This document shows positions 1 to 64,000 of a stretch of DNA of 64,000 bases, one piece after another; the first letter of the stretch is position 1, and the number at the start of each line of letters is the position of its first letter. The notes beneath the pieces are model-generated. The model searched no databases. It saw only the letters and a list, made by a program, of their open reading frames with translations, and had not been told where the DNA came from. The stretch is from a virus: positions 62,001 through 126,000 of the IMG/VR virus record IMGVR_UViG_3300032313_001465; one strand, written 5' to 3'. The position numbers and the translations under genes were made by a program.

Positions 1-9
1 AATTATATA

Positions 10-267
10 ATGAAAGTAAGAGCAAATTACTTAAACCGAAGTGCGAAACAAGCATTTTACACAGCACGTAAACGTAGTGGAGATGTTACTCGTATTGCTG
101 AGGCAACCGGTTATTCAACATCACACATTTCAAATGTGATGTCAGGCCGAAGAAACGTTAATGATATTATTGCCAATGAAATGTACAATATATCAAGACG
201 TAGAATGAAGAATAGTGATAAACCAGAGATGGTAGATTACGATTTTGAATTCGTAGTATCGTGGTAG
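10..267 (+). CDS. small HTH (XRE/Cro-like) DNA-binding protein
   Basis: An 85-aa basic protein. Residues about 28-60 read as a helix-turn-helix: 'RIAEATGYSTSHISNVMSGR' has the spacing of the Cro/CI (XRE) family, in which the second helix contacts DNA. It therefore probably binds DNA as a small repressor or regulator. It is followed by the only long gene-free stretch of the early region, with tandem repeats and hairpins that could be its target; that link is inference. The start is the first ATG, and the promoter lies outside the window. Confidence 0.7.
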   Translation: MKVRANYLNRSAKQAFYTARKRSGDVTRIAEATGYSTSHISNVMSGRRNVNDIIANEMYNISRRRMKNSDKPEMVDYDFEFVVSW

Positions 268-307
268 GATAGGACAACGTACTTAGTAGGATAGGACTAC
301 GTACTTA
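264..307. repeat. two tandem copies of a 22-bp repeat
   Basis: The unit beginning GTAGGATAGGAC and ending ACGTACTTA occurs twice head to tail (264-285 and 286-307), with one A/T difference between copies. It begins at the stop codon of the HTH gene and leads into GC-rich hairpins. An operator or an iteron is possible. Confidence 0.75.
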
Positions 308-588
308 GAACGTATGAGGTACTTGGGTGGGCGTATCGTACGGTCGCCCAGGTACGTTATATGCTCCCACGTGCGCCGTTATCCATCGATACGGCGGGCG
401 ACGGAAAAGGTGCTTACATGTCCAAACCCATCGCATACGATCTCTCCACATCGATCTCATATATCCATATATATACAACATATGTAATCTATAATTTCCA
501 AAATACCATTTCACGGCATTTTCACAACCCCACAACCCCTTCTTTTTATAACCCCTTTCACGTCGATAAACATATATACTTATATAAA
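308..588. other. non-coding region with GC-rich hairpins and a pyrimidine-rich tract
   Basis: No convincing gene is present. AACGTA (309-314) pairs with TACGTT (353-358) around TGGGCG (328-333)/CGCCCA (345-350), and CGCCGT (374-379) pairs with ACGGCG (391-396). Downstream is a stretch rich in C on the + strand with alternating AT steps. The base composition is clearly richer in GC than its surroundings. A regulatory RNA, operator cluster or origin are all possible; nothing in the sequence decides between them. Confidence 0.5.
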
Positions 589-652
589 GCGTCATGTAAG
601 TGTCATATAAAATACTTGGCATCTCCAAATTTCGTTCGTATATTGATGTATA
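589..652 (+). promoter_or_regulatory. early-type promoter P1 with paired CGTCAT boxes
   Basis: GCGTCAT (589-595) and TGTCAT (601-606) are followed by TTGG (616-619), a 20-nt spacer and TATATTG (639-645), then ATGTATAAT. It lies 15 nt before the next start codon. TTTG-N20-TATATTG resembles the Bacteroidota -33 TTTG/-7 TAnnTTTG promoter. Confidence 0.75.
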
Positions 653-667
653 ATAAAAAACGTAAAA

Positions 668-859
668 ATGAGTGAAACAACTAAGATTAGAAAGGGGCAT
701 TACATCCACATTAAAAGTGGATTACACATCGTATTTTGTATGGGTGAGAAATATGGTTATTGGAACATATGGGATGATGAAGAAGAGTGGCAGATAGGAA
801 TACCTACAAAATGGCAATGTATTGAAAAAATAGAAAAATTCTTTACCAACTTTAATTAA
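668..859 (+). CDS. hypothetical protein, 63 aa
   Basis: A small protein with an acidic, tryptophan-rich middle ('YWNIWDDEEEWQIG') and a basic start. I do not recognise the family. It is the first gene after promoter P1 and is followed closely by two more unknown genes, so it is probably the head of a short early operon. The ATG sits about 15 nt downstream of the promoter's TATAAT-like end, leaving a very short leader. Confidence 0.6.
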   Translation: MSETTKIRKGHYIHIKSGLHIVFCMGEKYGYWNIWDDEEEWQIGIPTKWQCIEKIEKFFTNFN

Positions 860-866
860 ATAAATC

Positions 867-1094
867 ATGAAAGTAAAAGTAAGAACAAAATCAAATTTCA
901 GACTTTTGAATGACAGATGGTTAGAATTGGTAGAGGTAGTAGGAACAAGAGTTACTACAAGACATTCATTTGCTGAATTCGGGACGCAGACCATAGACTT
1001 TACTCTAAGTGAAGTAGTGGAAATGGATACTACACAAAATGTAGAAAGGAATTTAGGTAGTATTTTTGATAGAGCACTTAAACCATTTATGTAA
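867..1094 (+). CDS. hypothetical protein, 75 aa
   Basis: A small soluble protein, basic at the N-terminus ('MKVKVRTKSNFRLLNDRW') and otherwise beta-rich. No family recognised. It starts 7 nt after the upstream stop codon, in the P1 operon. Confidence 0.6.
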   Translation: MKVKVRTKSNFRLLNDRWLELVEVVGTRVTTRHSFAEFGTQTIDFTLSEVVEMDTTQNVERNLGSIFDRALKPFM

Positions 1095-1112
1095 TAATTT
1101 AAAATAATAAAA

Positions 1113-1751
1113 ATGAATAAGAAACTATTAAACACAAGAATTGAATCATTAACTGATGCTCATGGTATAGAAATTGTAGACTTTTATAAATCTCAAGGAT
1201 TTGATACTGGTGCATTTTGTGGTTATAATACTAGATTAGAGGGTAATACTCATAGATATTATGGGGTTAAAAGCAATGGTGATTTTTCTTCTTCTTCTTT
1301 TTCTACTGACTTCACCTTACTTACCCTAGAAGAAGCTAAACTATTAGTACAAGAAAAAACATATCCTAGAGTTATGTTGGTTAGTAATGTGAATAAGATT
1401 AAAACTGCTAAAAAAAGAGTAGTTTTTATGGAGAAAAATGGTAAATATCTAGCTTGGAATGGTGTAGAAACACTTGAAGAAGCAGAAAATGAAATGAATG
1501 TAGGTTATTGGGATTTTGCTTGGGAATTAGAAGAAAAAACAAGATTTCCATTTACATTAACTCCATTTAATGCCCAAAATATACTCAAAATAGCTTGTAA
1601 TAATTGGAAAGAGCCATTAGCTGAAAAATGGGCTAAAGACATAGTCTTAAACCAAAATATCTTAGTAGATGAACAATTCTACAAAGAAATGAGAAATGCT
1701 TGTACTACTCCACAAAATGAGCTATTTGACGAGATATTTGGTAAAGATTAA
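1113..1751 (+). CDS. hypothetical protein, 212 aa
   Basis: A soluble protein with no signal peptide or membrane segment and no motif I recognise. It has a serine run ('SSSSFSTDFTLLTLEEAKLL') near residue 60 and an aromatic C-terminal half. It is the largest and last gene of the P1 operon, beginning 18 nt after the preceding stop. Confidence 0.6.
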   Translation: MNKKLLNTRIESLTDAHGIEIVDFYKSQGFDTGAFCGYNTRLEGNTHRYYGVKSNGDFSSSSFSTDFTLLTLEEAKLLVQEKTYPRVMLVSNVNKIKTAKKRVVFMEKNGKYLAWNGVETLEEAENEMNVGYWDFAWELEEKTRFPFTLTPFNAQNILKIACNNWKEPLAEKWAKDIVLNQNILVDEQFYKEMRNACTTPQNELFDEIFGKD

Positions 1752-1787
1752 TAATTAAAGTTAAAAACAATCAAAAACAATTAAAAT

Positions 1788-1883
1788 ATGATAAGTAAAT
1801 ATTGGGGTTTAGTTTTTGGTGTTATTACTTTAATAGTGCTATTATTACTATTATTAAAAGGTGTTATATGGATTTTTACATAA
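1788..1883 (+). CDS. tiny single-pass membrane protein, 31 aa
   Basis: A 31-aa reading frame that is almost entirely one hydrophobic helix: 'YWGLVFGVITLIVLLLLLLK' followed by a short aromatic tail. It follows the preceding gene after a 36-nt AT-rich gap. Short single-span proteins are common in phage early regions, but the length makes this call tentative. Confidence 0.4.
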   Translation: MISKYWGLVFGVITLIVLLLLLLKGVIWIFT

Positions 1884-1891
1884 TAATATTG

Positions 1892-1957
1892 TTTAATTGA
1901 ACCATTATCGGAAATTGAAAGGGATAATTTAGAACTCCACACTCAAATTCAATTAAA
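1892..1957 (+). ncRNA. candidate structured RNA: 10-bp perfect stem enclosing a hairpin
   Basis: TTTAATTGAA (1892-1901) pairs perfectly with TTCAATTAAA (1948-1957). Inside, ATTATC (1904-1909) pairs with GATAAT (1923-1928). It lies in a gene-free stretch directly before the tRNA-Leu-like element and could be a processing signal or a decayed tRNA. Function unknown. Confidence 0.35.
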
Positions 1958-1961
1958 TAAA

Positions 1962-2084
1962 GTTGGGGTGGCGGAATAGTAGACGCAAATACATCCAGTT
2001 ATAGGGACTGAATTTCAAGTACGGTATCACTTTAGATATTAAGAAATGAAAAAACTAATGCAGGTGCAAGTCCTGTTCCCAACG
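1962..2084 (+). tRNA. tRNA-Leu-like RNA with an expanded central region (possibly degenerate)
   Basis: The acceptor stem GTTGGGG (1962-1968)/TCCCAAC (2077-2083), a leucine-type D arm 'GCGGAATAGTAGACGC' (1971-1986) and a T arm GCAGG-TGCAAGT-CCTGT (2060-2076) are intact. Between D and T arms there are about 73 nt instead of roughly 32. A CCAGT-TATAGGG-ACTGA hairpin would give anticodon UAG (Leu) but has A in place of the near-universal U33 and a C-A mismatch. A second hairpin GTATC-ACTTTA-GATAT could be the long variable arm. CCA is not encoded. It may be a relaxed or decaying tRNA, or a tRNA mimic. Confidence 0.5.
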
Positions 2085-2099
2085 CTAAAAACAAATAAA

Positions 2100-2321
2100 A
2101 TGAAAAACGAAAAAACAACATCAACCGGATTTGGACTTGGGACCGTCCTATTCTTAATATTTTTGGTCCTTAAACTAACTGGAGTTGGAATAGTAGCTAC
2201 TTGGTCGTGGTGGTGGGTTTTATCCCCTCTTTGGATTCCTATAGTAATTACTCTCGGTATACTTATTTGTGTATTAGTATTTGTTAGTTTGTTAGCATTA
2301 ATAGGAGCATTATTATCATGA
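2100..2321 (+). CDS. two-helix membrane protein (Transmembrane Fragile-X-F-like)
   Basis: A 73-aa protein with a short polar N-terminus and two hydrophobic segments (about residues 12-30 and 41-72) joined by an aromatic turn, 'ATWSWWWVLSPLW'. This pattern, with 'LVLKLTGVG' before it, matches the small family often annotated transmembrane Fragile-X-F protein in phages and bacteria. The function is not known. An upstream in-frame ATG at 2046 lies inside the T arm region of the tRNA-like element, so I use the ATG at 2100. Confidence 0.65.
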   Translation: MKNEKTTSTGFGLGTVLFLIFLVLKLTGVGIVATWSWWWVLSPLWIPIVITLGILICVLVFVSLLALIGALLS

Positions 2322-2551
2322 AAAAAACAGCAATAAAAACATTTATGGATTGGTTCGCAACTGAATCAAACGCGGTAAAAACATTAACGGATAGTAATAT
2401 CCAAGAAATTAATCAAAAGCTTAATCAATTACTTGACGTAGAAAAAGAATTTTTACAAGAAGTTCATAGAGATGGTATTGGATATCAAAGATATAATAGA
2501 AAGTGGGGCAATGTAAGTACTGATGAAATTTGCGATAATTATAATAAATAA
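2318..2551 (+). CDS. hypothetical protein, 77 aa
   Basis: A small, mostly helical, charged protein with no recognised family. Its ATG overlaps the stop of the membrane protein gene by 4 nt (ATGA), so the two are probably translationally coupled. Confidence 0.6.
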   Translation: MKKTAIKTFMDWFATESNAVKTLTDSNIQEINQKLNQLLDVEKEFLQEVHRDGIGYQRYNRKWGNVSTDEICDNYNK

Positions 2552-2557
2552 TACGAT

Positions 2558-2830
2558 ATGGCAGGAAAAATAGCAGAATTCAAGTTAGGAAATATAAATG
2601 TAATGGGAGTGTTCCGCCACAAATGGGACTCACCAGAAAACTTATATACTACGATACATGAATATAAAACAAAGGAACTTGGTATATTCTACAGAAAAGA
2701 TATGTGTCTTCATATAGGTAGAAAAAACCCAAAATATAATCTATATCCTTCTATCATGTTAGGTCTAAACTTAATATGGGCGAAATGTTGGATACAAATC
2801 AACTATAATATACACCACTCAGAAGTGTAG
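2558..2830 (+). CDS. hypothetical protein, 90 aa
   Basis: A small protein with a beta-rich N-terminal half and several tryptophans and cysteines near the end ('IWAKCWIQINYN'). No motif I can name. Last gene before promoter P2. Confidence 0.55.
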   Translation: MAGKIAEFKLGNINVMGVFRHKWDSPENLYTTIHEYKTKELGIFYRKDMCLHIGRKNPKYNLYPSIMLGLNLIWAKCWIQINYNIHHSEV

Positions 2831-2870
2831 TCCCATACTACAGATTGTAGTTATTACGTCGTCTTATGAG

Positions 2871-2935
2871 GCGTCATGTAAGCGTCATGCGAAAGATTTG
2901 GCATTTCCGGATTTTGGTCGTATATTGACGCATAA
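2871..2935 (+). promoter_or_regulatory. early-type promoter P2 with paired CGTCAT boxes
   Basis: GCGTCAT (2871-2877) and GCGTCAT (2882-2888) are 11 bp apart, followed by TTTG (2897-2900), exactly 20 nt, then TATATTG (2921-2927) and a CATAATAAAA tail. The best preserved copy of the paired box. Confidence 0.8.
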
Positions 2936-2950
2936 TAAAAAACGTAAAAA

Positions 2951-3160
2951 ATGGAAAATATGTTCACAACAAAAGTTAGTTTAATAATTCTTAGCCACTT
3001 AGAAGATATGGAATTAGAAATTTCTACTAATCCGGAAATGGCTTATAAAAGAATGAGACTTGTTAGGATATTAATATCAGAATATCCAGATACTAATGTT
3101 AGGATTTCGGATGAAAAATTAGATGAACTTTGGAATGGATTAAGTTTAGGAGAATTTTAA
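2951..3160 (+). CDS. hypothetical protein, 69 aa
   Basis: A small acidic helical protein ('LEDMELEISTNPEMAYKRMR'). No family recognised. It is a single-gene unit between promoters P2 and P3. Confidence 0.55.
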   Translation: MENMFTTKVSLIILSHLEDMELEISTNPEMAYKRMRLVRILISEYPDTNVRISDEKLDELWNGLSLGEF

Positions 3161-3164
3161 CAGA

Positions 3165-3230
3165 GCGTCATAACTGCGTCATGTAGTAGATTTGGCGAAG
3201 CGAAACACCGTTCGTATATTGATGTATAAT
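3165..3230 (+). promoter_or_regulatory. early-type promoter P3 with paired CGTCAT boxes
   Basis: GCGTCAT at 3165-3171 and 3176-3182, TTTG at 3191-3194, a 20-nt spacer containing GCGAAGCGAAAC, and TATATTG at 3215-3221. The same spacer sequence recurs in P6 and P7. Confidence 0.8.
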
Positions 3231-3251
3231 AAAAAATAAAAAATAAAGGTT

Positions 3252-3833
3252 ATGTATTTAAGCACAAGAGAAACAGCAGTAGGACCATTTAAAATCTATA
3301 AAGATGTAGATGGTAAATTTAGAAATTTTTCAATTGGTTGTAGAGTTTTACCTTCACCATTTTTCGAAAATGAGTATACCACAGTATTTACTTTAAAAAG
3401 AAAATACGAACCTGGTGAAAATAGTCAATTTAAAAACGGTGGTTTTGAAGTTTACGGTCCATCAGGTGAAATAAGAAACTTTGATTTAGATCAAGTAATC
3501 GTTCATCCTTTTGAGCTAAAAATGACTAAATTCTTTGAAAAAGAAGATAACGTTGCTGCTAAAAATGAAACTGTAAAGGATGGTGTTAAACGTAAAAGAG
3601 GTCGTCCATCACTTGGTTTAATGGTAAAAGAAAAAGTAGCATACGTTTCTACAGGTAATAAAAGAGGTCGTCCTGCATCTTTAACACCTAAAACACCTAA
3701 AGTTAGTAAAGGTGGTAAACGTGGTAGACCATCACTTAGTGATGCAGAAAAATTAATTCGTCAAGCAGAATTAGAAGCAAAAGCAAAGAAATCAGGTGGT
3801 AAAAGAGGTCGTCCTGCTAAAGCAAAAAGATAA
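3252..3833 (+). CDS. DNA-binding protein with four AT-hook-like KRGRP motifs
   Basis: A 193-aa protein. The N-terminal ~95 residues form a beta-rich unknown domain. The C-terminal half is lysine-rich and carries four 'KRGRP' cores at residues 115-119, 137-141, 156-160 and 184-188. GRP flanked by basic residues is the AT-hook signature, which binds the minor groove of AT-rich DNA, the bulk composition of this genome. Likely role: a DNA-binding or architectural protein, or a host-nucleoid-interacting factor. It is driven by P3 with the leader 'AATAAAGGTTATG', shared with other promoter-proximal genes here. Confidence 0.7.
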   Translation: MYLSTRETAVGPFKIYKDVDGKFRNFSIGCRVLPSPFFENEYTTVFTLKRKYEPGENSQFKNGGFEVYGPSGEIRNFDLDQVIVHPFELKMTKFFEKEDNVAAKNETVKDGVKRKRGRPSLGLMVKEKVAYVSTGNKRGRPASLTPKTPKVSKGGKRGRPSLSDAEKLIRQAELEAKAKKSGGKRGRPAKAKR

Positions 3834-3837
3834 TATT

Positions 3838-4062
3838 ATGACACAAAGTGGTTTAGTTGATATAATGCAGAAGCGTTTAGAGTGGTGTATTGAAACAGAA
3901 CATTATGAAATGGCTGCTAAATTAAGAGATTTAATTAAGTATGAAACAATTGATGATGAAAAATATAAACATCAATATTATCTAGAATTACTCAAAAAAT
4001 ATGCTCCCGAAACTCCAGAATTTTACGAACGAATGAAAGAAAAATATAATATCGAAGATTAA
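3838..4062 (+). CDS. small UVR-motif protein
   Basis: A 74-aa protein. Residues about 9-32 ('MQKRLEWCIETEHYEMAAKL' followed by RDLIKYE) match the UVR helical hairpin that joins UvrB to UvrC and also occurs in McsA and ClpC-type proteins. The conserved E-x-AAxLRD core is present. It could bind a host protein carrying a UVR partner, for example to affect excision repair or a Clp protease; that is inference. I use the ATG 4 nt after the preceding stop; a longer frame would overlap the AT-hook gene. Confidence 0.65.
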   Translation: MTQSGLVDIMQKRLEWCIETEHYEMAAKLRDLIKYETIDDEKYKHQYYLELLKKYAPETPEFYERMKEKYNIED

Positions 4063-4070
4063 ATAATTAA

Positions 4071-4135
4071 CGTAATTTAAGTGTAATATGAAAGGTTTGG
4101 TTTTATATCAAATCTTTCGTATATTGATGTATAAT
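4071..4135 (+). promoter_or_regulatory. early-type promoter P4 with degenerate upstream boxes
   Basis: TTTG (4096-4099), 20-nt spacer, TATATTG (4120-4126), then ATGTATAAT. The upstream boxes are altered to CGTAAT (4071-4076) and TGTAAT (4082-4087), so this copy may respond differently to whatever reads the CGTCAT pair. Confidence 0.75.
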
Positions 4136-4149
4136 CAAAAATAAAAATT

Positions 4150-4281
4150 ATGAGCTGTTCATCAGGTAAATCAACAAAAAAAGGTCGCTATAATAAAGCG
4201 AACAATCTAAAACAACCTATATCGTACACAATCGATTCAAAAGGTAATGTTAAACCAATTTATTCACTTAAAACAAAATAA
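4150..4281 (+). CDS. hypothetical basic protein, 43 aa
   Basis: A 43-aa basic protein beginning 'MSCSSGKSTKKGRYNKANN'. It is the first gene after P4. Its last six codons (YSLKTK) and stop lie in a 28-bp sequence repeated exactly at the end of the next gene. No family recognised. Confidence 0.55.
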   Translation: MSCSSGKSTKKGRYNKANNLKQPISYTIDSKGNVKPIYSLKTK

Positions 4282-4283
4282 AA
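4256..4283 (+). repeat. 28-bp direct repeat, copy 1
   Basis: Begins CAATTTATTCACTT and spans the last codons, stop and following bases of the 43-aa gene. An identical copy is at 4513-4540, 257 bp downstream. Confidence 0.85.
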
Positions 4284-4286
4284 ATT

Positions 4287-4538
4287 ATGAAAGTATTAGT
4301 TAATAGAATCCTTAATTTAGATGGAACATGGCAAGGTTATAAATTAACCCCATCTCATGCTCATGCAAAAGTAACATGGTCTAATCCAGGTAAACAATTT
4401 GATTCATTAGATGAAGTAGTTGAATTTTACAAATTACAAAATGTACGTGAGTTAGGTGTAAAATATACTTACGATAATAAAAATCAAAAATATGGAATTG
4501 AAGAATGGGAAGCAATTTATTCACTTAAAACAAAATAA
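4287..4538 (+). CDS. hypothetical protein, 83 aa
   Basis: A small soluble protein ('MKVLVNRILNLDGTWQGYKL'). No family recognised. It ends in the same YSLKTK sequence as its upstream neighbour, encoded by a perfect 28-bp direct repeat. Confidence 0.55.
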   Translation: MKVLVNRILNLDGTWQGYKLTPSHAHAKVTWSNPGKQFDSLDEVVEFYKLQNVRELGVKYTYDNKNQKYGIEEWEAIYSLKTK

Positions 4539-4540
4539 AA
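4513..4540 (+). repeat. 28-bp direct repeat, copy 2
   Basis: Identical to 4256-4283. Covers the 3' end and stop codon of the 83-aa gene. Confidence 0.85.
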
Positions 4541-4541
4541 T

Positions 4542-5330
4542 ATGATACGAAATAACTTAAATCTTATCCCGTTAAATAATAACATTGATAAGTTAGTAGC
4601 GTTTATTCCCTCTCTTAACAAAGATTGGCGAAATAATCAATTAATTAAATCAAAACCATTTCAAATCGAATCTTTAGATGCTATCAGAGAGTTTCAACGA
4701 CAAGGATGGTATATAAAAGGAGCAAATGAAATTAGAGATAAAGGACGAAAAATTAAAAATCACTTTATCAAAATGGAACACCCTGATTTTATGATTCGTA
4801 ATAAAAAAGGTCAAACCGAAGCAGTTGCTAATATGAATATTCAAAACAGTTGTGATGGTTCTAAACCTTTAGAAGTGGATTTAGGTGTATATCGTATGAT
4901 TTGTTCGAATGGAGCGATTGCTCATACATCTTATAGTAATGCTAAAGTATCTCATACTGAAAAAGGTTTGTATTCATTAAATGAAATCCTTTGTGATTTA
5001 GGTATTCGTACGCAAGGTGTAATTAATGAATTCGATAAATTAAAACATAAAGATTTATCACCTCGCCAAATGATGGCTTTAGCTAGTGATGCAGCAAATA
5101 TTCGTTTTGGTGTAGGTAATAAAGTAAATGCAGCACAATTACTTAATGTAGTACGTGACGAAGATAAAGGTAATGATATTTGGACAGTGTTTAATCGAAT
5201 TCAAGAAAATTTAACACAATCTAATCGTATTAAAGATGCGAATAAAAAATTATTAGGTGGTGTTAGTAACGTATATGAAGATACACGCATCAATAAAGAG
5301 TTATTTCAATTAGCACATTCGTACGCATAA
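4542..5330 (+). CDS. DUF932 family protein
   Basis: A 262-aa protein. The central block 'LEVDLGVYRMICSNGAIAHT' and the later 'DIWTVFNRIQENLTQSNRI' match the DUF932 phage/plasmid-like family (TIGR03299 type), usually 250-400 aa and found in many phages and plasmids. Its biochemical role is unresolved; a DNA-metabolism or anti-defence role is often suspected. It is the last gene of the P4 unit, starting 3 nt after the preceding stop. Confidence 0.75.
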   Translation: MIRNNLNLIPLNNNIDKLVAFIPSLNKDWRNNQLIKSKPFQIESLDAIREFQRQGWYIKGANEIRDKGRKIKNHFIKMEHPDFMIRNKKGQTEAVANMNIQNSCDGSKPLEVDLGVYRMICSNGAIAHTSYSNAKVSHTEKGLYSLNEILCDLGIRTQGVINEFDKLKHKDLSPRQMMALASDAANIRFGVGNKVNAAQLLNVVRDEDKGNDIWTVFNRIQENLTQSNRIKDANKKLLGGVSNVYEDTRINKELFQLAHSYA

Positions 5331-5334
5331 CAAA

Positions 5335-5400
5335 GCGTCATAACTAAGTCATGCGAGAGATTTGGCATATTGCCAGATCTTTCGTATATTGACGTATAAT
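5335..5400 (+). promoter_or_regulatory. early-type promoter P5 with paired boxes
   Basis: GCGTCAT (5335-5341) and AAGTCAT (5346-5352), TTTG (5361-5364), 20-nt spacer, TATATTG (5385-5391). The spacer contains a small inverted repeat, TGGCATATTGCCA. Confidence 0.8.
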
Positions 5401-5412
5401 AAAAATAAAAAA

Positions 5413-5640
5413 ATGGAAAAGACACAAACAGCAGTAGAATGGTTAGAAAGTAATTTACCAACAGCATTTAAAGACTTGACTATTAATAAACAACTAATTG
5501 AACAAGCCAAACAAATGGAAAAGGAGCAGATATTAAATGCTTATAATTTTGGATATTGGGAAAGTGAAGATCCAACTAAAATTGCTGATATGTATTATAA
5601 TGAAACATTTGGAAAGCGTCACAACGACGTCATACAATAA
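5413..5640 (+). CDS. hypothetical protein, 75 aa
   Basis: A small acidic helical protein ('MEKTQTAVEWLESNLPTAFK'). A longer frame from a TTG at 5362 would run through promoter P5, so the ATG at 5413 is the likely start. The last codons (KRHNDVIQ) overlap the paired boxes of promoter P6, an unusual dual use of the sequence. No family recognised. Confidence 0.55.
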   Translation: MEKTQTAVEWLESNLPTAFKDLTINKQLIEQAKQMEKEQILNAYNFGYWESEDPTKIADMYYNETFGKRHNDVIQ

Positions 5641-5680
5641 ATTTGGCGAAGCGAAACAGGGTTCGTATATTGACGTATTA
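5616..5680 (+). promoter_or_regulatory. early-type promoter P6, boxes inside the preceding gene
   Basis: GCGTCAC (5616-5622) and ACGTCAT (5626-5632) lie in the 3' end of the upstream coding sequence. TTTG (5642-5645), 20-nt spacer with GCGAAGCGAAAC, and TATATTG (5666-5672) follow the stop codon. Confidence 0.8.
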
Positions 5681-5703
5681 TTAAAATTAAAAAAATAAAG
5701 GTT

Positions 5704-6501
5704 ATGCAACAATTACAAAAAAGAAGAGGTCGTCCTTCAAAAACACAATTACCAATCGAAAGTTCATTTAACGCAGATTCAATTAAATTAATTAGAGGAA
5801 ACGAACTTAAATTCAATGATGCGTTATTTATACCAATGAAAACAAATAGTGAAGTTGATACTATTTTATCAACTGAAGGTGGTTTAATGCCAGGTACTAA
5901 TTTAGTTTTTGCTGGTGGTCCAGGTTCAGGTAAATCAACAATAGTGTTAGATATATTATCTAATTTAACACAACAAGGTTATAAATGTTTATTTGTTAGT
6001 GGTGAAATGGATGAAATAGCTCACTATAAGTATTGTAAACGTTTACCTAAATTTAATTGTGTTCAAACGTTGTTTTTGAAAAACTATTCACATTGTGTAA
6101 AAGAAACAATTGAACATGTATTTGATATGGGATATGATGTTATTGGTATTGATTCAATTGCTGAAGTAATAGATATGTATAAAGATGCTTATCGTACTAC
6201 TGAAAGCGCAGCTGAATATTGGTTTTTACAAATACAAGATAAAAATAAAAAAGGTGAAAATAAAGGTGGTTATAACACAACATTCCTTAACATACAACAA
6301 GTAACTAAGCAAGGTGATTTTGCAGGTTCGAACAGACTAAAACACATGACTGACGGAATGTGTCACATCGAAAGATCAAAGGATGGTTTACAACGTTCAA
6401 TGCATTTTAGTAAAAATAGAGATTGTGATAAAGATTTTAAAATGTATTTTTCATTTTATAATGATCAGGTTCAATATACTTATGAAACATTTAATGATTA
6501 A
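5704..6501 (+). CDS. RadA/Sms-like RecA-fold ATPase with N-terminal AT-hook-like tag
   Basis: A 265-aa protein. It starts with a basic tag (KRRGRPS, residues 6-12), then a RecA-fold ATPase core: Walker A 'GGPGSGKST' (71-79), 'VSGEMD' (98-103), Walker B 'VIGIDS' (146-151) and a RadA-like block 'QQVTKQGDFAGSNRLKHMTD'. RadA/Sms is a DnaB-like branch-migration helicase. This version lacks the N-terminal zinc finger and the C-terminal Lon-like domain, so it is about half the usual length. It probably acts in phage recombination or replication, with the GRP tag adding DNA affinity. Driven by P6 with leader 'AATAAAGGTTATG'. Confidence 0.75.
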   Translation: MQQLQKRRGRPSKTQLPIESSFNADSIKLIRGNELKFNDALFIPMKTNSEVDTILSTEGGLMPGTNLVFAGGPGSGKSTIVLDILSNLTQQGYKCLFVSGEMDEIAHYKYCKRLPKFNCVQTLFLKNYSHCVKETIEHVFDMGYDVIGIDSIAEVIDMYKDAYRTTESAAEYWFLQIQDKNKKGENKGGYNTTFLNIQQVTKQGDFAGSNRLKHMTDGMCHIERSKDGLQRSMHFSKNRDCDKDFKMYFSFYNDQVQYTYETFND

Positions 6502-6503
6502 AA

Positions 6504-6953
6504 ATGATAATTGAGTTAGAAATATTAAAAAAGTATGCTGAGAGTTTCGGGTTCAAATTAAATTTGAACTCGAAATCTTCTGAGGTAACTTTTAAACGGG
6601 GCACATTAAATACTCCTAATAAAATTAATATTATTAATACTAACTCAATCCATCAATATTATTTGTTATTACATGAATTGGGTCATTGGGAATTGATGAA
6701 GGATTGGGGTTTATATAAGCAGAAATATTATTTTTCATCAATGGGTGAAGAATTTGCTCTTGATAAGATATATAAATATCGAAGACGAGTTGCATATAAG
6801 GTAGATATAATGAGAGAAGAATTTGATGCTTGGGAAGCTGGTAAGAATTTAGCTGATAGATTAAATCTTTTTTTGGATATAGTTGACTATAACCAATATA
6901 GCGTTTCATATTTATTTTCGTATATTAAATATTTAGGTAAAAAAAGTAAATAA
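6504..6953 (+). CDS. HExxH metallopeptidase-like protein
   Basis: A 149-aa protein with 'LLLHELGHWELM', the HExxH zinc-binding helix at residues 57-61. A downstream acidic helix 'REEFDAWEAG' (104-113) could supply the third ligand. This resembles the IrrE/ImmA-type compact zincins, which cleave repressor-like partners, but the substrate cannot be inferred. It starts 2 nt after the RadA-like gene and is probably co-transcribed from P6. Confidence 0.6.
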   Translation: MIIELEILKKYAESFGFKLNLNSKSSEVTFKRGTLNTPNKINIINTNSIHQYYLLLHELGHWELMKDWGLYKQKYYFSSMGEEFALDKIYKYRRRVAYKVDIMREEFDAWEAGKNLADRLNLFLDIVDYNQYSVSYLFSYIKYLGKKSK

Positions 6954-6954
6954 A

Positions 6955-7257
6955 ATGGATTTAATTTGTATAAACGACACATACTCACCCGATACTTTAG
7001 AATTTTGGGCTAAAAACGGAGTTTGGTACCCTTGGAAAGATAGGATATATTCATTAAGAAATTCTCAAAGACATACAAACGGTAAGATAGGAATTAGAGT
7101 AAATGAAATTATTAATCCAGCGATTCCTGTAAAACACAATATCCTTACGCAAATTATAGTAGAGCCGACTTTCAATATTTTACGGTTTGCTTTATTAACA
7201 GGAGAAACATTAACTAAAGAAATAATAGAACAAGTAGAACATGAGATATCAAAATAA
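6955..7257 (+). CDS. hypothetical protein, 100 aa
   Basis: A soluble protein with an aromatic N-terminal half ('LEFWAKNGVWYPWKDRIYSL') and a helical C-terminus. No family recognised. It starts 1 nt after the peptidase-like gene, in the P6 operon. Confidence 0.55.
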   Translation: MDLICINDTYSPDTLEFWAKNGVWYPWKDRIYSLRNSQRHTNGKIGIRVNEIINPAIPVKHNILTQIIVEPTFNILRFALLTGETLTKEIIEQVEHEISK

Positions 7258-7495
7258 AGAACAAATGAGAGTAGATTATATTAGGATGAGAAGCGATAAT
7301 GCGCTTTACCTTGACCTATTCTATGAAATTTACCTTCATAAAAATCAAAAACAAAACTTAGATTTTAATACATTTGCTCATACATTTCAAATATACATGC
7401 ATTCTACCGGATTTTCGCTATTGAATGATATGGATATTTATTTTAATGTGGTTAAGGTCTTAGATAAAGATAAACATATTATTAAGTGGATGTAA
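7241..7495 (+). CDS. hypothetical protein, 84 aa
   Basis: A small helical protein, aromatic and basic. It overlaps the upstream gene by 17 nt with this start; an alternative ATG at 7265, just after the upstream stop, would remove the overlap and shorten it by 8 residues. No family recognised. Last gene of the P6 operon. Confidence 0.5.
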   Translation: MRYQNKEQMRVDYIRMRSDNALYLDLFYEIYLHKNQKQNLDFNTFAHTFQIYMHSTGFSLLNDMDIYFNVVKVLDKDKHIIKWM

Positions 7496-7560
7496 ACGTC
7501 ATGTAGACGTCATACGAGAAATTTGGCGAAGCGAAACAATGGTCGTATATTGATGTATAA
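7496..7560 (+). promoter_or_regulatory. early-type promoter P7 with paired CGTCAT boxes
   Basis: ACGTCAT (7496-7502) and ACGTCAT (7506-7512), TTTG (7522-7525), 20-nt spacer with GCGAAGCGAAAC, TATATTG (7546-7552). The last copy of this promoter class; none is seen downstream. Confidence 0.8.
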
Positions 7561-7576
7561 TAAAAAAATAAAGGTT

Positions 7577-7822
7577 ATGACACAAACAACAATTAAATAC
7601 TACGAAGGTTCAGTTGAATTTTATACTGTTAATTCAGCAAATGAAGTTAAACAATTGAATAAGTATGTTTTAAGTACATTTAAACATAAGTGTGCTTCTA
7701 AGAAAAGAATTGATGGTGAGCTTTGGGCTGAGGTTTTTGAAAATGGTAAATCGATTTCTAGATTTATATATAATCCAAAACAAGGTTTAAAAGTATTTTC
7801 AACACAAGAATTATCTAAATAA
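7577..7822 (+). CDS. hypothetical protein, 81 aa
   Basis: A small beta-rich protein ('MTQTTIKYYEGSVEFYTVNS'). A longer frame would run through promoter P7, so the ATG at 7577 in the 'AATAAAGGTTATG' leader is used. No family recognised. Confidence 0.6.
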   Translation: MTQTTIKYYEGSVEFYTVNSANEVKQLNKYVLSTFKHKCASKKRIDGELWAEVFENGKSISRFIYNPKQGLKVFSTQELSK

Positions 7823-7823
7823 T

Positions 7824-8252
7824 ATGGCTTTATACGATTGCACAATACAATACGACATGTTTAGTAGTGAAGTTAACCAAATAATATATTCAGAAGGTCC
7901 TTTAGCTTTACAACCTAAAAAACAAGGTATATCATCATCACATGTTAAACGTTTTTTCTATGAGGTAGAATCAATAGTAGCGCCTCAATTACTTAAGATA
8001 AGAGACCAAAAATACATTATTCCTAACTGGCAACCCGTTCATCTTAATACTGAATTAACTGATATTATTTGGATAAAACCAAAATCAGATAAAGTGATTG
8101 TTGAAAAAGAACAATGGGAATTTTTAGGATCTGATGGTGTAAGTAAATATTTTGTTAGAAAAACAGGTAATCAGTTTAAATGTACTTGTCCTGGATACTA
8201 TCGTTCATTTACTAGAGAATGTAAACATATTAAAGAATGTAAATTAAAATAA
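7824..8252 (+). CDS. SWIM-type zinc-finger protein
   Basis: A 142-aa protein. The C-terminus 'FKCTCPGYYRSFTRECKHIK' has Cys120, Cys122, Cys133 and His135, the CxC-x(n)-CxH arrangement of the SWIM zinc finger, which binds DNA or partner proteins. The N-terminal 100 residues are unknown. It starts 1 nt after the preceding stop in the P7 operon. Confidence 0.65.
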   Translation: MALYDCTIQYDMFSSEVNQIIYSEGPLALQPKKQGISSSHVKRFFYEVESIVAPQLLKIRDQKYIIPNWQPVHLNTELTDIIWIKPKSDKVIVEKEQWEFLGSDGVSKYFVRKTGNQFKCTCPGYYRSFTRECKHIKECKLK

Positions 8253-8253
8253 A

Positions 8254-8475
8254 ATGGAAACAGCACAATTGATTCAAAAAGTTTATAGAGTAAACTTTAT
8301 ATATAAAGGAGAAAATTATTTTTCAATAATTACCGAAGATCTTCTTTCTGATAAAGTTAATTTAGAAGTTATTATGAAGGAAAGAAATAGAGTAGCAATT
8401 GATAGCGATGAAGAAATTTATAAAAATCTTGAAAAAATAACATATGAGCAATATACAGCAACCAAAAAGAGGTAG
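8254..8475 (+). CDS. hypothetical protein, 73 aa
   Basis: A small acidic protein, beta-strand then helix. Starts 1 nt after the SWIM gene and overlaps the next gene by 32 nt. No family recognised. Confidence 0.55.
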   Translation: METAQLIQKVYRVNFIYKGENYFSIITEDLLSDKVNLEVIMKERNRVAIDSDEEIYKNLEKITYEQYTATKKR

Positions 8476-8734
8476 ACCATCACGTGAAGATGCAGTAGTT
8501 GAGTCTAAATTTACTAGACGATTCGATGATGAAAATGGAGATTATTCAATTTGGACGTTTGATTTAAATAAAAATTCTAATGGACCAATAAAAACAGAAA
8601 CGTTTTATAAAAAAATCCCAACCACATTTGATCAAGATCAAGAGAAACTACCATTAACAAAACGAAAATTTGTTAATGAAGAAAATAATAAAGTAGTTTC
8701 GTATCAAAGAGCTAAAGCTTTAAATATCATATAA
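8444..8734 (+). CDS. hypothetical protein with N-terminal KRGRPS tag
   Basis: A 96-aa protein starting 'MSNIQQPKRGRPSREDAV'. The KRGRPS sequence at residues 8-13 is the AT-hook-like motif also found at the start of the RadA-like ATPase and repeated in the 3.2-kb gene. The rest is charged with no recognised domain. The tag position supports this start despite the 32-nt overlap with the gene before it. Confidence 0.55.
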   Translation: MSNIQQPKRGRPSREDAVVESKFTRRFDDENGDYSIWTFDLNKNSNGPIKTETFYKKIPTTFDQDQEKLPLTKRKFVNEENNKVVSYQRAKALNII

Positions 8735-9063
8735 TGGCAGAAAAAAGAGGTTGGACAGATAAAAGCATTTATGACTTTAACCCATCAGCATTTTTAGAGA
8801 TTTTACTCAATGAACAATGGTTTAGAGTAACTTGTGAGGACTTTAGAAGTTTTGATGGTCCTAGAAGAATTACTCATTGGAAAGATAGAGAAAAAATATG
8901 TTCTGATTACTATGGGCCCGTTTACTTTCATCGTACTAATAAAAAAGCAGATCCAACTAATAGTAATACAATATTATATATTTCTACTGACTTAAATAAG
9001 GTACAAAAGTTAAAGAATAGAGATATGAAACGTGGGAAATTGGAAGAAGATTATTACATTTAA
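8734..9063 (+). CDS. hypothetical protein, 109 aa
   Basis: A soluble, basic, aromatic protein ('WFRVTCEDFRSFDGPRRITH'). No family recognised. Its ATG overlaps the preceding stop by 1 nt (TAATG), suggesting coupling. Confidence 0.6.
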   Translation: MAEKRGWTDKSIYDFNPSAFLEILLNEQWFRVTCEDFRSFDGPRRITHWKDREKICSDYYGPVYFHRTNKKADPTNSNTILYISTDLNKVQKLKNRDMKRGKLEEDYYI

Positions 9064-9076
9064 ATAAATAAAGGTT

Positions 9077-9445
9077 ATGAATAGAAAAGAAATAGTAGAA
9101 ACGTATTTAAAAAATACAATAGAGTTTTTAGAAGAAAATGAATTTTTTGAAGACGTTCTAAATGAAGATGGTATTCAAGATATTGATAAATTTAGGGAAT
9201 TATTTCTATACGAATTAGAAATTAAAATATTAGACGCTTATGATAAACATAAATCGCCTGTATTAACTGAAGAAGAGTTTCTTGATGCTACCAAGTTAGC
9301 TATTGTAGGGTGTCATTTAGAATCTTTAAAAGATAAAGGATTAATTCAATCTGAATTCGATTTAGAATCAGGAGAAATAGTTTACTCTTTAAATAAAGAT
9401 ATCTCTTTAGATGATGATGGCGGATATGGAATGTATGATCATTAA
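9077..9445 (+). CDS. acidic hypothetical protein, 122 aa
   Basis: A strongly acidic helical protein ending in an Asp/Gly-rich tail ('LDDDGGYGMYDH'). Small acidic phage proteins sometimes mimic DNA or bind basic host factors, but nothing specific identifies this one. It has the recurrent 'AATAAAGGTTATG' leader. Confidence 0.6.
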   Translation: MNRKEIVETYLKNTIEFLEENEFFEDVLNEDGIQDIDKFRELFLYELEIKILDAYDKHKSPVLTEEEFLDATKLAIVGCHLESLKDKGLIQSEFDLESGEIVYSLNKDISLDDDGGYGMYDH

Positions 9446-9459
9446 TTAAAATAATATAA

Positions 9460-9786
9460 ATGCAAACACAAACTTACATAAACAACGACCAAATTATTAA
9501 ATTCAATATCTCTCCAGATCATAATTCAATTATTGTTATTTTGGAAGATATAGGAATGGGTGATGAATATATCTTAGCCAAGTTAATAGGAGGTAAATAT
9601 GAGTGGGTAAGTGAAAAAAATAAGAATTTATACTTTTCTTTATTCAGAAAATATATTTACTTAAAAAGGCACTTAAAAAAGGCAATTAAATTACTTGATA
9701 ATAGTAATACCGATAATGATCTAAAAATTAGAATGCAGTGTTTTAAAAGAAAATTTTCAATACAAGTATCAAAAATATTAAAATAA
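9460..9786 (+). CDS. hypothetical protein, 108 aa
   Basis: A beta-rich N-terminal half and a basic helical C-terminal half ('KRHLKKAIKLLDNSN'). No family recognised. Last protein gene before the tRNA cluster. Confidence 0.55.
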   Translation: MQTQTYINNDQIIKFNISPDHNSIIVILEDIGMGDEYILAKLIGGKYEWVSEKNKNLYFSLFRKYIYLKRHLKKAIKLLDNSNTDNDLKIRMQCFKRKFSIQVSKILK

Positions 9787-9804
9787 AAGAAAAATAGTTG
9801 AGAA

Positions 9805-9837
9805 CTTGGTAAAGAAAAAATGGGTTATATATATAAT
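9805..9837 (+). promoter_or_regulatory. possible promoter for the tRNA cluster
   Basis: CTTG (9805-9808) followed after about 18-20 nt by an alternating TATATATAAT tract just before tRNA-Glu. Spacing resembles the early promoters, but the upstream boxes are missing. Weak call. Confidence 0.3.
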
Positions 9838-9849
9838 ATAAATAAACAT

Positions 9850-9923
9850 GCTGCGTTAGGCAAATTGGTTAAGCCGCTACCCTTTCACGGTAGAAATTGA
9901 GGGTTCGAGCCCCTTACGCAGTA
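9850..9923 (+). tRNA. tRNA-Glu (anticodon UUC)
   Basis: Acceptor GCTGCGT (9850-9856) pairs with ACGCAGT (9916-9922, G-U at position 1). D arm GGC/GCC, anticodon stem CTACC/GGTAG with loop CTTTCAC, T arm GAGGG-TTCGAGC-CCCTT. The terminal CCA is not encoded. Confidence 0.9.
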
Positions 9924-9931
9924 CTTTTTAT

Positions 9932-10003
9932 TGCCCTTTCGTCTAATTGGCAGGACAAATGATTTTGGTTCATTAAATTGGAGTTCGAATCTCTGAGGGG
10001 CAA
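9932..10003 (+). tRNA. tRNA-Gln (anticodon UUG)
   Basis: Acceptor TGCCCTT/AGGGGCA, D stem GTC/GAC, anticodon stem AATGA/TCATT with loop TTTTGGT, T loop TTCGAAT. It reads CAA, a codon favoured in this AT-rich genome. CCA not encoded. Confidence 0.9.
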
Positions 10004-10008
10004 CATAT

Positions 10009-10084
10009 CGCGGGATAGGGCAGTTGGTAGCCCGCTAGGCTCATAACCTAGAGGTCGTGGGTTCGAATCCCACTCCCGCAACCA
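10009..10084 (+). tRNA. tRNA-Met (CAU), initiator-like
   Basis: Acceptor CGCGGGA/TCCCGCA leaves position 1-72 as a C-A mismatch, the hallmark of bacterial initiator tRNA. Anticodon loop CTCATAA, T arm GTGGG-TTCGAAT-CCCAC, and an encoded 3' CCA. Of the three G-C pairs usual in initiator anticodon stems, only two are present (CTAGG/CCTAG). Confidence 0.9.
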
Positions 10085-10110
10085 AGTAAGTAACAGTTCT
10101 TTGACATATA

Positions 10111-10116
10111 GGAGAT
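10111..10116 (+). promoter_or_regulatory. strong Shine-Dalgarno site
   Basis: GGAGAT lies 6 nt before the ATG of the next gene. Most genes here have no clear Shine-Dalgarno, so this classical spacing stands out. Confidence 0.55.
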
Positions 10117-10122
10117 AAAAAC

Positions 10123-10446
10123 ATGGAAATATTATCATTTGCTTTTGGTATGCTTTCGATGATTGCAGTAGGTTTAATTGCTGTAGTTGTTGTGGGTATA
10201 GTAAAGGTAATAAAAATGCAAAATCAAATAAACAATTTAGATCGTATGACTGAAAGTGGTCATGATCAAATTCACAATCGTGTTACCAACGAATACGAAC
10301 ACCTTAGTAATGTTATTGAGAGTGATCGTAGGGAGTTGAATTCAAGAATCGATGAACTACTCAGTCACGTTGATTCAAGAATCGATAAAACTGAAAACAA
10401 AATGAAAAACGGCAATATTGTCACAAAACAAACCATTAACGGTTAA
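10123..10446 (+). CDS. single-pass membrane protein with coiled coil
   Basis: A 107-aa protein. Residues about 5-32 form one hydrophobic helix ('GLIAVVVVGIVKVIKMQNQI') followed by a long polar helix with heptad character ('SRIDELLSHVDSRIDKTENK'). It is probably anchored in the inner membrane with a cytoplasmic or periplasmic coiled coil. It sits between the tRNAs and tmRNA; function unknown. Start supported by the strong Shine-Dalgarno upstream. Confidence 0.65.
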   Translation: MEILSFAFGMLSMIAVGLIAVVVVGIVKVIKMQNQINNLDRMTESGHDQIHNRVTNEYEHLSNVIESDRRELNSRIDELLSHVDSRIDKTENKMKNGNIVTKQTING

Positions 10447-10482
10447 AAATAGTTAATAGAGCTGTTACTTACTATCTTATAT

Positions 10483-10858
10483 GGGGGTGTCAAGGCATCG
10501 ATTGGCAGTCGTAGTTTTTTAGATGCAGGCAGGATAAGATGGAAATCCTTATAAGACTATCAAACAACAACCGCAGTAGAATTATCTACAATGACCTTCG
10601 AAGATGCAATGTCTTTTGTTGGTGCTGACTTAGCAGTAGCTGCCTAGTCGCTCCCGTATCACTCACGGGACTTAAAAAAGAAGTGAAGCTCAGGTGGAAA
10701 AGTGATTGAACCTAAAAATCGAATCACCTATTGTTTGTTGGTTGCCGATGGTAAAGAACCAACCGAATATTTTGTTAGTTAAGAAAAACTGACTAAGCCT
10801 GTGAATGAGTCTAAGAAATTAGCTGAGCAAGACGGAGATTCGAATTCTCCCACCTCCA
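10483..10858 (+). ncRNA. ssrA: tmRNA
   Basis: The tRNA-like half is clear: 5' GGGGGTG pairs with 3' CACCTCC (10851-10857), and the T arm GGAGA-TTCGAAT-TCTCC is perfect. 'CTGACTAAGC' near the 3' side matches the conserved bacterial tmRNA segment. The tag frame ends ADLAVAA-stop (TAG at 10645-10647). If resumption is at GCA 10573 the tag is 24 residues, longer than the usual 8-15; the exact resume codon is uncertain. A CCCGT/ACGGG hairpin after the stop is a pseudoknot stem candidate. tmRNA rescues stalled ribosomes with SmpB; CCA is not encoded. Confidence 0.9.
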
Positions 10859-10863
10859 CAAAT

Positions 10864-10891
10864 AAGCCTACTTTTAAGTGGGCTTTCTTTT
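10864..10891 (+). terminator. rho-independent terminator after tmRNA
   Basis: AAGCCTAC (10864-10871) pairs with GTGGGCTT (10878-10885, one G-U), loop TTTTAA, followed by TTCTTTT. Confidence 0.85.
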
Positions 10892-10910
10892 ACCTTTTAT
10901 TAAATTAACC

Positions 10911-10920
10911 ATATTTATTA
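10911..10920 (+). promoter_or_regulatory. late-type ATATTTAT motif
   Basis: ATATTTATTA, 11 nt upstream of the start codon of the first lysis-cassette gene, just after the tmRNA terminator. Confidence 0.5.
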
Positions 10921-10931
10921 TAAACGACATA

Positions 10932-11177
10932 ATGAAATTAATTAATTGGTTAAGTAATGCTTTAAAAGATGAAAAGGGTAATCCATCATCAAAAAGAATT
11001 GTAGGTATCATGTGTGCTATTGCTTTGTGCATAACAATGTATCACAATAGTTTTTCACCAACAGAAACCGCTCCTTCTACTGCCTTAGTAGACGCTGTAG
11101 CATTGTTAGCTTTTGGCTGTTTAGGACTATCTTCTGTAGATAAATTTACTAATAGAAAATCAAAAGACGAAAATTAA
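10932..11177 (+). CDS. small two-helix membrane protein, possible holin
   Basis: An 81-aa protein with hydrophobic segments at about residues 23-40 and 52-70 and a charged C-terminus. It lies directly upstream of the endolysin (1-nt gap), the usual holin position, so I infer a holin or antiholin role. The ATG at 10932 is chosen because a longer GTG-started frame would begin in the terminator. Confidence 0.55.
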   Translation: MKLINWLSNALKDEKGNPSSKRIVGIMCAIALCITMYHNSFSPTETAPSTALVDAVALLAFGCLGLSSVDKFTNRKSKDEN

Positions 11178-11178
11178 T

Positions 11179-11778
11179 ATGAACTTAGAAAAATTAAAAG
11201 GACACATTCCAGATAGTGTTATAGCCCAAATTCCAAGTATTCAAACCAAATTTGAAATTAATACCCCGTTACGTTTAGCTCACTTTTTAGCTCAATGTGG
11301 TCACGAATCAGGAGGGTTTAAAGTGTTAAGAGAAAATTTAAACTACGGAGCAAAGGGATTAAGAACTATTTTTGGTAAATATTTCCCAACTGATGCTTTA
11401 GCTTTACAATACGAAAGAAAACCTGAAAAAATAGCAAATAGAGTATATGCAAATCGAATGATGAATGGTGATGAAGCTTCAGGTGATGGGTATAAATTTT
11501 GTGGTAGAGGTTTTATTCAATTAACTGGGAAAGAAAATTATACTAATTTTGGTAAAGCTATTGAAGTAGATCTTACTGCAACTCCTGACTTAGTTGCTAC
11601 TCAATATCCACTATTATCTGCTGCTTGGTTCTTCCACAAAAATGGTTTACACAAACTTGCCGATGGTGGGGCTACTGATGCTGTAGTAACTTCTGTAACT
11701 AAAAGAGTAAATGGTGGAGTAATTGGTTTAGCTGATCGTATTAAACATTTTAATGAATATTATAGCTTACTTAAATAA
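11179..11778 (+). CDS. GH19 chitinase-like endolysin
   Basis: A 199-aa protein of the glycoside hydrolase 19 family. The N-terminal 'FLAQCGHESGGFKVL' carries the catalytic glutamate (Glu43), and 'GDGYKFCGRGFIQLTGKENY' is the family's highly conserved substrate-groove block. Phage GH19 enzymes cut the glycan strands of peptidoglycan. No signal peptide is seen, so a holin is needed for release. Flanked on both sides by small membrane proteins. Confidence 0.9.
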   Translation: MNLEKLKGHIPDSVIAQIPSIQTKFEINTPLRLAHFLAQCGHESGGFKVLRENLNYGAKGLRTIFGKYFPTDALALQYERKPEKIANRVYANRMMNGDEASGDGYKFCGRGFIQLTGKENYTNFGKAIEVDLTATPDLVATQYPLLSAAWFFHKNGLHKLADGGATDAVVTSVTKRVNGGVIGLADRIKHFNEYYSLLK

Positions 11779-12077
11779 TGTTTAGTACTGGAAATGTATG
11801 GCTAACTACTTTTGCTGTAATGTTTGGCATTGCTTTTATAGCAGCTGGTGTGTATTATGTAAATAAACTTTTTATAAACTCTACAAAGGATATTCTTGTT
11901 AGGTTTATATTATTAGTATTTGCAGCATTAGTTGGTGTATTTATAGTAGATAAAGTAATAGCATTTGGAATGCCATTGCTATCTGATCACCAGAACGACC
12001 AACTATTTGACTTAATTAAGACTTTGACTTTAATGATATTCTCTTATTATTTTGGAACACAAAAACAAGAAAAATAA
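11778..12077 (+). CDS. three-helix membrane protein, holin candidate
   Basis: A 99-aa protein with about three hydrophobic helices ('LTTFAVMFGIAFIAAGVYYV', a second at about 42-65, and 'TLTLMIFSYYF') and a basic C-terminus. It overlaps the endolysin stop by 1 nt. It is at least as good a holin candidate as the gene on the other side of the endolysin; which is holin and which is antiholin or an unrelated membrane protein cannot be told. Confidence 0.6.
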   Translation: MFSTGNVWLTTFAVMFGIAFIAAGVYYVNKLFINSTKDILVRFILLVFAALVGVFIVDKVIAFGMPLLSDHQNDQLFDLIKTLTLMIFSYYFGTQKQEK

Positions 12078-12100
12078 ATATTTTTTAAATTAATATAAAA

Positions 12101-12131
12101 GACCCACACTATTTGTGGGTTCTTCTTTCTT
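12101..12131 (+). terminator. rho-independent terminator after lysis cassette
   Basis: ACCCACA (12102-12108) pairs with TGTGGGT (12114-12120), loop CTATT, followed by a T-rich tract. Confidence 0.85.
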
Positions 12132-12134
12132 ATA

Positions 12135-12144
12135 ATATTTATCA
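12135..12144 (+). promoter_or_regulatory. late-type ATATTTAT motif
   Basis: ATATTTATCA ends 2 nt before the next start codon. If it is a -10 element the transcript would be almost leaderless. Confidence 0.5.
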
Positions 12145-12146
12145 AT

Positions 12147-12563
12147 ATGGATGTAAATAAAATTTTTGATTTATTTGGTGACAAATATGATGAAGGCGAT
12201 AAAAAGACCATAAACAACGTTTTAATCGACTTCACTCGGTTACCTGAATATAATGCGCGAATGTTTATAAAATCGTTTTTAAACAGTGAGGTATTAGAAA
12301 AGAAAATGGATAAACTTTTAAAAAATACCAATATCGACGAATTGGATATTGCTGAGATTAGTAATAAATTGGTCTATAATATGGCATGGAAATATATCTC
12401 AGAATTAGATTTAGATCAAGAATATGATATCATGGTAATTAAAAATATAAAGGAAAAAGAATTTGATATTGGATTAAATAATTCAATGAAATATTTTGAA
12501 AGAATGGAGGAATATGAGAAATGTGCTTTCATATGTAAAATAAAGAACCTTCGAGAAGATTAA
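12147..12563 (+). CDS. hypothetical protein, 138 aa
   Basis: A soluble, acidic, helical protein. The C-terminal 'SMKYFERMEEYEKCAFICKI' recalls the two-helix UVR-like pattern but lacks the LRD core. It is the first gene after the lysis terminator, with an ATATTTAT motif directly in front. Function unknown. Confidence 0.6.
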   Translation: MDVNKIFDLFGDKYDEGDKKTINNVLIDFTRLPEYNARMFIKSFLNSEVLEKKMDKLLKNTNIDELDIAEISNKLVYNMAWKYISELDLDQEYDIMVIKNIKEKEFDIGLNNSMKYFERMEEYEKCAFICKIKNLRED

Positions 12564-12633
12564 AGAAAAATTTGGAGACCCAAGAAATCTTCATTAACTT
12601 AAGAAAATTATAAACAATTAAACATATTAAATA

Positions 12634-12834
12634 ATGAGAAACAGAAACACAGTTTTAAAAAAAGTAGAAAATATAGAAGGGAAATTAAAACAATTAAAGT
12701 TTTGTGTCCAAAGAGGAGCTGAATTAAATGAATATTTAGACGCTTTGGCATTAGCAGAGGAAGAATTATCAGAATTAAAATCATGTATTGAAAGAGAGCC
12801 AATGTCTCCTGAAGAAATGAATCCATACCTTTAA
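12634..12834 (+). CDS. small coiled-coil protein, 66 aa
   Basis: A 66-aa protein with heptad-like runs ('VLKKVENIEGKLKQLKFCVQ' and 'ALAEEELSELKSCI'). Probably an oligomeric helical protein; no family recognised. Confidence 0.55.
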   Translation: MRNRNTVLKKVENIEGKLKQLKFCVQRGAELNEYLDALALAEEELSELKSCIEREPMSPEEMNPYL

Positions 12835-12848
12835 AATATAAAATAGTT

Positions 12849-13526
12849 ATGAAATTAGCCCAAGAAAAACCATTAGAAGGTGTTATTTATATAACAACAA
12901 ATTTAATTAATGGGAAAAAATATATTGGGTCGGATTCTAATAATGATAAATATTATTATGGTTCAGGGGTTAATTTAAAACTAGCAATTAAGAAATATGG
13001 AAAATCTAACTTTAAAAAAGATATTTTATGTTATTGCCCCTTAGATAAATTAAGGGAAATGGAAGAATATTACTGTCACTATTATAATGTAGAGAAAAGT
13101 CAACTATTTTATAATTGTACTAATAAAGGGTTAGGTTCAATAAAAGGAATTCCTCATAAAAGAAATAAAAAAGTGTTGCAGTATGATTTACAAGGTAATT
13201 TCCTTCAGGAGTGGGATTCATATACTGATGTATGTAGTAAATTAAATATTAAAACATTAGGATCTGCTTTAAAAGGAGAACAAAAAACTGCAGGTGGGTT
13301 TATTTGGAAATATAAAACAAATGAAGACTTTCCAAAAGTAATATCATCCTTTAAAGATGATAGACTTAAAGATAAACCTATATTACAAATTGATTCAAAT
13401 GGTATTGTGATTAATGAATTTTATTCAATGTGGGAAACTAGAAAAACATTTAAAGAACCTTCTAATATACGAAATGCTTTAATAAAAGGATGTAAAGCTT
13501 ATAATTTTTATTGGAAATTTAAATAA
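12849..13526 (+). CDS. GIY-YIG homing endonuclease with two NUMOD1 modules
   Basis: A 225-aa protein. The GIY-YIG nuclease core is at the N-terminus: 'GVIYITT' (11-17), 'KYIGSD' (24-29), and the helix 'LREMEEYYCHYYN' with the metal-binding glutamate. Two C-terminal NUMOD1-type DNA-binding modules follow, 'QYDLQGNFLQEWDSYTDV' ending AGGFIWKYK, and a second ending YNFYWKFK. This is the Seg-type free-standing homing endonuclease layout: it cuts alleles lacking the gene and spreads by repair. It interrupts the region between the lysis cassette and the late sigma gene. Confidence 0.85.
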   Translation: MKLAQEKPLEGVIYITTNLINGKKYIGSDSNNDKYYYGSGVNLKLAIKKYGKSNFKKDILCYCPLDKLREMEEYYCHYYNVEKSQLFYNCTNKGLGSIKGIPHKRNKKVLQYDLQGNFLQEWDSYTDVCSKLNIKTLGSALKGEQKTAGGFIWKYKTNEDFPKVISSFKDDRLKDKPILQIDSNGIVINEFYSMWETRKTFKEPSNIRNALIKGCKAYNFYWKFK

Positions 13527-13543
13527 ATAAATACAAACAAAAT

Positions 13544-14317
13544 ATGAAACAAATATACACCCCAGAAGAAACACAAAAAATGTGGGATAGATTAATTAAT
13601 TATATTAATAATTATATAACTTCCCCCCGCAAAGAAAAACTAATAGAATTCTATCAGAAATATCAAGAAAGAATACTTTTTATGCCTGCCAGTCATTTAA
13701 AACAATATCATAACTGTCATGTATCAGGATATATAGATCATGTGTTAAGAGTTATTGAATGTGCTTTAGACTTACATAAACTTTGGGAAAAACATGGTGT
13801 AGATACTTCAACATATACTCTTGAAGAATTAGTATTCGCAGCATTAAATCATGACTTGGGAAAGTTAGGTGATGAAGAAAATGAAGCATATATCCCACAA
13901 ACCGATACATGGAGGAAAGATAAATTAGGTGAAGACTATATGTTTAATACTAAATTACCTTTTGCATCTGTTCCTGATAGAGGATTATATCTACTACAAT
14001 CACATGGAATTCAATATTCATTTAATGAAATGATTACTATTCAGATACATGATGGTTTATATGATGAAGCTAATAAAAAATATTTAATGGCTTTTACTCC
14101 CGAACAAAAACCAAGGACATCATTACCTTATATCGTTCATCAAGCTGATTTAATGGCAGCTAGAATAGAATTTGAAGTAGAATATTTGCCTAAATTCAGA
14201 AATGATACTCCTAAAAAAGAGAATAATTTTTCTATTAAAAAGGAAAATGGAAATAAGAGTAAAGCATTAGGTTCTATAAAGAGTGAAGGTTTAAAAAATA
14301 TGTTAAACAATATTTAA
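13544..14317 (+). CDS. HD-domain phosphohydrolase
   Basis: A 257-aa protein. 'YHNCHVSGYIDHVLRV' (His56/His59, Asp65-His66) and 'ALNHDLGKLGD' with the His103-Asp104 pair, then 'HGLYDEAN'-type and 'HQADLMAARIEFE' segments, make a metal-binding HD site. HD enzymes hydrolyse phosphate esters of nucleotides or cyclic nucleotides, so roles in nucleotide salvage or degrading a host signal are possible. Similar proteins occur near gp55 in T4-like phages. Immediately upstream of a membrane-protein gene and the late sigma gene. Confidence 0.75.
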   Translation: MKQIYTPEETQKMWDRLINYINNYITSPRKEKLIEFYQKYQERILFMPASHLKQYHNCHVSGYIDHVLRVIECALDLHKLWEKHGVDTSTYTLEELVFAALNHDLGKLGDEENEAYIPQTDTWRKDKLGEDYMFNTKLPFASVPDRGLYLLQSHGIQYSFNEMITIQIHDGLYDEANKKYLMAFTPEQKPRTSLPYIVHQADLMAARIEFEVEYLPKFRNDTPKKENNFSIKKENGNKSKALGSIKSEGLKNMLNNI

Positions 14318-14319
14318 TT

Positions 14320-14592
14320 ATGATTTATTTTATTATTCTCTTATTACTAATTATTGGGGTCTTAGTATTTATTCTTCTTAACCTTTTGAAGAAACAAGAA
14401 AAGATGGAAGACGCTGTCATTTCATATCAGGAGTATATTACCAAACTCACAAACGCTATTAATGAGTCAGATAAACTACTAAATAAGGTAGATGAAAGAG
14501 GAACATTTAGAAGTGATGATGAAGTTGGTTTTTTCTTTACATTTATTAAAAAAATTCAATCCGAGTTGAATGTATTTAAAATTGATCTATAA
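14320..14592 (+). CDS. membrane-anchored coiled-coil protein, 90 aa
   Basis: One strongly hydrophobic N-terminal helix (about residues 2-24) followed by a charged helical region. It starts 2 nt after the HD gene and ends 2 nt before the sigma gene, so the three are probably one transcription unit. Function unknown. Confidence 0.6.
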   Translation: MIYFIILLLLIIGVLVFILLNLLKKQEKMEDAVISYQEYITKLTNAINESDKLLNKVDERGTFRSDDEVGFFFTFIKKIQSELNVFKIDL

Positions 14593-14594
14593 TT

Positions 14595-15374
14595 ATGGTT
14601 GAATTAAAAAGAAAGAAAAAAAGTAAAAATTACTTTACGCAAGAAACAGAAGACGCAATTGTACTATATAATAATACTATAGATACAGATGTTCGCAGTA
14701 AAATATATGGTGATAAAATTCACTATGCTTTTTTTAAGTTAACTGAAAATATAATTCACACCTTTAAATTTTACTATACTGAAGTAGATAATATTGAGGA
14801 TCTTCAGCATGAGATTATAACTTTCCTATTATCTAAAATTCATCTATTCAATCCAGCAAGAGGAGCAAAAGCATACTCATATTTTGGAACTATTGTAAAA
14901 CGATATTTAATTTTAAATAATAAGAAAAATTATAAAAAAAGAATTGAAGTAATTTCAATGAATGGTCATAGTGAAAAAGATAAGGAAAAACTTGAAGAAA
15001 ATATTGCTATAAATTCTTTAAACTCAAATCTAATAGAAAATGAAACGGAAATAGATATTAATGATCCATTATATTCTGATTATACACCAGTAGATAAATT
15101 ATCTAAATTTACTGATTTATGGATAAACTATTGTTCCGATAATTTATTTACTTTATTCCCTAAACCCCAAGATGCTTGTGTGGCAGATGCTATTTTAGAA
15201 TTATTTCGTAGTAGAGAAACTATAGATATTTTTAATAAAAAAGCATTATACATTTATATAAGAGAAATAATAGATGTTAAAGCTCCAAAAATAACTAAAA
15301 TATCAAATATACTACGTGATAATTTTAAAGAAAAATATACATTCTATTTAGAATATGGTTATTTTAAGTTTTAA
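14595..15374 (+). CDS. gp55-like late-transcription sigma factor
   Basis: A 259-aa protein. 'ALFKLTENIIHTF'-like and 'NIEDLQHEIITFLLSKIHLF' followed by 'NPARGAKAYSYFGTIVKRYL' match sigma region 2 as seen in T4 gp55-type factors, which direct host RNA polymerase to late promoters. The rest, including a long acidic insert, is divergent. In T4 gp55 recognises TATAAATA; this window carries a repeated ATATTTAT motif upstream of late genes, consistent with such a factor. The exact promoter recognised is inference. Confidence 0.7.
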   Translation: MVELKRKKKSKNYFTQETEDAIVLYNNTIDTDVRSKIYGDKIHYAFFKLTENIIHTFKFYYTEVDNIEDLQHEIITFLLSKIHLFNPARGAKAYSYFGTIVKRYLILNNKKNYKKRIEVISMNGHSEKDKEKLEENIAINSLNSNLIENETEIDINDPLYSDYTPVDKLSKFTDLWINYCSDNLFTLFPKPQDACVADAILELFRSRETIDIFNKKALYIYIREIIDVKAPKITKISNILRDNFKEKYTFYLEYGYFKF

Positions 15375-15382
15375 ATTGTGTA

Positions 15383-15392
15383 ATATTTATTA
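15383..15392 (+). promoter_or_regulatory. late-type ATATTTAT motif
   Basis: ATATTTATTA ends 3 nt before the start of the gene that opens the baseplate module. Confidence 0.5.
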
Positions 15393-15395
15393 TAA

Positions 15396-15761
15396 ATGAA
15401 ACCTAAAAGTCTAGACGCAATAATATTTGGGAAAAAGAAATTCGGAGATATTTTGGAGGAGATTTATACTAACCAAAAGAAGAAAGAAAATCAAATCTCA
15501 AATTTAATAAATGAATTGAAACCCCTAATCTCGGAAATAGGAGATGCTACTTTAGTGGTTCCCTTAATCAGAGACTATTTAGAAATGGGTATTAAAAATG
15601 ATGAGCAGCTTATAAAAATGGCTACTATTATTCAAAGATCTTTACAATCCTCAGGAACATCATCTGATGAATCATTTGGTATATCAGAAGAAGAAAAACA
15701 ACAACTTTTATCTGATATAAATAAACTTCACGATAAAAATAAAGATAATGGCGAAAAGTAG
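15396..15761 (+). CDS. helical hypothetical protein, 121 aa
   Basis: A soluble helical protein with a basic start and a serine/glutamate-rich C-terminus. It overlaps the needle gene by 14 nt. Position between late sigma and baseplate genes suggests a small morphogenesis factor; no family recognised. Confidence 0.55.
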   Translation: MKPKSLDAIIFGKKKFGDILEEIYTNQKKKENQISNLINELKPLISEIGDATLVVPLIRDYLEMGIKNDEQLIKMATIIQRSLQSSGTSSDESFGISEEEKQQLLSDINKLHDKNKDNGEK

Positions 15762-16995
15762 GTATGGGTTTAGTGCATTAAATAATAATTTAAATTCATC
15801 TACTTCTAATTTAGGAAATAACTTACCTAATGTTAGTGCTAATAATACTGCGGTAAGAGTAAAAAGCATAGTTTTAGATGAAAATCATCCAAGATTTGAT
15901 GAGTTAGGAGGATGGAATGGGTTAGGAACTATAGAATTTCAAAGTGTTGAAAATCCTTTAGAATTAGCTATATATCCTACTGCTCGACCTATTTACCCTA
16001 ATGTAAAAAACTATCCATTAGAAAATGAGATTGTATTTTTAATGTCAATGCCTAATACTGGAATAGGTTCATCAACAACAAGTACTCAAAATTATTATAT
16101 AAGTGTAATATCTCTTTGGAATCATCCACATCATAATGGATATCCTTCAAACCCTAATACACCACCCCCTTCACAACAAAAAGACTATCAACAAACAGGA
16201 GATGGAAGTGTTAGAAGAGTAACAGATCAATCAACTGAAATAAATTTAGGAAAAACATTTAAAGAAAGATCAAATATTCACCCCCTATTACCATTTGAAG
16301 GAGATGTAATTCATGAAGGAAGATGGGGTAATAGTATTAGAATAGGTTCAACTGTTAAAAATACATCCAATACTTGGTCAAATAATGGTACGGATGGTGA
16401 TCCAATATTAATTATTAGAAATGGACAATCAGTAAATGTTAGTCCTGAAGGGTGGATTCCTATTATTGAAGATATTAATAATGATATATCATCACTATAT
16501 ATTACTAGTACTCAAAAATTACCATTAAAATCATCTACTCCTACTGATTATTTTAGTTATAAAATCGACAAACCTGATTCACCTAATCAATATAGTGGTC
16601 CTCAAATAATACTAAATTCAGGTCGTTTAGTATTTAATTCTAAAACAGATCATATATTATTAAGTTCTAAAAAATCAATAAATTTAAATGCTGTTGATTC
16701 TATAAATTTTGATACTGCAGGAAATGTAATAATACAATCTGGAAAATTATTCTTAGGATCAAAAGATGCTACTGAACCTGTATTATTAGGGGATACAACT
16801 ATTAAATTTCTAACAGAATTAGTTAATAGTTTAAATCAATTTATGATTGTATGTTCTAATGCAGTTTCAACAACTCCAGGCACTCCTATAGGTACATTAA
16901 ATGCAGCTGCTACTCAGATGAATGTATTTTTAGAAGATATAATTTCAAACAAAAAGCTTGAAGGTGCCAAGTCTAATAATAACTATACAATATAA
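15748..16995 (+). CDS. gp5-like baseplate hub/needle protein
   Basis: A 415-aa protein. The first ~150 residues look like an OB-fold hub domain ('NEIVFLMSMPN' and 'YYISVISLWNHPHHNGYP'), followed by 'GDVIHEGRWGNSIRIGSTV', the segment usual in phage gp5/VgrG needles. Then comes a repetitive beta region ('KTDHILLSSKKSINLNAVDS') like the triple beta-helix. The internal lysozyme domain of T4 gp5 is missing. Likely role: the central tail spike that pierces the outer membrane. Confidence 0.75.
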   Translation: MAKSRYGFSALNNNLNSSTSNLGNNLPNVSANNTAVRVKSIVLDENHPRFDELGGWNGLGTIEFQSVENPLELAIYPTARPIYPNVKNYPLENEIVFLMSMPNTGIGSSTTSTQNYYISVISLWNHPHHNGYPSNPNTPPPSQQKDYQQTGDGSVRRVTDQSTEINLGKTFKERSNIHPLLPFEGDVIHEGRWGNSIRIGSTVKNTSNTWSNNGTDGDPILIIRNGQSVNVSPEGWIPIIEDINNDISSLYITSTQKLPLKSSTPTDYFSYKIDKPDSPNQYSGPQIILNSGRLVFNSKTDHILLSSKKSINLNAVDSINFDTAGNVIIQSGKLFLGSKDATEPVLLGDTTIKFLTELVNSLNQFMIVCSNAVSTTPGTPIGTLNAAATQMNVFLEDIISNKKLEGAKSNNNYTI

Positions 16996-17930
16996 TGACA
17001 ACATCTAGAAAAACATCTCAAGAAATAGATGCTGAAATTAAAAAGAAAGCAGAAAAAGTTAGAATATCATTAGAAGGATTAAAAACATCTAGTGCTAAAG
17101 ATATTTTAAATGCCGTTCCTACTTCTTTAAAACTAACAGGTACCGCAAAAGTTCCAAAATTAATTTTAAGTTTAGGAATTCAAATATCAACATTATTACT
17201 TCCGCAAGCTTTAAGTTTATTACAAAAATTAAATGTATGTCCTACTGATGCTAAGTTAAAAGAAATAATAAATATAAGAAATGGAATAGTTAGATCACTT
17301 AATAGTATTTCAAAAACATTAAGTGTTTTGACAAAAATAATAGATGGAATTAATACTACTATTTCAACATTAACTGGAATTATTACTGGATTACAAGTAG
17401 CAAAAACAGTAGCTTCAGCCGCAGCCAAGGCATCCCCAGTAGTACCTGGAGCTATTCCTGCAACTTTAAGTGATTTAGGAGATCTTATTAATAAGTTAAC
17501 ATTTTCTACTACAGGTAAAGCTATTATAGAAAACTATAAATCAATAGTAGCTTCTGCCTCGTTATCTATATCAATGGTTAATAAAAATATTCTTCAGATT
17601 ATAACTGTTTTAAATAATATCGATAGTAAAATTAAAACATGTAATAAATATGTTTCAAACGATTTATCAACGATTTCCCCAGATTTAATCAAAATAGCCG
17701 ACCTACAAAAACAAGCAGAAAAAACGCAGAATAATACAACATACAGTGGCTTTATTATTGAAATAGAAAAAGTACCATATACTCCCACTGTAGATCGTAA
17801 ACGTGCAGTAGGTAAAAATCAAGACAACATTACATTAATTCAAACACCACTATCTTTTACAACCGATGATCAGATTTTAATAGAAGAACTCAAAATCATA
17901 ATTGATAAAGATAGCTTAAAAGCGTATTAA
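16995..17930 (+). CDS. probable baseplate/tail structural protein, 311 aa
   Basis: A largely helical protein with long Ser/Thr/Ile/Leu-rich stretches and an alanine-rich centre ('KTVASAAAKASPVVPGAIPA'). It overlaps the needle gene by 1 nt and precedes gp25. I do not recognise the fold; position argues for a hub or tail-assembly protein. Confidence 0.55.
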   Translation: MTTSRKTSQEIDAEIKKKAEKVRISLEGLKTSSAKDILNAVPTSLKLTGTAKVPKLILSLGIQISTLLLPQALSLLQKLNVCPTDAKLKEIINIRNGIVRSLNSISKTLSVLTKIIDGINTTISTLTGIITGLQVAKTVASAAAKASPVVPGAIPATLSDLGDLINKLTFSTTGKAIIENYKSIVASASLSISMVNKNILQIITVLNNIDSKIKTCNKYVSNDLSTISPDLIKIADLQKQAEKTQNNTTYSGFIIEIEKVPYTPTVDRKRAVGKNQDNITLIQTPLSFTTDDQILIEELKIIIDKDSLKAY

Positions 17931-17945
17931 AAGTTTTTTAATCAA

Positions 17946-17955
17946 ATATTTATAA
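17946..17955 (+). promoter_or_regulatory. late-type ATATTTAT motif
   Basis: ATATTTATAA ends 2 nt before the next start codon. Confidence 0.5.
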
Positions 17956-17957
17956 AC

Positions 17958-18302
17958 ATGGACGTAACAAAATTTAAAAAAATAATCAAAGAAGCAGTAA
18001 GAGAATCAATTCAAGAAGAATTAAAAGATATTCTTTTAGAAGCATTAAAATCACCAAAAGGAAATATGGTTAATGAGCAGATAAGAACAACCCCATTATT
18101 AGGCAGTTCTCAAGGTGAAATGAGTCCAATTGATCGTAGAACAGCAATCCAAAATATCTTAGGAGAAACTCAAAGAGCGTTTACTTCTAATGATGTTAAA
18201 ACTTTTGTTCCCACAAGTGTAGACCCAGTAAATGGAACTCTTCCTTCAGGAGATTTAGGTATGGATCAAATAATGAGTTTAATAGGTAAGAATAATAAAT
18301 AG
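17958..18302 (+). CDS. small protein with leader-like helix, 114 aa
   Basis: Starts 'MDVTKFKKIIKEAVRESIQE', an amphipathic helix like those on the cargo-like proteins further downstream, though here it sits in the baseplate module. The rest is polar with no recognised domain. Its stop codon overlaps the GTG start of gp25. Confidence 0.55.
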   Translation: MDVTKFKKIIKEAVRESIQEELKDILLEALKSPKGNMVNEQIRTTPLLGSSQGEMSPIDRRTAIQNILGETQRAFTSNDVKTFVPTSVDPVNGTLPSGDLGMDQIMSLIGKNNK

Positions 18303-18709
18303 TGGCATATAATCCTCGTAGAATATTTCCAATTGATACTAAGCCAAGTACGGCTGTTGGGGTTTCTCTTCCTTTTAATGCTCCAGGAACTTTTTTTTCA
18401 ACCTATACTACTCAAGATGCTATTAGAAATAATTTATTAAATTTTTTCCTTACAAATAGTACAGAGAGATTTTTAAATCCTGATTTTGGAGCTAATCTTA
18501 GATCTTTTATTTTTGAACAAATATCTAATGGAAATATTGAAGGATTAAAAGAAGATATTCAAAGTCAAGTAGCAATATACTTTCCTTCAGTTTCTATAGT
18601 TACTTTGGAAGTACTACAAAATCCGGATAATAATGAAATAATAGTTACTATGCAATATCAAGTAATACACACAGGGATAGTTGATCAAATTCAAATATCA
18701 TTTATATAA
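18302..18709 (+). CDS. gp25-like baseplate wedge protein
   Basis: A 135-aa protein of the GPW/gp25 family: 'QDAIRNNLLNFFLTNSTERF' followed by 'LNPDFGANLRSFIFEQ' is the family signature. gp25 is a conserved wedge component of contractile tails and type VI secretion baseplates. The start is GTG, overlapping the upstream stop. It precedes the gp6-like gene, the same order as in many T4-like genomes. Confidence 0.9.
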   Translation: MAYNPRRIFPIDTKPSTAVGVSLPFNAPGTFFSTYTTQDAIRNNLLNFFLTNSTERFLNPDFGANLRSFIFEQISNGNIEGLKEDIQSQVAIYFPSVSIVTLEVLQNPDNNEIIVTMQYQVIHTGIVDQIQISFI

Positions 18710-18710
18710 A

Positions 18711-20564
18711 ATGGCAGTAAAAAGAAATATAAAATATCTTAATAAAGATTTTACAGAATTTAGAGCTAGTCTTATTGATTATGCTAGAACATATTTTCCA
18801 ACAACCTATAATGACTTCAGTCCATCATCTCCAGGAATGATGTTTATGGAAATGGCAGCATATGTTGGTGATGTTTTATCTTTTTACCTTGATAATCAAA
18901 TTCAAGAAAATTATTTACAATATGCTCGTCAAAATAATAATTTATTTGAGTTAGCATATATGTTAGGATATAAACCCAACGTTACTCAAGTTGCTACTGC
19001 GGATATTGATTTTTTCCAACAGGTCCCATCAAAATTATCAGGTAGTACTTATATTCCTGATTTTGACTATACTCTTTTTATAAACGAGAATGCAGTAATT
19101 TCATCTCCATTAACAGGTGCTTCTAATTTTATTATAGAAGATCCCATAGATTTCTCAGTATCTAGTTCGGCTGATCCTACTGAAGTAAGTGTATATGCTA
19201 TCTCAGCTGGAAACCCAACATTTTTCCTTTTAAAGAAAACAAGAAAAGCAATTTCATCCACAATTAACACTACTACTTTTAGCTTTGGTAGTCCGGTTAA
19301 ATTTTCAACGGTTAATATTAATGCAAATAGAATAGTAGGAATATTAGATGTGATGGATTCTGATAATAATGAATGGTATGAGGTAGATTATTTAGCACAA
19401 GAAACAATTTATGATTCTATAAAGAATACAAATGCGAATGATCCTAATTTTAGTTCGGCAGGAGATACTCCGTATTTATTAAAATTAAAAAAAGTACAAA
19501 GGAGATTTGCAACAAGGTTTATAGATTCTGGATCTTTACAGTTACAATTTGGTGCAGGAACTTCTAGTGATACAGACGAAACAGTAGTACCTAATCCTGA
19601 TAATGTAGGTTTAGGATTGCCATTTGAAAGGCAAAAACTTAATACAGCATATTCTCCTTCTAACTTTATTTTTACTAAAACATATGGAATTGCTCCCTCC
19701 AATACTACTCTAACTGTTAGATATTTAACTGGAGGAGGAGCAACAGCAAATACTCCAGCAAATACATTAACTAAAATCTCAGGAGATATTAAATTTCTTA
19801 AAAACAATCTAAATACAAGTACTGCTAATTATATTTTTGCATCATTAGCAGTAAACAATGCATCCGCAGCTGATGGAGGAGGGGATGGAGATACAATAGA
19901 AGAAATTCGTCAAAATGCCTCTGCTAATTTTAGTACCCAATTAAGAAACGTAACATCAGATGATTATTTAGTTAGAGTACTATCAATGCCTGCCAAATAT
20001 GGAGCCATTGCTAAGGCATTTGTTGAAACAACAAAAGCACAAAACATCTCAGTAGGTGAAACTAATTCAATTTTAGATTTATATGCTTTGAGTTATAATG
20101 CTGATAAAACATTACGAGTCCCTTCTACTGCCCTAAAACAAAACATTTCAACTTATTTATCTCAATATAGAATGATAAATGATGTCGTAAATATAAAAGA
20201 CGGATTTATAATTAATATTGGAGTTAACTTTGAAATAATAGTATTACCCGATTATAATAATAACGAAGTTTTAATTAATTGCATTACTGCTTTAAAAAAT
20301 TATTTTGCTATAGATAACTGGCAAATAAATCAACCTATTCTTTTAAAAGATTTAAATTTATTACTAGATAGAATAGAAGGAGTACAAACAGTAAATAAAG
20401 TAGAAATAGTAAATAAAGTAGGAGAAAATTTAGGATATAGTAAATATGCATATGATATACAAGCAGCAACTATTAATAATGTAGTTTATCCTAGTTTAGA
20501 CCCCAGTATTTTTGAAGTTAAGTATCTCAATACAGATATTGTTGGAAGAGTTAGTAGTTTTTAG
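18711..20564 (+). CDS. gp6-like baseplate wedge protein (baseplate J-like)
   Basis: A 617-aa protein. 'FTEFRASLIDYARTYFPTTY' then 'SPGMMFMEMAAYVGDVLSFY' at residues ~12-60 are characteristic of T4 gp6/J-type wedges, and the C-terminal half has 'GDGDTIEEIRQNASANFSTQ' and 'VTSDDYLVRVLSMPAKYGAI', the baseplate J core. T4 gp6 is about 660 aa. It forms the inner ring that holds the wedges together. The ATG 1 nt after the gp25 stop is used. Confidence 0.85.
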   Translation: MAVKRNIKYLNKDFTEFRASLIDYARTYFPTTYNDFSPSSPGMMFMEMAAYVGDVLSFYLDNQIQENYLQYARQNNNLFELAYMLGYKPNVTQVATADIDFFQQVPSKLSGSTYIPDFDYTLFINENAVISSPLTGASNFIIEDPIDFSVSSSADPTEVSVYAISAGNPTFFLLKKTRKAISSTINTTTFSFGSPVKFSTVNINANRIVGILDVMDSDNNEWYEVDYLAQETIYDSIKNTNANDPNFSSAGDTPYLLKLKKVQRRFATRFIDSGSLQLQFGAGTSSDTDETVVPNPDNVGLGLPFERQKLNTAYSPSNFIFTKTYGIAPSNTTLTVRYLTGGGATANTPANTLTKISGDIKFLKNNLNTSTANYIFASLAVNNASAADGGGDGDTIEEIRQNASANFSTQLRNVTSDDYLVRVLSMPAKYGAIAKAFVETTKAQNISVGETNSILDLYALSYNADKTLRVPSTALKQNISTYLSQYRMINDVVNIKDGFIINIGVNFEIIVLPDYNNNEVLINCITALKNYFAIDNWQINQPILLKDLNLLLDRIEGVQTVNKVEIVNKVGENLGYSKYAYDIQAATINNVVYPSLDPSIFEVKYLNTDIVGRVSSF

Positions 20565-20587
20565 TATAATAAATAAATAAATAAAGA

Positions 20588-21700
20588 ATGGCTGTATATA
20601 AAATTTTCCCTGAAAAAGACGCAACTCTATATTCATTATATGAAGAAATGAATACCGGATTGGATGAAATCCTAGAGGCATCATTAGTTGTAGGAGATTT
20701 AGGTAAACCTGCTCCTCAAGCAAGTAGGTTTTTGATCCAATTTTTCACAAGTGAAATTAACGATGTAATAAACACTAAAATTTCAAGTTCAACTTGGCAA
20801 TCTAATCTAAGATGTTTTGTGGCCAATGAAGACGGATTAAATTTAGATACCACAATTGTGGTATTTCCAGTATCCGGATCATGGAATATGGGAACAGGTA
20901 AGTTTTCTAACTCACCTGAAACTCAAAATGGATGTAGTTGGGTATGGAGAGATTATCAAGGTTCTACTAGATGGACAACTTCTTCTTTTGCAGCTGGAAG
21001 TACAGGTTCATATTCTACATCATCAGATGCTGGTGGAGGAACTTGGTATATTTCAGGTTCATATAGTGGTTCTCAAACATTTGGATATTGGAGTGATAAA
21101 GATATAAACATAAATGTAACTAATGTAGTAAGTGCTTGGTATTCTGGTTCTATTCCTAATAATGGATTTATCCTAAAACAAGATTTAGAATTTGTTGATA
21201 ATGTAAATGTACAACCAAATATAAAATATTTTTCAGTAGATACCCACACTATTTATCCTCCATGTTTAGAATTTAAATGGATAGATTTTACATTTAATAC
21301 TGGTTCATCAACTCAAACTATCATAAATACTATCCCTGCTACTATCTCAGTAGCCGAAAACCCAGGTATTTTTTATCCAAGTAGTATTAATAAATTTAGA
21401 GTAAATGCTAGGCCTACTTACCCTAATAGAGTATTCTCAACATCCTCATATTTTACAAATAATTATTATTTACCTACAAGTTCATATTATGCTGTAAAGG
21501 ATTTGACTACTAATGACTATATAATAGATTTTGATACCCAATATACTAAATTAAGTGCTGATGCTACTAGTAGCTATTTTAATCTTGATATGAGTGGATT
21601 TGAAAAAGAAAGATATTATGAAATCTTTATAAAAACCACTATAGATGGTTCAACATTTGAATTTAATGATAATTTTTATTTTAAAATAGTAAATGGATAA
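20588..21700 (+). CDS. virion (baseplate/fibre) structural protein, 370 aa
   Basis: A beta-rich Gly/Ser/Thr/Tyr-rich protein. The N-terminal part ('ASRFLIQFFTSEINDVI', 'SSTWQSNLRCFVAN', 'DININVTNVVSAWYSGSI') resembles the DNRLRE-type jelly-roll seen in phage and surface proteins. It lies between the gp6-like wedge and the giant fibre, so a baseplate or fibre-network protein is likely. Confidence 0.65.
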   Translation: MAVYKIFPEKDATLYSLYEEMNTGLDEILEASLVVGDLGKPAPQASRFLIQFFTSEINDVINTKISSSTWQSNLRCFVANEDGLNLDTTIVVFPVSGSWNMGTGKFSNSPETQNGCSWVWRDYQGSTRWTTSSFAAGSTGSYSTSSDAGGGTWYISGSYSGSQTFGYWSDKDININVTNVVSAWYSGSIPNNGFILKQDLEFVDNVNVQPNIKYFSVDTHTIYPPCLEFKWIDFTFNTGSSTQTIINTIPATISVAENPGIFYPSSINKFRVNARPTYPNRVFSTSSYFTNNYYLPTSSYYAVKDLTTNDYIIDFDTQYTKLSADATSSYFNLDMSGFEKERYYEIFIKTTIDGSTFEFNDNFYFKIVNG

Positions 21701-22025
21701 GATTAATTTAACAAAAAAAGTATATAGTAAGAATCAATACCCAAAAGTAATTGATACTTCATTTACACAACTAATCGATCCAGTTGTAGATGTTACTCAA
21801 CCTACTATTTCAGTTGAAGATTTCTTTAACTATTATCAGGAATTATTTTATATTATACCTCAGTTTGGAGATATAAATTCTCATGAGTATCTTATAAAAA
21901 CAAGTACTGCATATATAGGTAACGCTCAAAATGATGAATTAATACAATCGTTATTAGAAGAAATAACACAACTTAAAGGTGAAAATGTAAGTTTACTTCA
22001 AACAATTACAACTTTACAAAAATAA
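21693..22025 (+). CDS. small baseplate-module protein with C-terminal coiled coil
   Basis: A 110-aa protein. The C-terminus ('LLEEITQLKGENVSLLQTIT') is a coiled coil; the rest is aromatic and unknown. It overlaps its upstream neighbour by 8 nt and is followed after 1 nt by the giant gene, so it may be a partner or assembly factor. Confidence 0.6.
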   Translation: MDKINLTKKVYSKNQYPKVIDTSFTQLIDPVVDVTQPTISVEDFFNYYQELFYIIPQFGDINSHEYLIKTSTAYIGNAQNDELIQSLLEEITQLKGENVSLLQTITTLQK

Positions 22026-22026
22026 A

Positions 22027-25000
22027 ATGGCCAAAATAGTTAATATAAACCCAATAGATCCAATAACTTTTGAATATCAAGAATATTCATCAGAAGATAA
22101 CAATTTAATAGCATCAACAAACATTGATGTTGCATTTGATCCTTCAACTGATTATCTTGAGTATTTTATTTTAGATAGTAATCAAAATATTTTAAGTTCA
22201 AATGTTTTTGGTTATCCCAACTATAAGTTAATAGACAACGTTGTAACTATAGATCCTGAAGGAGATTTACAATCATTTGGATACGACATAGGAAATTACA
22301 ATACAGTATATAATTTTCTAAGAAAAAGACTAAGTTCTTCAGTAACCAATAAATATTATATTGATCAAATTAGTCCTGATAGAACTGAAATTAGGTTAAA
22401 TACTACTTCTATTACAAACACAGAGGTAGTAAGTTCAACTAATGATTTTATCTCTTACATACAAAATGATCCTGGAGGATATTTAGACTTTTATTTAGAT
22501 TTTAATGATAATAAATTATTAATAGCAAATAATATTTTATTAGATAATACTAATCCGGATGACCCAACAGTTTTAATTAAATTATATGAGCCCCTACCTG
22601 CAGAATTTGATATTAAAAGTGAATGTTGGGTAGTAGAAAAAATATCGGATACTATAGCTTATTCTATTAATTCTTTTGAAACGTTTGAATTTACAGACAA
22701 TAATATTTATTTATCTGGACCTAATACAAATATAGGAATAAAAGACCAAATAAATAATTCTACAGGGTATAGTAATTATAATTCATTAACTTCTAATACT
22801 TCAGTGTTAGGAACGGGAAGTTTATTTTATCAAGCAAAAAGTATTTTAGCCGAAAAAGGAATTGAAATTAATATAGATTACTCAGATTATTCTCAATTTG
22901 TAAACTTCTCATCAGCATATACTAGATTAGAAAACTTCTACTATAAACTTTCACTATTAGAACAATATCAAGTAAGTTCTAGTTTTGGAGGATCTTCGGG
23001 TTATTATTTATCTTCTAGTAATGATTTATGGTTAAATAAAATAAATGACATCATAACTAATTTTGATGGTTATGAATATTATTTATATTTTGAGTCATCA
23101 AGTACCGCTTGGCCTAAAAGTAATAGTGTATTTCCATACAGAAATGTTATATCAACTTCAGCAGCCGGATTAACCTGGTTATCAGGACAATTAAGTACAG
23201 CATCACTATATGATGAAGAAAATTCAAACTATTTAATAAATACAATACCTGAATATTTAAGAGAAGATTCAAATAACGATAAGTATAAATTATTTGTTGA
23301 GATGATAGGACAACACTTTGATAGTGTTTGGGTTTATCTTAAGGATGTAACTAATAAATCTAATGCTGATAATCGTTTAGATTATGGAGTATCAAAAGAT
23401 ATAGTAGCTGATATTTTAAGAGATTTAGGTGTAAAAATATACCAAAATAATTTTTCAACAAACGATCTATATTCAGCTTTAATAGGTATAACACCAACCG
23501 GAAATTTATATAACTTACCATATACAACAGGTTCGTTACCTACTCCAAGTGAATATGAATATATAAATTCTTATGTAACTTCTAACGCAACTGGATCTCT
23601 TGTTCCTGTTGATGATATTAATAAAGAAATTTATAAAAGAATTTATCATAATTTACCATATCTTCTTAAGAAAAAAGGCACAGTAGAAGGATTAAGAGCA
23701 TTAATTACAACTTATGGAATACCTGATACTATTTTAAGAATAAATGAATTTGGAGGAAAAGACAAAAATAGTAATACTTGGGATAGTTGGCAAGATGTAT
23801 ATGATTATGCTCTTAGATTTACTACATATGGAAGTGTATATGGTTCTTTTATTTTAAATAGTTTATGGCCTACTACGTTTGGAAATACACCTAACACAAT
23901 ACAATTTAGATTTAAAACTGACGGAGCCCCAACAGGTTCATATATTACATCGTCTTTAAACCAAAGTTTATTTTATGGAGATATGGGTATATATCTCTCA
24001 TTAAGATATAATGGGTCTGGTTCAACTACAGGCTCATACTCTGGAGCTCCTATTGACCCATATAACAAATATGGATATCTAGATCTTTCAATAGATGGAT
24101 TTACATCTCAAAGTTTATATTTACCATTCTTTAATGGTGATTGGTGGTCAGTTCAAGTTACTAAAACCGATATTAATAACCTTACTGGAAGTTTTGTTTT
24201 ATATTCTGCCAACAAACAGTATATCGGAGAGGATGGAAATATAATAGGTTTTAATAGTTCATCTTCTATGAACTCAGACCCATCAGGGTGGAATACAAGT
24301 ACATCTTGGCAAATGGGATATACTGGAGGTCCTGTATTTAAAGGAAATATACAAGAACTAAGATTTTATAGTCAAATTTTAAATAAAGATTCATTCTTTA
24401 AATATACTATGAATCCTAATTCTATTGAAGTTAATGAAATAAATGGTGCTGGAAATCATCTAGCTTTTAGAGCTTCTTTAGGTGGTGAATTATATACTGG
24501 TTCAAAATCCATTCATCCAAAAGTAACTGGTTCATGGGTTTCTACTTCATCTTTTGCATCTAATAGTAATTTTACAATAGATAGTTGTTCATTTGAATCT
24601 AATACTGAAGTAATATTTTATGATCAAGTAACATCTGGTATTAGGAACGCAATATCAAACAAGATAAAACAAAAATCAAACATTTTACCATATAGTGGTA
24701 GCGACTCCAATACCTTCAATTCAGATGTATTATCACCGTTTAAATCGCTTCAACAATCGTTTTCAATAAGTGAAAGTTATACTAGAGATATAGATTATGT
24801 TGAAATAGCATTTTCCCCTCAAAATGAAATAAATGAAGATATTAATTCTTCAATTGGGTATTTTAATATTGGAGAATATATAGGAGATCCAAGAAATCAA
24901 AGTACAGATTTAACTTATTATCCGGATTTAAATGTTTTAAGAGATGAATATTTTAAAAAATATACTCATAACTATGATATATGGGATTATACAAGATTAA

Positions 25001-27576
25001 TCAAATATCTTGATAATTCATTATTTAAAATGTTACAAGATTGGGTTCCAGCTCACACAGACTTAGCATCCGGCATTGTTATTAAACAACATTTACTTGA
25101 AAGAAATAAATATCCAGTACCTCAATTAACTCAATCTCAATATTACTATACAGCATCTATAGGAAGTTCGGGTTCAATGTTAAATGATCAAAAAATATAT
25201 ATTTCATCAACAGATCAACAATCATTTCCATTAGAAACTTTTGGTGGTGGTACAGCAGGTGTTATGCCGGATTTACCAGGAACTTCTTCTATTAATTTAT
25301 TTGTAAATATAAACCAAAACTGGTCAGGTTCTAATAATACAGTTTTAGGTATAGTTCCATTTATTCATAAAACACAAGACGAATTTTATAATGGAGAATT
25401 TAGTGGTTCTATTCTTCAAGTATCTCATCAAAGTCTTGTTGATATTGATTGTTTAGAATTATTACATGCCTCATCAACAGCTACTAGTTATAAAACAATA
25501 TATTATAGAACTACTGATTTTGAAATACCATCTGGTTCTGCTTGGTATTCAGCATCTTTCCCTTTATTAAATAGTGTTAATGCCGTTAATAATCAAATTA
25601 ATTCATTCCTTAACTCTAATACCTCACCAAATAGTGGTGAAATATATATCTTTCAAAGAAATCCAACTGGCTATTTCTCTGGATTACCATCAGCAACTGA
25701 TATAACGAGATATCCTCAATTTCAACCATATGGAGTTAATTATATTAAAATAAGCAAAACAGATTCAACAGGATTAGATAATACTATTCCTTTAGGATTA
25801 GTAGATAATATAAGGATAAAATTTACAGATATTTTAGCAGGTGTAGATCATGCTGTTTTAAGCATAACTGAATATCCTACTTATTACTTATATAATATTT
25901 CTCCAGCACAAGATATTATTTCAACAAACACTGAAATATTAAATTATAGATCATCTGCTTCTTTTTCAGGTACAAAAGTAATAAATTCCCCTTTTAAAAC
26001 AATAATAGATAATTATAATTCAATAAGCGGAAATACACTTAGTTATTTTAACACTAGTTCGGGTTTATATACATTAAATAATACTCCAAATATCCCAACA
26101 ATATTTTCAGCATCAATAACCACAGACGTTAATAACCCAGGTACTCCTGGGGATGTAGGATATGTTTATATAGTAAAAAAAGACTCAAGTGGATTAGAAA
26201 CTATTCTTAAAACTGAAATTTTTAATATAGTATCTGTAACTTCAATAAATACTAATATTTCTGCTTCTTATTTTGGAATCAAAGGAGACACTATAGGTTT
26301 ATATTCTGCCGCCGGAATAGGCTTGTCATTCAATATGCGTAATGCTAGTTTTTTAATAACTCAATCTATAACCCCAATATCTGGCACAGTTAATCCTTTA
26401 ATAATACCTGAACCATATATTGTAGAAGCAGGATACTATAATAGTGATTGTAATCCACTAATTAATAATGTTTTAGAAGCAAGTTCTAATAATGGTTTAT
26501 ATATGGATGTCGATTATTCTGATAATAATATAATAGCATTAAATCAATCTGGAATTTTAGCGGGTACAGCAACTTTAGCAAATATAAACTTATGGAATTA
26601 TTCATATGATTCACATATTAATGCTCGATATGTAGGAACAAAACAATTCCAAACTGCAAGTAATAAATATACTGCTGGAGATACAGCCTTTGGTAAAGAA
26701 CCACTTATTCAATCTTTAGATTCTTGTATATATGAAAAACTATGGGGAGGTAGTGGTTATCCTGAAAATACATCTGGAGGTAATATTCAATTATCAAATA
26801 TTTTATTAGTAGGAGATAATAAAGATAGTATAACTGTAATCTCACCTTCTGACCCAGCATATAATGATACTATAGGAAGAGGCTTTAAACAATCTGTAGG
26901 ACAAGCAGCATCAATGCAAAATTTCCAATATAATAATACAACTAATTTAATTTCACCACTACCTATTTTACACACAAATTTAGCAATGCAAGATGCAGCA
27001 TATTGGGTTCCAACAAATTATGATAAACCAGTAGGTAGTCCTGTAGCTAATGTAGTAGTTTCTGAAAATAAAATGTATCTTACAGCATCAAGTAATATCC
27101 AACTTGCTACAAGAAATTCTTCCAATCAACAAGTTTCATCTTCTACTACAGTTACAATGGGTGCAGCTTCAATGGTTATTACTAGTTCATTTTATAATGG
27201 TGATAGGTGGTTTGTAAGTTTTTATAATAATTTAGGAGGCATAGCTACAGGAAATTTATATGCGGGCGGAGTATTTTATGGTCCACCTTGGGAAATAACA
27301 TACGCTGGAACTCCTGGTTCATACAATACTTATAATATAATAAATCCTCCAGGATATAACATTGCTGATTATTTAAGTGATTTCCAAATAGGAGTTGGTA
27401 CTGGTATATTATTATTTAAAGGAATCCCATCTCCAGGTACTATGGTAATTTACGGCCCAGGTGGTGATAGATTCAGTAATTCAGGTCCGGGATACATGTT
27501 AGATTTATATCCGAAAAAAATAATTACTGATAATGTTCAATACATTACTAAAACTTATGGTTCAAACCCTAATTAA
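22027..27576 (+). CDS. giant baseplate/tail-fibre protein with LamG-like domain, 1849 aa
   Basis: The largest gene in the window. Residues ~410-570 contain 'LFVEMIGQHFDSVWVYLKDV' and 'IYHNLPYLLKKKGTVEGLRA', a block seen in tail proteins that attach fibres to the baseplate. Residues ~600-790 look like a concanavalin A/LamG lectin-like jelly-roll ('IQFRFKTDGAPTGSYI', 'GNIQELRFYSQIL'). The rest is Ser/Thr/Tyr/Asn-rich beta structure with Gly-Ser turns. Likely a combined wedge/fibre protein (gp7-like position) used for receptor or glycan binding. Confidence 0.7.
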   Translation: MAKIVNINPIDPITFEYQEYSSEDNNLIASTNIDVAFDPSTDYLEYFILDSNQNILSSNVFGYPNYKLIDNVVTIDPEGDLQSFGYDIGNYNTVYNFLRKRLSSSVTNKYYIDQISPDRTEIRLNTTSITNTEVVSSTNDFISYIQNDPGGYLDFYLDFNDNKLLIANNILLDNTNPDDPTVLIKLYEPLPAEFDIKSECWVVEKISDTIAYSINSFETFEFTDNNIYLSGPNTNIGIKDQINNSTGYSNYNSLTSNTSVLGTGSLFYQAKSILAEKGIEINIDYSDYSQFVNFSSAYTRLENFYYKLSLLEQYQVSSSFGGSSGYYLSSSNDLWLNKINDIITNFDGYEYYLYFESSSTAWPKSNSVFPYRNVISTSAAGLTWLSGQLSTASLYDEENSNYLINTIPEYLREDSNNDKYKLFVEMIGQHFDSVWVYLKDVTNKSNADNRLDYGVSKDIVADILRDLGVKIYQNNFSTNDLYSALIGITPTGNLYNLPYTTGSLPTPSEYEYINSYVTSNATGSLVPVDDINKEIYKRIYHNLPYLLKKKGTVEGLRALITTYGIPDTILRINEFGGKDKNSNTWDSWQDVYDYALRFTTYGSVYGSFILNSLWPTTFGNTPNTIQFRFKTDGAPTGSYITSSLNQSLFYGDMGIYLSLRYNGSGSTTGSYSGAPIDPYNKYGYLDLSIDGFTSQSLYLPFFNGDWWSVQVTKTDINNLTGSFVLYSANKQYIGEDGNIIGFNSSSSMNSDPSGWNTSTSWQMGYTGGPVFKGNIQELRFYSQILNKDSFFKYTMNPNSIEVNEINGAGNHLAFRASLGGELYTGSKSIHPKVTGSWVSTSSFASNSNFTIDSCSFESNTEVIFYDQVTSGIRNAISNKIKQKSNILPYSGSDSNTFNSDVLSPFKSLQQSFSISESYTRDIDYVEIAFSPQNEINEDINSSIGYFNIGEYIGDPRNQSTDLTYYPDLNVLRDEYFKKYTHNYDIWDYTRLIKYLDNSLFKMLQDWVPAHTDLASGIVIKQHLLERNKYPVPQLTQSQYYYTASIGSSGSMLNDQKIYISSTDQQSFPLETFGGGTAGVMPDLPGTSSINLFVNINQNWSGSNNTVLGIVPFIHKTQDEFYNGEFSGSILQVSHQSLVDIDCLELLHASSTATSYKTIYYRTTDFEIPSGSAWYSASFPLLNSVNAVNNQINSFLNSNTSPNSGEIYIFQRNPTGYFSGLPSATDITRYPQFQPYGVNYIKISKTDSTGLDNTIPLGLVDNIRIKFTDILAGVDHAVLSITEYPTYYLYNISPAQDIISTNTEILNYRSSASFSGTKVINSPFKTIIDNYNSISGNTLSYFNTSSGLYTLNNTPNIPTIFSASITTDVNNPGTPGDVGYVYIVKKDSSGLETILKTEIFNIVSVTSINTNISASYFGIKGDTIGLYSAAGIGLSFNMRNASFLITQSITPISGTVNPLIIPEPYIVEAGYYNSDCNPLINNVLEASSNNGLYMDVDYSDNNIIALNQSGILAGTATLANINLWNYSYDSHINARYVGTKQFQTASNKYTAGDTAFGKEPLIQSLDSCIYEKLWGGSGYPENTSGGNIQLSNILLVGDNKDSITVISPSDPAYNDTIGRGFKQSVGQAASMQNFQYNNTTNLISPLPILHTNLAMQDAAYWVPTNYDKPVGSPVANVVVSENKMYLTASSNIQLATRNSSNQQVSSSTTVTMGAASMVITSSFYNGDRWFVSFYNNLGGIATGNLYAGGVFYGPPWEITYAGTPGSYNTYNIINPPGYNIADYLSDFQIGVGTGILLFKGIPSPGTMVIYGPGGDRFSNSGPGYMLDLYPKKIITDNVQYITKTYGSNPN

Positions 27577-27592
27577 AAAACATAAAATTTAT

Positions 27593-27602
27593 ATATTTAT
27601 AA
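27593..27602 (+). promoter_or_regulatory. late-type ATATTTAT motif
   Basis: ATATTTATAA, 16 nt upstream of the next virion-protein start. Confidence 0.5.
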
Positions 27603-27618
27603 CAAAAACATAAAATAA

Positions 27619-28272
27619 ATGGGATATCTTAACTCTTCTATTGTAACAATAGATGCAATTCTTACAACAAAAGGTAGACAGCTTTTAGCTAAAGGAGACG
27701 GCACTTTTAAAATAACTCAATTTGCATTAGCAGATGATGAAATTGATTATACATTATATAATCCGTCTCATCCATCTGGATCAGCATATTACGGTGAAGC
27801 TATTGAAAACATGCCTATTCTAGAAGCATTTCCCCAAGAAACACAAGTTATGAAATATAAACTTATAACTTTACCAAGAGGAACAGCAAAATTACCAATT
27901 CTAGATTTAGGTTATACTTCGATTGTTATTAAACAAGGAGCATCATTAGCAATTACTCCACAAACATTAAATTATTTAGGAGGAAACACATTTGAATCTA
28001 GTGGATATACGGCAACAATATCTGATGTTAGATTGATGCAAACATTTGAAGGTGTTGGTATTAATACACCTCAGGCAACATCTTTAAATTCGACAACAAC
28101 ATTGGGAACAAATGTATCTAAAACAGTTGTAGGTACTACAATCAACATTAGAGCAACAACCGTAAATACATTGTTTGGTTCTAATACCTCATTATATGCA
28201 ACTTTAACAGTTGAAGGACGTGATTCAGGGAGCCGTTTAACAATTCCAATTACTGTAACTCGAGTATCTTAA
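27619..28272 (+). CDS. virion structural protein, 217 aa
   Basis: Begins 'MGYLNSSIVTIDAILTTKGR' and continues 'LLAKGDGTFKITQFALADDE', a pattern I associate with conserved tail/baseplate proteins of T4-like phages. The C-terminal ~70 residues look like an Ig-like beta domain. It opens a block of three fibre-associated genes. Confidence 0.65.
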   Translation: MGYLNSSIVTIDAILTTKGRQLLAKGDGTFKITQFALADDEIDYTLYNPSHPSGSAYYGEAIENMPILEAFPQETQVMKYKLITLPRGTAKLPILDLGYTSIVIKQGASLAITPQTLNYLGGNTFESSGYTATISDVRLMQTFEGVGINTPQATSLNSTTTLGTNVSKTVVGTTINIRATTVNTLFGSNTSLYATLTVEGRDSGSRLTIPITVTRVS

Positions 28273-28304
28273 TAAAAATAATTAAATCAAAAATATATTA
28301 AAAA

Positions 28305-29345
28305 ATGAGCTTTAAAAGATTAGATGCAGAAGATTTTGTAGTTAGTTCGGATACTATTTCCGCTACTTTATGGTCATCAGCTTCCCCAACATTATCAACT
28401 TTCTTTACTTCATCCACCCAAGAAGCAGGATCCTCAGGTAATTATTATTTAAACATATACCAAACTTCATCATCAGATACTAGCGCAGCCATCCAATTTG
28501 CTTTAGCTTATGGAAATAACAATGGTAGTGGTAGTTTAAATTATAATAATGCGGTGAATGGAAGATCACCAACGTCAACTATATATGGTCAATATCAAAA
28601 CCTAGTGATAGGAGATGAAAACACAAATTTTGCTTTTGGTTCTGTAGTTTCAGATGAATTTTATGTTTTATCAATTGATAGAACAAGATATAAAGAGAAA
28701 TTATTATTAGGATCTTTAGCATTAACAATATCTGGTTCATCCGGTTCTATAACATTAACAGATAATAGCGCATATGTCCCTTCAATTTCATTTAATGAAG
28801 CAGGTAGAGTATTTCAATTAATTACAGGGTCTCAAGGATTAATAGGCCCTACTTCCGCAGGAAACACAGCAGATGGATATTCTAAGAACTCAGGATCTTA
28901 CGGTTGGTTCTTACCGGATATTGGAACTATAATTTTAAACTCTAAAGCATTAGCCGACTATGCTGTGAGTGGGGGCATAGGACTACAATATAGTGGTTCA
29001 TCAACAGGTTCAGTAACACCTAATAGAACTCCAAATGCAAGTTTATACACAGCCATAAGTGGAGGAGCCAATTTTAAATTAAATAGTCAAGAAACAATAA
29101 CTTCAGATTATATATTTATTAGAGCTAGAAATGCAGAATTTAATTATTCAGAAAATCCAAGTTACATCTCGGGTTCAACTGGAGAAATAGTATATAGTTC
29201 ATTTATTAATGCACCACAAACCTATATAACTACAGTTGGTCTTTATAATGATACTAATGAATTATTGGCTGTTGCAAAGATATCTAGACCTTTATTAAAA
29301 GACTTTACGAAAGAAGCACTTTTGAGGCTGAAGTTAGATTTTTAG
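28305..29345 (+). CDS. virion protein, paralogue A, 346 aa
   Basis: A Ser/Gly/Thr-rich beta protein. Its C-terminus 'YITTVGLYNDTNELLAVAKI' is nearly the same as that of the next gene, so the two share a terminal module, probably for attachment to a common partner. The N-terminal parts differ. A fibre or baseplate appendage is likely. Confidence 0.65.
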   Translation: MSFKRLDAEDFVVSSDTISATLWSSASPTLSTFFTSSTQEAGSSGNYYLNIYQTSSSDTSAAIQFALAYGNNNGSGSLNYNNAVNGRSPTSTIYGQYQNLVIGDENTNFAFGSVVSDEFYVLSIDRTRYKEKLLLGSLALTISGSSGSITLTDNSAYVPSISFNEAGRVFQLITGSQGLIGPTSAGNTADGYSKNSGSYGWFLPDIGTIILNSKALADYAVSGGIGLQYSGSSTGSVTPNRTPNASLYTAISGGANFKLNSQETITSDYIFIRARNAEFNYSENPSYISGSTGEIVYSSFINAPQTYITTVGLYNDTNELLAVAKISRPLLKDFTKEALLRLKLDF

Positions 29346-29369
29346 TATATACTTATATAAAAATAATAT

Positions 29370-30320
29370 ATGAGTGCCTATAAACCATTTTTAGCATCTA
29401 ACATAATTGTTACTCCCTTTGAGGTAAATAAAAATTTTACATTCACTGGAAGTTTAACATCATCTATAGGTAGATATTTAGGTACAAATATTACAACATC
29501 CCTTTTTTCTCCAACAACTGACCCAACATCTAATGGTCAATATCAAAGATTAATTTATAATTCTATAAAAGAATTATATTATTCAAATTATTTGAGTTCA
29601 AGTTATGGAGATCCTGTTAATAGAGCTACTTTAATTCCTGGGAGAGATTCTGAAGGAGATAGATACGTAGGAAGTCCTCAAGCTCCAGGAATGTATGAAA
29701 ACTATCAACCCACAACATTAACATTCCCTAAAAATTTTCCAACGGCATCTAATAGTGAAATAGCTGTTATTTCAATTCCTTCCACTTATTACGGGAACTA
29801 CGTCAAGCCGTCTACATTCGTTTTTAAATGTCAGAGTGGTTCATTTTATGATGATGGAGAAGGAAATATAAAATCAGGTAGTATAAGCTTACCTTATTCT
29901 AAATCCTTATCTTATGGTAATATATTTTATGAACATGGGATAGCAATTATATATGGATTACCTTCACCATCATTATATAATATTACAAGCTCAGTTCAAA
30001 GTACAACTTGTTCATTCCAATCCTCTCTTACTATTTACGAAACTCAATATAAATGTACTATAAGAGAAAGTGAATTTAATTTTACATTAAATCCATCAGT
30101 AACTTCTGGAAGTACACCTATAACCGGGTCATTTTATAATTATTACCCTCCCTCAGAAAACTTAAATGATTTTGCTACAGGTTCAGTATTTCAACCTTAT
30201 ATAACTACTATTGGATTATATAATGATAATAAAGAATTATTAGCAATAGCTAAACTTGCTCAACCCTTACCCCTATCCAAAACAACGGATACGAATATCG
30301 TCGTATCATTGGATCGTTAA
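29370..30320 (+). CDS. virion protein, paralogue B, 316 aa
   Basis: Carries the same C-terminal module as its neighbour ('YITTIGLYNDNKELLAIAKL') after a 'ESEFNFTLNPS' segment, also shared ('NAEFNYSENPS' in paralogue A). The N-terminal region is different and beta-rich. Probably arose by duplication of the C-terminal part with an exchanged N-terminal domain. Confidence 0.65.
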   Translation: MSAYKPFLASNIIVTPFEVNKNFTFTGSLTSSIGRYLGTNITTSLFSPTTDPTSNGQYQRLIYNSIKELYYSNYLSSSYGDPVNRATLIPGRDSEGDRYVGSPQAPGMYENYQPTTLTFPKNFPTASNSEIAVISIPSTYYGNYVKPSTFVFKCQSGSFYDDGEGNIKSGSISLPYSKSLSYGNIFYEHGIAIIYGLPSPSLYNITSSVQSTTCSFQSSLTIYETQYKCTIRESEFNFTLNPSVTSGSTPITGSFYNYYPPSENLNDFATGSVFQPYITTIGLYNDNKELLAIAKLAQPLPLSKTTDTNIVVSLDR

Positions 30321-30333
30321 AAATAAATAAAAA

Positions 30334-30774
30334 ATGTGGTTATATAAAGAAAAAGAGGTTACATCTATATCAGATATGCCGGACAACACTTTTGGATTCA
30401 TATATCAAATAGTTCACTTAGAAACCGGTCAATTTTACATTGGACGTAAAAATCTCCAACTAAAAAAGACTAAAAAGATAGGAAAAAAAGCCCAAGCATT
30501 GCAAGAAGGAAAAGGACGTAAAAAAACTAAAGAAGTAAAATACGAAGAAAGTGACTGGATAACATATTGGTCATCTTCTAAAATAATACATAAAATGGTA
30601 GAGGAACAAGGCCCACAAGTATTTAGAAGAGAAATATTAGAATACGCATATCATCCTAAACAATTAAGTTTCTTAGAAGCTGAATATCAATTTAAAGCAG
30701 ATGTGTTACGCAACCCAAAAGCACTTAATGAAAATATACAAGCTAGATATTTTAGAAAAGATTTGGAGAACTAA
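30334..30774 (+). CDS. GIY-YIG-like nuclease
   Basis: A 146-aa protein. 'GFIYQIVHLETGQFYIGRKN' has the GIY...YIG core, followed by a basic insert and a C-terminal 'LSFLEAEYQFKADVL' helix with the usual glutamate. It has no NUMOD module, unlike the other two GIY-YIG genes, so it may be a resident phage nuclease rather than a homing enzyme. Starts 13 nt after the fibre module. Confidence 0.65.
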   Translation: MWLYKEKEVTSISDMPDNTFGFIYQIVHLETGQFYIGRKNLQLKKTKKIGKKAQALQEGKGRKKTKEVKYEESDWITYWSSSKIIHKMVEEQGPQVFRREILEYAYHPKQLSFLEAEYQFKADVLRNPKALNENIQARYFRKDLEN

Positions 30775-30798
30775 AATATTATCATTATATTAATAAGC

Positions 30799-31731
30799 AT
30801 GACTAATCAGTTATTAATAAATCTAGTAAACTCAGTTTTGGGTGTTGGTAAAGCTACATCACGTAATAATTATGCTTATCATTGTCCGTTTTGCCATCAT
30901 AGTAAGAAGAAATTAGAAATTAACTTTACTGAAAATCAGGAGGGATTAAACCCATGGAATTGTTGGACTTGTCTTACTAAAGGTAAAAAAATATATAGTT
31001 TATTTAAAAAAATAGGGGTAGCTCCTGAGAAATATGATGAACTAAGAAAATTAGTTACGTCTACTTCTTCATTTAACCCCACCACTCAACCTATCCATAA
31101 ATTAGTATTACCTACTGAATTTAAATCATTGATTAATGTTCCTAAAAGTAATATAATTGCTAAACACGCTCTTTTATACCTTAAAAAACGAGGAGTAAAT
31201 GAACACGATATTATGAAACATAATATAGGATTTTGCGAATCCGGAGAATATAACAATATGATAATTATCCCATCATACGATGCAGATGGTAAAATTAATT
31301 ATTTTACAGCCCGTTCCTTTAATAAAGATTCATTTATAAAATTTAAAAATCCTGAAGTATCAAGAGATATAATAGCTAATGAATTATTTATAAATTGGGA
31401 TTTACCCATAATAATATGTGAGGGGATGTTTGATGCACTAGCAATTAAACGTAATGTTATTCCACTATTAGGAAAAAACATCCAAAATAGTTTAATGAAA
31501 AAATTAATCACTTCTAAAGTAAAAAAAATATATATAGCACTTGACAAAGATGCTATTAAACAATCTGTTAAGTTTTGTGAAAATCTAATTAATGAAGGAA
31601 AGGAAGTATATTTAGTAAAAATAGACGGAAAAGATCCAAGTGAATTAGGCTTCAATAGATTTACAGAATTAATTCAACATACAAACCCGTTAAGTTATTT
31701 TGATTTAATGGAAGCAAAATTATCATTATAA
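30799..31731 (+). CDS. DnaG-type primase (CHC2 zinc finger plus TOPRIM)
   Basis: A 310-aa protein. The N-terminal 'YHCPFCHHSKKKLEINF' and 'WNCWTCLTKGK' supply Cys29, Cys32, Cys55 and Cys58 for the zinc ribbon that reads template. The TOPRIM domain follows: 'IIICEGMFDALAI' (Glu208, Asp212) and 'YIALDKDA' (Asp249, Asp251). It makes RNA primers for lagging-strand synthesis, comparable to T4 gp61. It overlaps the following nuclease gene by 1 nt. Confidence 0.85.
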   Translation: MTNQLLINLVNSVLGVGKATSRNNYAYHCPFCHHSKKKLEINFTENQEGLNPWNCWTCLTKGKKIYSLFKKIGVAPEKYDELRKLVTSTSSFNPTTQPIHKLVLPTEFKSLINVPKSNIIAKHALLYLKKRGVNEHDIMKHNIGFCESGEYNNMIIIPSYDADGKINYFTARSFNKDSFIKFKNPEVSRDIIANELFINWDLPIIICEGMFDALAIKRNVIPLLGKNIQNSLMKKLITSKVKKIYIALDKDAIKQSVKFCENLINEGKEVYLVKIDGKDPSELGFNRFTELIQHTNPLSYFDLMEAKLSL

Positions 31732-32522
31732 TGTTAATAGAAAAAGATACACATGTTTATAAAAAAACAATCACAAGAATTCTAGAAATAGATCAAAAGG
31801 CAAAACAAGTTAATTTTTTAGACTCTCGTTTCTACAAAAGAAATAACTCATACTATCCTTCTATCACATCAGTATTACAATATTTTCCAAAAGGTAAATT
31901 TTTTGAAGACTGGATTAAGCAAGTAGGTTCTAATGCTGAACATATAGCATATAAATCAGCCAAAGAGGGTACTCATACACATGATGCTATTGAAAGATAT
32001 CTTAAAGGAGAAGAAATATTGTGGGTAAATGAATATGGTAATGCTAATTATTCCTTAGAAGTATGGAAAATGATATTAAGATTTGCTGATTTTTGGGAAA
32101 CATATAAACCAAAACTAATACATTCAGAAATACATCTCTTTTCAGACGTCCATAAAATAGCAGGTACCTGTGATTTAGTATTAGAAATAAATGGAAAAAT
32201 TTGGTTATTAGATATAAAAACATCAAACAATCTTCATACATCATATGATTTACAAACCGCGGCATATGCCGTATGTTGGAATGAAACATTTGAAGAAAAA
32301 ATAGAAAACACAGGCATAATATGGTTAAAATCAGGTAAAAGAGGACCTGATAAAAATCAGAAAATAATGTGTGGAAAGGGATGGGAAATCTATGAATCTC
32401 CTCGTTCTATTCAAGAAAATTGGAATTTCTTTTCAAGTATATTAGATATATATAGAATGGAAAACAAAAACAATAAACCCGCTTTTGAGTCATTTCCTAC
32501 CAGTGTAAAACTTAAAAATTAG
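31731..32522 (+). CDS. PD-(D/E)XK (RecB/Cas4-like) nuclease
   Basis: A 263-aa protein. 'HSEIHLFSDVHKIAGTCDLV' and 'KIWLLDIKTSNNLHTSYDLQ' give Glu133, Asp148, Asp161-x-Lys163 and the motif glutamine Gln175, the RecB-family catalytic set. Such nucleases process DNA ends in recombination or packaging. Coupled to the primase gene (ATG overlaps its stop). Confidence 0.8.
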   Translation: MLIEKDTHVYKKTITRILEIDQKAKQVNFLDSRFYKRNNSYYPSITSVLQYFPKGKFFEDWIKQVGSNAEHIAYKSAKEGTHTHDAIERYLKGEEILWVNEYGNANYSLEVWKMILRFADFWETYKPKLIHSEIHLFSDVHKIAGTCDLVLEINGKIWLLDIKTSNNLHTSYDLQTAAYAVCWNETFEEKIENTGIIWLKSGKRGPDKNQKIMCGKGWEIYESPRSIQENWNFFSSILDIYRMENKNNKPAFESFPTSVKLKN

Positions 32523-32545
32523 ATTTAACTATTATATTATCTGTC

Positions 32546-32555
32546 ATATTTATGG
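32546..32555 (+). promoter_or_regulatory. late-type ATATTTAT motif (overlaps an upstream ATG)
   Basis: ATATTTATGG immediately before the kinase gene. It overlaps an in-frame ATG at 32552, which is one reason to prefer the ATG at 32558. Confidence 0.4.
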
Positions 32556-32557
32556 GT

Positions 32558-33316
32558 ATGATTAAATTACTAAGTCTTTTAAAAGAAATAAAAGGTAAAC
32601 CTAAAGCTATCTTTTTATCGGGTCCTGCAGGATCTGGGAAAACATTTATTTCTAAAAAATTAATCTCTTTAGACAAATTTCAAGTAATTAATATAGATGA
32701 TACTTATGAGGAACTATTAAAATCTTCGGGTATGGGGATGAATCAAAAGAATTTTAGTCCTGAAGAGTTATCTCAAGCTACTAAATTAATGGGTCGTGCT
32801 CAAGCAGTAACTAAAGAAAAATATGCTAAAGCACTTGAAGGATTAAACAATGTTATTATAGATGGTACAGGTGCTGCTTCAAAACCACTAATAAAGAAAA
32901 AATCAGAATTAGAAGCACTAGGATATGATACATTCATGTTAATAATTTGGACATCCCCTATAACTTCTTTATCTAGAAATGCAGAACGTGAACGTTCATT
33001 AATGCCAAGTATTGTGTTACGTACTTGGAGAGACATTAATAAAAATATAGATTTATATAAACAAGCATTTGGAGATAATATAGCTATAATCAATAATGAT
33101 CCTGAAGGTTTAGAAACCAAATTTGATGTTGAAGATATTAAGAAAAAATATTTTACAAAACAAATGGGAAAACCAAAAACACCTGCAGAGCAAGAAAAAT
33201 CTAAAAAAGAAACAGAACAGTTGAATAAAGATATAGAACAATTTATTAAAGAAAAACCACAATTCAACACCTTATCAGACGCTCAATCCAAAATAAATAA
33301 ATTCATAAACAGCTAA
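32558..33316 (+). CDS. P-loop kinase (zeta-toxin/polynucleotide-kinase-like) with leader helix
   Basis: A 252-aa protein. Walker A 'GPAGSGKT' at residues 22-29, 'VINIDDTYEEL' and 'NVIIDGTG' follow the zeta-toxin/AAA_33 kinase plan; a basic helix 'RNAERERSL' could be the lid. Substrate unknown. It begins MIKLLSLLKE, matching the leader on the neighbouring cargo-like proteins, which supports this ATG over the one 6 nt upstream. The C-terminal 50 residues are a charged helix. Its stop overlaps the LRR gene's start by 1 nt. Confidence 0.7.
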   Translation: MIKLLSLLKEIKGKPKAIFLSGPAGSGKTFISKKLISLDKFQVINIDDTYEELLKSSGMGMNQKNFSPEELSQATKLMGRAQAVTKEKYAKALEGLNNVIIDGTGAASKPLIKKKSELEALGYDTFMLIIWTSPITSLSRNAERERSLMPSIVLRTWRDINKNIDLYKQAFGDNIAIINNDPEGLETKFDVEDIKKKYFTKQMGKPKTPAEQEKSKKETEQLNKDIEQFIKEKPQFNTLSDAQSKINKFINS

Positions 33317-33852
33317 TGATAAAACTTTTAGACCTCTTACGCGAAGAAAAACTAAATATTCTTAAACCTAGACGTTCCCCGGAAGAACGCCAATCTAACT
33401 TTCTTATTATAACCAATAAGAAAATTGAACAGTACATGAAGGATGGAGGCAAAGGTGATCTTGATTTAGCTAATACTAAAATTACCTCACTACCAAATGG
33501 TCTAAAGGTTGGCGGTTTTCTGGATTTAAGAAATTCTTCCATCACTACATTACCAAATGGTTTAACGGTTGGAGATTATCTTTATTTAAGAGATACTAAA
33601 ATTACATCATTACCCAATGATTTAACGGTTGGGGGTGAACTTGATTTAGCTAATATTAAAATTACTTCATTACCAAATGATCTAACGGTTAGGGGTGATC
33701 TTAATTTAAGAGATACTAAAATTACATCATTACCAAATGGTCTAACAGTTGGAGGTAATCTTGATTTAGAAAATACTCCAATAAGTAAAAAACATTCCGA
33801 AGAAGAAATTAAAAAAATGGTTCCGGGAGTAAAAGGCAATATTTATATATAA
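33316..33852 (+). CDS. leucine-rich-repeat protein 1
   Basis: A 178-aa protein. After a leader helix (MIKLLDLLREEKL) come about five 20-residue repeats of the form 'ITSLPNGLKVGGFLDLRNSS', an LRR-like solenoid with an LP-x-x-L core, and a C-terminal cap 'SEEEIKKMVPGVKG'. LRRs bind proteins. A shorter paralogue lies at 43.7 kb. The leader suggests packaging in the head; the target is unknown. Confidence 0.75.
   Translation: MIKLLDLLREEKLNILKPRRSPEERQSNFLIITNKKIEQYMKDGGKGDLDLANTKITSLPNGLKVGGFLDLRNSSITTLPNGLTVGDYLYLRDTKITSLPNDLTVGGELDLANIKITSLPNDLTVRGDLNLRDTKITSLPNGLTVGGNLDLENTPISKKHSEEEIKKMVPGVKGNIYI
33839..33848 (+). promoter_or_regulatory. late-type ATATTTAT motif inside the LRR gene end
   Basis: ATATTTATAT spans the last codons of the LRR gene, 15 nt upstream of the next start. 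Confidence 0.4.
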
Positions 33853-33863
33853 ACATAAAACAA

Positions 33864-34187
33864 ATGAAAAAATCAGAATTAAGACAAATTATTAAAGAGG
33901 AAATTAGTAAGGTGTTGAGTGAGATACAAACACCAATAGCTAATAAAACAGACAAATTTTTATTATATAGAAAGCCATCATCTTCCCCTAGTCCGGGTCA
34001 TGGTGCATATCTATTTTCATCTGGAAATACCCTAGATGAGTTATTTGATAATTGGATATTAACTATGCAATCCGGAGGATATGGGTATAAAGGTCAATAT
34101 TTAGATAATGAGCGCAAACGATTTGATATTGAACAAGAAAAATATTGGTCATCTCCTAGTTCATTTTACACACTCAAAATAAAATAA
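33864..34187 (+). CDS. leader-bearing hypothetical protein, 107 aa
   Basis: Begins 'MKKSELRQIIKEEISKVLSE', a near-copy of the next protein's start; LSE is an h-x-E site like those cut by gp21-type proteases. The body is aromatic and Ser/Pro-rich with no recognised domain. Probably a head-packaged protein (inference). Confidence 0.65.
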   Translation: MKKSELRQIIKEEISKVLSEIQTPIANKTDKFLLYRKPSSSPSPGHGAYLFSSGNTLDELFDNWILTMQSGGYGYKGQYLDNERKRFDIEQEKYWSSPSSFYTLKIK

Positions 34188-34192
34188 ATATA

Positions 34193-34585
34193 ATGAAAAA
34201 ATCAGAATTAAGACAACTTATTAAAGAAGAAGTTGAATCTATAGTAAATGAGACACGTACTAAAGATTTTGAAGTAAAAGATGAAATTGGTAAATTTTTT
34301 GTAGTTACATCCCCATATAAAGATAGTACTAAAGAAGATATATTATTTGATTCTGATGTTTTTCATTTTGCAAATCAAGTTAAAGAAGGACTATCATTAC
34401 ATGATGTTATAGGATTATACAAAAACAAATCAGATGCCAATAGAATAGCAACTGAAGCCTTAAAAGAACGTGATACCCATTTAGATGAATTAAAATCATC
34501 AATGGAAGAATTCAGAAACCATAAAAAAGAAACAGAAGATAAAAAATCAAAAGCTAAGGAATTAATTCAAAAATTAAAAAAATAA
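34193..34585 (+). CDS. leader-bearing hypothetical protein, 130 aa
   Basis: Begins 'MKKSELRQLIKEEVESIVNE', matching the preceding gene. The body ends in a long charged coiled coil ('EEFRNHKKETEDKKSKAKEL'). No domain recognised. It overlaps the next gene by 1 nt. Confidence 0.65.
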   Translation: MKKSELRQLIKEEVESIVNETRTKDFEVKDEIGKFFVVTSPYKDSTKEDILFDSDVFHFANQVKEGLSLHDVIGLYKNKSDANRIATEALKERDTHLDELKSSMEEFRNHKKETEDKKSKAKELIQKLKK

Positions 34586-35637
34586 TGAATTCTTTAGTAG
34601 AATATTTAATTATGCCTATTATAGGAGAATCTACCTATAAACCGGGAGTAGTATTACTTCCAGGAGCATTCAAACCCCCAACCGAAGGACATTTTAATTT
34701 AGTTAAGGAATTGGCTATGGATCCTAGAACAAAAGAACTAATAATTATTATATCCTCAGGTCAGAGAGAAAATATAGGTTCTGAAGAATCTGAAAAAATA
34801 TGGAAAATATATCTTAAACATCTTCCAAGTAATGTTAAAGTAATGATATCTCCTGAAAGTTCTCCAGTTAAAGCAGCATATAGTATTATAAAAGATAATC
34901 CCGATACTCATTATTTAGTAGCAGTAGGATATAGAAATGAAAAAGATAAAAAGGATATCGATAGAATCAAATCCTCAGAAAAATATCCAAATGCTGAAGG
35001 ATTAGTATATAAAACAGATTCATCCACAAGAGCTATAGACGCCCGAAAAGAACTAGAGTCAAATAATCAAGAAGGATTTAATGAATATTTACCATCTCAA
35101 CTTACCCCATCTGAAAAAAATAAAGTGTGGAATATATTAACTAAACCCCCAATCCAAGAGTCGGATCGAAAAGGAATTAAAGCATTTTCCCGTGAAATTA
35201 TAACAACCAATGAATCACAATCTAAAGATTTTTCATTTTCATTAGAGGGGGGTTGGCTTCTTAAAGATGGGTTATTATCTTTATCAAATTCCATGATTGA
35301 AAGTGGAATAAATATTAAGCCGCTTCCTAAAGTTATATTAATAGAAGATGATAAAAGCAATGCATCTAATATTTTAGGTAAAACCGCTTATTATGATCCA
35401 CAGAATAAAACAATAGTGCTTTATACTTTAAATCGTCATCCTATTGATGTGATGAAGAGCTTTTGTCATGAAATGTGGCATCATCATCAAAACCTAGAAG
35501 GTAGATTAAACAATATAAATACTACTAATACTAATGAAGATGATTATTTAAATGAAATAGAAAAAGAAACATACTTAAATAGTCAGATTATATATAGGAA
35601 TTGGGCTGATAAAATGAGAAAATTAAATAATGATTAA
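34585..35637 (+). CDS. nucleotidyltransferase fused to an HExxH metallopeptidase-like domain
   Basis: A 350-aa two-domain protein. Residues ~20-190: a HIGH-superfamily nucleotidyltransferase with 'GAFKPPTEGHFNLV' (T-x-G-H at 33-36) and 'SSTRAIDAR' (146-154, the ISSTxxR-like motif). Residues ~200-350: 'SFCHEMWHHHQNLEGRL' with an HExxH zinc site at 295-299. The first domain would transfer a nucleotide to a phosphorylated substrate; the second would cut protein. The start (MNSLVEYLIMPIIGE) is leader-like. Confidence 0.7.
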   Translation: MNSLVEYLIMPIIGESTYKPGVVLLPGAFKPPTEGHFNLVKELAMDPRTKELIIIISSGQRENIGSEESEKIWKIYLKHLPSNVKVMISPESSPVKAAYSIIKDNPDTHYLVAVGYRNEKDKKDIDRIKSSEKYPNAEGLVYKTDSSTRAIDARKELESNNQEGFNEYLPSQLTPSEKNKVWNILTKPPIQESDRKGIKAFSREIITTNESQSKDFSFSLEGGWLLKDGLLSLSNSMIESGINIKPLPKVILIEDDKSNASNILGKTAYYDPQNKTIVLYTLNRHPIDVMKSFCHEMWHHHQNLEGRLNNINTTNTNEDDYLNEIEKETYLNSQIIYRNWADKMRKLNND

Positions 35638-36148
35638 ATTGAAAGACATATTCGAAAACGAAGTAATAGATCAGGTATTTCAAATATATTGTGATCTTGA
35701 TGGGGTGTTAGCAGATTTTGATAAACGATTCGAATATTTTGCAGGGATGTCTCCTTCTGAATATGAAAAAGCATTCGGAACTAAAAAGTTTTGGGAACTG
35801 ATAGACGAAAAAGTAGGTGTAAAATTTTGGACAGGAATACCGTGGATGTCGGATGGTAAAACACTTTGGGAATTTCTTCAACCACACAATCCTATACTTT
35901 TATCCGCTCCCTCTAGAAATGAATCAAGTAAAATGGGTAAAAGAATTTGGGTTAAACGAAACATGCCTGGAACTAAACTTATTTTAGCAAGTAGAAGTAA
36001 TAAACAAAACTATTCTGATAAGTCTAACATACTTATCGACGATAGATTAGACACAATTGAAGAATGGAGAGCAAGAGGAGGAATAGGGATCCATCATACT
36101 TCAGCCGCATCAACAATAGCACAATTAAAAAAATTAGGATTTAAATAA
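35630..36148 (+). CDS. HAD-superfamily 5'(3')-nucleotidase-like phosphatase with leader
   Basis: A 172-aa protein. 'IYCDLDGVLADFDKRF' carries the HAD nucleophile and acid (Asp22, Asp24), and 'NILIDDRLDTIEEW' is the C-terminal metal-binding motif, both typical of deoxyribonucleotidases. It would dephosphorylate nucleotides or a related phosphoester. The leader MIKLKDIFENE precedes the domain. It overlaps the previous gene by 8 nt. Confidence 0.75.
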   Translation: MIKLKDIFENEVIDQVFQIYCDLDGVLADFDKRFEYFAGMSPSEYEKAFGTKKFWELIDEKVGVKFWTGIPWMSDGKTLWEFLQPHNPILLSAPSRNESSKMGKRIWVKRNMPGTKLILASRSNKQNYSDKSNILIDDRLDTIEEWRARGGIGIHHTSAASTIAQLKKLGFK

Positions 36149-36154
36149 ATAAAT

Positions 36155-36550
36155 ATGAATATAAGATTAGTAGGTGATACCAAAGAAGATTTACAAGCCA
36201 TTGTTAAAGACATTAAAGATTACTTTAAAAATGTTAACAAAGATTTTACAAGTAAATTTACAACCGAAAAACGTAAATTTGCAGAAGATGGAAAAATTGT
36301 TGAAAAATCAATAGATTTTATTACCGCTAAAGATAATGTTAATGGTAAAGAAACAACCATAAAACTTATTCCTATGTTAAACCCAACTGAAATGAAAATT
36401 GAATTGGGAAATGAAGGAGAATCTGTTATTAAAGGTAAAATCAAAAATCAACTTAAGGGTCGTGGTAAGATTAAATCGTATACTAAGGATGCTAAAAAAC
36501 CAATGAATGAAACACATTTATTGACTATAATCAAATCTATAATGAAATAA
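36155..36550 (+). CDS. hypothetical basic protein, 131 aa
   Basis: A soluble alpha/beta protein rich in lysine. A leader-like helix lies at the C-terminus ('MNETHLLTIIKSIMK') instead of the N-terminus. No family recognised. Overlaps the next start by 1 nt. Confidence 0.6.
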   Translation: MNIRLVGDTKEDLQAIVKDIKDYFKNVNKDFTSKFTTEKRKFAEDGKIVEKSIDFITAKDNVNGKETTIKLIPMLNPTEMKIELGNEGESVIKGKIKNQLKGRGKIKSYTKDAKKPMNETHLLTIIKSIMK

Positions 36551-37122
36551 TGAGTGAAAATGTTTTAAAAAAGGAATTTAATCCTAAAGATGTAAGTAGA
36601 TTACGAAACCTTATCCAAGGTAAATATGGAGATAACACAATCACAGGAGTAGGTTATGCTAAGCCATTTATTTATAGAGAAGAAAATGATGTGTGGGAAG
36701 AAGATGGTAGAAGATGGACTATAAAAAACGGAATTAAACAAAATGTTACTAAATTAGACGAGGCTAAAAAAACACATCTTTTACCTTTATTATGTCCTTC
36801 TTGTAAATCACCAATGTCACCTCATAGAGATAGATCATTTTATAATATTCATAAGATGTGTTTAAATTGTGTTTCTGTAATGGAAACTAAAATACGTCGT
36901 GAAGGAAAGTGGGAAGAATACGAAAGAAATATCCACAACAATGAAATAGATAATCTTATAAGAGAATTTAAGTTATGGGTAGAAGATGATTCAAAAGATA
37001 AAAACCAATCATATATCACGGAAGCTGGTGATCTTGAGAAATGGGTTGGGGGTTCTAGTACTGAACAAAAAGAACAACAAATTCAAGAAACCCTCAAATA
37101 TTTAGAAAATTTAAAGAAATGA
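36550..37122 (+). CDS. zinc-ribbon protein, 190 aa
   Basis: 'LLPLLCPSCKSPMS' and 'HKMCLNCVSVMETK' give Cys82, Cys85, Cys104 and Cys107, a four-cysteine zinc ribbon. The N-terminal part ('RRWTIKNGIKQNVTKLDEA') and this ribbon occur together in phage proteins I have seen annotated only as hypothetical. C-terminus is a charged helix. Function unknown. Confidence 0.65.
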   Translation: MSENVLKKEFNPKDVSRLRNLIQGKYGDNTITGVGYAKPFIYREENDVWEEDGRRWTIKNGIKQNVTKLDEAKKTHLLPLLCPSCKSPMSPHRDRSFYNIHKMCLNCVSVMETKIRREGKWEEYERNIHNNEIDNLIREFKLWVEDDSKDKNQSYITEAGDLEKWVGGSSTEQKEQQIQETLKYLENLKK

Positions 37123-37742
37123 ACATAACTTCTATTACATTATTATCTTCAATTTTAGTAGCACTAATTACTTCAGTATTAGGTCCCGTATTATTAGTAT
37201 GGGTTCGAAGTAAATTTGATAATACTAAGAAAATCGATACATTAGGTGAAGCGTTTAAAGTCAATGAAGAAGTAGACCATCAATTAGATATTATGATGGA
37301 CAAACTAAAATGTGATAGAATATGGATAGCTCAATTTCATAATGGAGGGCATTTTTACCCTACAGGAAAATCTATTCAAAAATTCTCTATTTTCTACGAA
37401 AAAATATCACCACTAATAGTTCCAGTTAGAAACATATTCCAAAATATCCCGACCTCATTATTTCCTAAAACATTAGTTAAACTACACAATGATGGGGAAC
37501 TCATAATTCATGATAATGAAATAAGTAATTATCAAGATATATCCTATTTATTTGATAATTGTAAAGCTAAATCATTATATATGATAGCCATAGAAGACTT
37601 AGAAGGACATTTTATAGGAATGATTTCAGTATCATATGAAAATAGTAAACATGTTCTGAATCAAGAAGAATGGATATTCTTACGTCAAAAAATAGGAGCA
37701 ATTGGAAGTATATTAACTAATTATTTAAACCCACAAAAATAA
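37119..37742 (+). CDS. membrane-anchored GAF-like protein
   Basis: A 207-aa protein. One N-terminal hydrophobic helix ('LLSSILVALITSVLGPVLLV') followed by a ~150-residue domain ('DRIWIAQFHNGGHFYPTGKS' to 'LRQKIGAIGSILTNYL') with the strand/helix order of a GAF sensor domain. A cytoplasmic small-molecule sensor fixed to the membrane is unusual for a phage. It overlaps the zinc-ribbon gene by 4 nt. Confidence 0.6.
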   Translation: MNITSITLLSSILVALITSVLGPVLLVWVRSKFDNTKKIDTLGEAFKVNEEVDHQLDIMMDKLKCDRIWIAQFHNGGHFYPTGKSIQKFSIFYEKISPLIVPVRNIFQNIPTSLFPKTLVKLHNDGELIIHDNEISNYQDISYLFDNCKAKSLYMIAIEDLEGHFIGMISVSYENSKHVLNQEEWIFLRQKIGAIGSILTNYLNPQK

Positions 37743-37749
37743 AACAAAA

Positions 37750-37947
37750 ATGGATAATTTTAGCGTAACTAAATGGAATAGAGAAAGATATATTGATGAA
37801 AACAAAGATGTTAAATCAACTAAAAAAATACAAGAAGCATATAATTCATTAATTTCTATGATTGAGAAAAAATCAAAACAATTAAATGATGATGAATTAT
37901 ATGAATTACATGAAAAAATGAAATCGTTTTTTACAAAATCAATTTAA
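37750..37947 (+). CDS. small helical protein, 65 aa
   Basis: A charged helical protein ('SMIEKKSKQLNDDELYELHE'). No family recognised. Starts 7 nt after the GAF-like gene. Confidence 0.55.
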   Translation: MDNFSVTKWNRERYIDENKDVKSTKKIQEAYNSLISMIEKKSKQLNDDELYELHEKMKSFFTKSI

Positions 37948-37964
37948 CTTTTATACTATTTTAC

Positions 37965-37974
37965 ATATTTATTA
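37965..37974 (+). promoter_or_regulatory. late-type ATATTTAT motif
   Basis: ATATTTATTA, 15 nt upstream of the next start codon, in a 42-nt intergenic gap. Confidence 0.5.
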
Positions 37975-37989
37975 ATAAACAATAACATA

Positions 37990-38517
37990 ATGAACAACGA
38001 ATTTGATTTCAAAGGGTATTTAAAAAATAACCCACTATTAAAAGAAACTAATATTAATATCAATATTAACGAATCTAAACTTAGAGAAAGAGTAAAAGCC
38101 GAAATTTTATCTGCATTAAAAGAAAATGATGCATATGAAGGAATTGGGGAATTTGATAGTAATAAATCCGCTCGTATTAAAGAATTTATTATAGCACTTA
38201 ATAGGCTTGTAGATGAATATCACGCAGAATTATACTTAAATGATAGTGTATTTGATGCTATTTCAATGGTGATAAAATATGCTCAAGAAGAAGCAATGAA
38301 TATGAATGAAGCTGAAGAAAAAGACCAACCAGAAGAAGAAGAAACTCCAGAAGTAGCAGACGTAGAACCTGAAATTACGGGTGATGAAAAAATAGTACAA
38401 GACGCTTTAACAAAGGCATATGAAACTGCTAGTAAAATGGGTGATAAAAAATTATTAGACCAAATAGGAAACACTATTACATTTTTTACCCGTACTCACA
38501 TTGTAAGTAACAAATAA
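37990..38517 (+). CDS. acidic structural-type protein, 175 aa
   Basis: Contains 'NESKLRERVKAEILSALKEN', the leader-type helix set about 25 residues in, then an acidic stretch ('EEAEEKDQPEEEETPEVADV'-like) and a short C-terminal domain. Probably a head-associated or packaged protein by analogy with its neighbours. No family recognised. Confidence 0.55.
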   Translation: MNNEFDFKGYLKNNPLLKETNINININESKLRERVKAEILSALKENDAYEGIGEFDSNKSARIKEFIIALNRLVDEYHAELYLNDSVFDAISMVIKYAQEEAMNMNEAEEKDQPEEEETPEVADVEPEITGDEKIVQDALTKAYETASKMGDKKLLDQIGNTITFFTRTHIVSNK

Positions 38518-38545
38518 AATTTTTATAAACCAAAACCAATCATTT

Positions 38546-38722
38546 ATGAACACACAGGACTTAATTACCAGAATGCAAGAAGTATTTGAAACTCTAATTC
38601 ATGAGGGCTCAAGTAAATTCAAATCAGGAAAAGCTAAAGCTAGAAAAGCAGCAAGTGAATTAAAAAAATTAGCAGGTGAATACAAAAGAGCATCTTTAGA
38701 AGAAAGCAAAACCACAATCTAA
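38546..38722 (+). CDS. Hc1-like histone H1-type nucleoprotein, 58 aa
   Basis: A very small basic protein. '[20 protein letters not shown]' matches the core of the bacterial Hc1/histone H1-like family, common in Bacteroidota, which condenses DNA. Its first 20 residues ('[20 protein letters not shown]') look like the leader found on cargo proteins. A DNA-binding protein packaged with the genome would fit. The next gene's ATG overlaps its stop codon. Confidence 0.65.
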
Positions 38723-40350
38723 TGACCCAAACATCAGGCCTCATCGTAAAAGGTGTAAATCCTATAGATAATCATGAAATAAGTAATGTTGTCCAAAGTG
38801 GTACATTTTACGGTGAGTGGTTTCCTGATAAAAATTATTGGTTTTTTCCTTTTGATGAGCAAAATTATGCATCATTAAGAGATGATTTAGAACAAAAATT
38901 TATTGATACTGGAATTCATGCAGTATATACTGAAGTTAATGTTGATGTAGAATTAAACGAGTCTCTATCTAAAAAAGTAATGGATGCTAGAGAGAAAATT
39001 CTTAAAAACATGAAATCAAATAAAAGAGAATTAGTAAAGCGATATGGTGCTGATGCTGAAAAAGTTATGTATGGTAGAGCAACAAATTTAGCAAAAAAAC
39101 AAATAAATAAAATGAATACAGAAAAATTAAGAGAACTTATAAAAAGTAAACTTCTAGAAGCTCCTAAAAAAGATCTAAATAACGACGGAGAAATAAACTC
39201 AAAAGACTATTTAATGGCTCGTGATAAAGCTATTAAGGCAAATATGGGTACAAACGAAGCTGAAGAAGGTGATTATGTTTCTGATTTTATTAAAGCATTA
39301 GAAGATGTTAAAAGTGTTTTTTTATCTAAAGCCAAAAATAACAAAATAAAAGGCCCAATTTTAAAAGCATTTAATGAATTTATTGACGAAATTGATAGAC
39401 TTGCCCCTCAAAAATTAAAAGAAGACGAAAATGAATATCCAGAATTAACTGAAGCATATGTTCCAGATAATATTAAAGAATTTTCCAAGAGAAAGGGTAT
39501 TACTTCTTTAGTTAATAAAGCAGCAGGATGGGCTGAAAAAATAGGCAAAAGAATTACTGGAGGTACTGCTATTGGTAAAAACTATGGTACATTAGTATTA
39601 GATATGGGTTATCAAAAGGGAGAAATTAGAATTAATATTGAAGATGAAATAATTGAATTATATGGTGAAGAAGTTAATAGCTTTCCTGAATTCAAACAAG
39701 TATATATGGATGAAAACGATAGTAAAGAATCGGAATCATTAAATGAAGATGATTATTTACAATCAGATGACGAATCAGATATGGCTAAGTCGCAATTAAT
39801 ATCAATTCAATCTAGCGTTTCTAAATTAATGAATATGATTAAAGATAATGATCAACTAGACGCTTGGGTACAAGCTAAATTAACTAAAGCAGAAGATTAT
39901 CTTGATTCAGTATCAGGATATTTAGAGGGTGAAAGTAGTTTAACTGAAAATGAAAAAGGATGGGATGTTAAAAAAGATACTCCAGAAATTAAAGCGTTAA
40001 TGGTTACTGCAGATGATACATCAAAAACCCCATCAGAAAGAGATAAAGCAAGACAAAAAGCATACGATTTACGTAATAAAATGTCTAAAGGTAAAATGGA
40101 AGAGAATGTAAGCTTAAGAAAAAATGATATTGTTATTTATAAAGGTAAAAAATTTAAAATAGGCATGATTGAAAATACTGGTGATTTTGATTTAGTTTAT
40201 CTAAATACTATGGATGGTCAACCTGCCGAAGGTCCTAATGGAGGTTATTTAAGAGTACACGCTGATGGGTTACAAAAACAATTGAAAGAGAATGATTTTG
40301 CTAAAACATTAGCTGAAAAATTAGCTAAACAAATTAAAGGAAATGACTAA
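38722..40350 (+). CDS. large acidic virion-associated protein with EF-hand-like loop, 542 aa
   Basis: Several separable parts: an N-terminal ~70-residue alpha/beta domain, a leader-like helix '[20 protein letters not shown]', a dockerin/EF-hand-like calcium loop '[20 protein letters not shown]', and a C-terminal KOW-like small beta barrel ('[20 protein letters not shown]'). Multiple h-x-E sites (LNE, LTE) lie between the parts, so a gp21-type protease could cut it into pieces. Function unknown. Confidence 0.55.
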
Positions 40351-40780
40351 AACTGATCTTCGAAATTTAATTAGAAGTATAGCTCAACCTATTCTAAAGA
40401 CTCCACCATCTACAGAAATACCAAATGTAGAATATGAGGAATTAGAAAAATTTCCTGAATTAAAAAAAACAATCGTCGATTTACTTACTCAAGACTATGC
40501 TCGTTTTTTAGATGGAATTGATTGGGTTGCTCCTCGCCCTACTACATTTAGAGTAAATTTATTAAATGGTCAAAATTTTTATTTAATTTATGGAAAACGT
40601 AGCTGGATAGCTCAAGTTGAAGGTAAAAAATATTATCTTCTAAATTTAAACGAAGAAGAATCAGCATGCCAAGCAATTGCAAGGATATTAAGGTTTGGTG
40701 CTAAAAATGAACCAGTAGCAGAAGGAGAAGAAGAACCACCAAAAGAAGAAAAACCACCAAAAGAAGAAACCCCCGAATAA
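40343..40780 (+). CDS. leader-bearing hypothetical protein, 145 aa
   Basis: Begins '[20 protein letters not shown]', a leader-type helix, then an alpha/beta domain and a Pro/Glu/Lys-rich tail ('[17 protein letters not shown]'). No family recognised. Overlaps the preceding gene by 8 nt. Confidence 0.6.
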
Positions 40781-40783
40781 AAT

Positions 40784-41995
40784 ATGGACGTATTTGATAA
40801 ATTTTTTAAAAGATATTCATATAAATTTCCAAAAGGATATCCTGACATGAAAAATGAGCAGGATGTTTTACTATTAGAGAATATACTTTATAATTTACTA
40901 GAAGAAAGAATTGTACTTAATGAGGCTTCTGCTAATAAATTTGCTAAAAATACATTATTATCTAAGAATCCTAAAGTATTTAGTGATACTGCTACTAATG
41001 ATAGAATAGCAAATAAAGCTAACATATCAAATGATGAATTTGTTAAGCTAATTAAAAATACTTTTAAAGTAAAAAACGTTAAAGTTACACCTCCTAAACA
41101 AAAACCAAACCCTTCAAGTAAGTTTTCACTTTTCTCATTTGATACAAGTGAAGGTCCTGCTAATATTATTTTAGCGCTTCCTGCTACAGCAAATAAAGGA
41201 GTTGATTTTGAAAAAGGATTAACAAAAAGTCTACAAGATTATGCGGGTTATCCATTAGATGAAATTGATAATGAAATAGTAAAAAAAATATATAAAGATC
41301 TAAAAATAAACCCCGAATTATTATCTCCTGAAGACATAATAAATGCAGGAGAAACTGATACTAAACGTCCTATTAGTTTTAATGGACCTCAATCTAGAGG
41401 AAAACAAATTGCTGATATTGTAATCACATATCAAAATAAACCATATTATTTATCCATTAAAGATCCTAAAGGCTCAGGAATATATAATGGTGGAACTTTA
41501 AAATCCATTAAATATAATAAGGATGAAACCAAAGTTATATTTGATGAAGGTGAATATAATTCTGATAAATTTAAAAAAGAAGTATTGGATGCATTTGGTG
41601 TTAATCCTAAAAGAATAGTAAAAGGCCTGAATGAATATTTAAACACTCAAGCTGGAATTAAATCAGGTAAACCTACCAATTTCGAAAGCACAAATGCTGA
41701 TTTAGATAAAATATCAAAGTTCTTAGGCTCAGCACTAGATTATGGATATTATTATATAAGAAAAATTAATGATAATGACGTAAAAATATACAATATAAAT
41801 TCAGCTAAAACAGCAAATCAATTAATGGGTACTCCAACAAGTGTTGAGGTAAAATATCCAGGTCCTACCACAAAAATAACAGCAGTAAAAGTAAACTTAT
41901 CAGATTCAATATTTGGATTGAAAAATGCTACTCTAAACATTAGAAATGATCATGGTGGAGTAACAACCCCCGCTTTTAAAGTAACTATTAATTAA
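40784..41995 (+). CDS. possible restriction-endonuclease-like protein, 403 aa
   Basis: An N-terminal helical region with an h-x-E site ('RIVLNEASANKFAKN') precedes a domain with 'VDFEKGLTKSLQDY', then 'GKQIADIVITYQNKPYYLSI' followed by KDP. A glutamate helix, an Asp at the start of a strand and an S-x-K on the next strand resemble restriction-like nucleases of the 'SxK' type. The match is by pattern only. If right, it would be a nuclease in the cargo set. Confidence 0.45.
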   Translation: MDVFDKFFKRYSYKFPKGYPDMKNEQDVLLLENILYNLLEERIVLNEASANKFAKNTLLSKNPKVFSDTATNDRIANKANISNDEFVKLIKNTFKVKNVKVTPPKQKPNPSSKFSLFSFDTSEGPANIILALPATANKGVDFEKGLTKSLQDYAGYPLDEIDNEIVKKIYKDLKINPELLSPEDIINAGETDTKRPISFNGPQSRGKQIADIVITYQNKPYYLSIKDPKGSGIYNGGTLKSIKYNKDETKVIFDEGEYNSDKFKKEVLDAFGVNPKRIVKGLNEYLNTQAGIKSGKPTNFESTNADLDKISKFLGSALDYGYYYIRKINDNDVKIYNINSAKTANQLMGTPTSVEVKYPGPTTKITAVKVNLSDSIFGLKNATLNIRNDHGGVTTPAFKVTIN

Positions 41996-42000
41996 ATAAG

Positions 42001-42813
42001 ATGAACAATAGACTCACTCGACTAATTAAAGAAGTATTATCATCCCCACCTAAAAAAGATTGTGGATGTGGTTGTCATGGAAAATGTACCAAATCCCCTA
42101 CATTAAACGAAAATTTAGGAGTTAAAGTAATTATGACTGAAAATATGAAGTATCATATTGATAACAAAAAACCACTAATCGAAAATACATTCCGCTATGG
42201 TTCAAAAGCATTTTTAGATTTATGGGCTGAAGCTAGATACTTATATTCACGTGATGCTATTGATTTAAGTGAATCTGATAAACAAATTATTTTAGAAACA
42301 CATTTAGGAGAACGTGGTTTATTTAATGGTGAATTAGTTCCATTAGATTTACCTATGGAAGAATTAGACGAAAATACAGATGATGTAGTGGCAGTATTGA
42401 ATAATCCTAACATAGCTGACGACGTAAAGTCAATGTTATTCAACGCATATAAAAACGGACAATTAACATCTACCCAAGTAATCAATATAATTAAAAAAAC
42501 CGTTAAAGAGCATTTAAACGAAGCAGAATTTAAAGGTAAAGAAGTACAATTAGGTAAACCTAAACGTGGCGGTTCTAAAAAATTCTTTGTATATGTAAAA
42601 GATCCTAAAACCAAGAAAGTTAAAAAAGTATCATTTGGAGATACAACTGGATTGTCAACTAAAATAAATAACCCCAAAGCAAGACAAGCTTTTGCCGCTC
42701 GTCATAAGTGTGGTACTGGGGAACCTAAAACAAGTGCTAAATATTGGTCATGTCGTTTACCTCGTTACAGCAAGCTTTTAGGATTAAAGAATTCATTTTC
42801 AGGATTTTGGTAG
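42001..42813 (+). CDS. leader-bearing Cys-rich protein with a DUF5872-like C-terminus, 270 aa
   Basis: Begins 'MNNRLTRLIKEVLSSPPKKD' then a cysteine cluster CGCGCHGKC (21-29) likely to bind metal. The middle is acidic. The basic C-terminal ~90 residues ('KKFFVYVKDPKTKKVKKVSF' to 'KYWSCRLPRYSKLLGL') form a domain I have seen repeatedly in phage virion-associated proteins. Followed by a homing endonuclease insertion. Confidence 0.6.
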   Translation: MNNRLTRLIKEVLSSPPKKDCGCGCHGKCTKSPTLNENLGVKVIMTENMKYHIDNKKPLIENTFRYGSKAFLDLWAEARYLYSRDAIDLSESDKQIILETHLGERGLFNGELVPLDLPMEELDENTDDVVAVLNNPNIADDVKSMLFNAYKNGQLTSTQVINIIKKTVKEHLNEAEFKGKEVQLGKPKRGGSKKFFVYVKDPKTKKVKKVSFGDTTGLSTKINNPKARQAFAARHKCGTGEPKTSAKYWSCRLPRYSKLLGLKNSFSGFW

Positions 42814-42845
42814 ACTCATATATTCCAGTAAACTGCCTTAATCCT

Positions 42846-42875
42846 GTCATATGTATGATAAATACATAATATGAC
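42846..42875 (+). promoter_or_regulatory. hairpin that hides the start codon of the next gene
   Basis: GTCATAT (42846-42852) pairs with ATATGAC (42869-42875), which contains the ATG, and inside it TGTAT (42852-42856) pairs with ATACA (42862-42866) around GATAA. T4 homing endonuclease mRNAs use similar hairpins to block early translation. Confidence 0.55.
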
Positions 42876-43656
42876 AAAAATATATTATTTACATAGAGGA
42901 AACAACATTCCATTTTATATTGGGAAAACTATAAATGAAAAGGATAGAAAACACCAACATAAAAACAAGTTAGGGAAAGATGTAACTTTAGAAATTATAG
43001 ATGAAATTCCCACAAAGGAATGGAGATATTGGGAAGAATTTTATATTTCACTTTTTAAACATTGGGGATTTAAATTAGAAAATAAAAATAATGGTGGTTG
43101 TGGTAGTATAGGAGGTTATAAAAACCCCTTAACCTCAGAAGCCCATAAAGGGAGAATTAGCCCAAATAAAAATAAAGGGAAAAAAATAATCCAATATGAC
43201 TTAACAGGAAAATTTATTAATGAATGGGATAACATAAATGAGGCCATACTCACCTTAAATCTTACAATAACTAATGAAAGTATTCGTCAATGTTTAATTG
43301 GTAAAAGTAAAAAATCAGCTAATTTTATCTGGAGAAATTTAACCCAAGATTACCCAATCCATTTATCTAGTAACGAAGTAGAATATATATTAAAAAAAAC
43401 AAATGGTCCTAAAGGTCAAAAACTTAATACCGGAGAAAAAATCAGCCAATCTTTAAAAGGAAAACGAAAATCCCCTCAATTCATAAAAAATATAAGTAAA
43501 CCTGTAGCTCAATATGATAAACAAGGAAACTATCTTACACAATATAAAAGTATCACAGAAGCCGCTTTGGCTGTTAATGGATGGAACGAAAACATATGTC
43601 AGTGTTGTAAAGGAAACAAAAAATCATCAGCTGGATATTTTTGGCAATATTTATAA
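42871..43656 (+). CDS. GIY-YIG homing endonuclease with NUMOD1 modules
   Basis: A 261-aa protein. 'MTKIYYLHRGNNIPFYIGKT' is the GIY-YIG core and 'EWRYWEEFYISLF' the following helix. Then 'GGYKNPLTSEAHKGRISPNK' resembles a NUMOD3-type motif, and two NUMOD1-type modules end in 'KSANFIWRNL' and 'SSAGYFWQYL'. It is inserted between two cargo-like genes and directly precedes the second LRR copy. Confidence 0.8.
   Translation: MTKIYYLHRGNNIPFYIGKTINEKDRKHQHKNKLGKDVTLEIIDEIPTKEWRYWEEFYISLFKHWGFKLENKNNGGCGSIGGYKNPLTSEAHKGRISPNKNKGKKIIQYDLTGKFINEWDNINEAILTLNLTITNESIRQCLIGKSKKSANFIWRNLTQDYPIHLSSNEVEYILKKTNGPKGQKLNTGEKISQSLKGKRKSPQFIKNISKPVAQYDKQGNYLTQYKSITEAALAVNGWNENICQCCKGNKKSSAGYFWQYL
43647..43656 (+). 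promoter_or_regulatory. late-type ATATTTAT motif at the endonuclease gene end
   Basis: ATATTTATAA covers the last codons and stop of the endonuclease gene and ends 3 nt before the LRR start. Confidence 0.45.
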
Positions 43657-43659
43657 TAA

Positions 43660-44076
43660 ATGATAAAACTTTTAGATCTTTTACGCGAAGAAAAGCTTGA
43701 TATCCTTAAACCTAGACGCTCTGAGGAAGAACGCCAAGCTAACTTTCTCATTGCAACCAATAAAAAAATTGAACAATACATAAAGGATGGAGGCAAAGGT
43801 GATCTTAATCTACAAAATACCCCAATTACTACATTACCAAATGATTTAACAGTTGGAGGTAATCTTTATTTAGATGGTAGTAAAATTACTACATTACCAA
43901 ATGGTCTAAAGGTTGGTGGTTATCTTGATTTAGATAATACTAAAATTTCCACATTACCAAATGATCTAAAAGTTGGTAGTGATCTTGATTTAAGAAATAC
44001 TCCAATAAGTGAAAAATATTCCGAAGAAGAAATTAAAAAAATGGTTCCCGGAGTAAAAGGCGATATTTATACATAA
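43660..44076 (+). CDS. leucine-rich-repeat protein 2 (paralogue)
   Basis: A 138-aa protein. The leader and first 45 residues are almost the same as LRR protein 1 at 33.3 kb (MIKLLDLLREEKLDILKPRR), the C-terminal cap is also shared ('SEEEIKKMVPGVKGDIYT'), but only about three 20-residue repeats lie between. Repeat number has changed by unequal recombination or slippage after a recent duplication. Likely protein-binding; possibly head-packaged. Confidence 0.75.
   Translation: MIKLLDLLREEKLDILKPRRSEEERQANFLIATNKKIEQYIKDGGKGDLNLQNTPITTLPNDLTVGGNLYLDGSKITTLPNGLKVGGYLDLDNTKISTLPNDLKVGSDLDLRNTPISEKYSEEEIKKMVPGVKGDIYT
44063..44072 (+). promoter_or_regulatory. late-type ATATTTAT motif inside the LRR2 gene end
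   Basis: ATATTTATAC in the last codons of the LRR2 gene, 14 nt upstream of the ferritin start; same arrangement as at 33.8 kb. Confidence 0.4.
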
Positions 44077-44086
44077 ACATAAAATA

Positions 44087-44632
44087 ATGAACAAACTAAA
44101 CAACTTAAACGAAATTACATCAGCTAACCAAGCTGATATCAAAATCCCAAATACTCTATCCCCAGATGTAACTAAAATGTTAATCGAAAGAATAGGAGAT
44201 GAATATACTGCTCATTATTTTTATAGAAATGCATCTAACTGGTGTGATGATAAAGCATATAAAAAAGCAGCCGCATTTTTTAAAGCCGAAGCTGAAAGCG
44301 AATTAACACATGCCGAAAAATTACAAACATATTTAACAGGATGGAATATAATGCCTATCATTCCTCCAGTAAAAATGATCCCTTCATTCACTAATCTTAT
44401 TGATATAGTAAACAAAGCATATGAAATGGAATACAATTTATTCTTATCATACAATTCAAATTCATCATCTGTTTTTCCTACTGACTTAGCAACTTTTGAT
44501 TTTTTACAAGAATTAAGACAAATCCAAAACCAGGCAATAGCTGAATATTCTGATTTATTAAATGCAGCTCAATTAGTTAATGTGTCTAATAATTTTGAAT
44601 TATTATACTTCGAAGGAAAATATTTTAAATAA
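44087..44632 (+). CDS. ferritin-like protein
   Basis: A 181-aa four-helix protein. 'RIGDEYTAHYFYRNASNWCD' supplies Glu39 and 'AEAESELTHAEKLQTYL' the ExxH pair (Glu72/His75); a second-pair 'AYEMEYNLFLSY' and a late 'QAIAEYSDLL' complete the di-iron pattern. Ferritins oxidise and store iron or protect DNA. The short N-terminus 'MNKLNNLNEITSANQ' contains an LNE site, so it too may be packaged in the head. Phage ferritins are uncommon. Confidence 0.75.
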   Translation: MNKLNNLNEITSANQADIKIPNTLSPDVTKMLIERIGDEYTAHYFYRNASNWCDDKAYKKAAAFFKAEAESELTHAEKLQTYLTGWNIMPIIPPVKMIPSFTNLIDIVNKAYEMEYNLFLSYNSNSSSVFPTDLATFDFLQELRQIQNQAIAEYSDLLNAAQLVNVSNNFELLYFEGKYFK

Positions 44633-45007
44633 GTGATTAAGCTTATAGACATATTCAATCAACTTCTTCAAGAAGAAAAAGAAAAACGTGATAGATGTTT
44701 ACGTATTGCTGATCGCAAATACGATAAACCATCTGCTTATAAATCAGGAGCCGTTGTAAGGTGTCGTAAAGGAGAGATTTGGAAAGACTTAAAAGAAGAA
44801 GAATCACTCCATAAATGGTTTAAACGTTCTGGTCCTAAAGGTAAAGAAGGTGGATGGGTAGATTGCAACGCACCTGATGGTAGTGGAGGATATAAAGCAT
44901 GTGGTAGAAAAAAAGGTGAAAAACGTTCTAAATACCCATCTTGTCGTCCTACACCTGCACAATGTAAATCACCTGGAAAAGGTAAAAAATGGGGAAAAAC
45001 AAAATGA
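44633..45007 (+). CDS. leader-bearing basic Cys protein (DUF5872-like), 124 aa
   Basis: Starts with GTG: 'MIKLIDIFNQLLQEEKEKRD', the cargo leader, which supports this start. The C-terminal 'LHKWFKRSGPKGKEGGWVDC' and 'YKACGRKKGEKRSKYPSCRP' make a basic Cys-containing domain that I associate with DUF5872. Probably nucleic-acid binding; unproven. It follows the ferritin stop with no gap. Confidence 0.65.
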   Translation: MIKLIDIFNQLLQEEKEKRDRCLRIADRKYDKPSAYKSGAVVRCRKGEIWKDLKEEESLHKWFKRSGPKGKEGGWVDCNAPDGSGGYKACGRKKGEKRSKYPSCRPTPAQCKSPGKGKKWGKTK

Positions 45008-45702
45008 TCAAACTATCAGATATCTTAAAAGAAATTATTGAGGGAACTTGTGGATATAATACAGATGTTAAAACAGGTAAAAAATTAGATACACCTGGTG
45101 GATTAAAAGAAGTAGATCCTAAAAAAGGAACAGGTAAAAAACCTAAGGGATCAGGTCGTCGTTTATACACAGATGAAAATCCAAAAGATACTGTATCTAT
45201 TAAATTCAAAACTAAAGAAGATATAGTTGATACATTAAATAAAGATTCATTTAAAGCTAAATCCCACGCTCGCCAATCCCAAATTATTAATTTAATACAC
45301 CAACGCGTTAGAGCTGCATATGGTAAAGCAAAAGATCCTGAAGTAAAATCTAGATTAAAACGCGCTCTAGACTATATTGAATCTCGTAAAGAATCATCTA
45401 AAAAGAAAACAGAACGTTTAAATAAGCTAAAAGAAACATCAGACCCACAATCAGGTAAAGCAGCACCTTATGGTTCAGGATATGCTCCTGTTAAAGAATT
45501 AGTAACAGATACAGAAGTTATCTGTGATAACTGTGGATGGGAATGGGATATTGAAGATGGAGGGGAAGATTTATATATTTGTCATAAATGTGGTCATGAT
45601 AATACTCCAGAACAATTAAATGAAAAATGTTGGAAAGGATATACTCAAAAAGGTATGAAAACAATGTTTGGTAAAAAATATCCAAATTGTGTAAAAAAAT
45701 AA
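45004..45702 (+). CDS. leader-bearing zinc-finger protein, 232 aa
   Basis: Starts 'MIKLSDILKEIIEG' at an ATGA overlap with the previous gene; an ATG 15 nt upstream is less likely because the leader alignment begins here. The C-terminal half has a four-cysteine zinc ribbon ('VICDNCGWEWDI' and 'YICHKCGHDN') and ends 'CWKGYTQKGMKTMFGKKYPN', a module found on several phage proteins. The middle is basic and helical. Confidence 0.65.
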   Translation: MIKLSDILKEIIEGTCGYNTDVKTGKKLDTPGGLKEVDPKKGTGKKPKGSGRRLYTDENPKDTVSIKFKTKEDIVDTLNKDSFKAKSHARQSQIINLIHQRVRAAYGKAKDPEVKSRLKRALDYIESRKESSKKKTERLNKLKETSDPQSGKAAPYGSGYAPVKELVTDTEVICDNCGWEWDIEDGGEDLYICHKCGHDNTPEQLNEKCWKGYTQKGMKTMFGKKYPNCVKK

Positions 45703-45703
45703 C

Positions 45704-45713
45704 ATATTTATAA
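45704..45713 (+). promoter_or_regulatory. late-type ATATTTAT motif
   Basis: ATATTTATAA in an 18-nt intergenic gap, ending 7 nt before the next start. Confidence 0.5.
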
Positions 45714-45720
45714 TTAAACA

Positions 45721-46038
45721 ATGGTAAAACTACTTCAATTACTAACTGAAGCTAAAGAAAGCTTTGAACAATTTGCTACAAATCGTTTAGCAGGTGCTGA
45801 AAAAATTATAGCTAATGCCAAAGAAAAGGGTGGTGATGCTTTATTAACATACACCCACTTTAAAATAAAACCATCTTACTATAAAAAAGCTATAGATGGG
45901 AAATTTGATAAAGAATCCGCTAAAAAAGAATTTGAGCAAACATACAAAAAAATATCATTAGATATGACTCAAACTGAATTTCAAAGAGAGGTTGGTCGTT
46001 TAGAAGTATTAGGTGAACTATTAATAAGAGAAAAATAA
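45721..46038 (+). CDS. leader-bearing hypothetical protein, 105 aa
   Basis: Begins 'MVKLLQLLTEAKESFEQFAT', the cargo leader with an LTE/A site. The rest is a basic helical domain ('HFKIKPSYYKKAIDGKFDKE'). No family recognised. Confidence 0.6.
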   Translation: MVKLLQLLTEAKESFEQFATNRLAGAEKIIANAKEKGGDALLTYTHFKIKPSYYKKAIDGKFDKESAKKEFEQTYKKISLDMTQTEFQREVGRLEVLGELLIREK

Positions 46039-46039
46039 T

Positions 46040-46459
46040 ATGATTAAATTAACAGATATATTAAACGAAGCAGAGATAAATAAATGTCCGTCTCCAACTC
46101 AAAGTATTGAGTTAAACCTTCAAAATAGACAGAAGGCAATTAATGAATATGGATATGGTCCCTTAAATCCTAATGAACCTAATGAAAAGTTTTGGCAAGC
46201 TAAAGCAGATATGTGGAAACTTGATTCTGTAAAAGAGGCTAAAACATCACGTTGTGGTAATTGTGCGGCATTTGATGTTACAGAAAAAACACTAAATTGT
46301 ATAGCTAAAGGAATAGGAAACGATGAAGGATCAGAAGATCCATTTGACGTAATTAAAGCAGGACAATTAGGATATTGTAGGTTTTTAAAATTCAAATGTG
46401 CTGCTGCTCGAACTTGCGATGCTTGGGTTGTTGGTGGTCCAATTAAAGATCCAATGTAA
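46040..46459 (+). CDS. leader-bearing cysteine-rich protein, 139 aa
   Basis: Begins 'MIKLTDILNEAEINK', very close in form to the T4 internal-protein leader MKTYQEFIAEA. Six cysteines at 72, 75, 87, 113, 120 and 126 ('RCGNCAAFDV', 'GYCRFLKFKCAAARTCDAWV') suggest a zinc or iron-sulfur site; similar phage proteins are sometimes annotated as high-potential iron-sulfur-like. The metal is not decided by sequence alone. Confidence 0.65.
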   Translation: MIKLTDILNEAEINKCPSPTQSIELNLQNRQKAINEYGYGPLNPNEPNEKFWQAKADMWKLDSVKEAKTSRCGNCAAFDVTEKTLNCIAKGIGNDEGSEDPFDVIKAGQLGYCRFLKFKCAAARTCDAWVVGGPIKDPM

Positions 46460-46722
46460 TGAAACCATATACTGACGTTTTAACAACGGAAAATACAATT
46501 ATTAGGGAGTTTGGTGATAACATAGACCCCGTTGAATTAAAATGGCATATGGACTCTTCTTCCCGCCACGTTACCATTTTAGAGGGTAAAGGATGGAAAT
46601 ATCAAGAAGATAATAAATTACCTTTGGAACTTAACGAAGGGGATTGTATATTTATACCAAAACAAACATTTCACCGTATTTATAAAGGAACAACCCCATT
46701 AAAAATAAAAATTAAACAATGA
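46459..46722 (+). CDS. small cupin-domain protein, 87 aa
   Basis: 'VELKWHMDSSSRHVTILEGK' and 'LNEGDCIFIPKQTFHRIYKG' are the two cupin motifs with metal-binding histidines, and the size fits a single-domain cupin. It could bind a metal or small ligand; enzymatic role unknown. It overlaps the preceding stop by 1 nt and the next gene by 4 nt. Confidence 0.7.
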   Translation: MKPYTDVLTTENTIIREFGDNIDPVELKWHMDSSSRHVTILEGKGWKYQEDNKLPLELNEGDCIFIPKQTFHRIYKGTTPLKIKIKQ

Positions 46723-47009
46723 AAAAACCAGAATTAAAGCAAATTATTAAAGAAGAAATACAAAAGATATTAAGTGAACAGCAAAAACGTATGCAAAAGC
46801 TTGCAGGTATTAACGAAGATAACACATTTAGTGACAATTACACAGTTAGTAATGAACAATATAAATTGATGGATAGTTATGTAAATCAACGTGCACTCCG
46901 TGATTTTCTAAATGCCGCTGAAAACATGATGGAAGATTTTCATGAAGCAGGATTTCCGGCAAGAGATGCATTTTATTGGTTTTATACTAAGCTAACTGCA
47001 AATATTTAG
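46719..47009 (+). CDS. leader-bearing protein with scaffold-like motif, 96 aa
   Basis: Begins 'MKKPELKQIIKEEIQKILSE' and then 'QQKRMQKLAGINEDN'. 'RMQKLAGI' is nearly the same as the last residues of the scaffold protein (RFQKLAGII). So this small protein carries both the cargo leader and a scaffold-type peptide. Rest is helical, no domain recognised. Confidence 0.65.
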   Translation: MKKPELKQIIKEEIQKILSEQQKRMQKLAGINEDNTFSDNYTVSNEQYKLMDSYVNQRALRDFLNAAENMMEDFHEAGFPARDAFYWFYTKLTANI

Positions 47010-47044
47010 GTAGATTATATAACAGATAAAATAAGAAATGCATA

Positions 47045-47326
47045 ATGGCAAAATTAAACAAACAATTCCGACGTATGCAAAAGCTTGCAGGAATTCTTAA
47101 CGAAAACGAGGAAATAGATAATTTTATTGATGTATTAACAGATATGGCTATTAAAGCTAACATCATTAAAGACAAAGATATAAATAAAGACGAAGTAATA
47201 GATGCATTATATGATACATGGGAAGATATGGGATTTGATGATTATGAAGAAACAGGACAGGGGATTAGTACATCAGATTATAATAGATCTTTAGAAATAT
47301 TTACCAATTATATTAAAGATAAATAA
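47045..47326 (+). CDS. small acidic protein with scaffold-like N-terminal motif, 93 aa
   Basis: Begins 'MAKLNKQFRRMQKLAGILNE', the same 'RMQKLAGI' followed by an LNE site, then an acidic helical body. Probably sent into the head by the shared peptide and then processed (inference). No domain recognised. Confidence 0.6.
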   Translation: MAKLNKQFRRMQKLAGILNENEEIDNFIDVLTDMAIKANIIKDKDINKDEVIDALYDTWEDMGFDDYEETGQGISTSDYNRSLEIFTNYIKDK

Positions 47327-47337
47327 TAAAACATTTA

Positions 47338-47415
47338 AACCGATTTCATAGCCGGTTGCTCTAACAAGAGATAAAAATATGGAAGCTGTGGCTCCGATCG
47401 AAAGATTGGCGCCAC
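47338..47415 (+). ncRNA. candidate structured RNA with GAAA tetraloop
   Basis: Three hairpins in a row in a 150-nt gene-free gap: AACCG/CGGTT (47338-47357), CTCT-AACA-AGAG (47359-47370), and GTGGC-T-CCGATC-GAAA-GATTGG-C-GCCAC (47388-47415). The third has an 11-bp stem with one internal mismatch and a GNRA loop. It could be a leader element of the oxidoreductase gene, or a small RNA. Confidence 0.5.
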
Positions 47416-47420
47416 TTTTA
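47388..47420 (+). terminator. possible weak terminator
   Basis: The third hairpin of the structured region is followed by TTTTA only, so termination would be weak; it may instead be a functional RNA fold. Confidence 0.3.
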
Positions 47421-47476
47421 CTTGGAAATTTAAACAAAATTTATTACATTAAAATATAAGTTAAAATAAAGAAATA

Positions 47477-48820
47477 ATGAAAAGAGACAAAATTGTAATT
47501 GTAGGTGGAGGAGTTGCAGGTATTAGTGCTGCTACTAAACTTGTAGATAATGGTTATCCTGGAGAACTTATCACAATAATTGATATGGGTAAGGATCCAT
47601 ATAAAAGATTACCTGAAGAAGTAATGACAGGTTTCCTAGGTGCTGGAGGTTGGAGTGATGGTAAATTGACTTACCACACAGCAATTGGAGGTCAATTATC
47701 AAAATATACAGGCGAGGATAAAGCAATGGAATTAATGGATCAAGTGATTACCAATTTTAAACGTTTTCATCCTAAACCTGAAGAAGTACAATGTTCAAAT
47801 CCTGTTGAGGAACCTGAATTTATAAAACCATATTTTGGTTTACGATTGTTCCCTGTATGGCACGTTGGCACAGATTATCTATCTGAAATTGCTAAAAATT
47901 GGTACGATTATTTAGTAGAGAAAGGTGTACAATTTCACTGGGAAACTAAGGTAAATTATATTGATTTTAATGATAATTATGTTGTTGGAGAAGTTCAAGA
48001 AAAAAATATAGATTGGCATTATGATGAACTTATTTTTGCTGTAGGTAAATCAGGTATTGATTTTGCTCAAGAATTAGCTAATCAATATCAACTACCAGAC
48101 GAACCTAAATCAGTACAAATTGGTGTTCGATTTGAAGCACCACAACACCATTTCCAAAAACTAATCGATATTTCATATGATTTTAAACTTTATAGAAAAT
48201 TTGAAGATAAAGGCGTTTCGCTTCGCTCTTTTTGTACAAACAACAATGCTGCTTATGTTGCTGTAGAAGAAACATATGGAGACCATTCATATAATGGACA
48301 TGCTAAGAAAGACGAAGCATATAGAAACAATATGACTAACTTTGGTATTTTGATGGAAATTAAAGGTATTGAAGACCCATTTACTTGGTCACGTGAGGTA
48401 GTAAATAAATTACAATCAAACAACACAGGTTTATATTACAGCCCGTCTCGTACTCCTTCAATTACATCTGAAGGCAATAATGTAAGCGTAACTCAAATTA
48501 GTACTGAGGAATATTATGAGATGAAGAAAAATTTTGGAAAATATTTCAAATATGTTGAAGATTTTATAGTAGATATGAAAAAAGTATTCCCAACATTAGG
48601 TGATGATTGGGGTATTTATATTCCTGAGGTAAAATATTTATCACCTGAAGTAAAAGTAGATTACTCTAGTTTATCTCTAATAGATTACCCAAATGTACAC
48701 TTTGTTGGAGATGCTTTATCAGCTCGTGGTATAACAGTAGCAGGTTCTCAAGGTGTTTACGTAGCAGAACATATCCTTCAAAATACAGATTTCCCTGATT
48801 TTATAGAAAATTTTAATTAA
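47477..48820 (+). CDS. FAD-dependent oxidoreductase
   Basis: A 447-aa protein. 'KIVIVGGGVAGISAATKLVD' is the GxGxxG dinucleotide-binding fold at residues 10-15, 'DELIFAVGKSG' the second FAD-related strand, and 'VHFVGDALSARGITVAGSQG' the C-terminal FAD-contact motif. It resembles NAD(P)/FAD-dependent dehydrogenases of the uncharacterised 'FAD-dependent protein' group. Substrate unknown. No cargo leader, so it is probably made to act in the infected cell. An auxiliary metabolic gene. Confidence 0.8.
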   Translation: MKRDKIVIVGGGVAGISAATKLVDNGYPGELITIIDMGKDPYKRLPEEVMTGFLGAGGWSDGKLTYHTAIGGQLSKYTGEDKAMELMDQVITNFKRFHPKPEEVQCSNPVEEPEFIKPYFGLRLFPVWHVGTDYLSEIAKNWYDYLVEKGVQFHWETKVNYIDFNDNYVVGEVQEKNIDWHYDELIFAVGKSGIDFAQELANQYQLPDEPKSVQIGVRFEAPQHHFQKLIDISYDFKLYRKFEDKGVSLRSFCTNNNAAYVAVEETYGDHSYNGHAKKDEAYRNNMTNFGILMEIKGIEDPFTWSREVVNKLQSNNTGLYYSPSRTPSITSEGNNVSVTQISTEEYYEMKKNFGKYFKYVEDFIVDMKKVFPTLGDDWGIYIPEVKYLSPEVKVDYSSLSLIDYPNVHFVGDALSARGITVAGSQGVYVAEHILQNTDFPDFIENFN

Positions 48821-48825
48821 AATAT

Positions 48826-49101
48826 ATGTCTAAAAAAGAAAAATACTTCGAAACCAAAACCATGAAGATAGGAGGAGCACTCCATCATTTCTTTAGAACT
48901 GAGGAATCACCAAATTGGAAATACCATAATTTCTCAGGTCCTGCTATTGAACCTGTAGAAAGTGGAAGTACATTTAAGAAATCATATTACTTATATGGTA
49001 TTCAATATACATCTGAACAATTTAAAGAAGCAGTTAGAGATAGAGAAGGTCTTCCATTCCACAAAACGGCAGCATTTAAACAAGGATCTAACAGAACTTA
49101 G
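48826..49101 (+). CDS. hypothetical protein, 91 aa
   Basis: A small soluble protein with a 'GIQYTSEQFKEAVRDREGLP' C-terminal helix. It follows the oxidoreductase by 5 nt and is probably co-transcribed. No family recognised. Confidence 0.6.
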   Translation: MSKKEKYFETKTMKIGGALHHFFRTEESPNWKYHNFSGPAIEPVESGSTFKKSYYLYGIQYTSEQFKEAVRDREGLPFHKTAAFKQGSNRT

Positions 49102-49145
49102 TTGGGAGTATAAATAAAATTTATTATCTTATAAAAAAATAAGTT

Positions 49146-49676
49146 ATGAAAATAGGATTTGTAGGAAGCATCAGTGTTGGGAAAACCACTTTAGTAAATG
49201 AATTAGCTAAATTAGAGCAATTTAAAGAATATTATATAGCAACTGAACGTTCTAAATATTTGAGAGATTTAGGCATTCCATTAAATACAGACTCTACTTT
49301 ATTAGGTCAAACTATATTCTTATCAGAACGTTGTTCTGAATTATTAAGGGATAAGGTATTAACAGATAGAAGTATAATTGATGTAATGGCATTTACTTCT
49401 TTATCTAAATCAATGTCAAGAATAGAAATATTATCATTTTGTGATTATGCATCAAATTTTATATCTTTATACGATCATATATTTTATGTGTCTCCGGAAG
49501 GTGTAAAGTTAGAGGACAATGGAGTGAGAGCGGTTGATGCAGAATATAGAGATCAAATTGATGAAGAAATTAAATATTTATTAGGAATTTACAAATCTAA
49601 AATTAAAAACTTTCACGTAATATCAGGTACTGTTGAAGAACGTATAAAACAAGTTAAACAAGCACTTTCTTTATAA
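49146..49676 (+). CDS. NadR/AAA_28-like P-loop nucleotide kinase
   Basis: A 176-aa protein. 'MKIGFVGSISVGKTTLVNEL' has Walker A at residues 7-14, 'LTDRSIIDVMAFTSL' is the Walker B-like DR segment, and the size and order fit the NadR-type kinase domain (AAA_28). It would phosphorylate a nucleoside or nicotinamide riboside. With the nucleotidyltransferase, HAD phosphatase and oxidoreductase nearby, an NAD-related role is possible but not shown. Confidence 0.7.
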   Translation: MKIGFVGSISVGKTTLVNELAKLEQFKEYYIATERSKYLRDLGIPLNTDSTLLGQTIFLSERCSELLRDKVLTDRSIIDVMAFTSLSKSMSRIEILSFCDYASNFISLYDHIFYVSPEGVKLEDNGVRAVDAEYRDQIDEEIKYLLGIYKSKIKNFHVISGTVEERIKQVKQALSL

Positions 49677-49685
49677 TATTTATCA
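49676..49685 (+). promoter_or_regulatory. late-type ATATTTAT motif
   Basis: ATATTTATCA at the stop codon of the kinase gene, 12 nt before the next start. Confidence 0.45.
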
Positions 49686-49697
49686 TAAAAACATATA

Positions 49698-50597
49698 ATG
49701 AAGAAATCTGATCTTAAAAAACATATTAAAGAAGAAATACTTTCGATCCTAAAAGAAGCATCAACAGCATTAGTAACTACTAAAGGAGGAACAAAACCTG
49801 TATCATTCTCATCCCCTTCAGAATTAAGCGCTCTTAAAACGGATGCTAACGTATCATCAATCACAACAACAGCAGGGCAAAAGATTAAAGAAACTAAAAA
49901 AGAAATGAAAGAAGATAAATTCGATGATAAAATAACAAATCTTGAAAAATATACTTATACTGTAAATGGGAAAAAAGTAACTCCGGAAATTGGTTATTTT
50001 GATCATTCATTAAAAGCTATGATATCCACTCCAAGAAGTGGTGATGAGTATTTTGATTATGAATTTTATAGAATTGGCGAACCTGATGAAAGTGGTAATA
50101 TTGAATTATCTCCTGAAAAAGGTAAAAAAGGAATGTATACTGAAGAAATGGATACTTCAGGATTTAAATCTGGTAGAGAATTTATTAATATAAAATTACA
50201 AAAATATCCTAAAGCTGTAGCTAAAATTAATCAATTAATTAATATGATTGGTGAAGATAAATTCACAATGGAAATGGCTAAATGGTTGTTTGATTTCTTT
50301 AATAATGCTTCATACGAAAGTCCAGTTAACGAAGCAAAAATTGAATCTGATTTTTTTGAACGAGAACCTAAATCTAAAGATATTGAGAAAGGAGAAGGCA
50401 TAATAGCTAAAACTACAAAGCTTTTAAAATTTCAAAAAGAATTAAAAACATTATCTAAAGATATGCAAGATTTAGCTGCTGAATATAGAGAAGCTGAAGG
50501 ATCTGATAAAGATGAAATTTTACGAACATTAAAAGTTAAAACTGCTGCTAAAAAGGAATTAGAGAAAAAAATAGAACAACTTGAAAGATATGTATAG
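49698..50597 (+). CDS. leader-bearing protein with C-terminal coiled coil, 299 aa
   Basis: Begins 'MKKSDLKKHIKEEILSILKE', the cargo leader, and ends in a long coiled coil ('FQKELKTLSKDMQDLAAEYR' onward). Between them is an alpha/beta region and a VNE site. No domain recognised. Probably head-associated. Confidence 0.6.
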   Translation: MKKSDLKKHIKEEILSILKEASTALVTTKGGTKPVSFSSPSELSALKTDANVSSITTTAGQKIKETKKEMKEDKFDDKITNLEKYTYTVNGKKVTPEIGYFDHSLKAMISTPRSGDEYFDYEFYRIGEPDESGNIELSPEKGKKGMYTEEMDTSGFKSGREFINIKLQKYPKAVAKINQLINMIGEDKFTMEMAKWLFDFFNNASYESPVNEAKIESDFFEREPKSKDIEKGEGIIAKTTKLLKFQKELKTLSKDMQDLAAEYREAEGSDKDEILRTLKVKTAAKKELEKKIEQLERYV

Positions 50598-51252
50598 TAT
50601 AGTATTAGGTGTATTAAAAAATATTTTAGTATTTCTAAAAAAATTAGATTTTAAATCTTTATTAATCATAGCACTAATCTTAATAATTTTATTTATTAAA
50701 GGATGTGGAGGTAATCACCCACCAACACCTACAAAAATTATTAAAATTGATGGAAAAAAATATAGCGTACTTAAACATACTATTGATACTACATATATTC
50801 CAAAAAATACAGTTATATATCGTAAAGGTAAAGACATTGTTATTGAAAAAGAAATCCCAATCTATATTCCTCTAAACATAGATACTTCAGCAATAATTAA
50901 AGATTATTATACAAGTAGATTATATAAAGATACACTTACATTAGATTCATTGTCGTTTGTTGTTATTAATGATACTATAGCAAAAAATAGAATAGAATCG
51001 AGAAAATTCACTTCACATATAGTATATCCTATTATTAAGGAAACTACAATAGTAAAAGAATTACCAAAAAATCAATTCTTCTTAGGCGCAACTCTTGGAT
51101 TTGATAAAACAAACATAGTAAATTTCGCAGGTCCTTCATTTATATTTAAAAGTAAAAAAGATTATTTATACTCTTTTGGAATAGGTTATAGTAATGCTAA
51201 AACCGTTAGTATACAGGGAGGAATGCTTTTTAAAATTAAATTAAAGAAATAA
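50590..51252 (+). CDS. membrane-anchored protein with barrel-like C-terminus, 220 aa
   Basis: One strong hydrophobic helix ('FKSLLIIALILIILFIKGC') at residues ~20-38 ends in a cysteine, a poor lipobox (Lys at -2). The following ~100 residues are polar, and the end ('FFLGATLGFDKTNIVNFAGP', 'YSFGIGYSNAKTVSIQGGML') reads like short beta hairpins of an outer-membrane protein. A spanin-like or envelope protein is possible. The ATG at 50590 is preferred to a TTG 9 nt upstream. Confidence 0.5.
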   Translation: MYSIVLGVLKNILVFLKKLDFKSLLIIALILIILFIKGCGGNHPPTPTKIIKIDGKKYSVLKHTIDTTYIPKNTVIYRKGKDIVIEKEIPIYIPLNIDTSAIIKDYYTSRLYKDTLTLDSLSFVVINDTIAKNRIESRKFTSHIVYPIIKETTIVKELPKNQFFLGATLGFDKTNIVNFAGPSFIFKSKKDYLYSFGIGYSNAKTVSIQGGMLFKIKLKK

Positions 51253-51255
51253 GTT

Positions 51256-52836
51256 TTGGAATCTCAAATAAAAGACATAATGAGACAGGAATATATAAAA
51301 TGTCTCCAAGATCCTGCCCATTTCATGAAAAAATATTGTTACATTAGTCATCCTCAAAGAGGAAGAATTATGTTTCACTTATATCCATTTCAAGAAAAGG
51401 TATTAGGTTTATTTCAAAAAAATCCATACTCCATAATACTTAAATCTCGTCAGTTAGGTATATCTACATTAGCTGGTGGGTATGCTTTATGGTTAATGTT
51501 ATTCCATAAAGACAAGAATATTTTATGTATTGCAACTAAACAGGATACAGCTAAAAATATGGTTACTAAGGTAAAATTTATGTACGATAATTTACCTTCA
51601 TGGTTAAAAGAAAAAGGTAAACCCTTAGAAGACAATAAACTAACTCTCAAACTAAATAACGGCTCTCAAATTAAAGCAACGTCTGCCTCGAGTGATGCAG
51701 GTAGATCAGAAGCTGTGTCCTTACTATTAGTAGATGAGGCCGCTTTTATTGAGAATATAGGAGAGATTTGGGCATCCGCTCAACAAACATTAGCAACAGG
51801 AGGAGGAGCAATTGTTCTTAGTACTCCATATGGAACTGGAAACTGGTTCCATCAAACTTGGGTTAAAGCAGAATCATCTGAAAATGATTTCTTACCTATC
51901 AGACTTCCATGGTATGTTCATCCTGAAAGAGATCAAACATGGAGAGATAAACAAAATGACTTATTAGGAGATCCAAGATTAGCAGCCCAAGAGTGTGATT
52001 GCGACTTTTCAAATTCAGGAGATACTGTATTACATCCTGAATATATAAAATACTATGAAGAAACTTATATTAAGGAACCGTTGGAGAGGCGAGGAGTTGA
52101 TCGTAACTTATGGGTATGGGAATCTCCAGATTATACTCGTCAGTATTTATTAGTAGCGGATGTAGCTCGAGGTGATGGAAAAGATTTCTCAGCATTTCAC
52201 GTTATTGATGTAGAAACTAATACACAAGTAGCTGAATATAAAGGGCAAATTGGAACTAGAGAGTTTGGGTATTTATTAGTGGGAGTAGCTACTGAATATA
52301 ATAATGCTTTATTAGTAGTAGAAAATGCAAATATAGGATGGAGTACATTACAAACCATTCAAGAAAGAAACTATGCTAATCTATATTATTCTCCAAAAAA
52401 TGGAGAAATTACCGCAGATTCGTATTTTGATCAATTTATGGATTCAAGTAAAACAGTAGCTGGATTTACAATGTCTTTAAGAACAAGACCTATGGTAATA
52501 GGTAAATTCCAAGAATATGTTGGTGATAGATCAGTAGTTATTCAATCTAAAAGATTATTAGAAGAAATGAAAGTATTTGTTTGGAAAAATGGTAGAGCTG
52601 AAGCTCAACAAGGATATAATGATGATTTAATTACATCATTTTCTATTGCTATGTTTTTAAGAGATACAGCATTTAAGTTTAAACAACAAGGTCTAGATTT
52701 AACTAGAACCGCATTAAATAATTTTTCAACCGGAAAAAGTCAATACCAAGGAGCATATTTCGCAAGAGGAACAGATAACCCATATTCTATGAATATAAAG
52801 GGCCAAAGCGAAGATTTAACATGGTTAACAAGATAA
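51256..52836 (+). CDS. terL: terminase large subunit (gp17-like)
   Basis: A 526-aa packaging motor. ATPase: deviant Walker A 'SRQLGIST' (64-71), Walker B 'LLLVDE' (156-161), coupling motif 'LSTPYGTG'. Nuclease (RNase H-like): 'LLVADVARGDGKDFSAFHVI' with Asp302 and 'LLVVENANIG', plus 'YNDDLITSFSIA'. It cuts concatemers and pumps DNA into the prohead through the portal. The TTG start keeps an N-terminal helix; ATG at 51280 is the alternative. Small terminase is not recognised nearby. Confidence 0.9.
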   Translation: MESQIKDIMRQEYIKCLQDPAHFMKKYCYISHPQRGRIMFHLYPFQEKVLGLFQKNPYSIILKSRQLGISTLAGGYALWLMLFHKDKNILCIATKQDTAKNMVTKVKFMYDNLPSWLKEKGKPLEDNKLTLKLNNGSQIKATSASSDAGRSEAVSLLLVDEAAFIENIGEIWASAQQTLATGGGAIVLSTPYGTGNWFHQTWVKAESSENDFLPIRLPWYVHPERDQTWRDKQNDLLGDPRLAAQECDCDFSNSGDTVLHPEYIKYYEETYIKEPLERRGVDRNLWVWESPDYTRQYLLVADVARGDGKDFSAFHVIDVETNTQVAEYKGQIGTREFGYLLVGVATEYNNALLVVENANIGWSTLQTIQERNYANLYYSPKNGEITADSYFDQFMDSSKTVAGFTMSLRTRPMVIGKFQEYVGDRSVVIQSKRLLEEMKVFVWKNGRAEAQQGYNDDLITSFSIAMFLRDTAFKFKQQGLDLTRTALNNFSTGKSQYQGAYFARGTDNPYSMNIKGQSEDLTWLTR

Positions 52837-52847
52837 AATAAACAAAA

Positions 52848-54749
52848 ATGGCAGATAAAAGTGTATTTACAAGACTAAAAAGGTTATTTTCTACGGATGT
52901 AATCATCAGAAACCAAGGTGGGAATAACATTCGTGTAATAGATGTTAATCACATCCAAACTACTGGAGAAATTGAAACTAATTCACTTCAAGATAGATTT
53001 AATCGAATATATAGTAGCACAAACCCATCATCTTTATATGGAGCTCAATTTAATCTTAACTATCAATATTTAAGAACACAAATGTATTCTGAATATGATG
53101 TTATGGATACTGATGCTATTATAGCCTCTGCTCTAGATATTATTGCAGATGAAAGCACATTAAAAAATGAACAAGGAGAAGTATTACAAATTGTAAGTAG
53201 TGATGAAGATGTTCAAAAAATATTATATAACTTATTTTATGATGTATTAAATATAGAATTTAATATGTGGTCATGGGTAAGACAAATGTGTAAATATGGT
53301 GACTTTTTCTTAAAATTAGAGATAGCTGATAAATTTGGAGTATATAATGTTATCCCATATACTGCATATCATATTGAAAGACAAGAAGGATACGATAAAG
53401 CAAATCCTGCTTCTATAAGATATGCATTTTCACCTGATGGTTTTGCTGGGGGTAGTTATGGTTACTATAACTTACCAAATCAACCTACTAATTCAAATCG
53501 AATTTATTTTGATAACTATGAGATGGCTCATTTCAGACTAATCTCAGATGTAAATTATTTACCTTACGGAAGAGCATATATTGAACCAGCGCGTAAATTA
53601 TATAAACAATACTCTTTAATGGAAGATAGCATGCTTATCCATAGAATAGTTAGAGCGCCGGAAAAACGTGTATTTTATATTAATATTGGAGGCATTCCAC
53701 CTAATGAAGTAGAAGCATTTATGCAAAAAACAATTTCTGCTATGAAACGTACTCCATATATTGATCCTGAAACTGGAGAATATAATTTGAAGTATAATAT
53801 GCAGAATATGATGGAAGATTTCTATATTCCAGTTCGTGGGAATGATGCAACTACTAAAATTGATACTACAAAAGGTTTAGAGTATGATGGTATTAAGGAT
53901 GTTGAGTATTTAAGAGATAAAATGTTTGCTGCCTTAAAAGTTCCAAAAGCTTTTATGGGTTATGAGAAAGATTTAACTGGAAAAGCTACATTAGCAGCCG
54001 AAGATATTAGATTTGCTCGTACAATTGATAGAATACAGAGAATAATATTATCTGAACTTGAAAAAATTGCTTTAATCCATTTATATACACAAGGATATGA
54101 TGGTGAACAGTTAACTAATTTTAAATTATCTCTTACTACTCCTTCAATTATATACGATCAAGAACGTTTAGCTCTTTTAAAAGAAAAAGTAGATTTAGCT
54201 GTAACTATTTTCGAAAACGATGTTTTACCATCTGATTGGGTTTACACTAACGTATTCCATTTAAGTGAAAGTGAATTTGGTGAAATGAGAGATCTAAATG
54301 TGGAAGACGCAAAACGTAGATTTAGACTAAAACAAATATCAGAAGAAGGAAATGATCCATTAGAAACAGGTAAATCATATGGTACACCTCATGATTTAGC
54401 AACACTATATGGCACAGGAAGATATGATAATACAGCTGATGTTCCTGCTGGATATAATGAAAAAGCTACTTTAGGTCGTCCTGTAGAAAAAAGTTCAAAT
54501 ATAAATACTCAAGGCAATGCTTTTGGTAGAGATAGATTGGGGGTTGCTGCTATGAAAAAAGATGATCAACCATCATTTGGTAAAACCAATTATAAAGGAG
54601 GTTCACCTCTAGCATTAGAAGGAACCAAAAAATCTTATTTTCAAAATAGAAAATTATTAGAGAATATGAAAGTAGAACGCAAAGTAATGATTTTTGAATC
54701 AGACAAAAACAAAGAGTCATTACTAGATGATTCTCAGTTACTACCTTAA
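52848..54749 (+). CDS. portal protein (gp20-like)
   Basis: A 633-aa protein. 'YLRTQMYSEYDVMDTDAIIA' and 'ALDIIADESTLKNEQGEVLQ', then 'PEKRVFYINIGGIPPNEVEA', 'KLKAFMGYEKDLTGKATLA'-type segments are characteristic of T4-like portals, and the length fits (T4 gp20 is 524 aa, cyanophage forms longer). It forms the dodecameric DNA gate at one capsid vertex. The C-terminal ~100 residues are Gly/Lys-rich and disordered, ending in leader-like 'NRKLLENMKVERKVMIFE'. Confidence 0.9.
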   Translation: MADKSVFTRLKRLFSTDVIIRNQGGNNIRVIDVNHIQTTGEIETNSLQDRFNRIYSSTNPSSLYGAQFNLNYQYLRTQMYSEYDVMDTDAIIASALDIIADESTLKNEQGEVLQIVSSDEDVQKILYNLFYDVLNIEFNMWSWVRQMCKYGDFFLKLEIADKFGVYNVIPYTAYHIERQEGYDKANPASIRYAFSPDGFAGGSYGYYNLPNQPTNSNRIYFDNYEMAHFRLISDVNYLPYGRAYIEPARKLYKQYSLMEDSMLIHRIVRAPEKRVFYINIGGIPPNEVEAFMQKTISAMKRTPYIDPETGEYNLKYNMQNMMEDFYIPVRGNDATTKIDTTKGLEYDGIKDVEYLRDKMFAALKVPKAFMGYEKDLTGKATLAAEDIRFARTIDRIQRIILSELEKIALIHLYTQGYDGEQLTNFKLSLTTPSIIYDQERLALLKEKVDLAVTIFENDVLPSDWVYTNVFHLSESEFGEMRDLNVEDAKRRFRLKQISEEGNDPLETGKSYGTPHDLATLYGTGRYDNTADVPAGYNEKATLGRPVEKSSNINTQGNAFGRDRLGVAAMKKDDQPSFGKTNYKGGSPLALEGTKKSYFQNRKLLENMKVERKVMIFESDKNKESLLDDSQLLP

Positions 54750-54768
54750 TATTTATATATATTTATAA
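54749..54768 (+). promoter_or_regulatory. tandem late-type ATATTTAT motifs
   Basis: Two copies back to back, ATATTTATAT (54749-54758) and ATATTTATAA (54759-54768), right after the portal stop. Confidence 0.5.
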
Positions 54769-54779
54769 AAAACACATTG

Positions 54780-55628
54780 ATGAAACATAATAGGACAAAA
54801 AATACAGGTATACTATTTGAATTATTAACAAGACAGATTACTTCAGATATTCTATCAGGTAAAGATTCACCTGCATCAAAAATAATCAAATCTCATTTTG
54901 TTAATACTGAATTAGGGAAAGAATACAAGTTATATGAGTCTATTTTTAAAAATAACTTTGTTAGCGAAGCTAAAGCTAATATGGTTATAAACACGGTATT
55001 AGAATCTTCTAAAAAGTTAAATCGTACAACTTTAAGAAAACAAAAATACAATTTAATTAAGGAAATAAAAGACCACTATAACTTAGACGAATTTTTTAAA
55101 ACTAAAGTTTCAAACTACAAAGAATTAGCATCTATATATGTTTTATTTGAAGTACATAGTGATCCAACATATTCAAATCCACAAATTACTATAAATAATA
55201 AAACTACTCTTTTAGAATATTTAACAAAACCCAAAAGGGAAAAAGAACACACCCAAACCATTATTGAGGAGTTTCAAACATACGACAAAGATTTACGTAT
55301 TTTAACTTACAAGATTTTACTTGATAAATTTAATACAAAACATGCTCATTTAAATGAGAACCAAAAATTAGTACTCAAAGAATTTATCAACTCAATAGAT
55401 TCAGCTCCAAAATTGATGAGATTTTATAATGATAAGATAAACGAAATCAAATCTGAAATAAAAACTCAAATCAACAAAACAGAAGATGCTGTTGTTAAAA
55501 TTAAATTAAAGGAAGTAAGTAAACTACTAACTGAAGTTGATAAGAATCAAAAAGTTAAAACAAATAATTTAGTTGACTTACTTCAATATTTTGAACTTTT
55601 AGAAGAATTAAAACATACTAATGGATAA
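54780..55628 (+). CDS. conserved head-module protein, 282 aa
   Basis: Begins 'MKHNRTKNTGILFELLTRQI'; helical and charged throughout, ending in a coiled coil. Genes of this kind lie between portal and prohead genes in related phages, but I do not know a function. The ATG is used rather than the TTG immediately before it. It overlaps the next gene by 8 nt. Confidence 0.65.
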   Translation: MKHNRTKNTGILFELLTRQITSDILSGKDSPASKIIKSHFVNTELGKEYKLYESIFKNNFVSEAKANMVINTVLESSKKLNRTTLRKQKYNLIKEIKDHYNLDEFFKTKVSNYKELASIYVLFEVHSDPTYSNPQITINNKTTLLEYLTKPKREKEHTQTIIEEFQTYDKDLRILTYKILLDKFNTKHAHLNENQKLVLKEFINSIDSAPKLMRFYNDKINEIKSEIKTQINKTEDAVVKIKLKEVSKLLTEVDKNQKVKTNNLVDLLQYFELLEELKHTNG

Positions 55629-56034
55629 TTTAAAAGGGAAAATTAAAAAGATATGTCAAGAATATCTTAAAAAACTAAAAGAAGAATCTACAACAGGTGG
55701 TGGAACAGCTAGTAGTGCCGGAATGACTACAGGTACTGGAGAACAATATGCTACACCATTTGCCTTTAATCCAAATAAAAAAGCTAAAGGTACAGCCAGT
55801 AATTACTACTATAAGTTAGGATATAAATTGGCACCTAACCAAGTAACTGAAATAGATAAATCTACATATGGAACCGGAAATTTAGGACCGGGTCCAAAAG
55901 CAACTGAACGTGGAGTAGAAGATAATTATTATGTAAAGGCGTTTGGTTACAAAGTAGTTGATCGTAAAAAACAAGCAGACGCTTCTAAAGCTGTAGATTA
56001 TAAAGATTTATGGGGAAAAACATATAAATATTAA
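55621..56034 (+). CDS. small head protein that repeats the capsid protein's N-arm
   Basis: A 137-aa protein. A leader helix ('MDNLKGKIKKICQEYLKKLK', EE) is followed by 'STTGGGTASSAGMTTGTGEQ' then YATPFAF. This matches the major capsid protein just after its predicted cleavage site ('SQTGGGTSSTATFTAGVGEQ' then WA): 14 of 22 positions identical. The rest is basic, Tyr/Gly-rich. It may be a capsid-associated or cement-type protein that uses the same contacts. Confidence 0.65.
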   Translation: MDNLKGKIKKICQEYLKKLKEESTTGGGTASSAGMTTGTGEQYATPFAFNPNKKAKGTASNYYYKLGYKLAPNQVTEIDKSTYGTGNLGPGPKATERGVEDNYYVKAFGYKVVDRKKQADASKAVDYKDLWGKTYKY

Positions 56035-56035
56035 T

Positions 56036-56275
56036 ATGTATAGATATAAATTAAAAGAAGAAACACCACAAACTCCTAAACAATATCAACAAACCCGCTT
56101 AAACGGATTTGATGAAGTTATAGATTTAATAGGACAAATACAACCTCTTTTAAAAGAAGCTAGACAAAAAACGATAGAATATTATAATGATAATCCTGAG
56201 TCGTATGATGTAGTATATGGTACTGATTTAATAAAAGATTACTTATTAGATATAACAAAAATATTAAAAAAATAA
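56036..56275 (+). CDS. small head-module protein, 79 aa
   Basis: A charged helical protein; 'MYRYKLKEETPQTPKQYQQT' at the start. No family recognised. 1 nt after the preceding gene. Confidence 0.55.
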   Translation: MYRYKLKEETPQTPKQYQQTRLNGFDEVIDLIGQIQPLLKEARQKTIEYYNDNPESYDVVYGTDLIKDYLLDITKILKK

Positions 56276-56282
56276 AACAAAC

Positions 56283-56561
56283 ATGGTAAATATCCCAGTA
56301 AATTTAGGAGGAACATTTTTAACAGCCAGTCAATCAGCCACTGGAGCATTCTCAGGAATGATATGTTTAGGAACAGGATCAGCAACAGCAATAACAGGTT
56401 CAATTATTTCAGGTATTAAATATGGATATGCGTTTGCTAACAACAAAGTTTCAGAAGCTGTAGGGGTACCATTTACAATGGCTCCAGGAACTACATTTCC
56501 TATGGTTATAACTTCTTGTAGTTTAGCAGCAGGTAGCGCTCCAGTATTTTTATATTCATAA
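56283..56561 (+). CDS. small structural protein, 92 aa
   Basis: A Gly/Ala/Ser/Thr-rich beta protein ('ASQSATGAFSGMICLGTGSA') with no charge clusters. Composition and place suggest a capsid decoration or head-completion protein; no family recognised. Confidence 0.55.
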   Translation: MVNIPVNLGGTFLTASQSATGAFSGMICLGTGSATAITGSIISGIKYGYAFANNKVSEAVGVPFTMAPGTTFPMVITSCSLAAGSAPVFLYS

Positions 56562-56574
56562 TTTTAAATAAACA

Positions 56575-57786
56575 ATGAAAACATTACAAACACAATATAA
56601 TCTTATTAAAGAAGGAAAAGGAAGTAAACATGTATTTTTAAAGGAAGCAAAAAGCTTATATCCTGACATGATTACTAATTTTTCAACTTTTGAACAAACT
56701 GAAAAAATTCTTAAAAATAGAGGAGTAATTAACGAAAATTTTGTTGGATTACAACCTATTAACGATTGGGAACCATCTCCAAAACAAGACTATGAAATAG
56801 CATTTAAAAAATTCTTATCTGAAGTAGAAGAAGAAAAAGTTAAAGCTGATACTAAAAAAGTGTCTAAATATGTAGAAGATACTGATGCTCATAGTTTTGA
56901 TAATAAAGATCGTAAAAATATTGATAATTTAAGTGGTCAAGAAGTACTTAATGGGTTTTATACCGAATTAAAAGCGCCTAAAAACGCAGATAAAACGAAA
57001 GACGAATTAATGGATATCGTTACTAAAAATCTATCAAAAGATCCGTTATACTACATTAAAAACGGCCAATTTGGAACTGAAGGAGTGGGATATACTGAAG
57101 ACGCTCCAGGTTTAGGTAAGCCTAAAGAAGCAAAAGGTAAATATAAATCAAGTGGATATGGCGATTTAGATAATAAACAAACAGCTCCAAAATCAAACGT
57201 TAAGGATTCAGGAAAAAGTGAATACAAAACTGGTATGCCTAAGAAAGTAAAAGAAATGGATATGAAAGCTCAATCTTCTAAAGGTGTACAAAAAATGGCT
57301 ACTCCTGGTAAACCAAAAACTATAAAACTAAATGAAATAGGAATGTTTCATGATCCTATGGGATATAATAAAGGAGCAAAATCTCAAAAGGAAGTAGCTC
57401 GTGATATATTAATGAATGCTGGATTGTCTGATGAAGAAATAAAAAAGTTCATTAGTGATAATATGTTTAAAAAAGGAAGATTAGATGATTTAGCTAAAGA
57501 ATATATTAAATCCCTTAAAGGACTAAATGAAAATCAAGAATCAAATACAGATGTATTAAAAGATTTAATATCAAGACATGATTGGTACTTTGAAATGAGT
57601 GATGATAATAGAAAATATAAAGATGGTCAAGCATCTGAAAAGAAAATTATGGATTTAGTAAATAGAATGGGAGATGAAGGCAAAAAAATCTATAATTCAA
57701 TGGCACCAAAAGATAGACAATTAAAAGAATCCGTAGTTGATAGAATAATAGAATCTATTCTTGAAAGACTTAAGAAAATTAAATAA
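56575..57786 (+). CDS. probable prohead core protein, 403 aa
   Basis: A very hydrophilic, lysine/glutamate-rich protein starting 'MKTLQTQYNLIKEGKGSKHV' and with several h-x-E sites (INE, LSE, LNE) along its length. It lies directly upstream of the protease, where T4 has small core proteins gp67/gp68. I infer an internal core or scaffold component degraded during maturation. It ends in a basic amphipathic helix ('VVDRIIESILERLKKIK'). Confidence 0.6.
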   Translation: MKTLQTQYNLIKEGKGSKHVFLKEAKSLYPDMITNFSTFEQTEKILKNRGVINENFVGLQPINDWEPSPKQDYEIAFKKFLSEVEEEKVKADTKKVSKYVEDTDAHSFDNKDRKNIDNLSGQEVLNGFYTELKAPKNADKTKDELMDIVTKNLSKDPLYYIKNGQFGTEGVGYTEDAPGLGKPKEAKGKYKSSGYGDLDNKQTAPKSNVKDSGKSEYKTGMPKKVKEMDMKAQSSKGVQKMATPGKPKTIKLNEIGMFHDPMGYNKGAKSQKEVARDILMNAGLSDEEIKKFISDNMFKKGRLDDLAKEYIKSLKGLNENQESNTDVLKDLISRHDWYFEMSDDNRKYKDGQASEKKIMDLVNRMGDEGKKIYNSMAPKDRQLKESVVDRIIESILERLKKIK

Positions 57787-57787
57787 A

Positions 57788-58408
57788 ATGAGTAAACAAC
57801 TTCTAATAGAAACTAGACCATTCCAAGTTAATCCAATGCAACTTGTTGAAGGAACCAAAGGATCTTCAGGAAATCCATTAGTAGAAGGTATTTTAGCTAC
57901 AGTAGAAGTAAAAAATGGAAATGGAAGATACTACAAGAGAGAGTTATGGGAAAGGGAATTAGAAACATACATGCAAAGTATTAAAGAAAATCGTGCAACT
58001 GGAGAATTAGATCACCCCAGCACTGAAGTTATTAACTTAAAAAATGTATCTCATGCTATCAAAGATATTTGGTGGGATGGGGACAACATAATGGGTAAAA
58101 TCGAAATTCTACCTACCCCATCAGGTAATATCCTAAAAGCACTTATAGAAAGCAATATCTCAGTAGGAGTATCTTCAAGAGGAATGGGTACTTTAAAACA
58201 AGAAGGCGATTTAATGGAAGTACAAGATGATTTTACATTAACATGTTGGGATTTTGTATCTACTCCTTCTAATCCAGGTAGCTGGATGCATCCAATAAAT
58301 GGAATGATGAACGAAGGTTTACAATCAATTAAAACAAATAAGTATTCTAAAGTAAATTCTATTCTTTTTGAAATATTATGCGCTCACGGCACTTGCCCAA
58401 TAATTTAA
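57788..58408 (+). CDS. prohead protease (gp21-like)
   Basis: A 206-aa serine protease of the T4 gp21/herpesvirus assemblin-like fold. 'NRATGELDHPSTEVINLKNV' contributes the catalytic His76, and 'ISVGVSSRGMGTLK' the serine (129/130). T4 gp21 cuts after glutamate in h-x-E sites of scaffold, internal proteins and capsid protein, then itself. The N-terminal 'MQLVEGTKG' and C-terminal 'MMNEGLQS' are possible self-cleavage sites. Use of the ATG at 57788, 1 nt after the preceding stop, gives the normal N-terminus. Confidence 0.85.
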   Translation: MSKQLLIETRPFQVNPMQLVEGTKGSSGNPLVEGILATVEVKNGNGRYYKRELWERELETYMQSIKENRATGELDHPSTEVINLKNVSHAIKDIWWDGDNIMGKIEILPTPSGNILKALIESNISVGVSSRGMGTLKQEGDLMEVQDDFTLTCWDFVSTPSNPGSWMHPINGMMNEGLQSIKTNKYSKVNSILFEILCAHGTCPII

Positions 58409-58438
58409 AATCTATCATAAAATAATATTTTAGAACTG

Positions 58439-58470
58439 ATGTCTCCCCTAAAAAGGAGACATTTTTTTTT
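58439..58470 (+). terminator. rho-independent terminator after the protease gene
   Basis: ATGTCTCC (58439-58446) pairs with GGAGACAT (58455-58462), followed by eight or more T. Confidence 0.9.
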
Positions 58471-58484
58471 CTTCAAAACGCGAC

Positions 58485-58546
58485 TTTGACAAAAATGCGA
58501 CATACGTATAGCTATAATGTACTATTCTCATTCTACTATATAGTAC
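58485..58546 (+). promoter_or_regulatory. candidate promoter and structured leader of the scaffold/capsid genes
   Basis: TTTGACA (58485-58491) and TATAAT (58513-58518) are 21 nt apart; taken as TTTG-N20-TAGCTATA the spacing equals that of the early promoters. Downstream GTACTA (58519-58524)/TAGTAC (58541-58546) are inverted and TACTATATAGTA (58534-58545) is a perfect palindrome. It stands between a strong terminator and the scaffold gene, so the scaffold/capsid pair needs its own promoter here. Confidence 0.5.
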
Positions 58547-58609
58547 CAAACAATCATAACCCCAATTACAATTACTAATAATTGTATTTCCAAAACAAAT
58601 TTAAGGAAA

Positions 58610-59677
58610 ATGTCAACAAACAGAGATTTATTAAAAGAAGCGATCGCTGACGCTAAAGCAGTAAAAGATACAGCAATTGCAAACGCAAAAATGGCTCTTG
58701 AAGAAGCATTTACTCCACATTTAAAATCTATGTTCTCCGCTAAAATCAACGAGATGGAAGAGGAAGATATGGATGAAGATATGGATTACAATGACGAAAA
58801 CATAGAGCAAAACGAAGCCAAAAAAAGAGGTGGAAAAAATGAAAAGGTTGTTAAAGAATTCTATTTAGAAGAAGACGAAATCAATCTAGAAGAACTTATG
58901 TCTGAATTAGAAAAAGATGAAATGGAAGAAGTAATTAATGATCCTAGAGGTCCTAGAGCTCACGGTAATATAGCTTCTGGAGGAATGTCAGATGATGCTT
59001 TAATGGAAGCCGAAGAAGAAACTGAGGAAGAAATGAGTATTGAAGACATGTCTGAAGAAGATTTAAAAGATTTCATTGAAAGTGTAATTAAAGACATGGT
59101 TGAAGCTGGAGAAATTGAAGCTGGTTCTGAAGAAGAAGAAGAAGAAGAAGAAGAAGGTGAAAGTATTGATGAGTTCTTAAACGAAATGGAAGGTGATGAC
59201 CTTAAAGAATATGGTCAAGAACAACCTATATCAGTTGAAGACGCTTTATCAATTGTATGTAAATCATATCCAAACAATGCATTATGTAAAGGAATGAAAG
59301 AAGGCAAAGGTGCAAAAGAAAAATCAAACAAAGAATTAGAAGAAGCATACAGAGTTATTAGATCAATGAAAAAAGACATTAACGAAGTTAACTTACTAAA
59401 CGCAAAATTACTTTACACCAATAAAATCTTCAGAGGTAAGAGCTTAACTGAATCTCAAAAGATTAATGTATTAGGTGCTTTTGACAGAGCAACAACCGCT
59501 AAAGAAGCTAAACTGGTATATGAATCATTGTTGAGTAATTTAAAAACACCAACAAGAAACATTCAAGAAAATTTAGGTAGAGCTTCCAAGTCAGTAACTG
59601 TTCCTCAAACAAAACAACCTATTATTGAATCAAATGATATGGTAGCAAGGTTCCAAAAATTAGCAGGTATTATTTAA
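58610..59677 (+). CDS. prohead scaffold protein (gp22-like)
   Basis: A 355-aa, very acidic helical protein between the protease and the capsid gene, the place of T4 gp22. It has a run of nine Glu (near residue 175), many h-x-E sites (INE, LNE, LTE) and ends 'MVARFQKLAGII'. Scaffolds of this type fill the prohead and are degraded by the protease. The C-terminal RFQKLAGI sequence is shared with two small cargo-like proteins. A weak AAGGA precedes the ATG. Confidence 0.8.
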   Translation: MSTNRDLLKEAIADAKAVKDTAIANAKMALEEAFTPHLKSMFSAKINEMEEEDMDEDMDYNDENIEQNEAKKRGGKNEKVVKEFYLEEDEINLEELMSELEKDEMEEVINDPRGPRAHGNIASGGMSDDALMEAEEETEEEMSIEDMSEEDLKDFIESVIKDMVEAGEIEAGSEEEEEEEEEGESIDEFLNEMEGDDLKEYGQEQPISVEDALSIVCKSYPNNALCKGMKEGKGAKEKSNKELEEAYRVIRSMKKDINEVNLLNAKLLYTNKIFRGKSLTESQKINVLGAFDRATTAKEAKLVYESLLSNLKTPTRNIQENLGRASKSVTVPQTKQPIIESNDMVARFQKLAGII

Positions 59678-59717
59678 AATTAACAAACAAACAAACAAAA
59701 ACAAAACAACAGAAAAA

Positions 59718-61361
59718 ATGGCAAACATTCAAAACTTACTCGAATCAGCTAACCCGTATAAATCACTACAAGGTGATGCGGCTAGATTAGCAAACAAATG
59801 GAGTAGAACAGGATTGTTAGAAGGTATCAAAAATGAAACCGAGAAAAACAATATGTCTATGATCCTTGAAAACCAAGCAAAACAATTGGTAATTGAAGCC
59901 TCTCAAACAGGAGGTGGTACTTCTTCAACAGCTACTTTTACAGCAGGTGTTGGTGAACAATGGGCAGGTGTAGCTCTTCCGTTAGTTCGTAAGATCTTCG
60001 GTCAAATTGCATCAAAAGAATTCGTTAGTGTTCAACCAATGAACTTACCTTCAGGTCTAGTGTTTTTCTTAGATTTCCAATATGGTACATCTAAAAATCC
60101 ATTTACAGCAGGTAAATCAATGTATGGTGATACTGGTTCTAACTTTGGTAATACAAACACTGGTGGTCTATATGGTGCTGGTAGATTTGGTTACTCAGTT
60201 AACAACACTTCATCTATTCAGGCAGCAACAACTGGTTCAGCTACTTGGTCTACTTTTGATCTAGATAGTGATTATTCAGCTTCAGCAGCCGCTGGTTCTT
60301 GGAAAACATTAACTGTAACTTTATCATCTACAACTGATTTCTTAGCAGCTAGATCATTTACTCTTACTTCTGCTTCTAACATCGCAGTAACAGATAACTT
60401 ACCTGCATTTACTACTTTTAATACAGCAAATAACACTGTAACTTTCGTTATTACTGGTTCAAAAATAACTGATGCTTTTGCTCCAGCTGGTTCATTACCA
60501 AACGTTACTTGTTCATATTCATTACAACCAACTGATAAATACAGAGGTGATTTTGAAGATGCTAACACTGCTTTGAACGCAAACAACAGTTCAATTACAA
60601 TTCCTCAAATCAACGTTCAAATGAGATCTGAAGCAATTGTTGCTAAAACAAGAAAATTAAAAGCAGCATGGACTCCGGAATTCGCTCAAGATTTAAATGC
60701 CTACCATGCATTAGATGCTGAAGCTGAATTAACTAGCATTATGAGTGAATACATCAGTTTAGAAATTGACTTAGAAATTTTGGATATGTTGATCGAAACA
60801 GCAGCCGCAGGTACTGAATATTGGTCAGCAGTAAATAACCAAAGTTTAAGTGTAAGTGGTACTACTGTAACTAACAACCCATCTTTAGGTTTCTTTAACA
60901 CACAAGGACAATGGTTCCAAACTTTAGGAACTAAAATCCAAAAATTATCAAACGCAATTCACCAAAGAACATTAAGAGGTGGTGCAAACTTCATCGTTTG
61001 TTCTCCAACAGTAGCAACTATCTTGGAATCAATCCCAGGTTTTGCAAGTACTTCTGATGGTGAAGCTTCAAAAATGACTTATGCATTTGGTGTACAAAAA
61101 ATGGGTCAATTGAATGGTAGATATCAAGTATACAAAAATCCATACATGACAGAAAACACTATATTGATGGGTTACAGAGGTCAACAATTCTTGGAAACAG
61201 GTGCAGTTTTTGCTCCATATATTCCATTGATCATGACTCCGTTAGTGTACGATCCAAACACATTTACTCCTAACAAAGGTCTATTAACTAGATATGCAAA
61301 GAAAATGGTAAGACCTGAGTTTTATGCAAAGATCTTCGTTTCAGGTTTAAATACTCTATAG
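59718..61361 (+). CDS. major capsid protein (gp23-like)
   Basis: A 547-aa HK97-fold capsid protein of the T4 type. 'VALPLVRKIFGQIASKEFVS' and 'VQPMNLPSGLVFFLDFQYG' are highly conserved among gp23 homologues. The N-terminal 60 residues end 'QLVIE' before 'ASQTGGG', matching the T4 gp23 cleavage site (E/A after about 65 residues). The C-terminal 'VFAPYIPLIMTPLVYDPNTF' is also typical. A strong terminator follows. Confidence 0.95.
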   Translation: MANIQNLLESANPYKSLQGDAARLANKWSRTGLLEGIKNETEKNNMSMILENQAKQLVIEASQTGGGTSSTATFTAGVGEQWAGVALPLVRKIFGQIASKEFVSVQPMNLPSGLVFFLDFQYGTSKNPFTAGKSMYGDTGSNFGNTNTGGLYGAGRFGYSVNNTSSIQAATTGSATWSTFDLDSDYSASAAAGSWKTLTVTLSSTTDFLAARSFTLTSASNIAVTDNLPAFTTFNTANNTVTFVITGSKITDAFAPAGSLPNVTCSYSLQPTDKYRGDFEDANTALNANNSSITIPQINVQMRSEAIVAKTRKLKAAWTPEFAQDLNAYHALDAEAELTSIMSEYISLEIDLEILDMLIETAAAGTEYWSAVNNQSLSVSGTTVTNNPSLGFFNTQGQWFQTLGTKIQKLSNAIHQRTLRGGANFIVCSPTVATILESIPGFASTSDGEASKMTYAFGVQKMGQLNGRYQVYKNPYMTENTILMGYRGQQFLETGAVFAPYIPLIMTPLVYDPNTFTPNKGLLTRYAKKMVRPEFYAKIFVSGLNTL

Positions 61362-61383
61362 TAATAACCTTACTTTTTAAATT

Positions 61384-61412
61384 AAGCCGAACTTTTAGTT
61401 CGGCTTTTTTTA
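61384..61412 (+). terminator. strong rho-independent terminator after the capsid gene
   Basis: AAGCCGAAC (61384-61392) pairs perfectly with GTTCGGCTT (61398-61406), loop TTTTA, followed by a T tract. Confidence 0.95.
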
Positions 61413-61430
61413 TCCTAAAAAATATTTTGT

Positions 61431-61440
61431 ATATTTATAA
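61431..61440 (+). promoter_or_regulatory. late-type ATATTTAT motif
   Basis: ATATTTATAA just after the capsid terminator and 29 nt before the homing endonuclease start. Confidence 0.5.
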
Positions 61441-61469
61441 ACGACAAGATGTGTTAAATAAATAGTAGG

Positions 61470-62969
61470 ATGAAAAAACAATATAATTCAAAAATTATAC
61501 AATATTCAATATCTGGGGATGTTATAAATATATTTAATTCACCACATGATGCTGTACATATTGTTAATTATGATTCTATAATTAGTTGTTGCAAGGGAAA
61601 ATATAAAACAGCAGGTGGATTTATATGGGAATTTGAAGATAATAAAATTCCAAATATATCTAAGGACGGAGACATACAATGTAAAATATGCAAATCCAAA
61701 GAATCAGTACGTTCTATGGCTATGCATTTAAGGTGGGTACATAACATAAAAACAAATGAATATGTAAAGGAGTTTGGAGAATTTAGACCTAAAGAACTAA
61801 AATCAAATACAAAAAAACAAGAATCTGGGTTTGAATGTAAGGAATGTGGTGAAAAATTAAAAAGTAATCAAAATTTAATGTATCATATTACAAAGTCTCA
61901 CCCTGAAATAACTAAACATGACTATATAATTAAACATTTATATAAGGAAATCCATCCAACTTGTAAATGTGGATGTGGGGAGGAGGTAACAATATTAGAA
62001 AACGGTAAAAATTGTGATTTAGGTAAAGAAACGTATTCTAGAGACTATATAAAAGGACACTGGGATTGGGAAGTATTTTCAAACATAGGGAAACAATCTA
62101 AAGAAGAAATAAAATTAGTAGATTTCATAAAAACAATATATTCAGGTGAAATCCAAACCAGTGTTAGGGGGATAATCCCTAAATCAGAAATAGATATATA
62201 TTTACCTGAATTAAATATTGGAATTGAATATAATGGATTATATTGGCACTCTGAAAAAGGAGGGAGATTTAAAGAATATCATTTAGAAAAATTAAAAAAA
62301 GCTAATGAAGTAAATATTAGATTAATACAAATATTTTCAGATGAGTGGTTAAATAAAAATGAGATTACTAAAAATAAACTAATATCAATCATTCAGCCTA
62401 AATCAAATAGAGTATATGCTCGAAAGTGTAATATAAAAGAAATATCATCAACTGATAAAAATATTTTTTTAAATAAATATCATATTCAAGGTGAAGATAG
62501 AAGTACATATAAGTTAGGAATTTTTAATTTAGATGAATTGATAGGAGTTATGACTTTTTCCAAACCTAGAATATCATTAGGAGGTAATATAAAATTAGAA
62601 GATACTTATGAATTATCAAGGTACGCCTCTTCAACATATATTGTTGGTGGAGCTGCTAAATTAATAAAATATTTTAAAAAACTCATCAACCCAAAATTAA
62701 TATATTCATATTCAGATAATAGATGGACTAATCCTAACAATAATATGTACCTGAAATTAGGGTTTAAACATGTTAAAACTTCCTCCCCTAATTATTTTTA
62801 TACAAAAAATTATCTAACACGAATTCATAGATATAATTTTAATAAATTTAATCTTAAAAAAATGGGAGCAGATGTACAAAATCATACTGAGTTTCAAATT
62901 ATGGAAGGATTGGGATATACTAAAATATGGGACTGTGGTTCTTCTAGGTATGAGTTAAAATTTAGTTAA
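61470..62969 (+). CDS. composite homing endonuclease (NUMOD1, zinc fingers, Vsr-like nuclease)
   Basis: A 499-aa multi-domain protein. Residues 1-55: NUMOD1 ('IIQYSISGDVINIFNSPHDA' to AGGFIWEF). 70-170: three Cys/His clusters ('CKICKSKESVRSMAMHLRWV', 'FECKECGEKL', 'TCKCGCGEE'). 235-300: 'IPKSEIDIYLPELNIGIEYN' and 'GLYWHSE', an EDxHD/Vsr-like nuclease core (Glu240, Asp242, Glu253, His260). 310-499: a C-terminal domain with a GNAT-like look ('KYHIQGEDRSTYKLGIFNLD'). It lies next to the capsid gene, a common target for phage homing enzymes. Confidence 0.75.
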   Translation: MKKQYNSKIIQYSISGDVINIFNSPHDAVHIVNYDSIISCCKGKYKTAGGFIWEFEDNKIPNISKDGDIQCKICKSKESVRSMAMHLRWVHNIKTNEYVKEFGEFRPKELKSNTKKQESGFECKECGEKLKSNQNLMYHITKSHPEITKHDYIIKHLYKEIHPTCKCGCGEEVTILENGKNCDLGKETYSRDYIKGHWDWEVFSNIGKQSKEEIKLVDFIKTIYSGEIQTSVRGIIPKSEIDIYLPELNIGIEYNGLYWHSEKGGRFKEYHLEKLKKANEVNIRLIQIFSDEWLNKNEITKNKLISIIQPKSNRVYARKCNIKEISSTDKNIFLNKYHIQGEDRSTYKLGIFNLDELIGVMTFSKPRISLGGNIKLEDTYELSRYASSTYIVGGAAKLIKYFKKLINPKLIYSYSDNRWTNPNNNMYLKLGFKHVKTSSPNYFYTKNYLTRIHRYNFNKFNLKKMGADVQNHTEFQIMEGLGYTKIWDCGSSRYELKFS

Positions 62970-62978
62970 TATTTATAA
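62969..62978 (+). promoter_or_regulatory. late-type ATATTTAT motif
   Basis: ATATTTATAA at the endonuclease stop codon, 11 nt before phoH. Confidence 0.5.
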
Positions 62979-62989
62979 TAAAAATACTT

Positions 62990-63688
62990 ATGTCTGATTA
63001 TAACAAATCTAAAGAAGCACAAGAAGTTTTTAAAAATAAAACTAAACCAAAAACTCCAATTAAATTCGGAATTTCATTAAATGAAGAACAAAAAGAGGGC
63101 AAAAAAATTATTCTAGATAATACCATATCTGTACTTAAGGGTAAAGCAGGTTCTGGAAAAACTCTTACAGCAATTCAAATAGGTTTAGATTTATTATTTC
63201 AAAAAGAAATAGACAAAATAATAATAGCTAGACCCTATATTACTGCTGGAGAAGATATAGGATTTTTACCTGGAGGGGTGGATGAAAAATTAGCATACTT
63301 AACAGCTCCTATATATAATATTATGCATGATCTAATTGGTATCCAGAAAACAGAGAGTTTAGTAGCAGAAGGAAAAATCATAATAGCACCATTTGGGTTT
63401 CTTAGAGGAAATACATTTTCATCTTGTTATGTTATAATAGATGAGGCCCAAAATGCAACTCACGGTCAAATAGAGTTAATGTTAGGGAGACTAGGATTAA
63501 ATAGTAAAATGATATTTTGTGGTGATATGTCTCAATGTGACCTAAAAGACAAAAAATCTTCAGGATTTGATTTCTTTTCAAGACTAGAAACTAATGTAGA
63601 TCAAATCAAAATCATAAGTTTAAAACAAAACCATAGACATCCAATAGTAGATAAAATATTAGATGTGTATAATGAATATAGAAATTAA
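62990..63688 (+). CDS. phoH: PhoH-like ATPase
   Basis: A 232-aa P-loop protein. Walker A 'GKAGSGKT' (51-58), 'IIIARPYITAGEDIGFLPGG' (a PhoH hallmark), Walker B 'VIIDEAQNAT' and 'KMIFCGDMSQCDLKDKKSSG' are all present. PhoH is a conserved phage auxiliary gene with proposed RNA helicase or RNA-binding functions; its role in infection is unresolved. Confidence 0.9.
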   Translation: MSDYNKSKEAQEVFKNKTKPKTPIKFGISLNEEQKEGKKIILDNTISVLKGKAGSGKTLTAIQIGLDLLFQKEIDKIIIARPYITAGEDIGFLPGGVDEKLAYLTAPIYNIMHDLIGIQKTESLVAEGKIIIAPFGFLRGNTFSSCYVIIDEAQNATHGQIELMLGRLGLNSKMIFCGDMSQCDLKDKKSSGFDFFSRLETNVDQIKIISLKQNHRHPIVDKILDVYNEYRN

Positions 63689-63696
63689 ATTTTATA

Positions 63697-63706
63697 ATAT
63701 TTATAA
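63697..63706 (+). promoter_or_regulatory. late-type ATATTTAT motif
   Basis: ATATTTATAA, 18 nt before the last start codon in the window. Confidence 0.5.
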
Positions 63707-63724
63707 CGAACCAATAAACAAACA

Positions 63725-64000
63725 ATGGGCGCAGGTAGGTATTCATTCACAATTGAACAAGGTTCAACATTAAATTTTGAATTACAGTATAAAAACGCAA
63801 CAGGTAGTGCCATAAACTTATCAGGATATAGTGGTAAAATGCAAATTAAATCAAATTATGCCGATAATTCTCCTACAATATATCTTACATTAAGTAGTTC
63901 CCTTCAAGCAGATGGAACAGGACTAAATTTCAGCGGATCTAACGGCTCTACTCCAACGGCTTCAGGTTCTATTGGGGTATTTATATCAGCTGCTACTTCG
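63725..64000 (+). CDS. virion structural protein, partial (runs off the window end)
   Basis: An open frame of 92 codons without a stop. 'MGAGRYSFTIEQGSTLNFEL' followed by 'INLSGYSGKMQIKSNYADNS' resembles the N-terminal beta domain of T4-like tail/virion proteins. Ser/Thr/Gly-rich. The start follows a late-type motif. The gene is incomplete. Confidence 0.65.
   Translation, partial: MGAGRYSFTIEQGSTLNFELQYKNATGSAINLSGYSGKMQIKSNYADNSPTIYLTLSSSLQADGTGLNFSGSNGSTPTASGSIGVFISAATS

What the first reader, a model, noticed from the sequence alone, without database searches (positions are those of the whole stretch)
10483..10858. Phage-encoded tmRNA with an apparently long tag
A complete tmRNA, with its own terminator, stands beside three tRNAs. 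The tag frame ends ADLAVAA-stop. The last plausible resume codon I can find gives 24 residues, well above the common length. A 5-bp hairpin (10576-10589) lies inside the tag region. A phage tmRNA could redirect rescue of stalled ribosomes, or mark peptides with a tag that host proteases treat differently.
Basis: partly seen in the sequence, partly recalled or inferred. Interest (0 to 1): 0.68.

Follow-up and report, generated by a model that had tools for sequence, protein, structure and literature searches.

The report
Phage rescue RNA with long tag
A virus of aquatic Bacteroidota bacteria carries its own ribosome-rescue RNA (tmRNA), whose protein tag is about two and a half times as long as its likely hosts' tags; the long tag is conserved as a peptide across many uncultivated phages, was found in no sampled bacterial genome, and in some of these phages lies just downstream of a phage-encoded ClpP protease gene.

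Summary
The finding holds. A one-piece tmRNA lies at 10483-10858 (Rfam RF00023, 67.3 bits), with an alanine-identity acceptor stem, PK1, H5 and a terminator. The resume codon is GCA 10573-10575, 11 nt after PK1 with A at -4, as in E. coli. This gives a 24-codon tag, AVELSTMTFEDAMSFVGADLAVAA.

The length is not a mis-called start. A scan using only the tag's C-terminus gave 130 matches, all with the N-terminal extension. The extension is selected as peptide (pN/pS about 0.3 in the tag frame, above 1 in the others). Sampled Bacteroidota tmRNAs have 9-10 codon tags, and the motif is absent from 84,980 bacterial and archaeal genomes.

In 8 of 9 STMTF-tag phage records that encode ClpP, the gene lies 3.7-9.5 kb upstream of the tmRNA on the same strand. 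The window phage has no ClpP or SmpB.

Best reading: a phage tmRNA used with host SmpB, adding a two-part tag: a host-like ClpP degron plus a phage-specific docking segment (inferred). Other long-tag families occur, including in cultured Cellulophaga phages. Published tags span 8-35 residues, so this is a new variant of a known kind.

The parts
10483..10858 (+). tmRNA gene (ssrA), mature RNA to discriminator base; CCA not encoded
   Evidence: RF00023 67.3 bits at 10483-10861; covariation over 50 pairs, 0/500 shuffles reach it
10483..10489 (+). acceptor stem 5' strand GGGGGUG; G3 (10485) pairs with U70 (10855), the alanine identity pair
   Evidence: read from sequence; helix 1 (GU in 22 of 23 scored sequences)
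10531..10561 (+). pseudoknot PK1: AGGAU/AUCCU (10531-35, 10545-49) interlaced with GAUGG/CUAUC (10538-42, 10557-61)
   Evidence: compensatory changes in both stems
10562..10572 (+). 11-nt linker AAACAACAACC between PK1 and resume codon; A at -4 is 10569 (E. coli A86 equivalent)
   Evidence: sequence; 11 nt and A86 rule from PMC2481249; A at -4 in all sampled host and phage tmRNAs
10573..10575 (+). resume codon GCA (GCA, GCT, GAC or GGC in relatives)
   Evidence: position after PK1; relaxed ARAGORN frame
10573..10647 (+). tag reading frame, 24 codons plus TAG: AVELSTMTFEDAMSFVGADLAVAA
   Evidence: tag-frame pN/pS 0.3 in relatives
10576..10589 (+). 5-bp hairpin GUAGA-AUUA-UCUAC directly after the resume codon
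   Evidence: 29/29 paired, compensatory changes at 2 pairs; all 50 distinct 21-mers of the family can form it in some version
10585..10626 (+). conserved tag core STMTFEDAMSFVGA (family: S[ST][MFW]T[FWY][ED]DxMxF[VI]GA), the phage-specific extension
   Evidence: absent from 84,980 genomes
10627..10644 (+). tag C-terminus DLAVAA, similar to host tag ends (YALAA, YAMAA, YAYAA)
10624..10651 (+). helix H5, holding the end of the tag frame and the stop codon
   Evidence: compensatory AU/UA and UA/CG changes
10652..10670 (+). hairpin after H5
   Evidence: helices 6-7
10692..10727 (+). pseudoknot PK2: AGGU/ACCU interlaced with GUGAUU/AAUCAC
   Evidence: helices 8-10; 64-81% of cells paired, module replaced in some relatives
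10774..10793 (+). last MLD helix (PK4 position) GUUAGUU/AACUGAC
   Evidence: helix 11, 95.6% paired, 4 pairs with changes on both sides
10834..10850 (+). T-arm GGAGA-UUCGAAU-UCUCC
   Evidence: helix 12, 100% paired, 5 pairs with changes on both sides
10864..10885 (+). intrinsic terminator AAGCCTACTTTTAAGTGGGCTT followed by TCTTTT
9850..10084 (+). three tRNA genes: Glu(TTC) 9850-9924, Gln(TTG) 9932-10004, Met(CAT) 10009-10084

Best explanation
This is a one-piece tmRNA of a T4-like phage that most likely infects an aquatic Bacteroidota bacterium. Shown by sequence: the anatomy, the 24-codon frame, the resume position, peptide-level conservation of the long tag, the conserved resume-codon hairpin, absence of the motif from sequenced bacteria, and the ClpP linkage in relatives. 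Inferred: during infection the RNA is charged with alanine, works with host SmpB (the phage has none), enters ribosomes stalled on broken mRNAs and adds Ala plus 24 residues. The tag has two parts. The last six residues imitate the host degron read by ClpX(P). The N-terminal core STMTFEDxMxFVGA, which has a helix-capping and amphipathic pattern, is a phage-specific docking segment that delivers tagged chains to a particular Clp complex or adaptor: a phage ClpP in some relatives, the host enzyme in this one. The hairpin after the resume codon probably holds the template closed until tmRNA is loaded, like the weakly supported 'helix m' of E. coli models.
For: tmRNA: RF00023 67.3 bits; 50 pairs tested on 26 relatives, 32 pairs with changes on both sides against 15.8 in shuffles, 0/500. 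Resume codon: 11 nt after PK1 with A at -4, as in PMC2481249. Long tag: the scan on the C-terminus alone gave 130 hits, all with the extension. pN/pS is 0.32 in frame against 1.29 and 2.32; for the core it is 0.30, bootstrap 0.14-0.49. Residues interchange by chemistry (M/F/W, F/W/Y) through multi-base codon changes. Phage-specific: no match in 84,980 genomes; host tags 9-10 codons; no other copy of the motif in 3.0 Mb of phage DNA. Clp link: ClpP in 9 of 32 STMTF-tag records; in 8 of 9 it is upstream on the same strand 3.7-9.5 kb away, with tRNAs between. ClpP reading frames show the Ser, His and Asp motifs. Hairpin. Precedent for a phage-borne tag adaptor: SspB in phage pf16 (PMC5587285).
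Against: No RNA or peptide data. The window phage has no PF00574 ClpP, SspB or SmpB, so any special Clp route here must use host proteins or unrecognised ones. ClpP presence itself is not significantly enriched over relatives without this tag (9/32 against 3/26, Fisher p 0.19), and the linked loci may share descent. Docking to an adaptor is inferred from conservation only.
Confidence: 0.6

Rival explanations
1. The real tag is short: translation resumes at an internal alanine codon (GCT 10624, ADLAVAA, or GCA 10606), and the upstream stretch is an untranslated spacer.
For: In some relatives ARAGORN picks such internal codons (ANEYALAA, ADEYAYAA, ADYALAA), and these short versions resemble host tags such as GENNYALAA.
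Against: The upstream codons show strong peptide-level selection (pN/pS about 0.3). The internal GCT lacks A at -4 and lies 51 nt further from PK1; the codon at 10606 is Leu or Val in many relatives. The first codon keeps the 11-nt spacing and A at -4.
Confidence: 0.05
2. Ordinary rescue with a neutral tag: the phage carries tmRNA to free ribosomes when host mRNA is degraded, the C-terminus feeds host ClpXP as usual, and the extension has no special partner.
For: Trans-translation tolerates altered tags, and ribosome release rather than degradation sustains E. coli (PMC8012679; PMC2481249). The C-termini match host tags.
Against: A neutral extension would not be held at pN/pS 0.3 with invariant S, T, F and G positions across divergent phages, some with only 30-33% terminase identity.
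Confidence: 0.2
3. The extension makes tagged proteins stable, relocates them or gives them an activity (for example an amphipathic helix that binds a host factor), so the tag serves takeover rather than degradation.
For: Ends differ from the common LAA (VAA, IAA, YAA, TFA); cultured Cellulophaga phages end in VAVGV; the motif is absent from hosts.
Against: Most tags keep a Y-A-x-A-A end like host degrons, and ClpP sits next to the tmRNA in 8 records.
Confidence: 0.15
4. The hairpin and altered template mainly protect the phage tmRNA from ribosome-dependent host nucleases of defence or stress systems that cut tmRNA.
For: Hairpin conservation with compensatory changes; toxin cleavage of tmRNA is reported (title of PMC3912914).
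Against: Does not explain peptide-level conservation of the core; nothing here tests cleavage.
Confidence: 0.1

Closest known systems
Bacterial one-piece tmRNA (ssrA, Rfam RF00023), Bacteroidota type
   Same: tRNA-like domain with G3-U70, PK1, 11-nt linker with A at -4, H5 with the stop codon, PK2 and PK4-position helices, C-terminal YAxAA-like tag end.
   Different: 24 codons instead of 9-10; a phage-specific conserved core STMTF[ED]DxMxF[VI]GA; a conserved hairpin directly after the resume codon; RF00023 score 67 against 105-198 bits in Bacteroidota.
tmRNA of Cellulophaga phages phi38:1 and Calle_1 (Callevirus)
   Same: Phage-borne tmRNA in a Bacteroidota phage, long tag of 22 codons AQIEANMEAVNAILNLEVAVGV.
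   Different: Unrelated tag sequence, ends in VAVGV, podovirus-like phage, no STMTF core.
tmRNA of Bacillus phage G and two-piece tmRNA of marine phages such as Melnitz (PMC9004378)
   Same: Phage-encoded tmRNA; role in infection unknown.
   Different: Phage G tag is 13 codons; Melnitz tmRNA is permuted, two-piece and linked to a glutamine riboswitch.
E. coli tmRNA 'helix m'
   Same: A small helix around the resume codon that might mask it (PMC1168896).
   Different: In E. coli it is called weakly supported; here the hairpin is kept in every relative with compensatory changes and starts after the resume codon in the window subgroup.
Phage pf16 SspB homologue
   Same: Precedent for a phage handling ssrA-tag delivery to ClpXP (PMC5587285).
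   Different: pf16 has the adaptor and no tmRNA; here there is a tmRNA and no SspB.

Membership tests
tmRNA (RF00023), one-piece | Covariance-model score above gathering cut-off, full-length match | tested here: met
   67.3 bits against 47, model positions 1-374
tmRNA (RF00023), one-piece | Alanine-type acceptor stem with G3-U70 and a tRNA-like T-arm | tested here: met
   G 10485 with U 10855; T-arm GGAGA-UUCGAAU-UCUCC; covariation
tmRNA (RF00023), one-piece | PK1 upstream of a resume codon, about 11 nt linker, A at -4 | tested here: met
   10531-10561, 11 nt, A 10569 (PMC2481249)
tmRNA (RF00023), one-piece | H5 around the end of the tag frame and the stop codon | tested here: met
   10624-10651 with compensatory changes
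tmRNA (RF00023), one-piece | PK2, PK3 and PK4 | tested here: inconclusive
   PK2 and the PK4-position helix supported; PK3 not resolved, and that stretch is exchanged between relatives
tmRNA (RF00023), one-piece | Tag frame ending in a ClpXP-type hydrophobic end | tested here: met
   ends ADLAVAA; relatives YAVAA, YALAA, YAYAA
tmRNA (RF00023), one-piece | Ribosome rescue and tagging activity with SmpB | not testable with these tools
   no SmpB in the phage; needs experiment
Bacteroidota host-type tmRNA tag | Tag of 9-10 codons | tested here: not met
   24 codons here; most of 60 sampled Bacteroidota loci give 8-10
Two-piece (permuted) tmRNA | Acceptor half upstream and permuted order | tested here: not met
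   collinear full-length match to the one-piece model
ClpP-linked tag system of relatives | Phage ClpP within 10 kb upstream of the STMTF tmRNA | tested here: not met
   no PF00574 match in G000; present in 8 other records

The most novel reading that the evidence does not exclude
Phages of aquatic Bacteroidota have evolved their own protein-tagging channel: a tmRNA with a two-part tag whose phage-specific core addresses stalled chains to a phage-chosen Clp complex, in some genomes encoded as one block with a phage ClpP and a tRNA array, so that the phage rather than the host decides the fate of unfinished proteins.
Probability: 0.3. Interest if true: 0.85.

Novelty: new variant of a known kind. 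Interest (0 to 1): 0.62.

Why it matters
It is a widespread family of phage tmRNAs whose tag is conserved as a peptide and differs from the sampled host tags. This turns 'why do phages carry tmRNA' into a direct experiment: change only the tag core and see whether infection or protein turnover changes. It also offers comparative support for a hairpin at the resume codon, a feature called weakly supported in E. coli models, and it links a phage tmRNA by gene order to a phage-encoded ClpP. Cultured Cellulophaga phages with 22-codon tags make part of this testable now.

Tried and rejected
Short tag from an internal alanine codon: rejected on pN/pS, A at -4 and relatives. RNA-only constraint on the extension: rejected by frame-specific synonymous variation. 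A mid-tag helix predicted at 10594-10623: no covariation. A second, protein-coded copy of the motif in phage DNA: none in 3.0 Mb. Similarity of the tag to solved structures: only chance-level hits. Cultured phages with the STMTF tag: none convincing by tblastn, though a 24-aa query has limited reach. Nearest cultured relative Flavobacterium phage immuto (60% terminase identity) has no tmRNA. A recalled 25-residue mycobacteriophage tag was not found by tblastn and is not used. SmpB and SspB in the phage: none. ClpP enrichment by presence alone: not significant. Two older mycobacteriophage records could not be fetched.

Full report
What is there. The window lies in a 148,581-base virus record with T4-like structural genes: gp17-type terminase, gp20, gp21-type protease, gp23 and gp25. 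The terminase is closest among cultured phages to Flavobacterium phage immuto, about 60% identical, and closer relatives sit in Flavobacteriales, Flavobacteriaceae and other Bacteroidota MAGs, so a Bacteroidota host is likely. Rfam places a complete tmRNA at 10483-10861 (67.3 bits); ARAGORN misses it at default stringency and reports the same 24-aa frame when relaxed. Three tRNAs precede it and a terminator follows.

Anatomy. The acceptor stem 10483-10489 with 10851-10857 carries the G3-U70 pair. PK1 is 10531-10561. It is followed by the 11-nt linker AAACAACAACC with A at -4 (10569). E. coli has exactly 11 nt (AAAAAAUAGUC) and needs A86 at that place (PMC2481249). The next codon is GCA 10573-10575, and the frame runs 24 codons to TAG 10645-10647: AVELSTMTFEDAMSFVGADLAVAA. 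H5 (10624-10651) encloses the end of the tag and the stop codon. On alignments of 26 and 29 relatives the named helices are strongly supported: 32 of 50 pairs with changes on both sides against 15.8 in shuffles, and slid controls pair only 40-50% of cells. PK3 could not be resolved.

The long tag is real and selected. To avoid ascertainment, a second scan used only the last codons (GADYAxAA-stop). All 130 matches carried the extension, with a T-arm-like sequence downstream in nearly all of those listed, and it revealed wider variation such as SSFTF, SSFTW and STWTF. Over 57 distinct extensions mean entropy at codon positions 1, 2 and 3 is 0.46, 0.25 and 0.90 bits, and pN/pS is 0.32 in the tag frame against 1.29 and 2.32 in the other frames. 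For the core in 84 sequences it is 0.30 (95% 0.14-0.49 by codon bootstrap). Hydrophobic positions interchange M, F and W or F, W and Y by multi-base changes. The extension is therefore translated and conserved as peptide. These tests do not correct for phylogeny; the frame contrast is the main control.

Phage-specific. Sampled Bacteroidota tmRNAs encode 9-10 codons, mainly GENNYALAA or ANDYSYAMAA types (loci were the best-scoring ones). The STMTF pattern has no match in 84,980 bacterial and archaeal genomes nor, by tblastn of the 24-aa tag, in 50,697 phage records. It occurs in T4-like relatives (terminase 53-72% identical) and in two larger records of 219 and 294 kb whose terminases are only 30-33% identical. 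Among 9 tmRNAs found without reference to the tag in 50 relatives, all encode about 20 or more codons. They include a second family [GD]NVYNxMExxGLxxTSxVA(V)A (37 contigs in its own scan) and ATRQERIAEGEAILASIFNEEFALAA. Cultured Cellulophaga phages phi38:1 and Calle_1 encode 22 codons, AQIEANMEAVNAILNLEVAVGV. Long tags thus recur in Bacteroidota phages, but not in all phage tmRNAs: Bacillus phage G has 13.

The hairpin. The 5-bp hairpin at 10576-10589 pairs in 29 of 29 relatives, with UA/AU and AU/UA exchanges. Every one of 50 distinct 21-mers in the family can form a hairpin of at least 4 bp there, in 16 different sequences, against about 27% of shuffles. Host tmRNAs show such a hairpin only sometimes and at varied places. 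E. coli models contain a weakly supported 'helix m' at the resume codon that may have to melt (PMC1168896). The first tag codons therefore carry two constraints, peptide and pairing. A second predicted helix in the middle of the tag has no covariation.

ClpP. PF00574 ClpP occurs in 9 of 32 STMTF-tag records and 3 of 26 others (p 0.19), so presence alone is not telling. Position is: in 8 of the 9 records the gene is upstream of the tmRNA on the same strand, 3.7-9.5 kb away, with tRNA genes between. The ClpP frames are full length with Ser, His and Asp motifs. Shared descent is not excluded. The window phage lacks ClpP, SspB and SmpB, so it must use host SmpB and proteases.

How it likely works. 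Shown: a tmRNA with a conserved 24-codon tag and resume hairpin. From established knowledge: alanine charging by G3-U70, SmpB-dependent entry, tagging, Clp degradation of YALAA-type ends. Inferred: the core STMTFEDxMxFVG, with a T-x-x-D/E helix-cap pattern and hydrophobic residues spaced as in an amphipathic helix, docks the tagged chain to a Clp partner, phage-encoded in some relatives. A phage-borne SspB in pf16 (PMC5587285) is a precedent for phages acting on tag delivery.

Known or new. It belongs to the tmRNA family. Published tags span 8-35 residues (PMC8012679), so length alone is not unprecedented. No paper found in the held library describes this tag family, though most subscription papers are not held. 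Verdict: new variant of a known kind, interest moderate to high because the function of phage tmRNA becomes directly testable.

Noticed in passing
L543, L544, L546, L548-L552 (relatives): Block of phage ClpP gene, tRNA cluster and STMTF tmRNA, all on one strand, 3.7-9.5 kb from ClpP to tmRNA.
   Followed up: partly
L491-L527, L295, L300, L301: Second family of phage tmRNAs with 20-21 codon tags, [GD]NVYNxMExxGLxxTSxVA(V)A, in 37 viral contigs; third family ATRQERIAEGEAILASIFNEEFALAA (L298, L528-L530).
   Followed up: partly
L414 (LR756508, 484-kb uncultured phage): tmRNA with an apparently very long tag frame, about 30 or more codons ending ERKPAAV; ARAGORN's 8-aa call is probably wrong.
   Followed up: no
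window 10690-10770, compared in alignment A2: The PK2-PK3 stretch differs in blocks between relatives while the tag region and last helix stay alike, as if pseudoknot modules are exchanged.
   Followed up: no
window 6504-6953: ORF with a HELGH zinc-metallopeptidase motif 3.5 kb upstream of the tmRNA, with no peptidase family among the Pfam matches at 1e-5.
   Followed up: no
window 12849-13526, 42871-43656, 61470-62969: Homing-endonuclease-like genes (GIY-YIG/NUMOD types), one directly after the gp23-type major capsid gene.
   Followed up: partly
G000 outside the window (L485, L486): The phage genome also matches Cpn60 chaperonin, QueC, PTPS and GTP cyclohydrolase I (7-deazaguanine-type genes), and glycosyltransferases.
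   Followed up: no
window 10483-10861; L165, L207, L224, L250: ARAGORN misses this tmRNA at default settings and in some relatives picks an internal alanine codon, so databases built with it will under-report long phage tags.
   Followed up: partly
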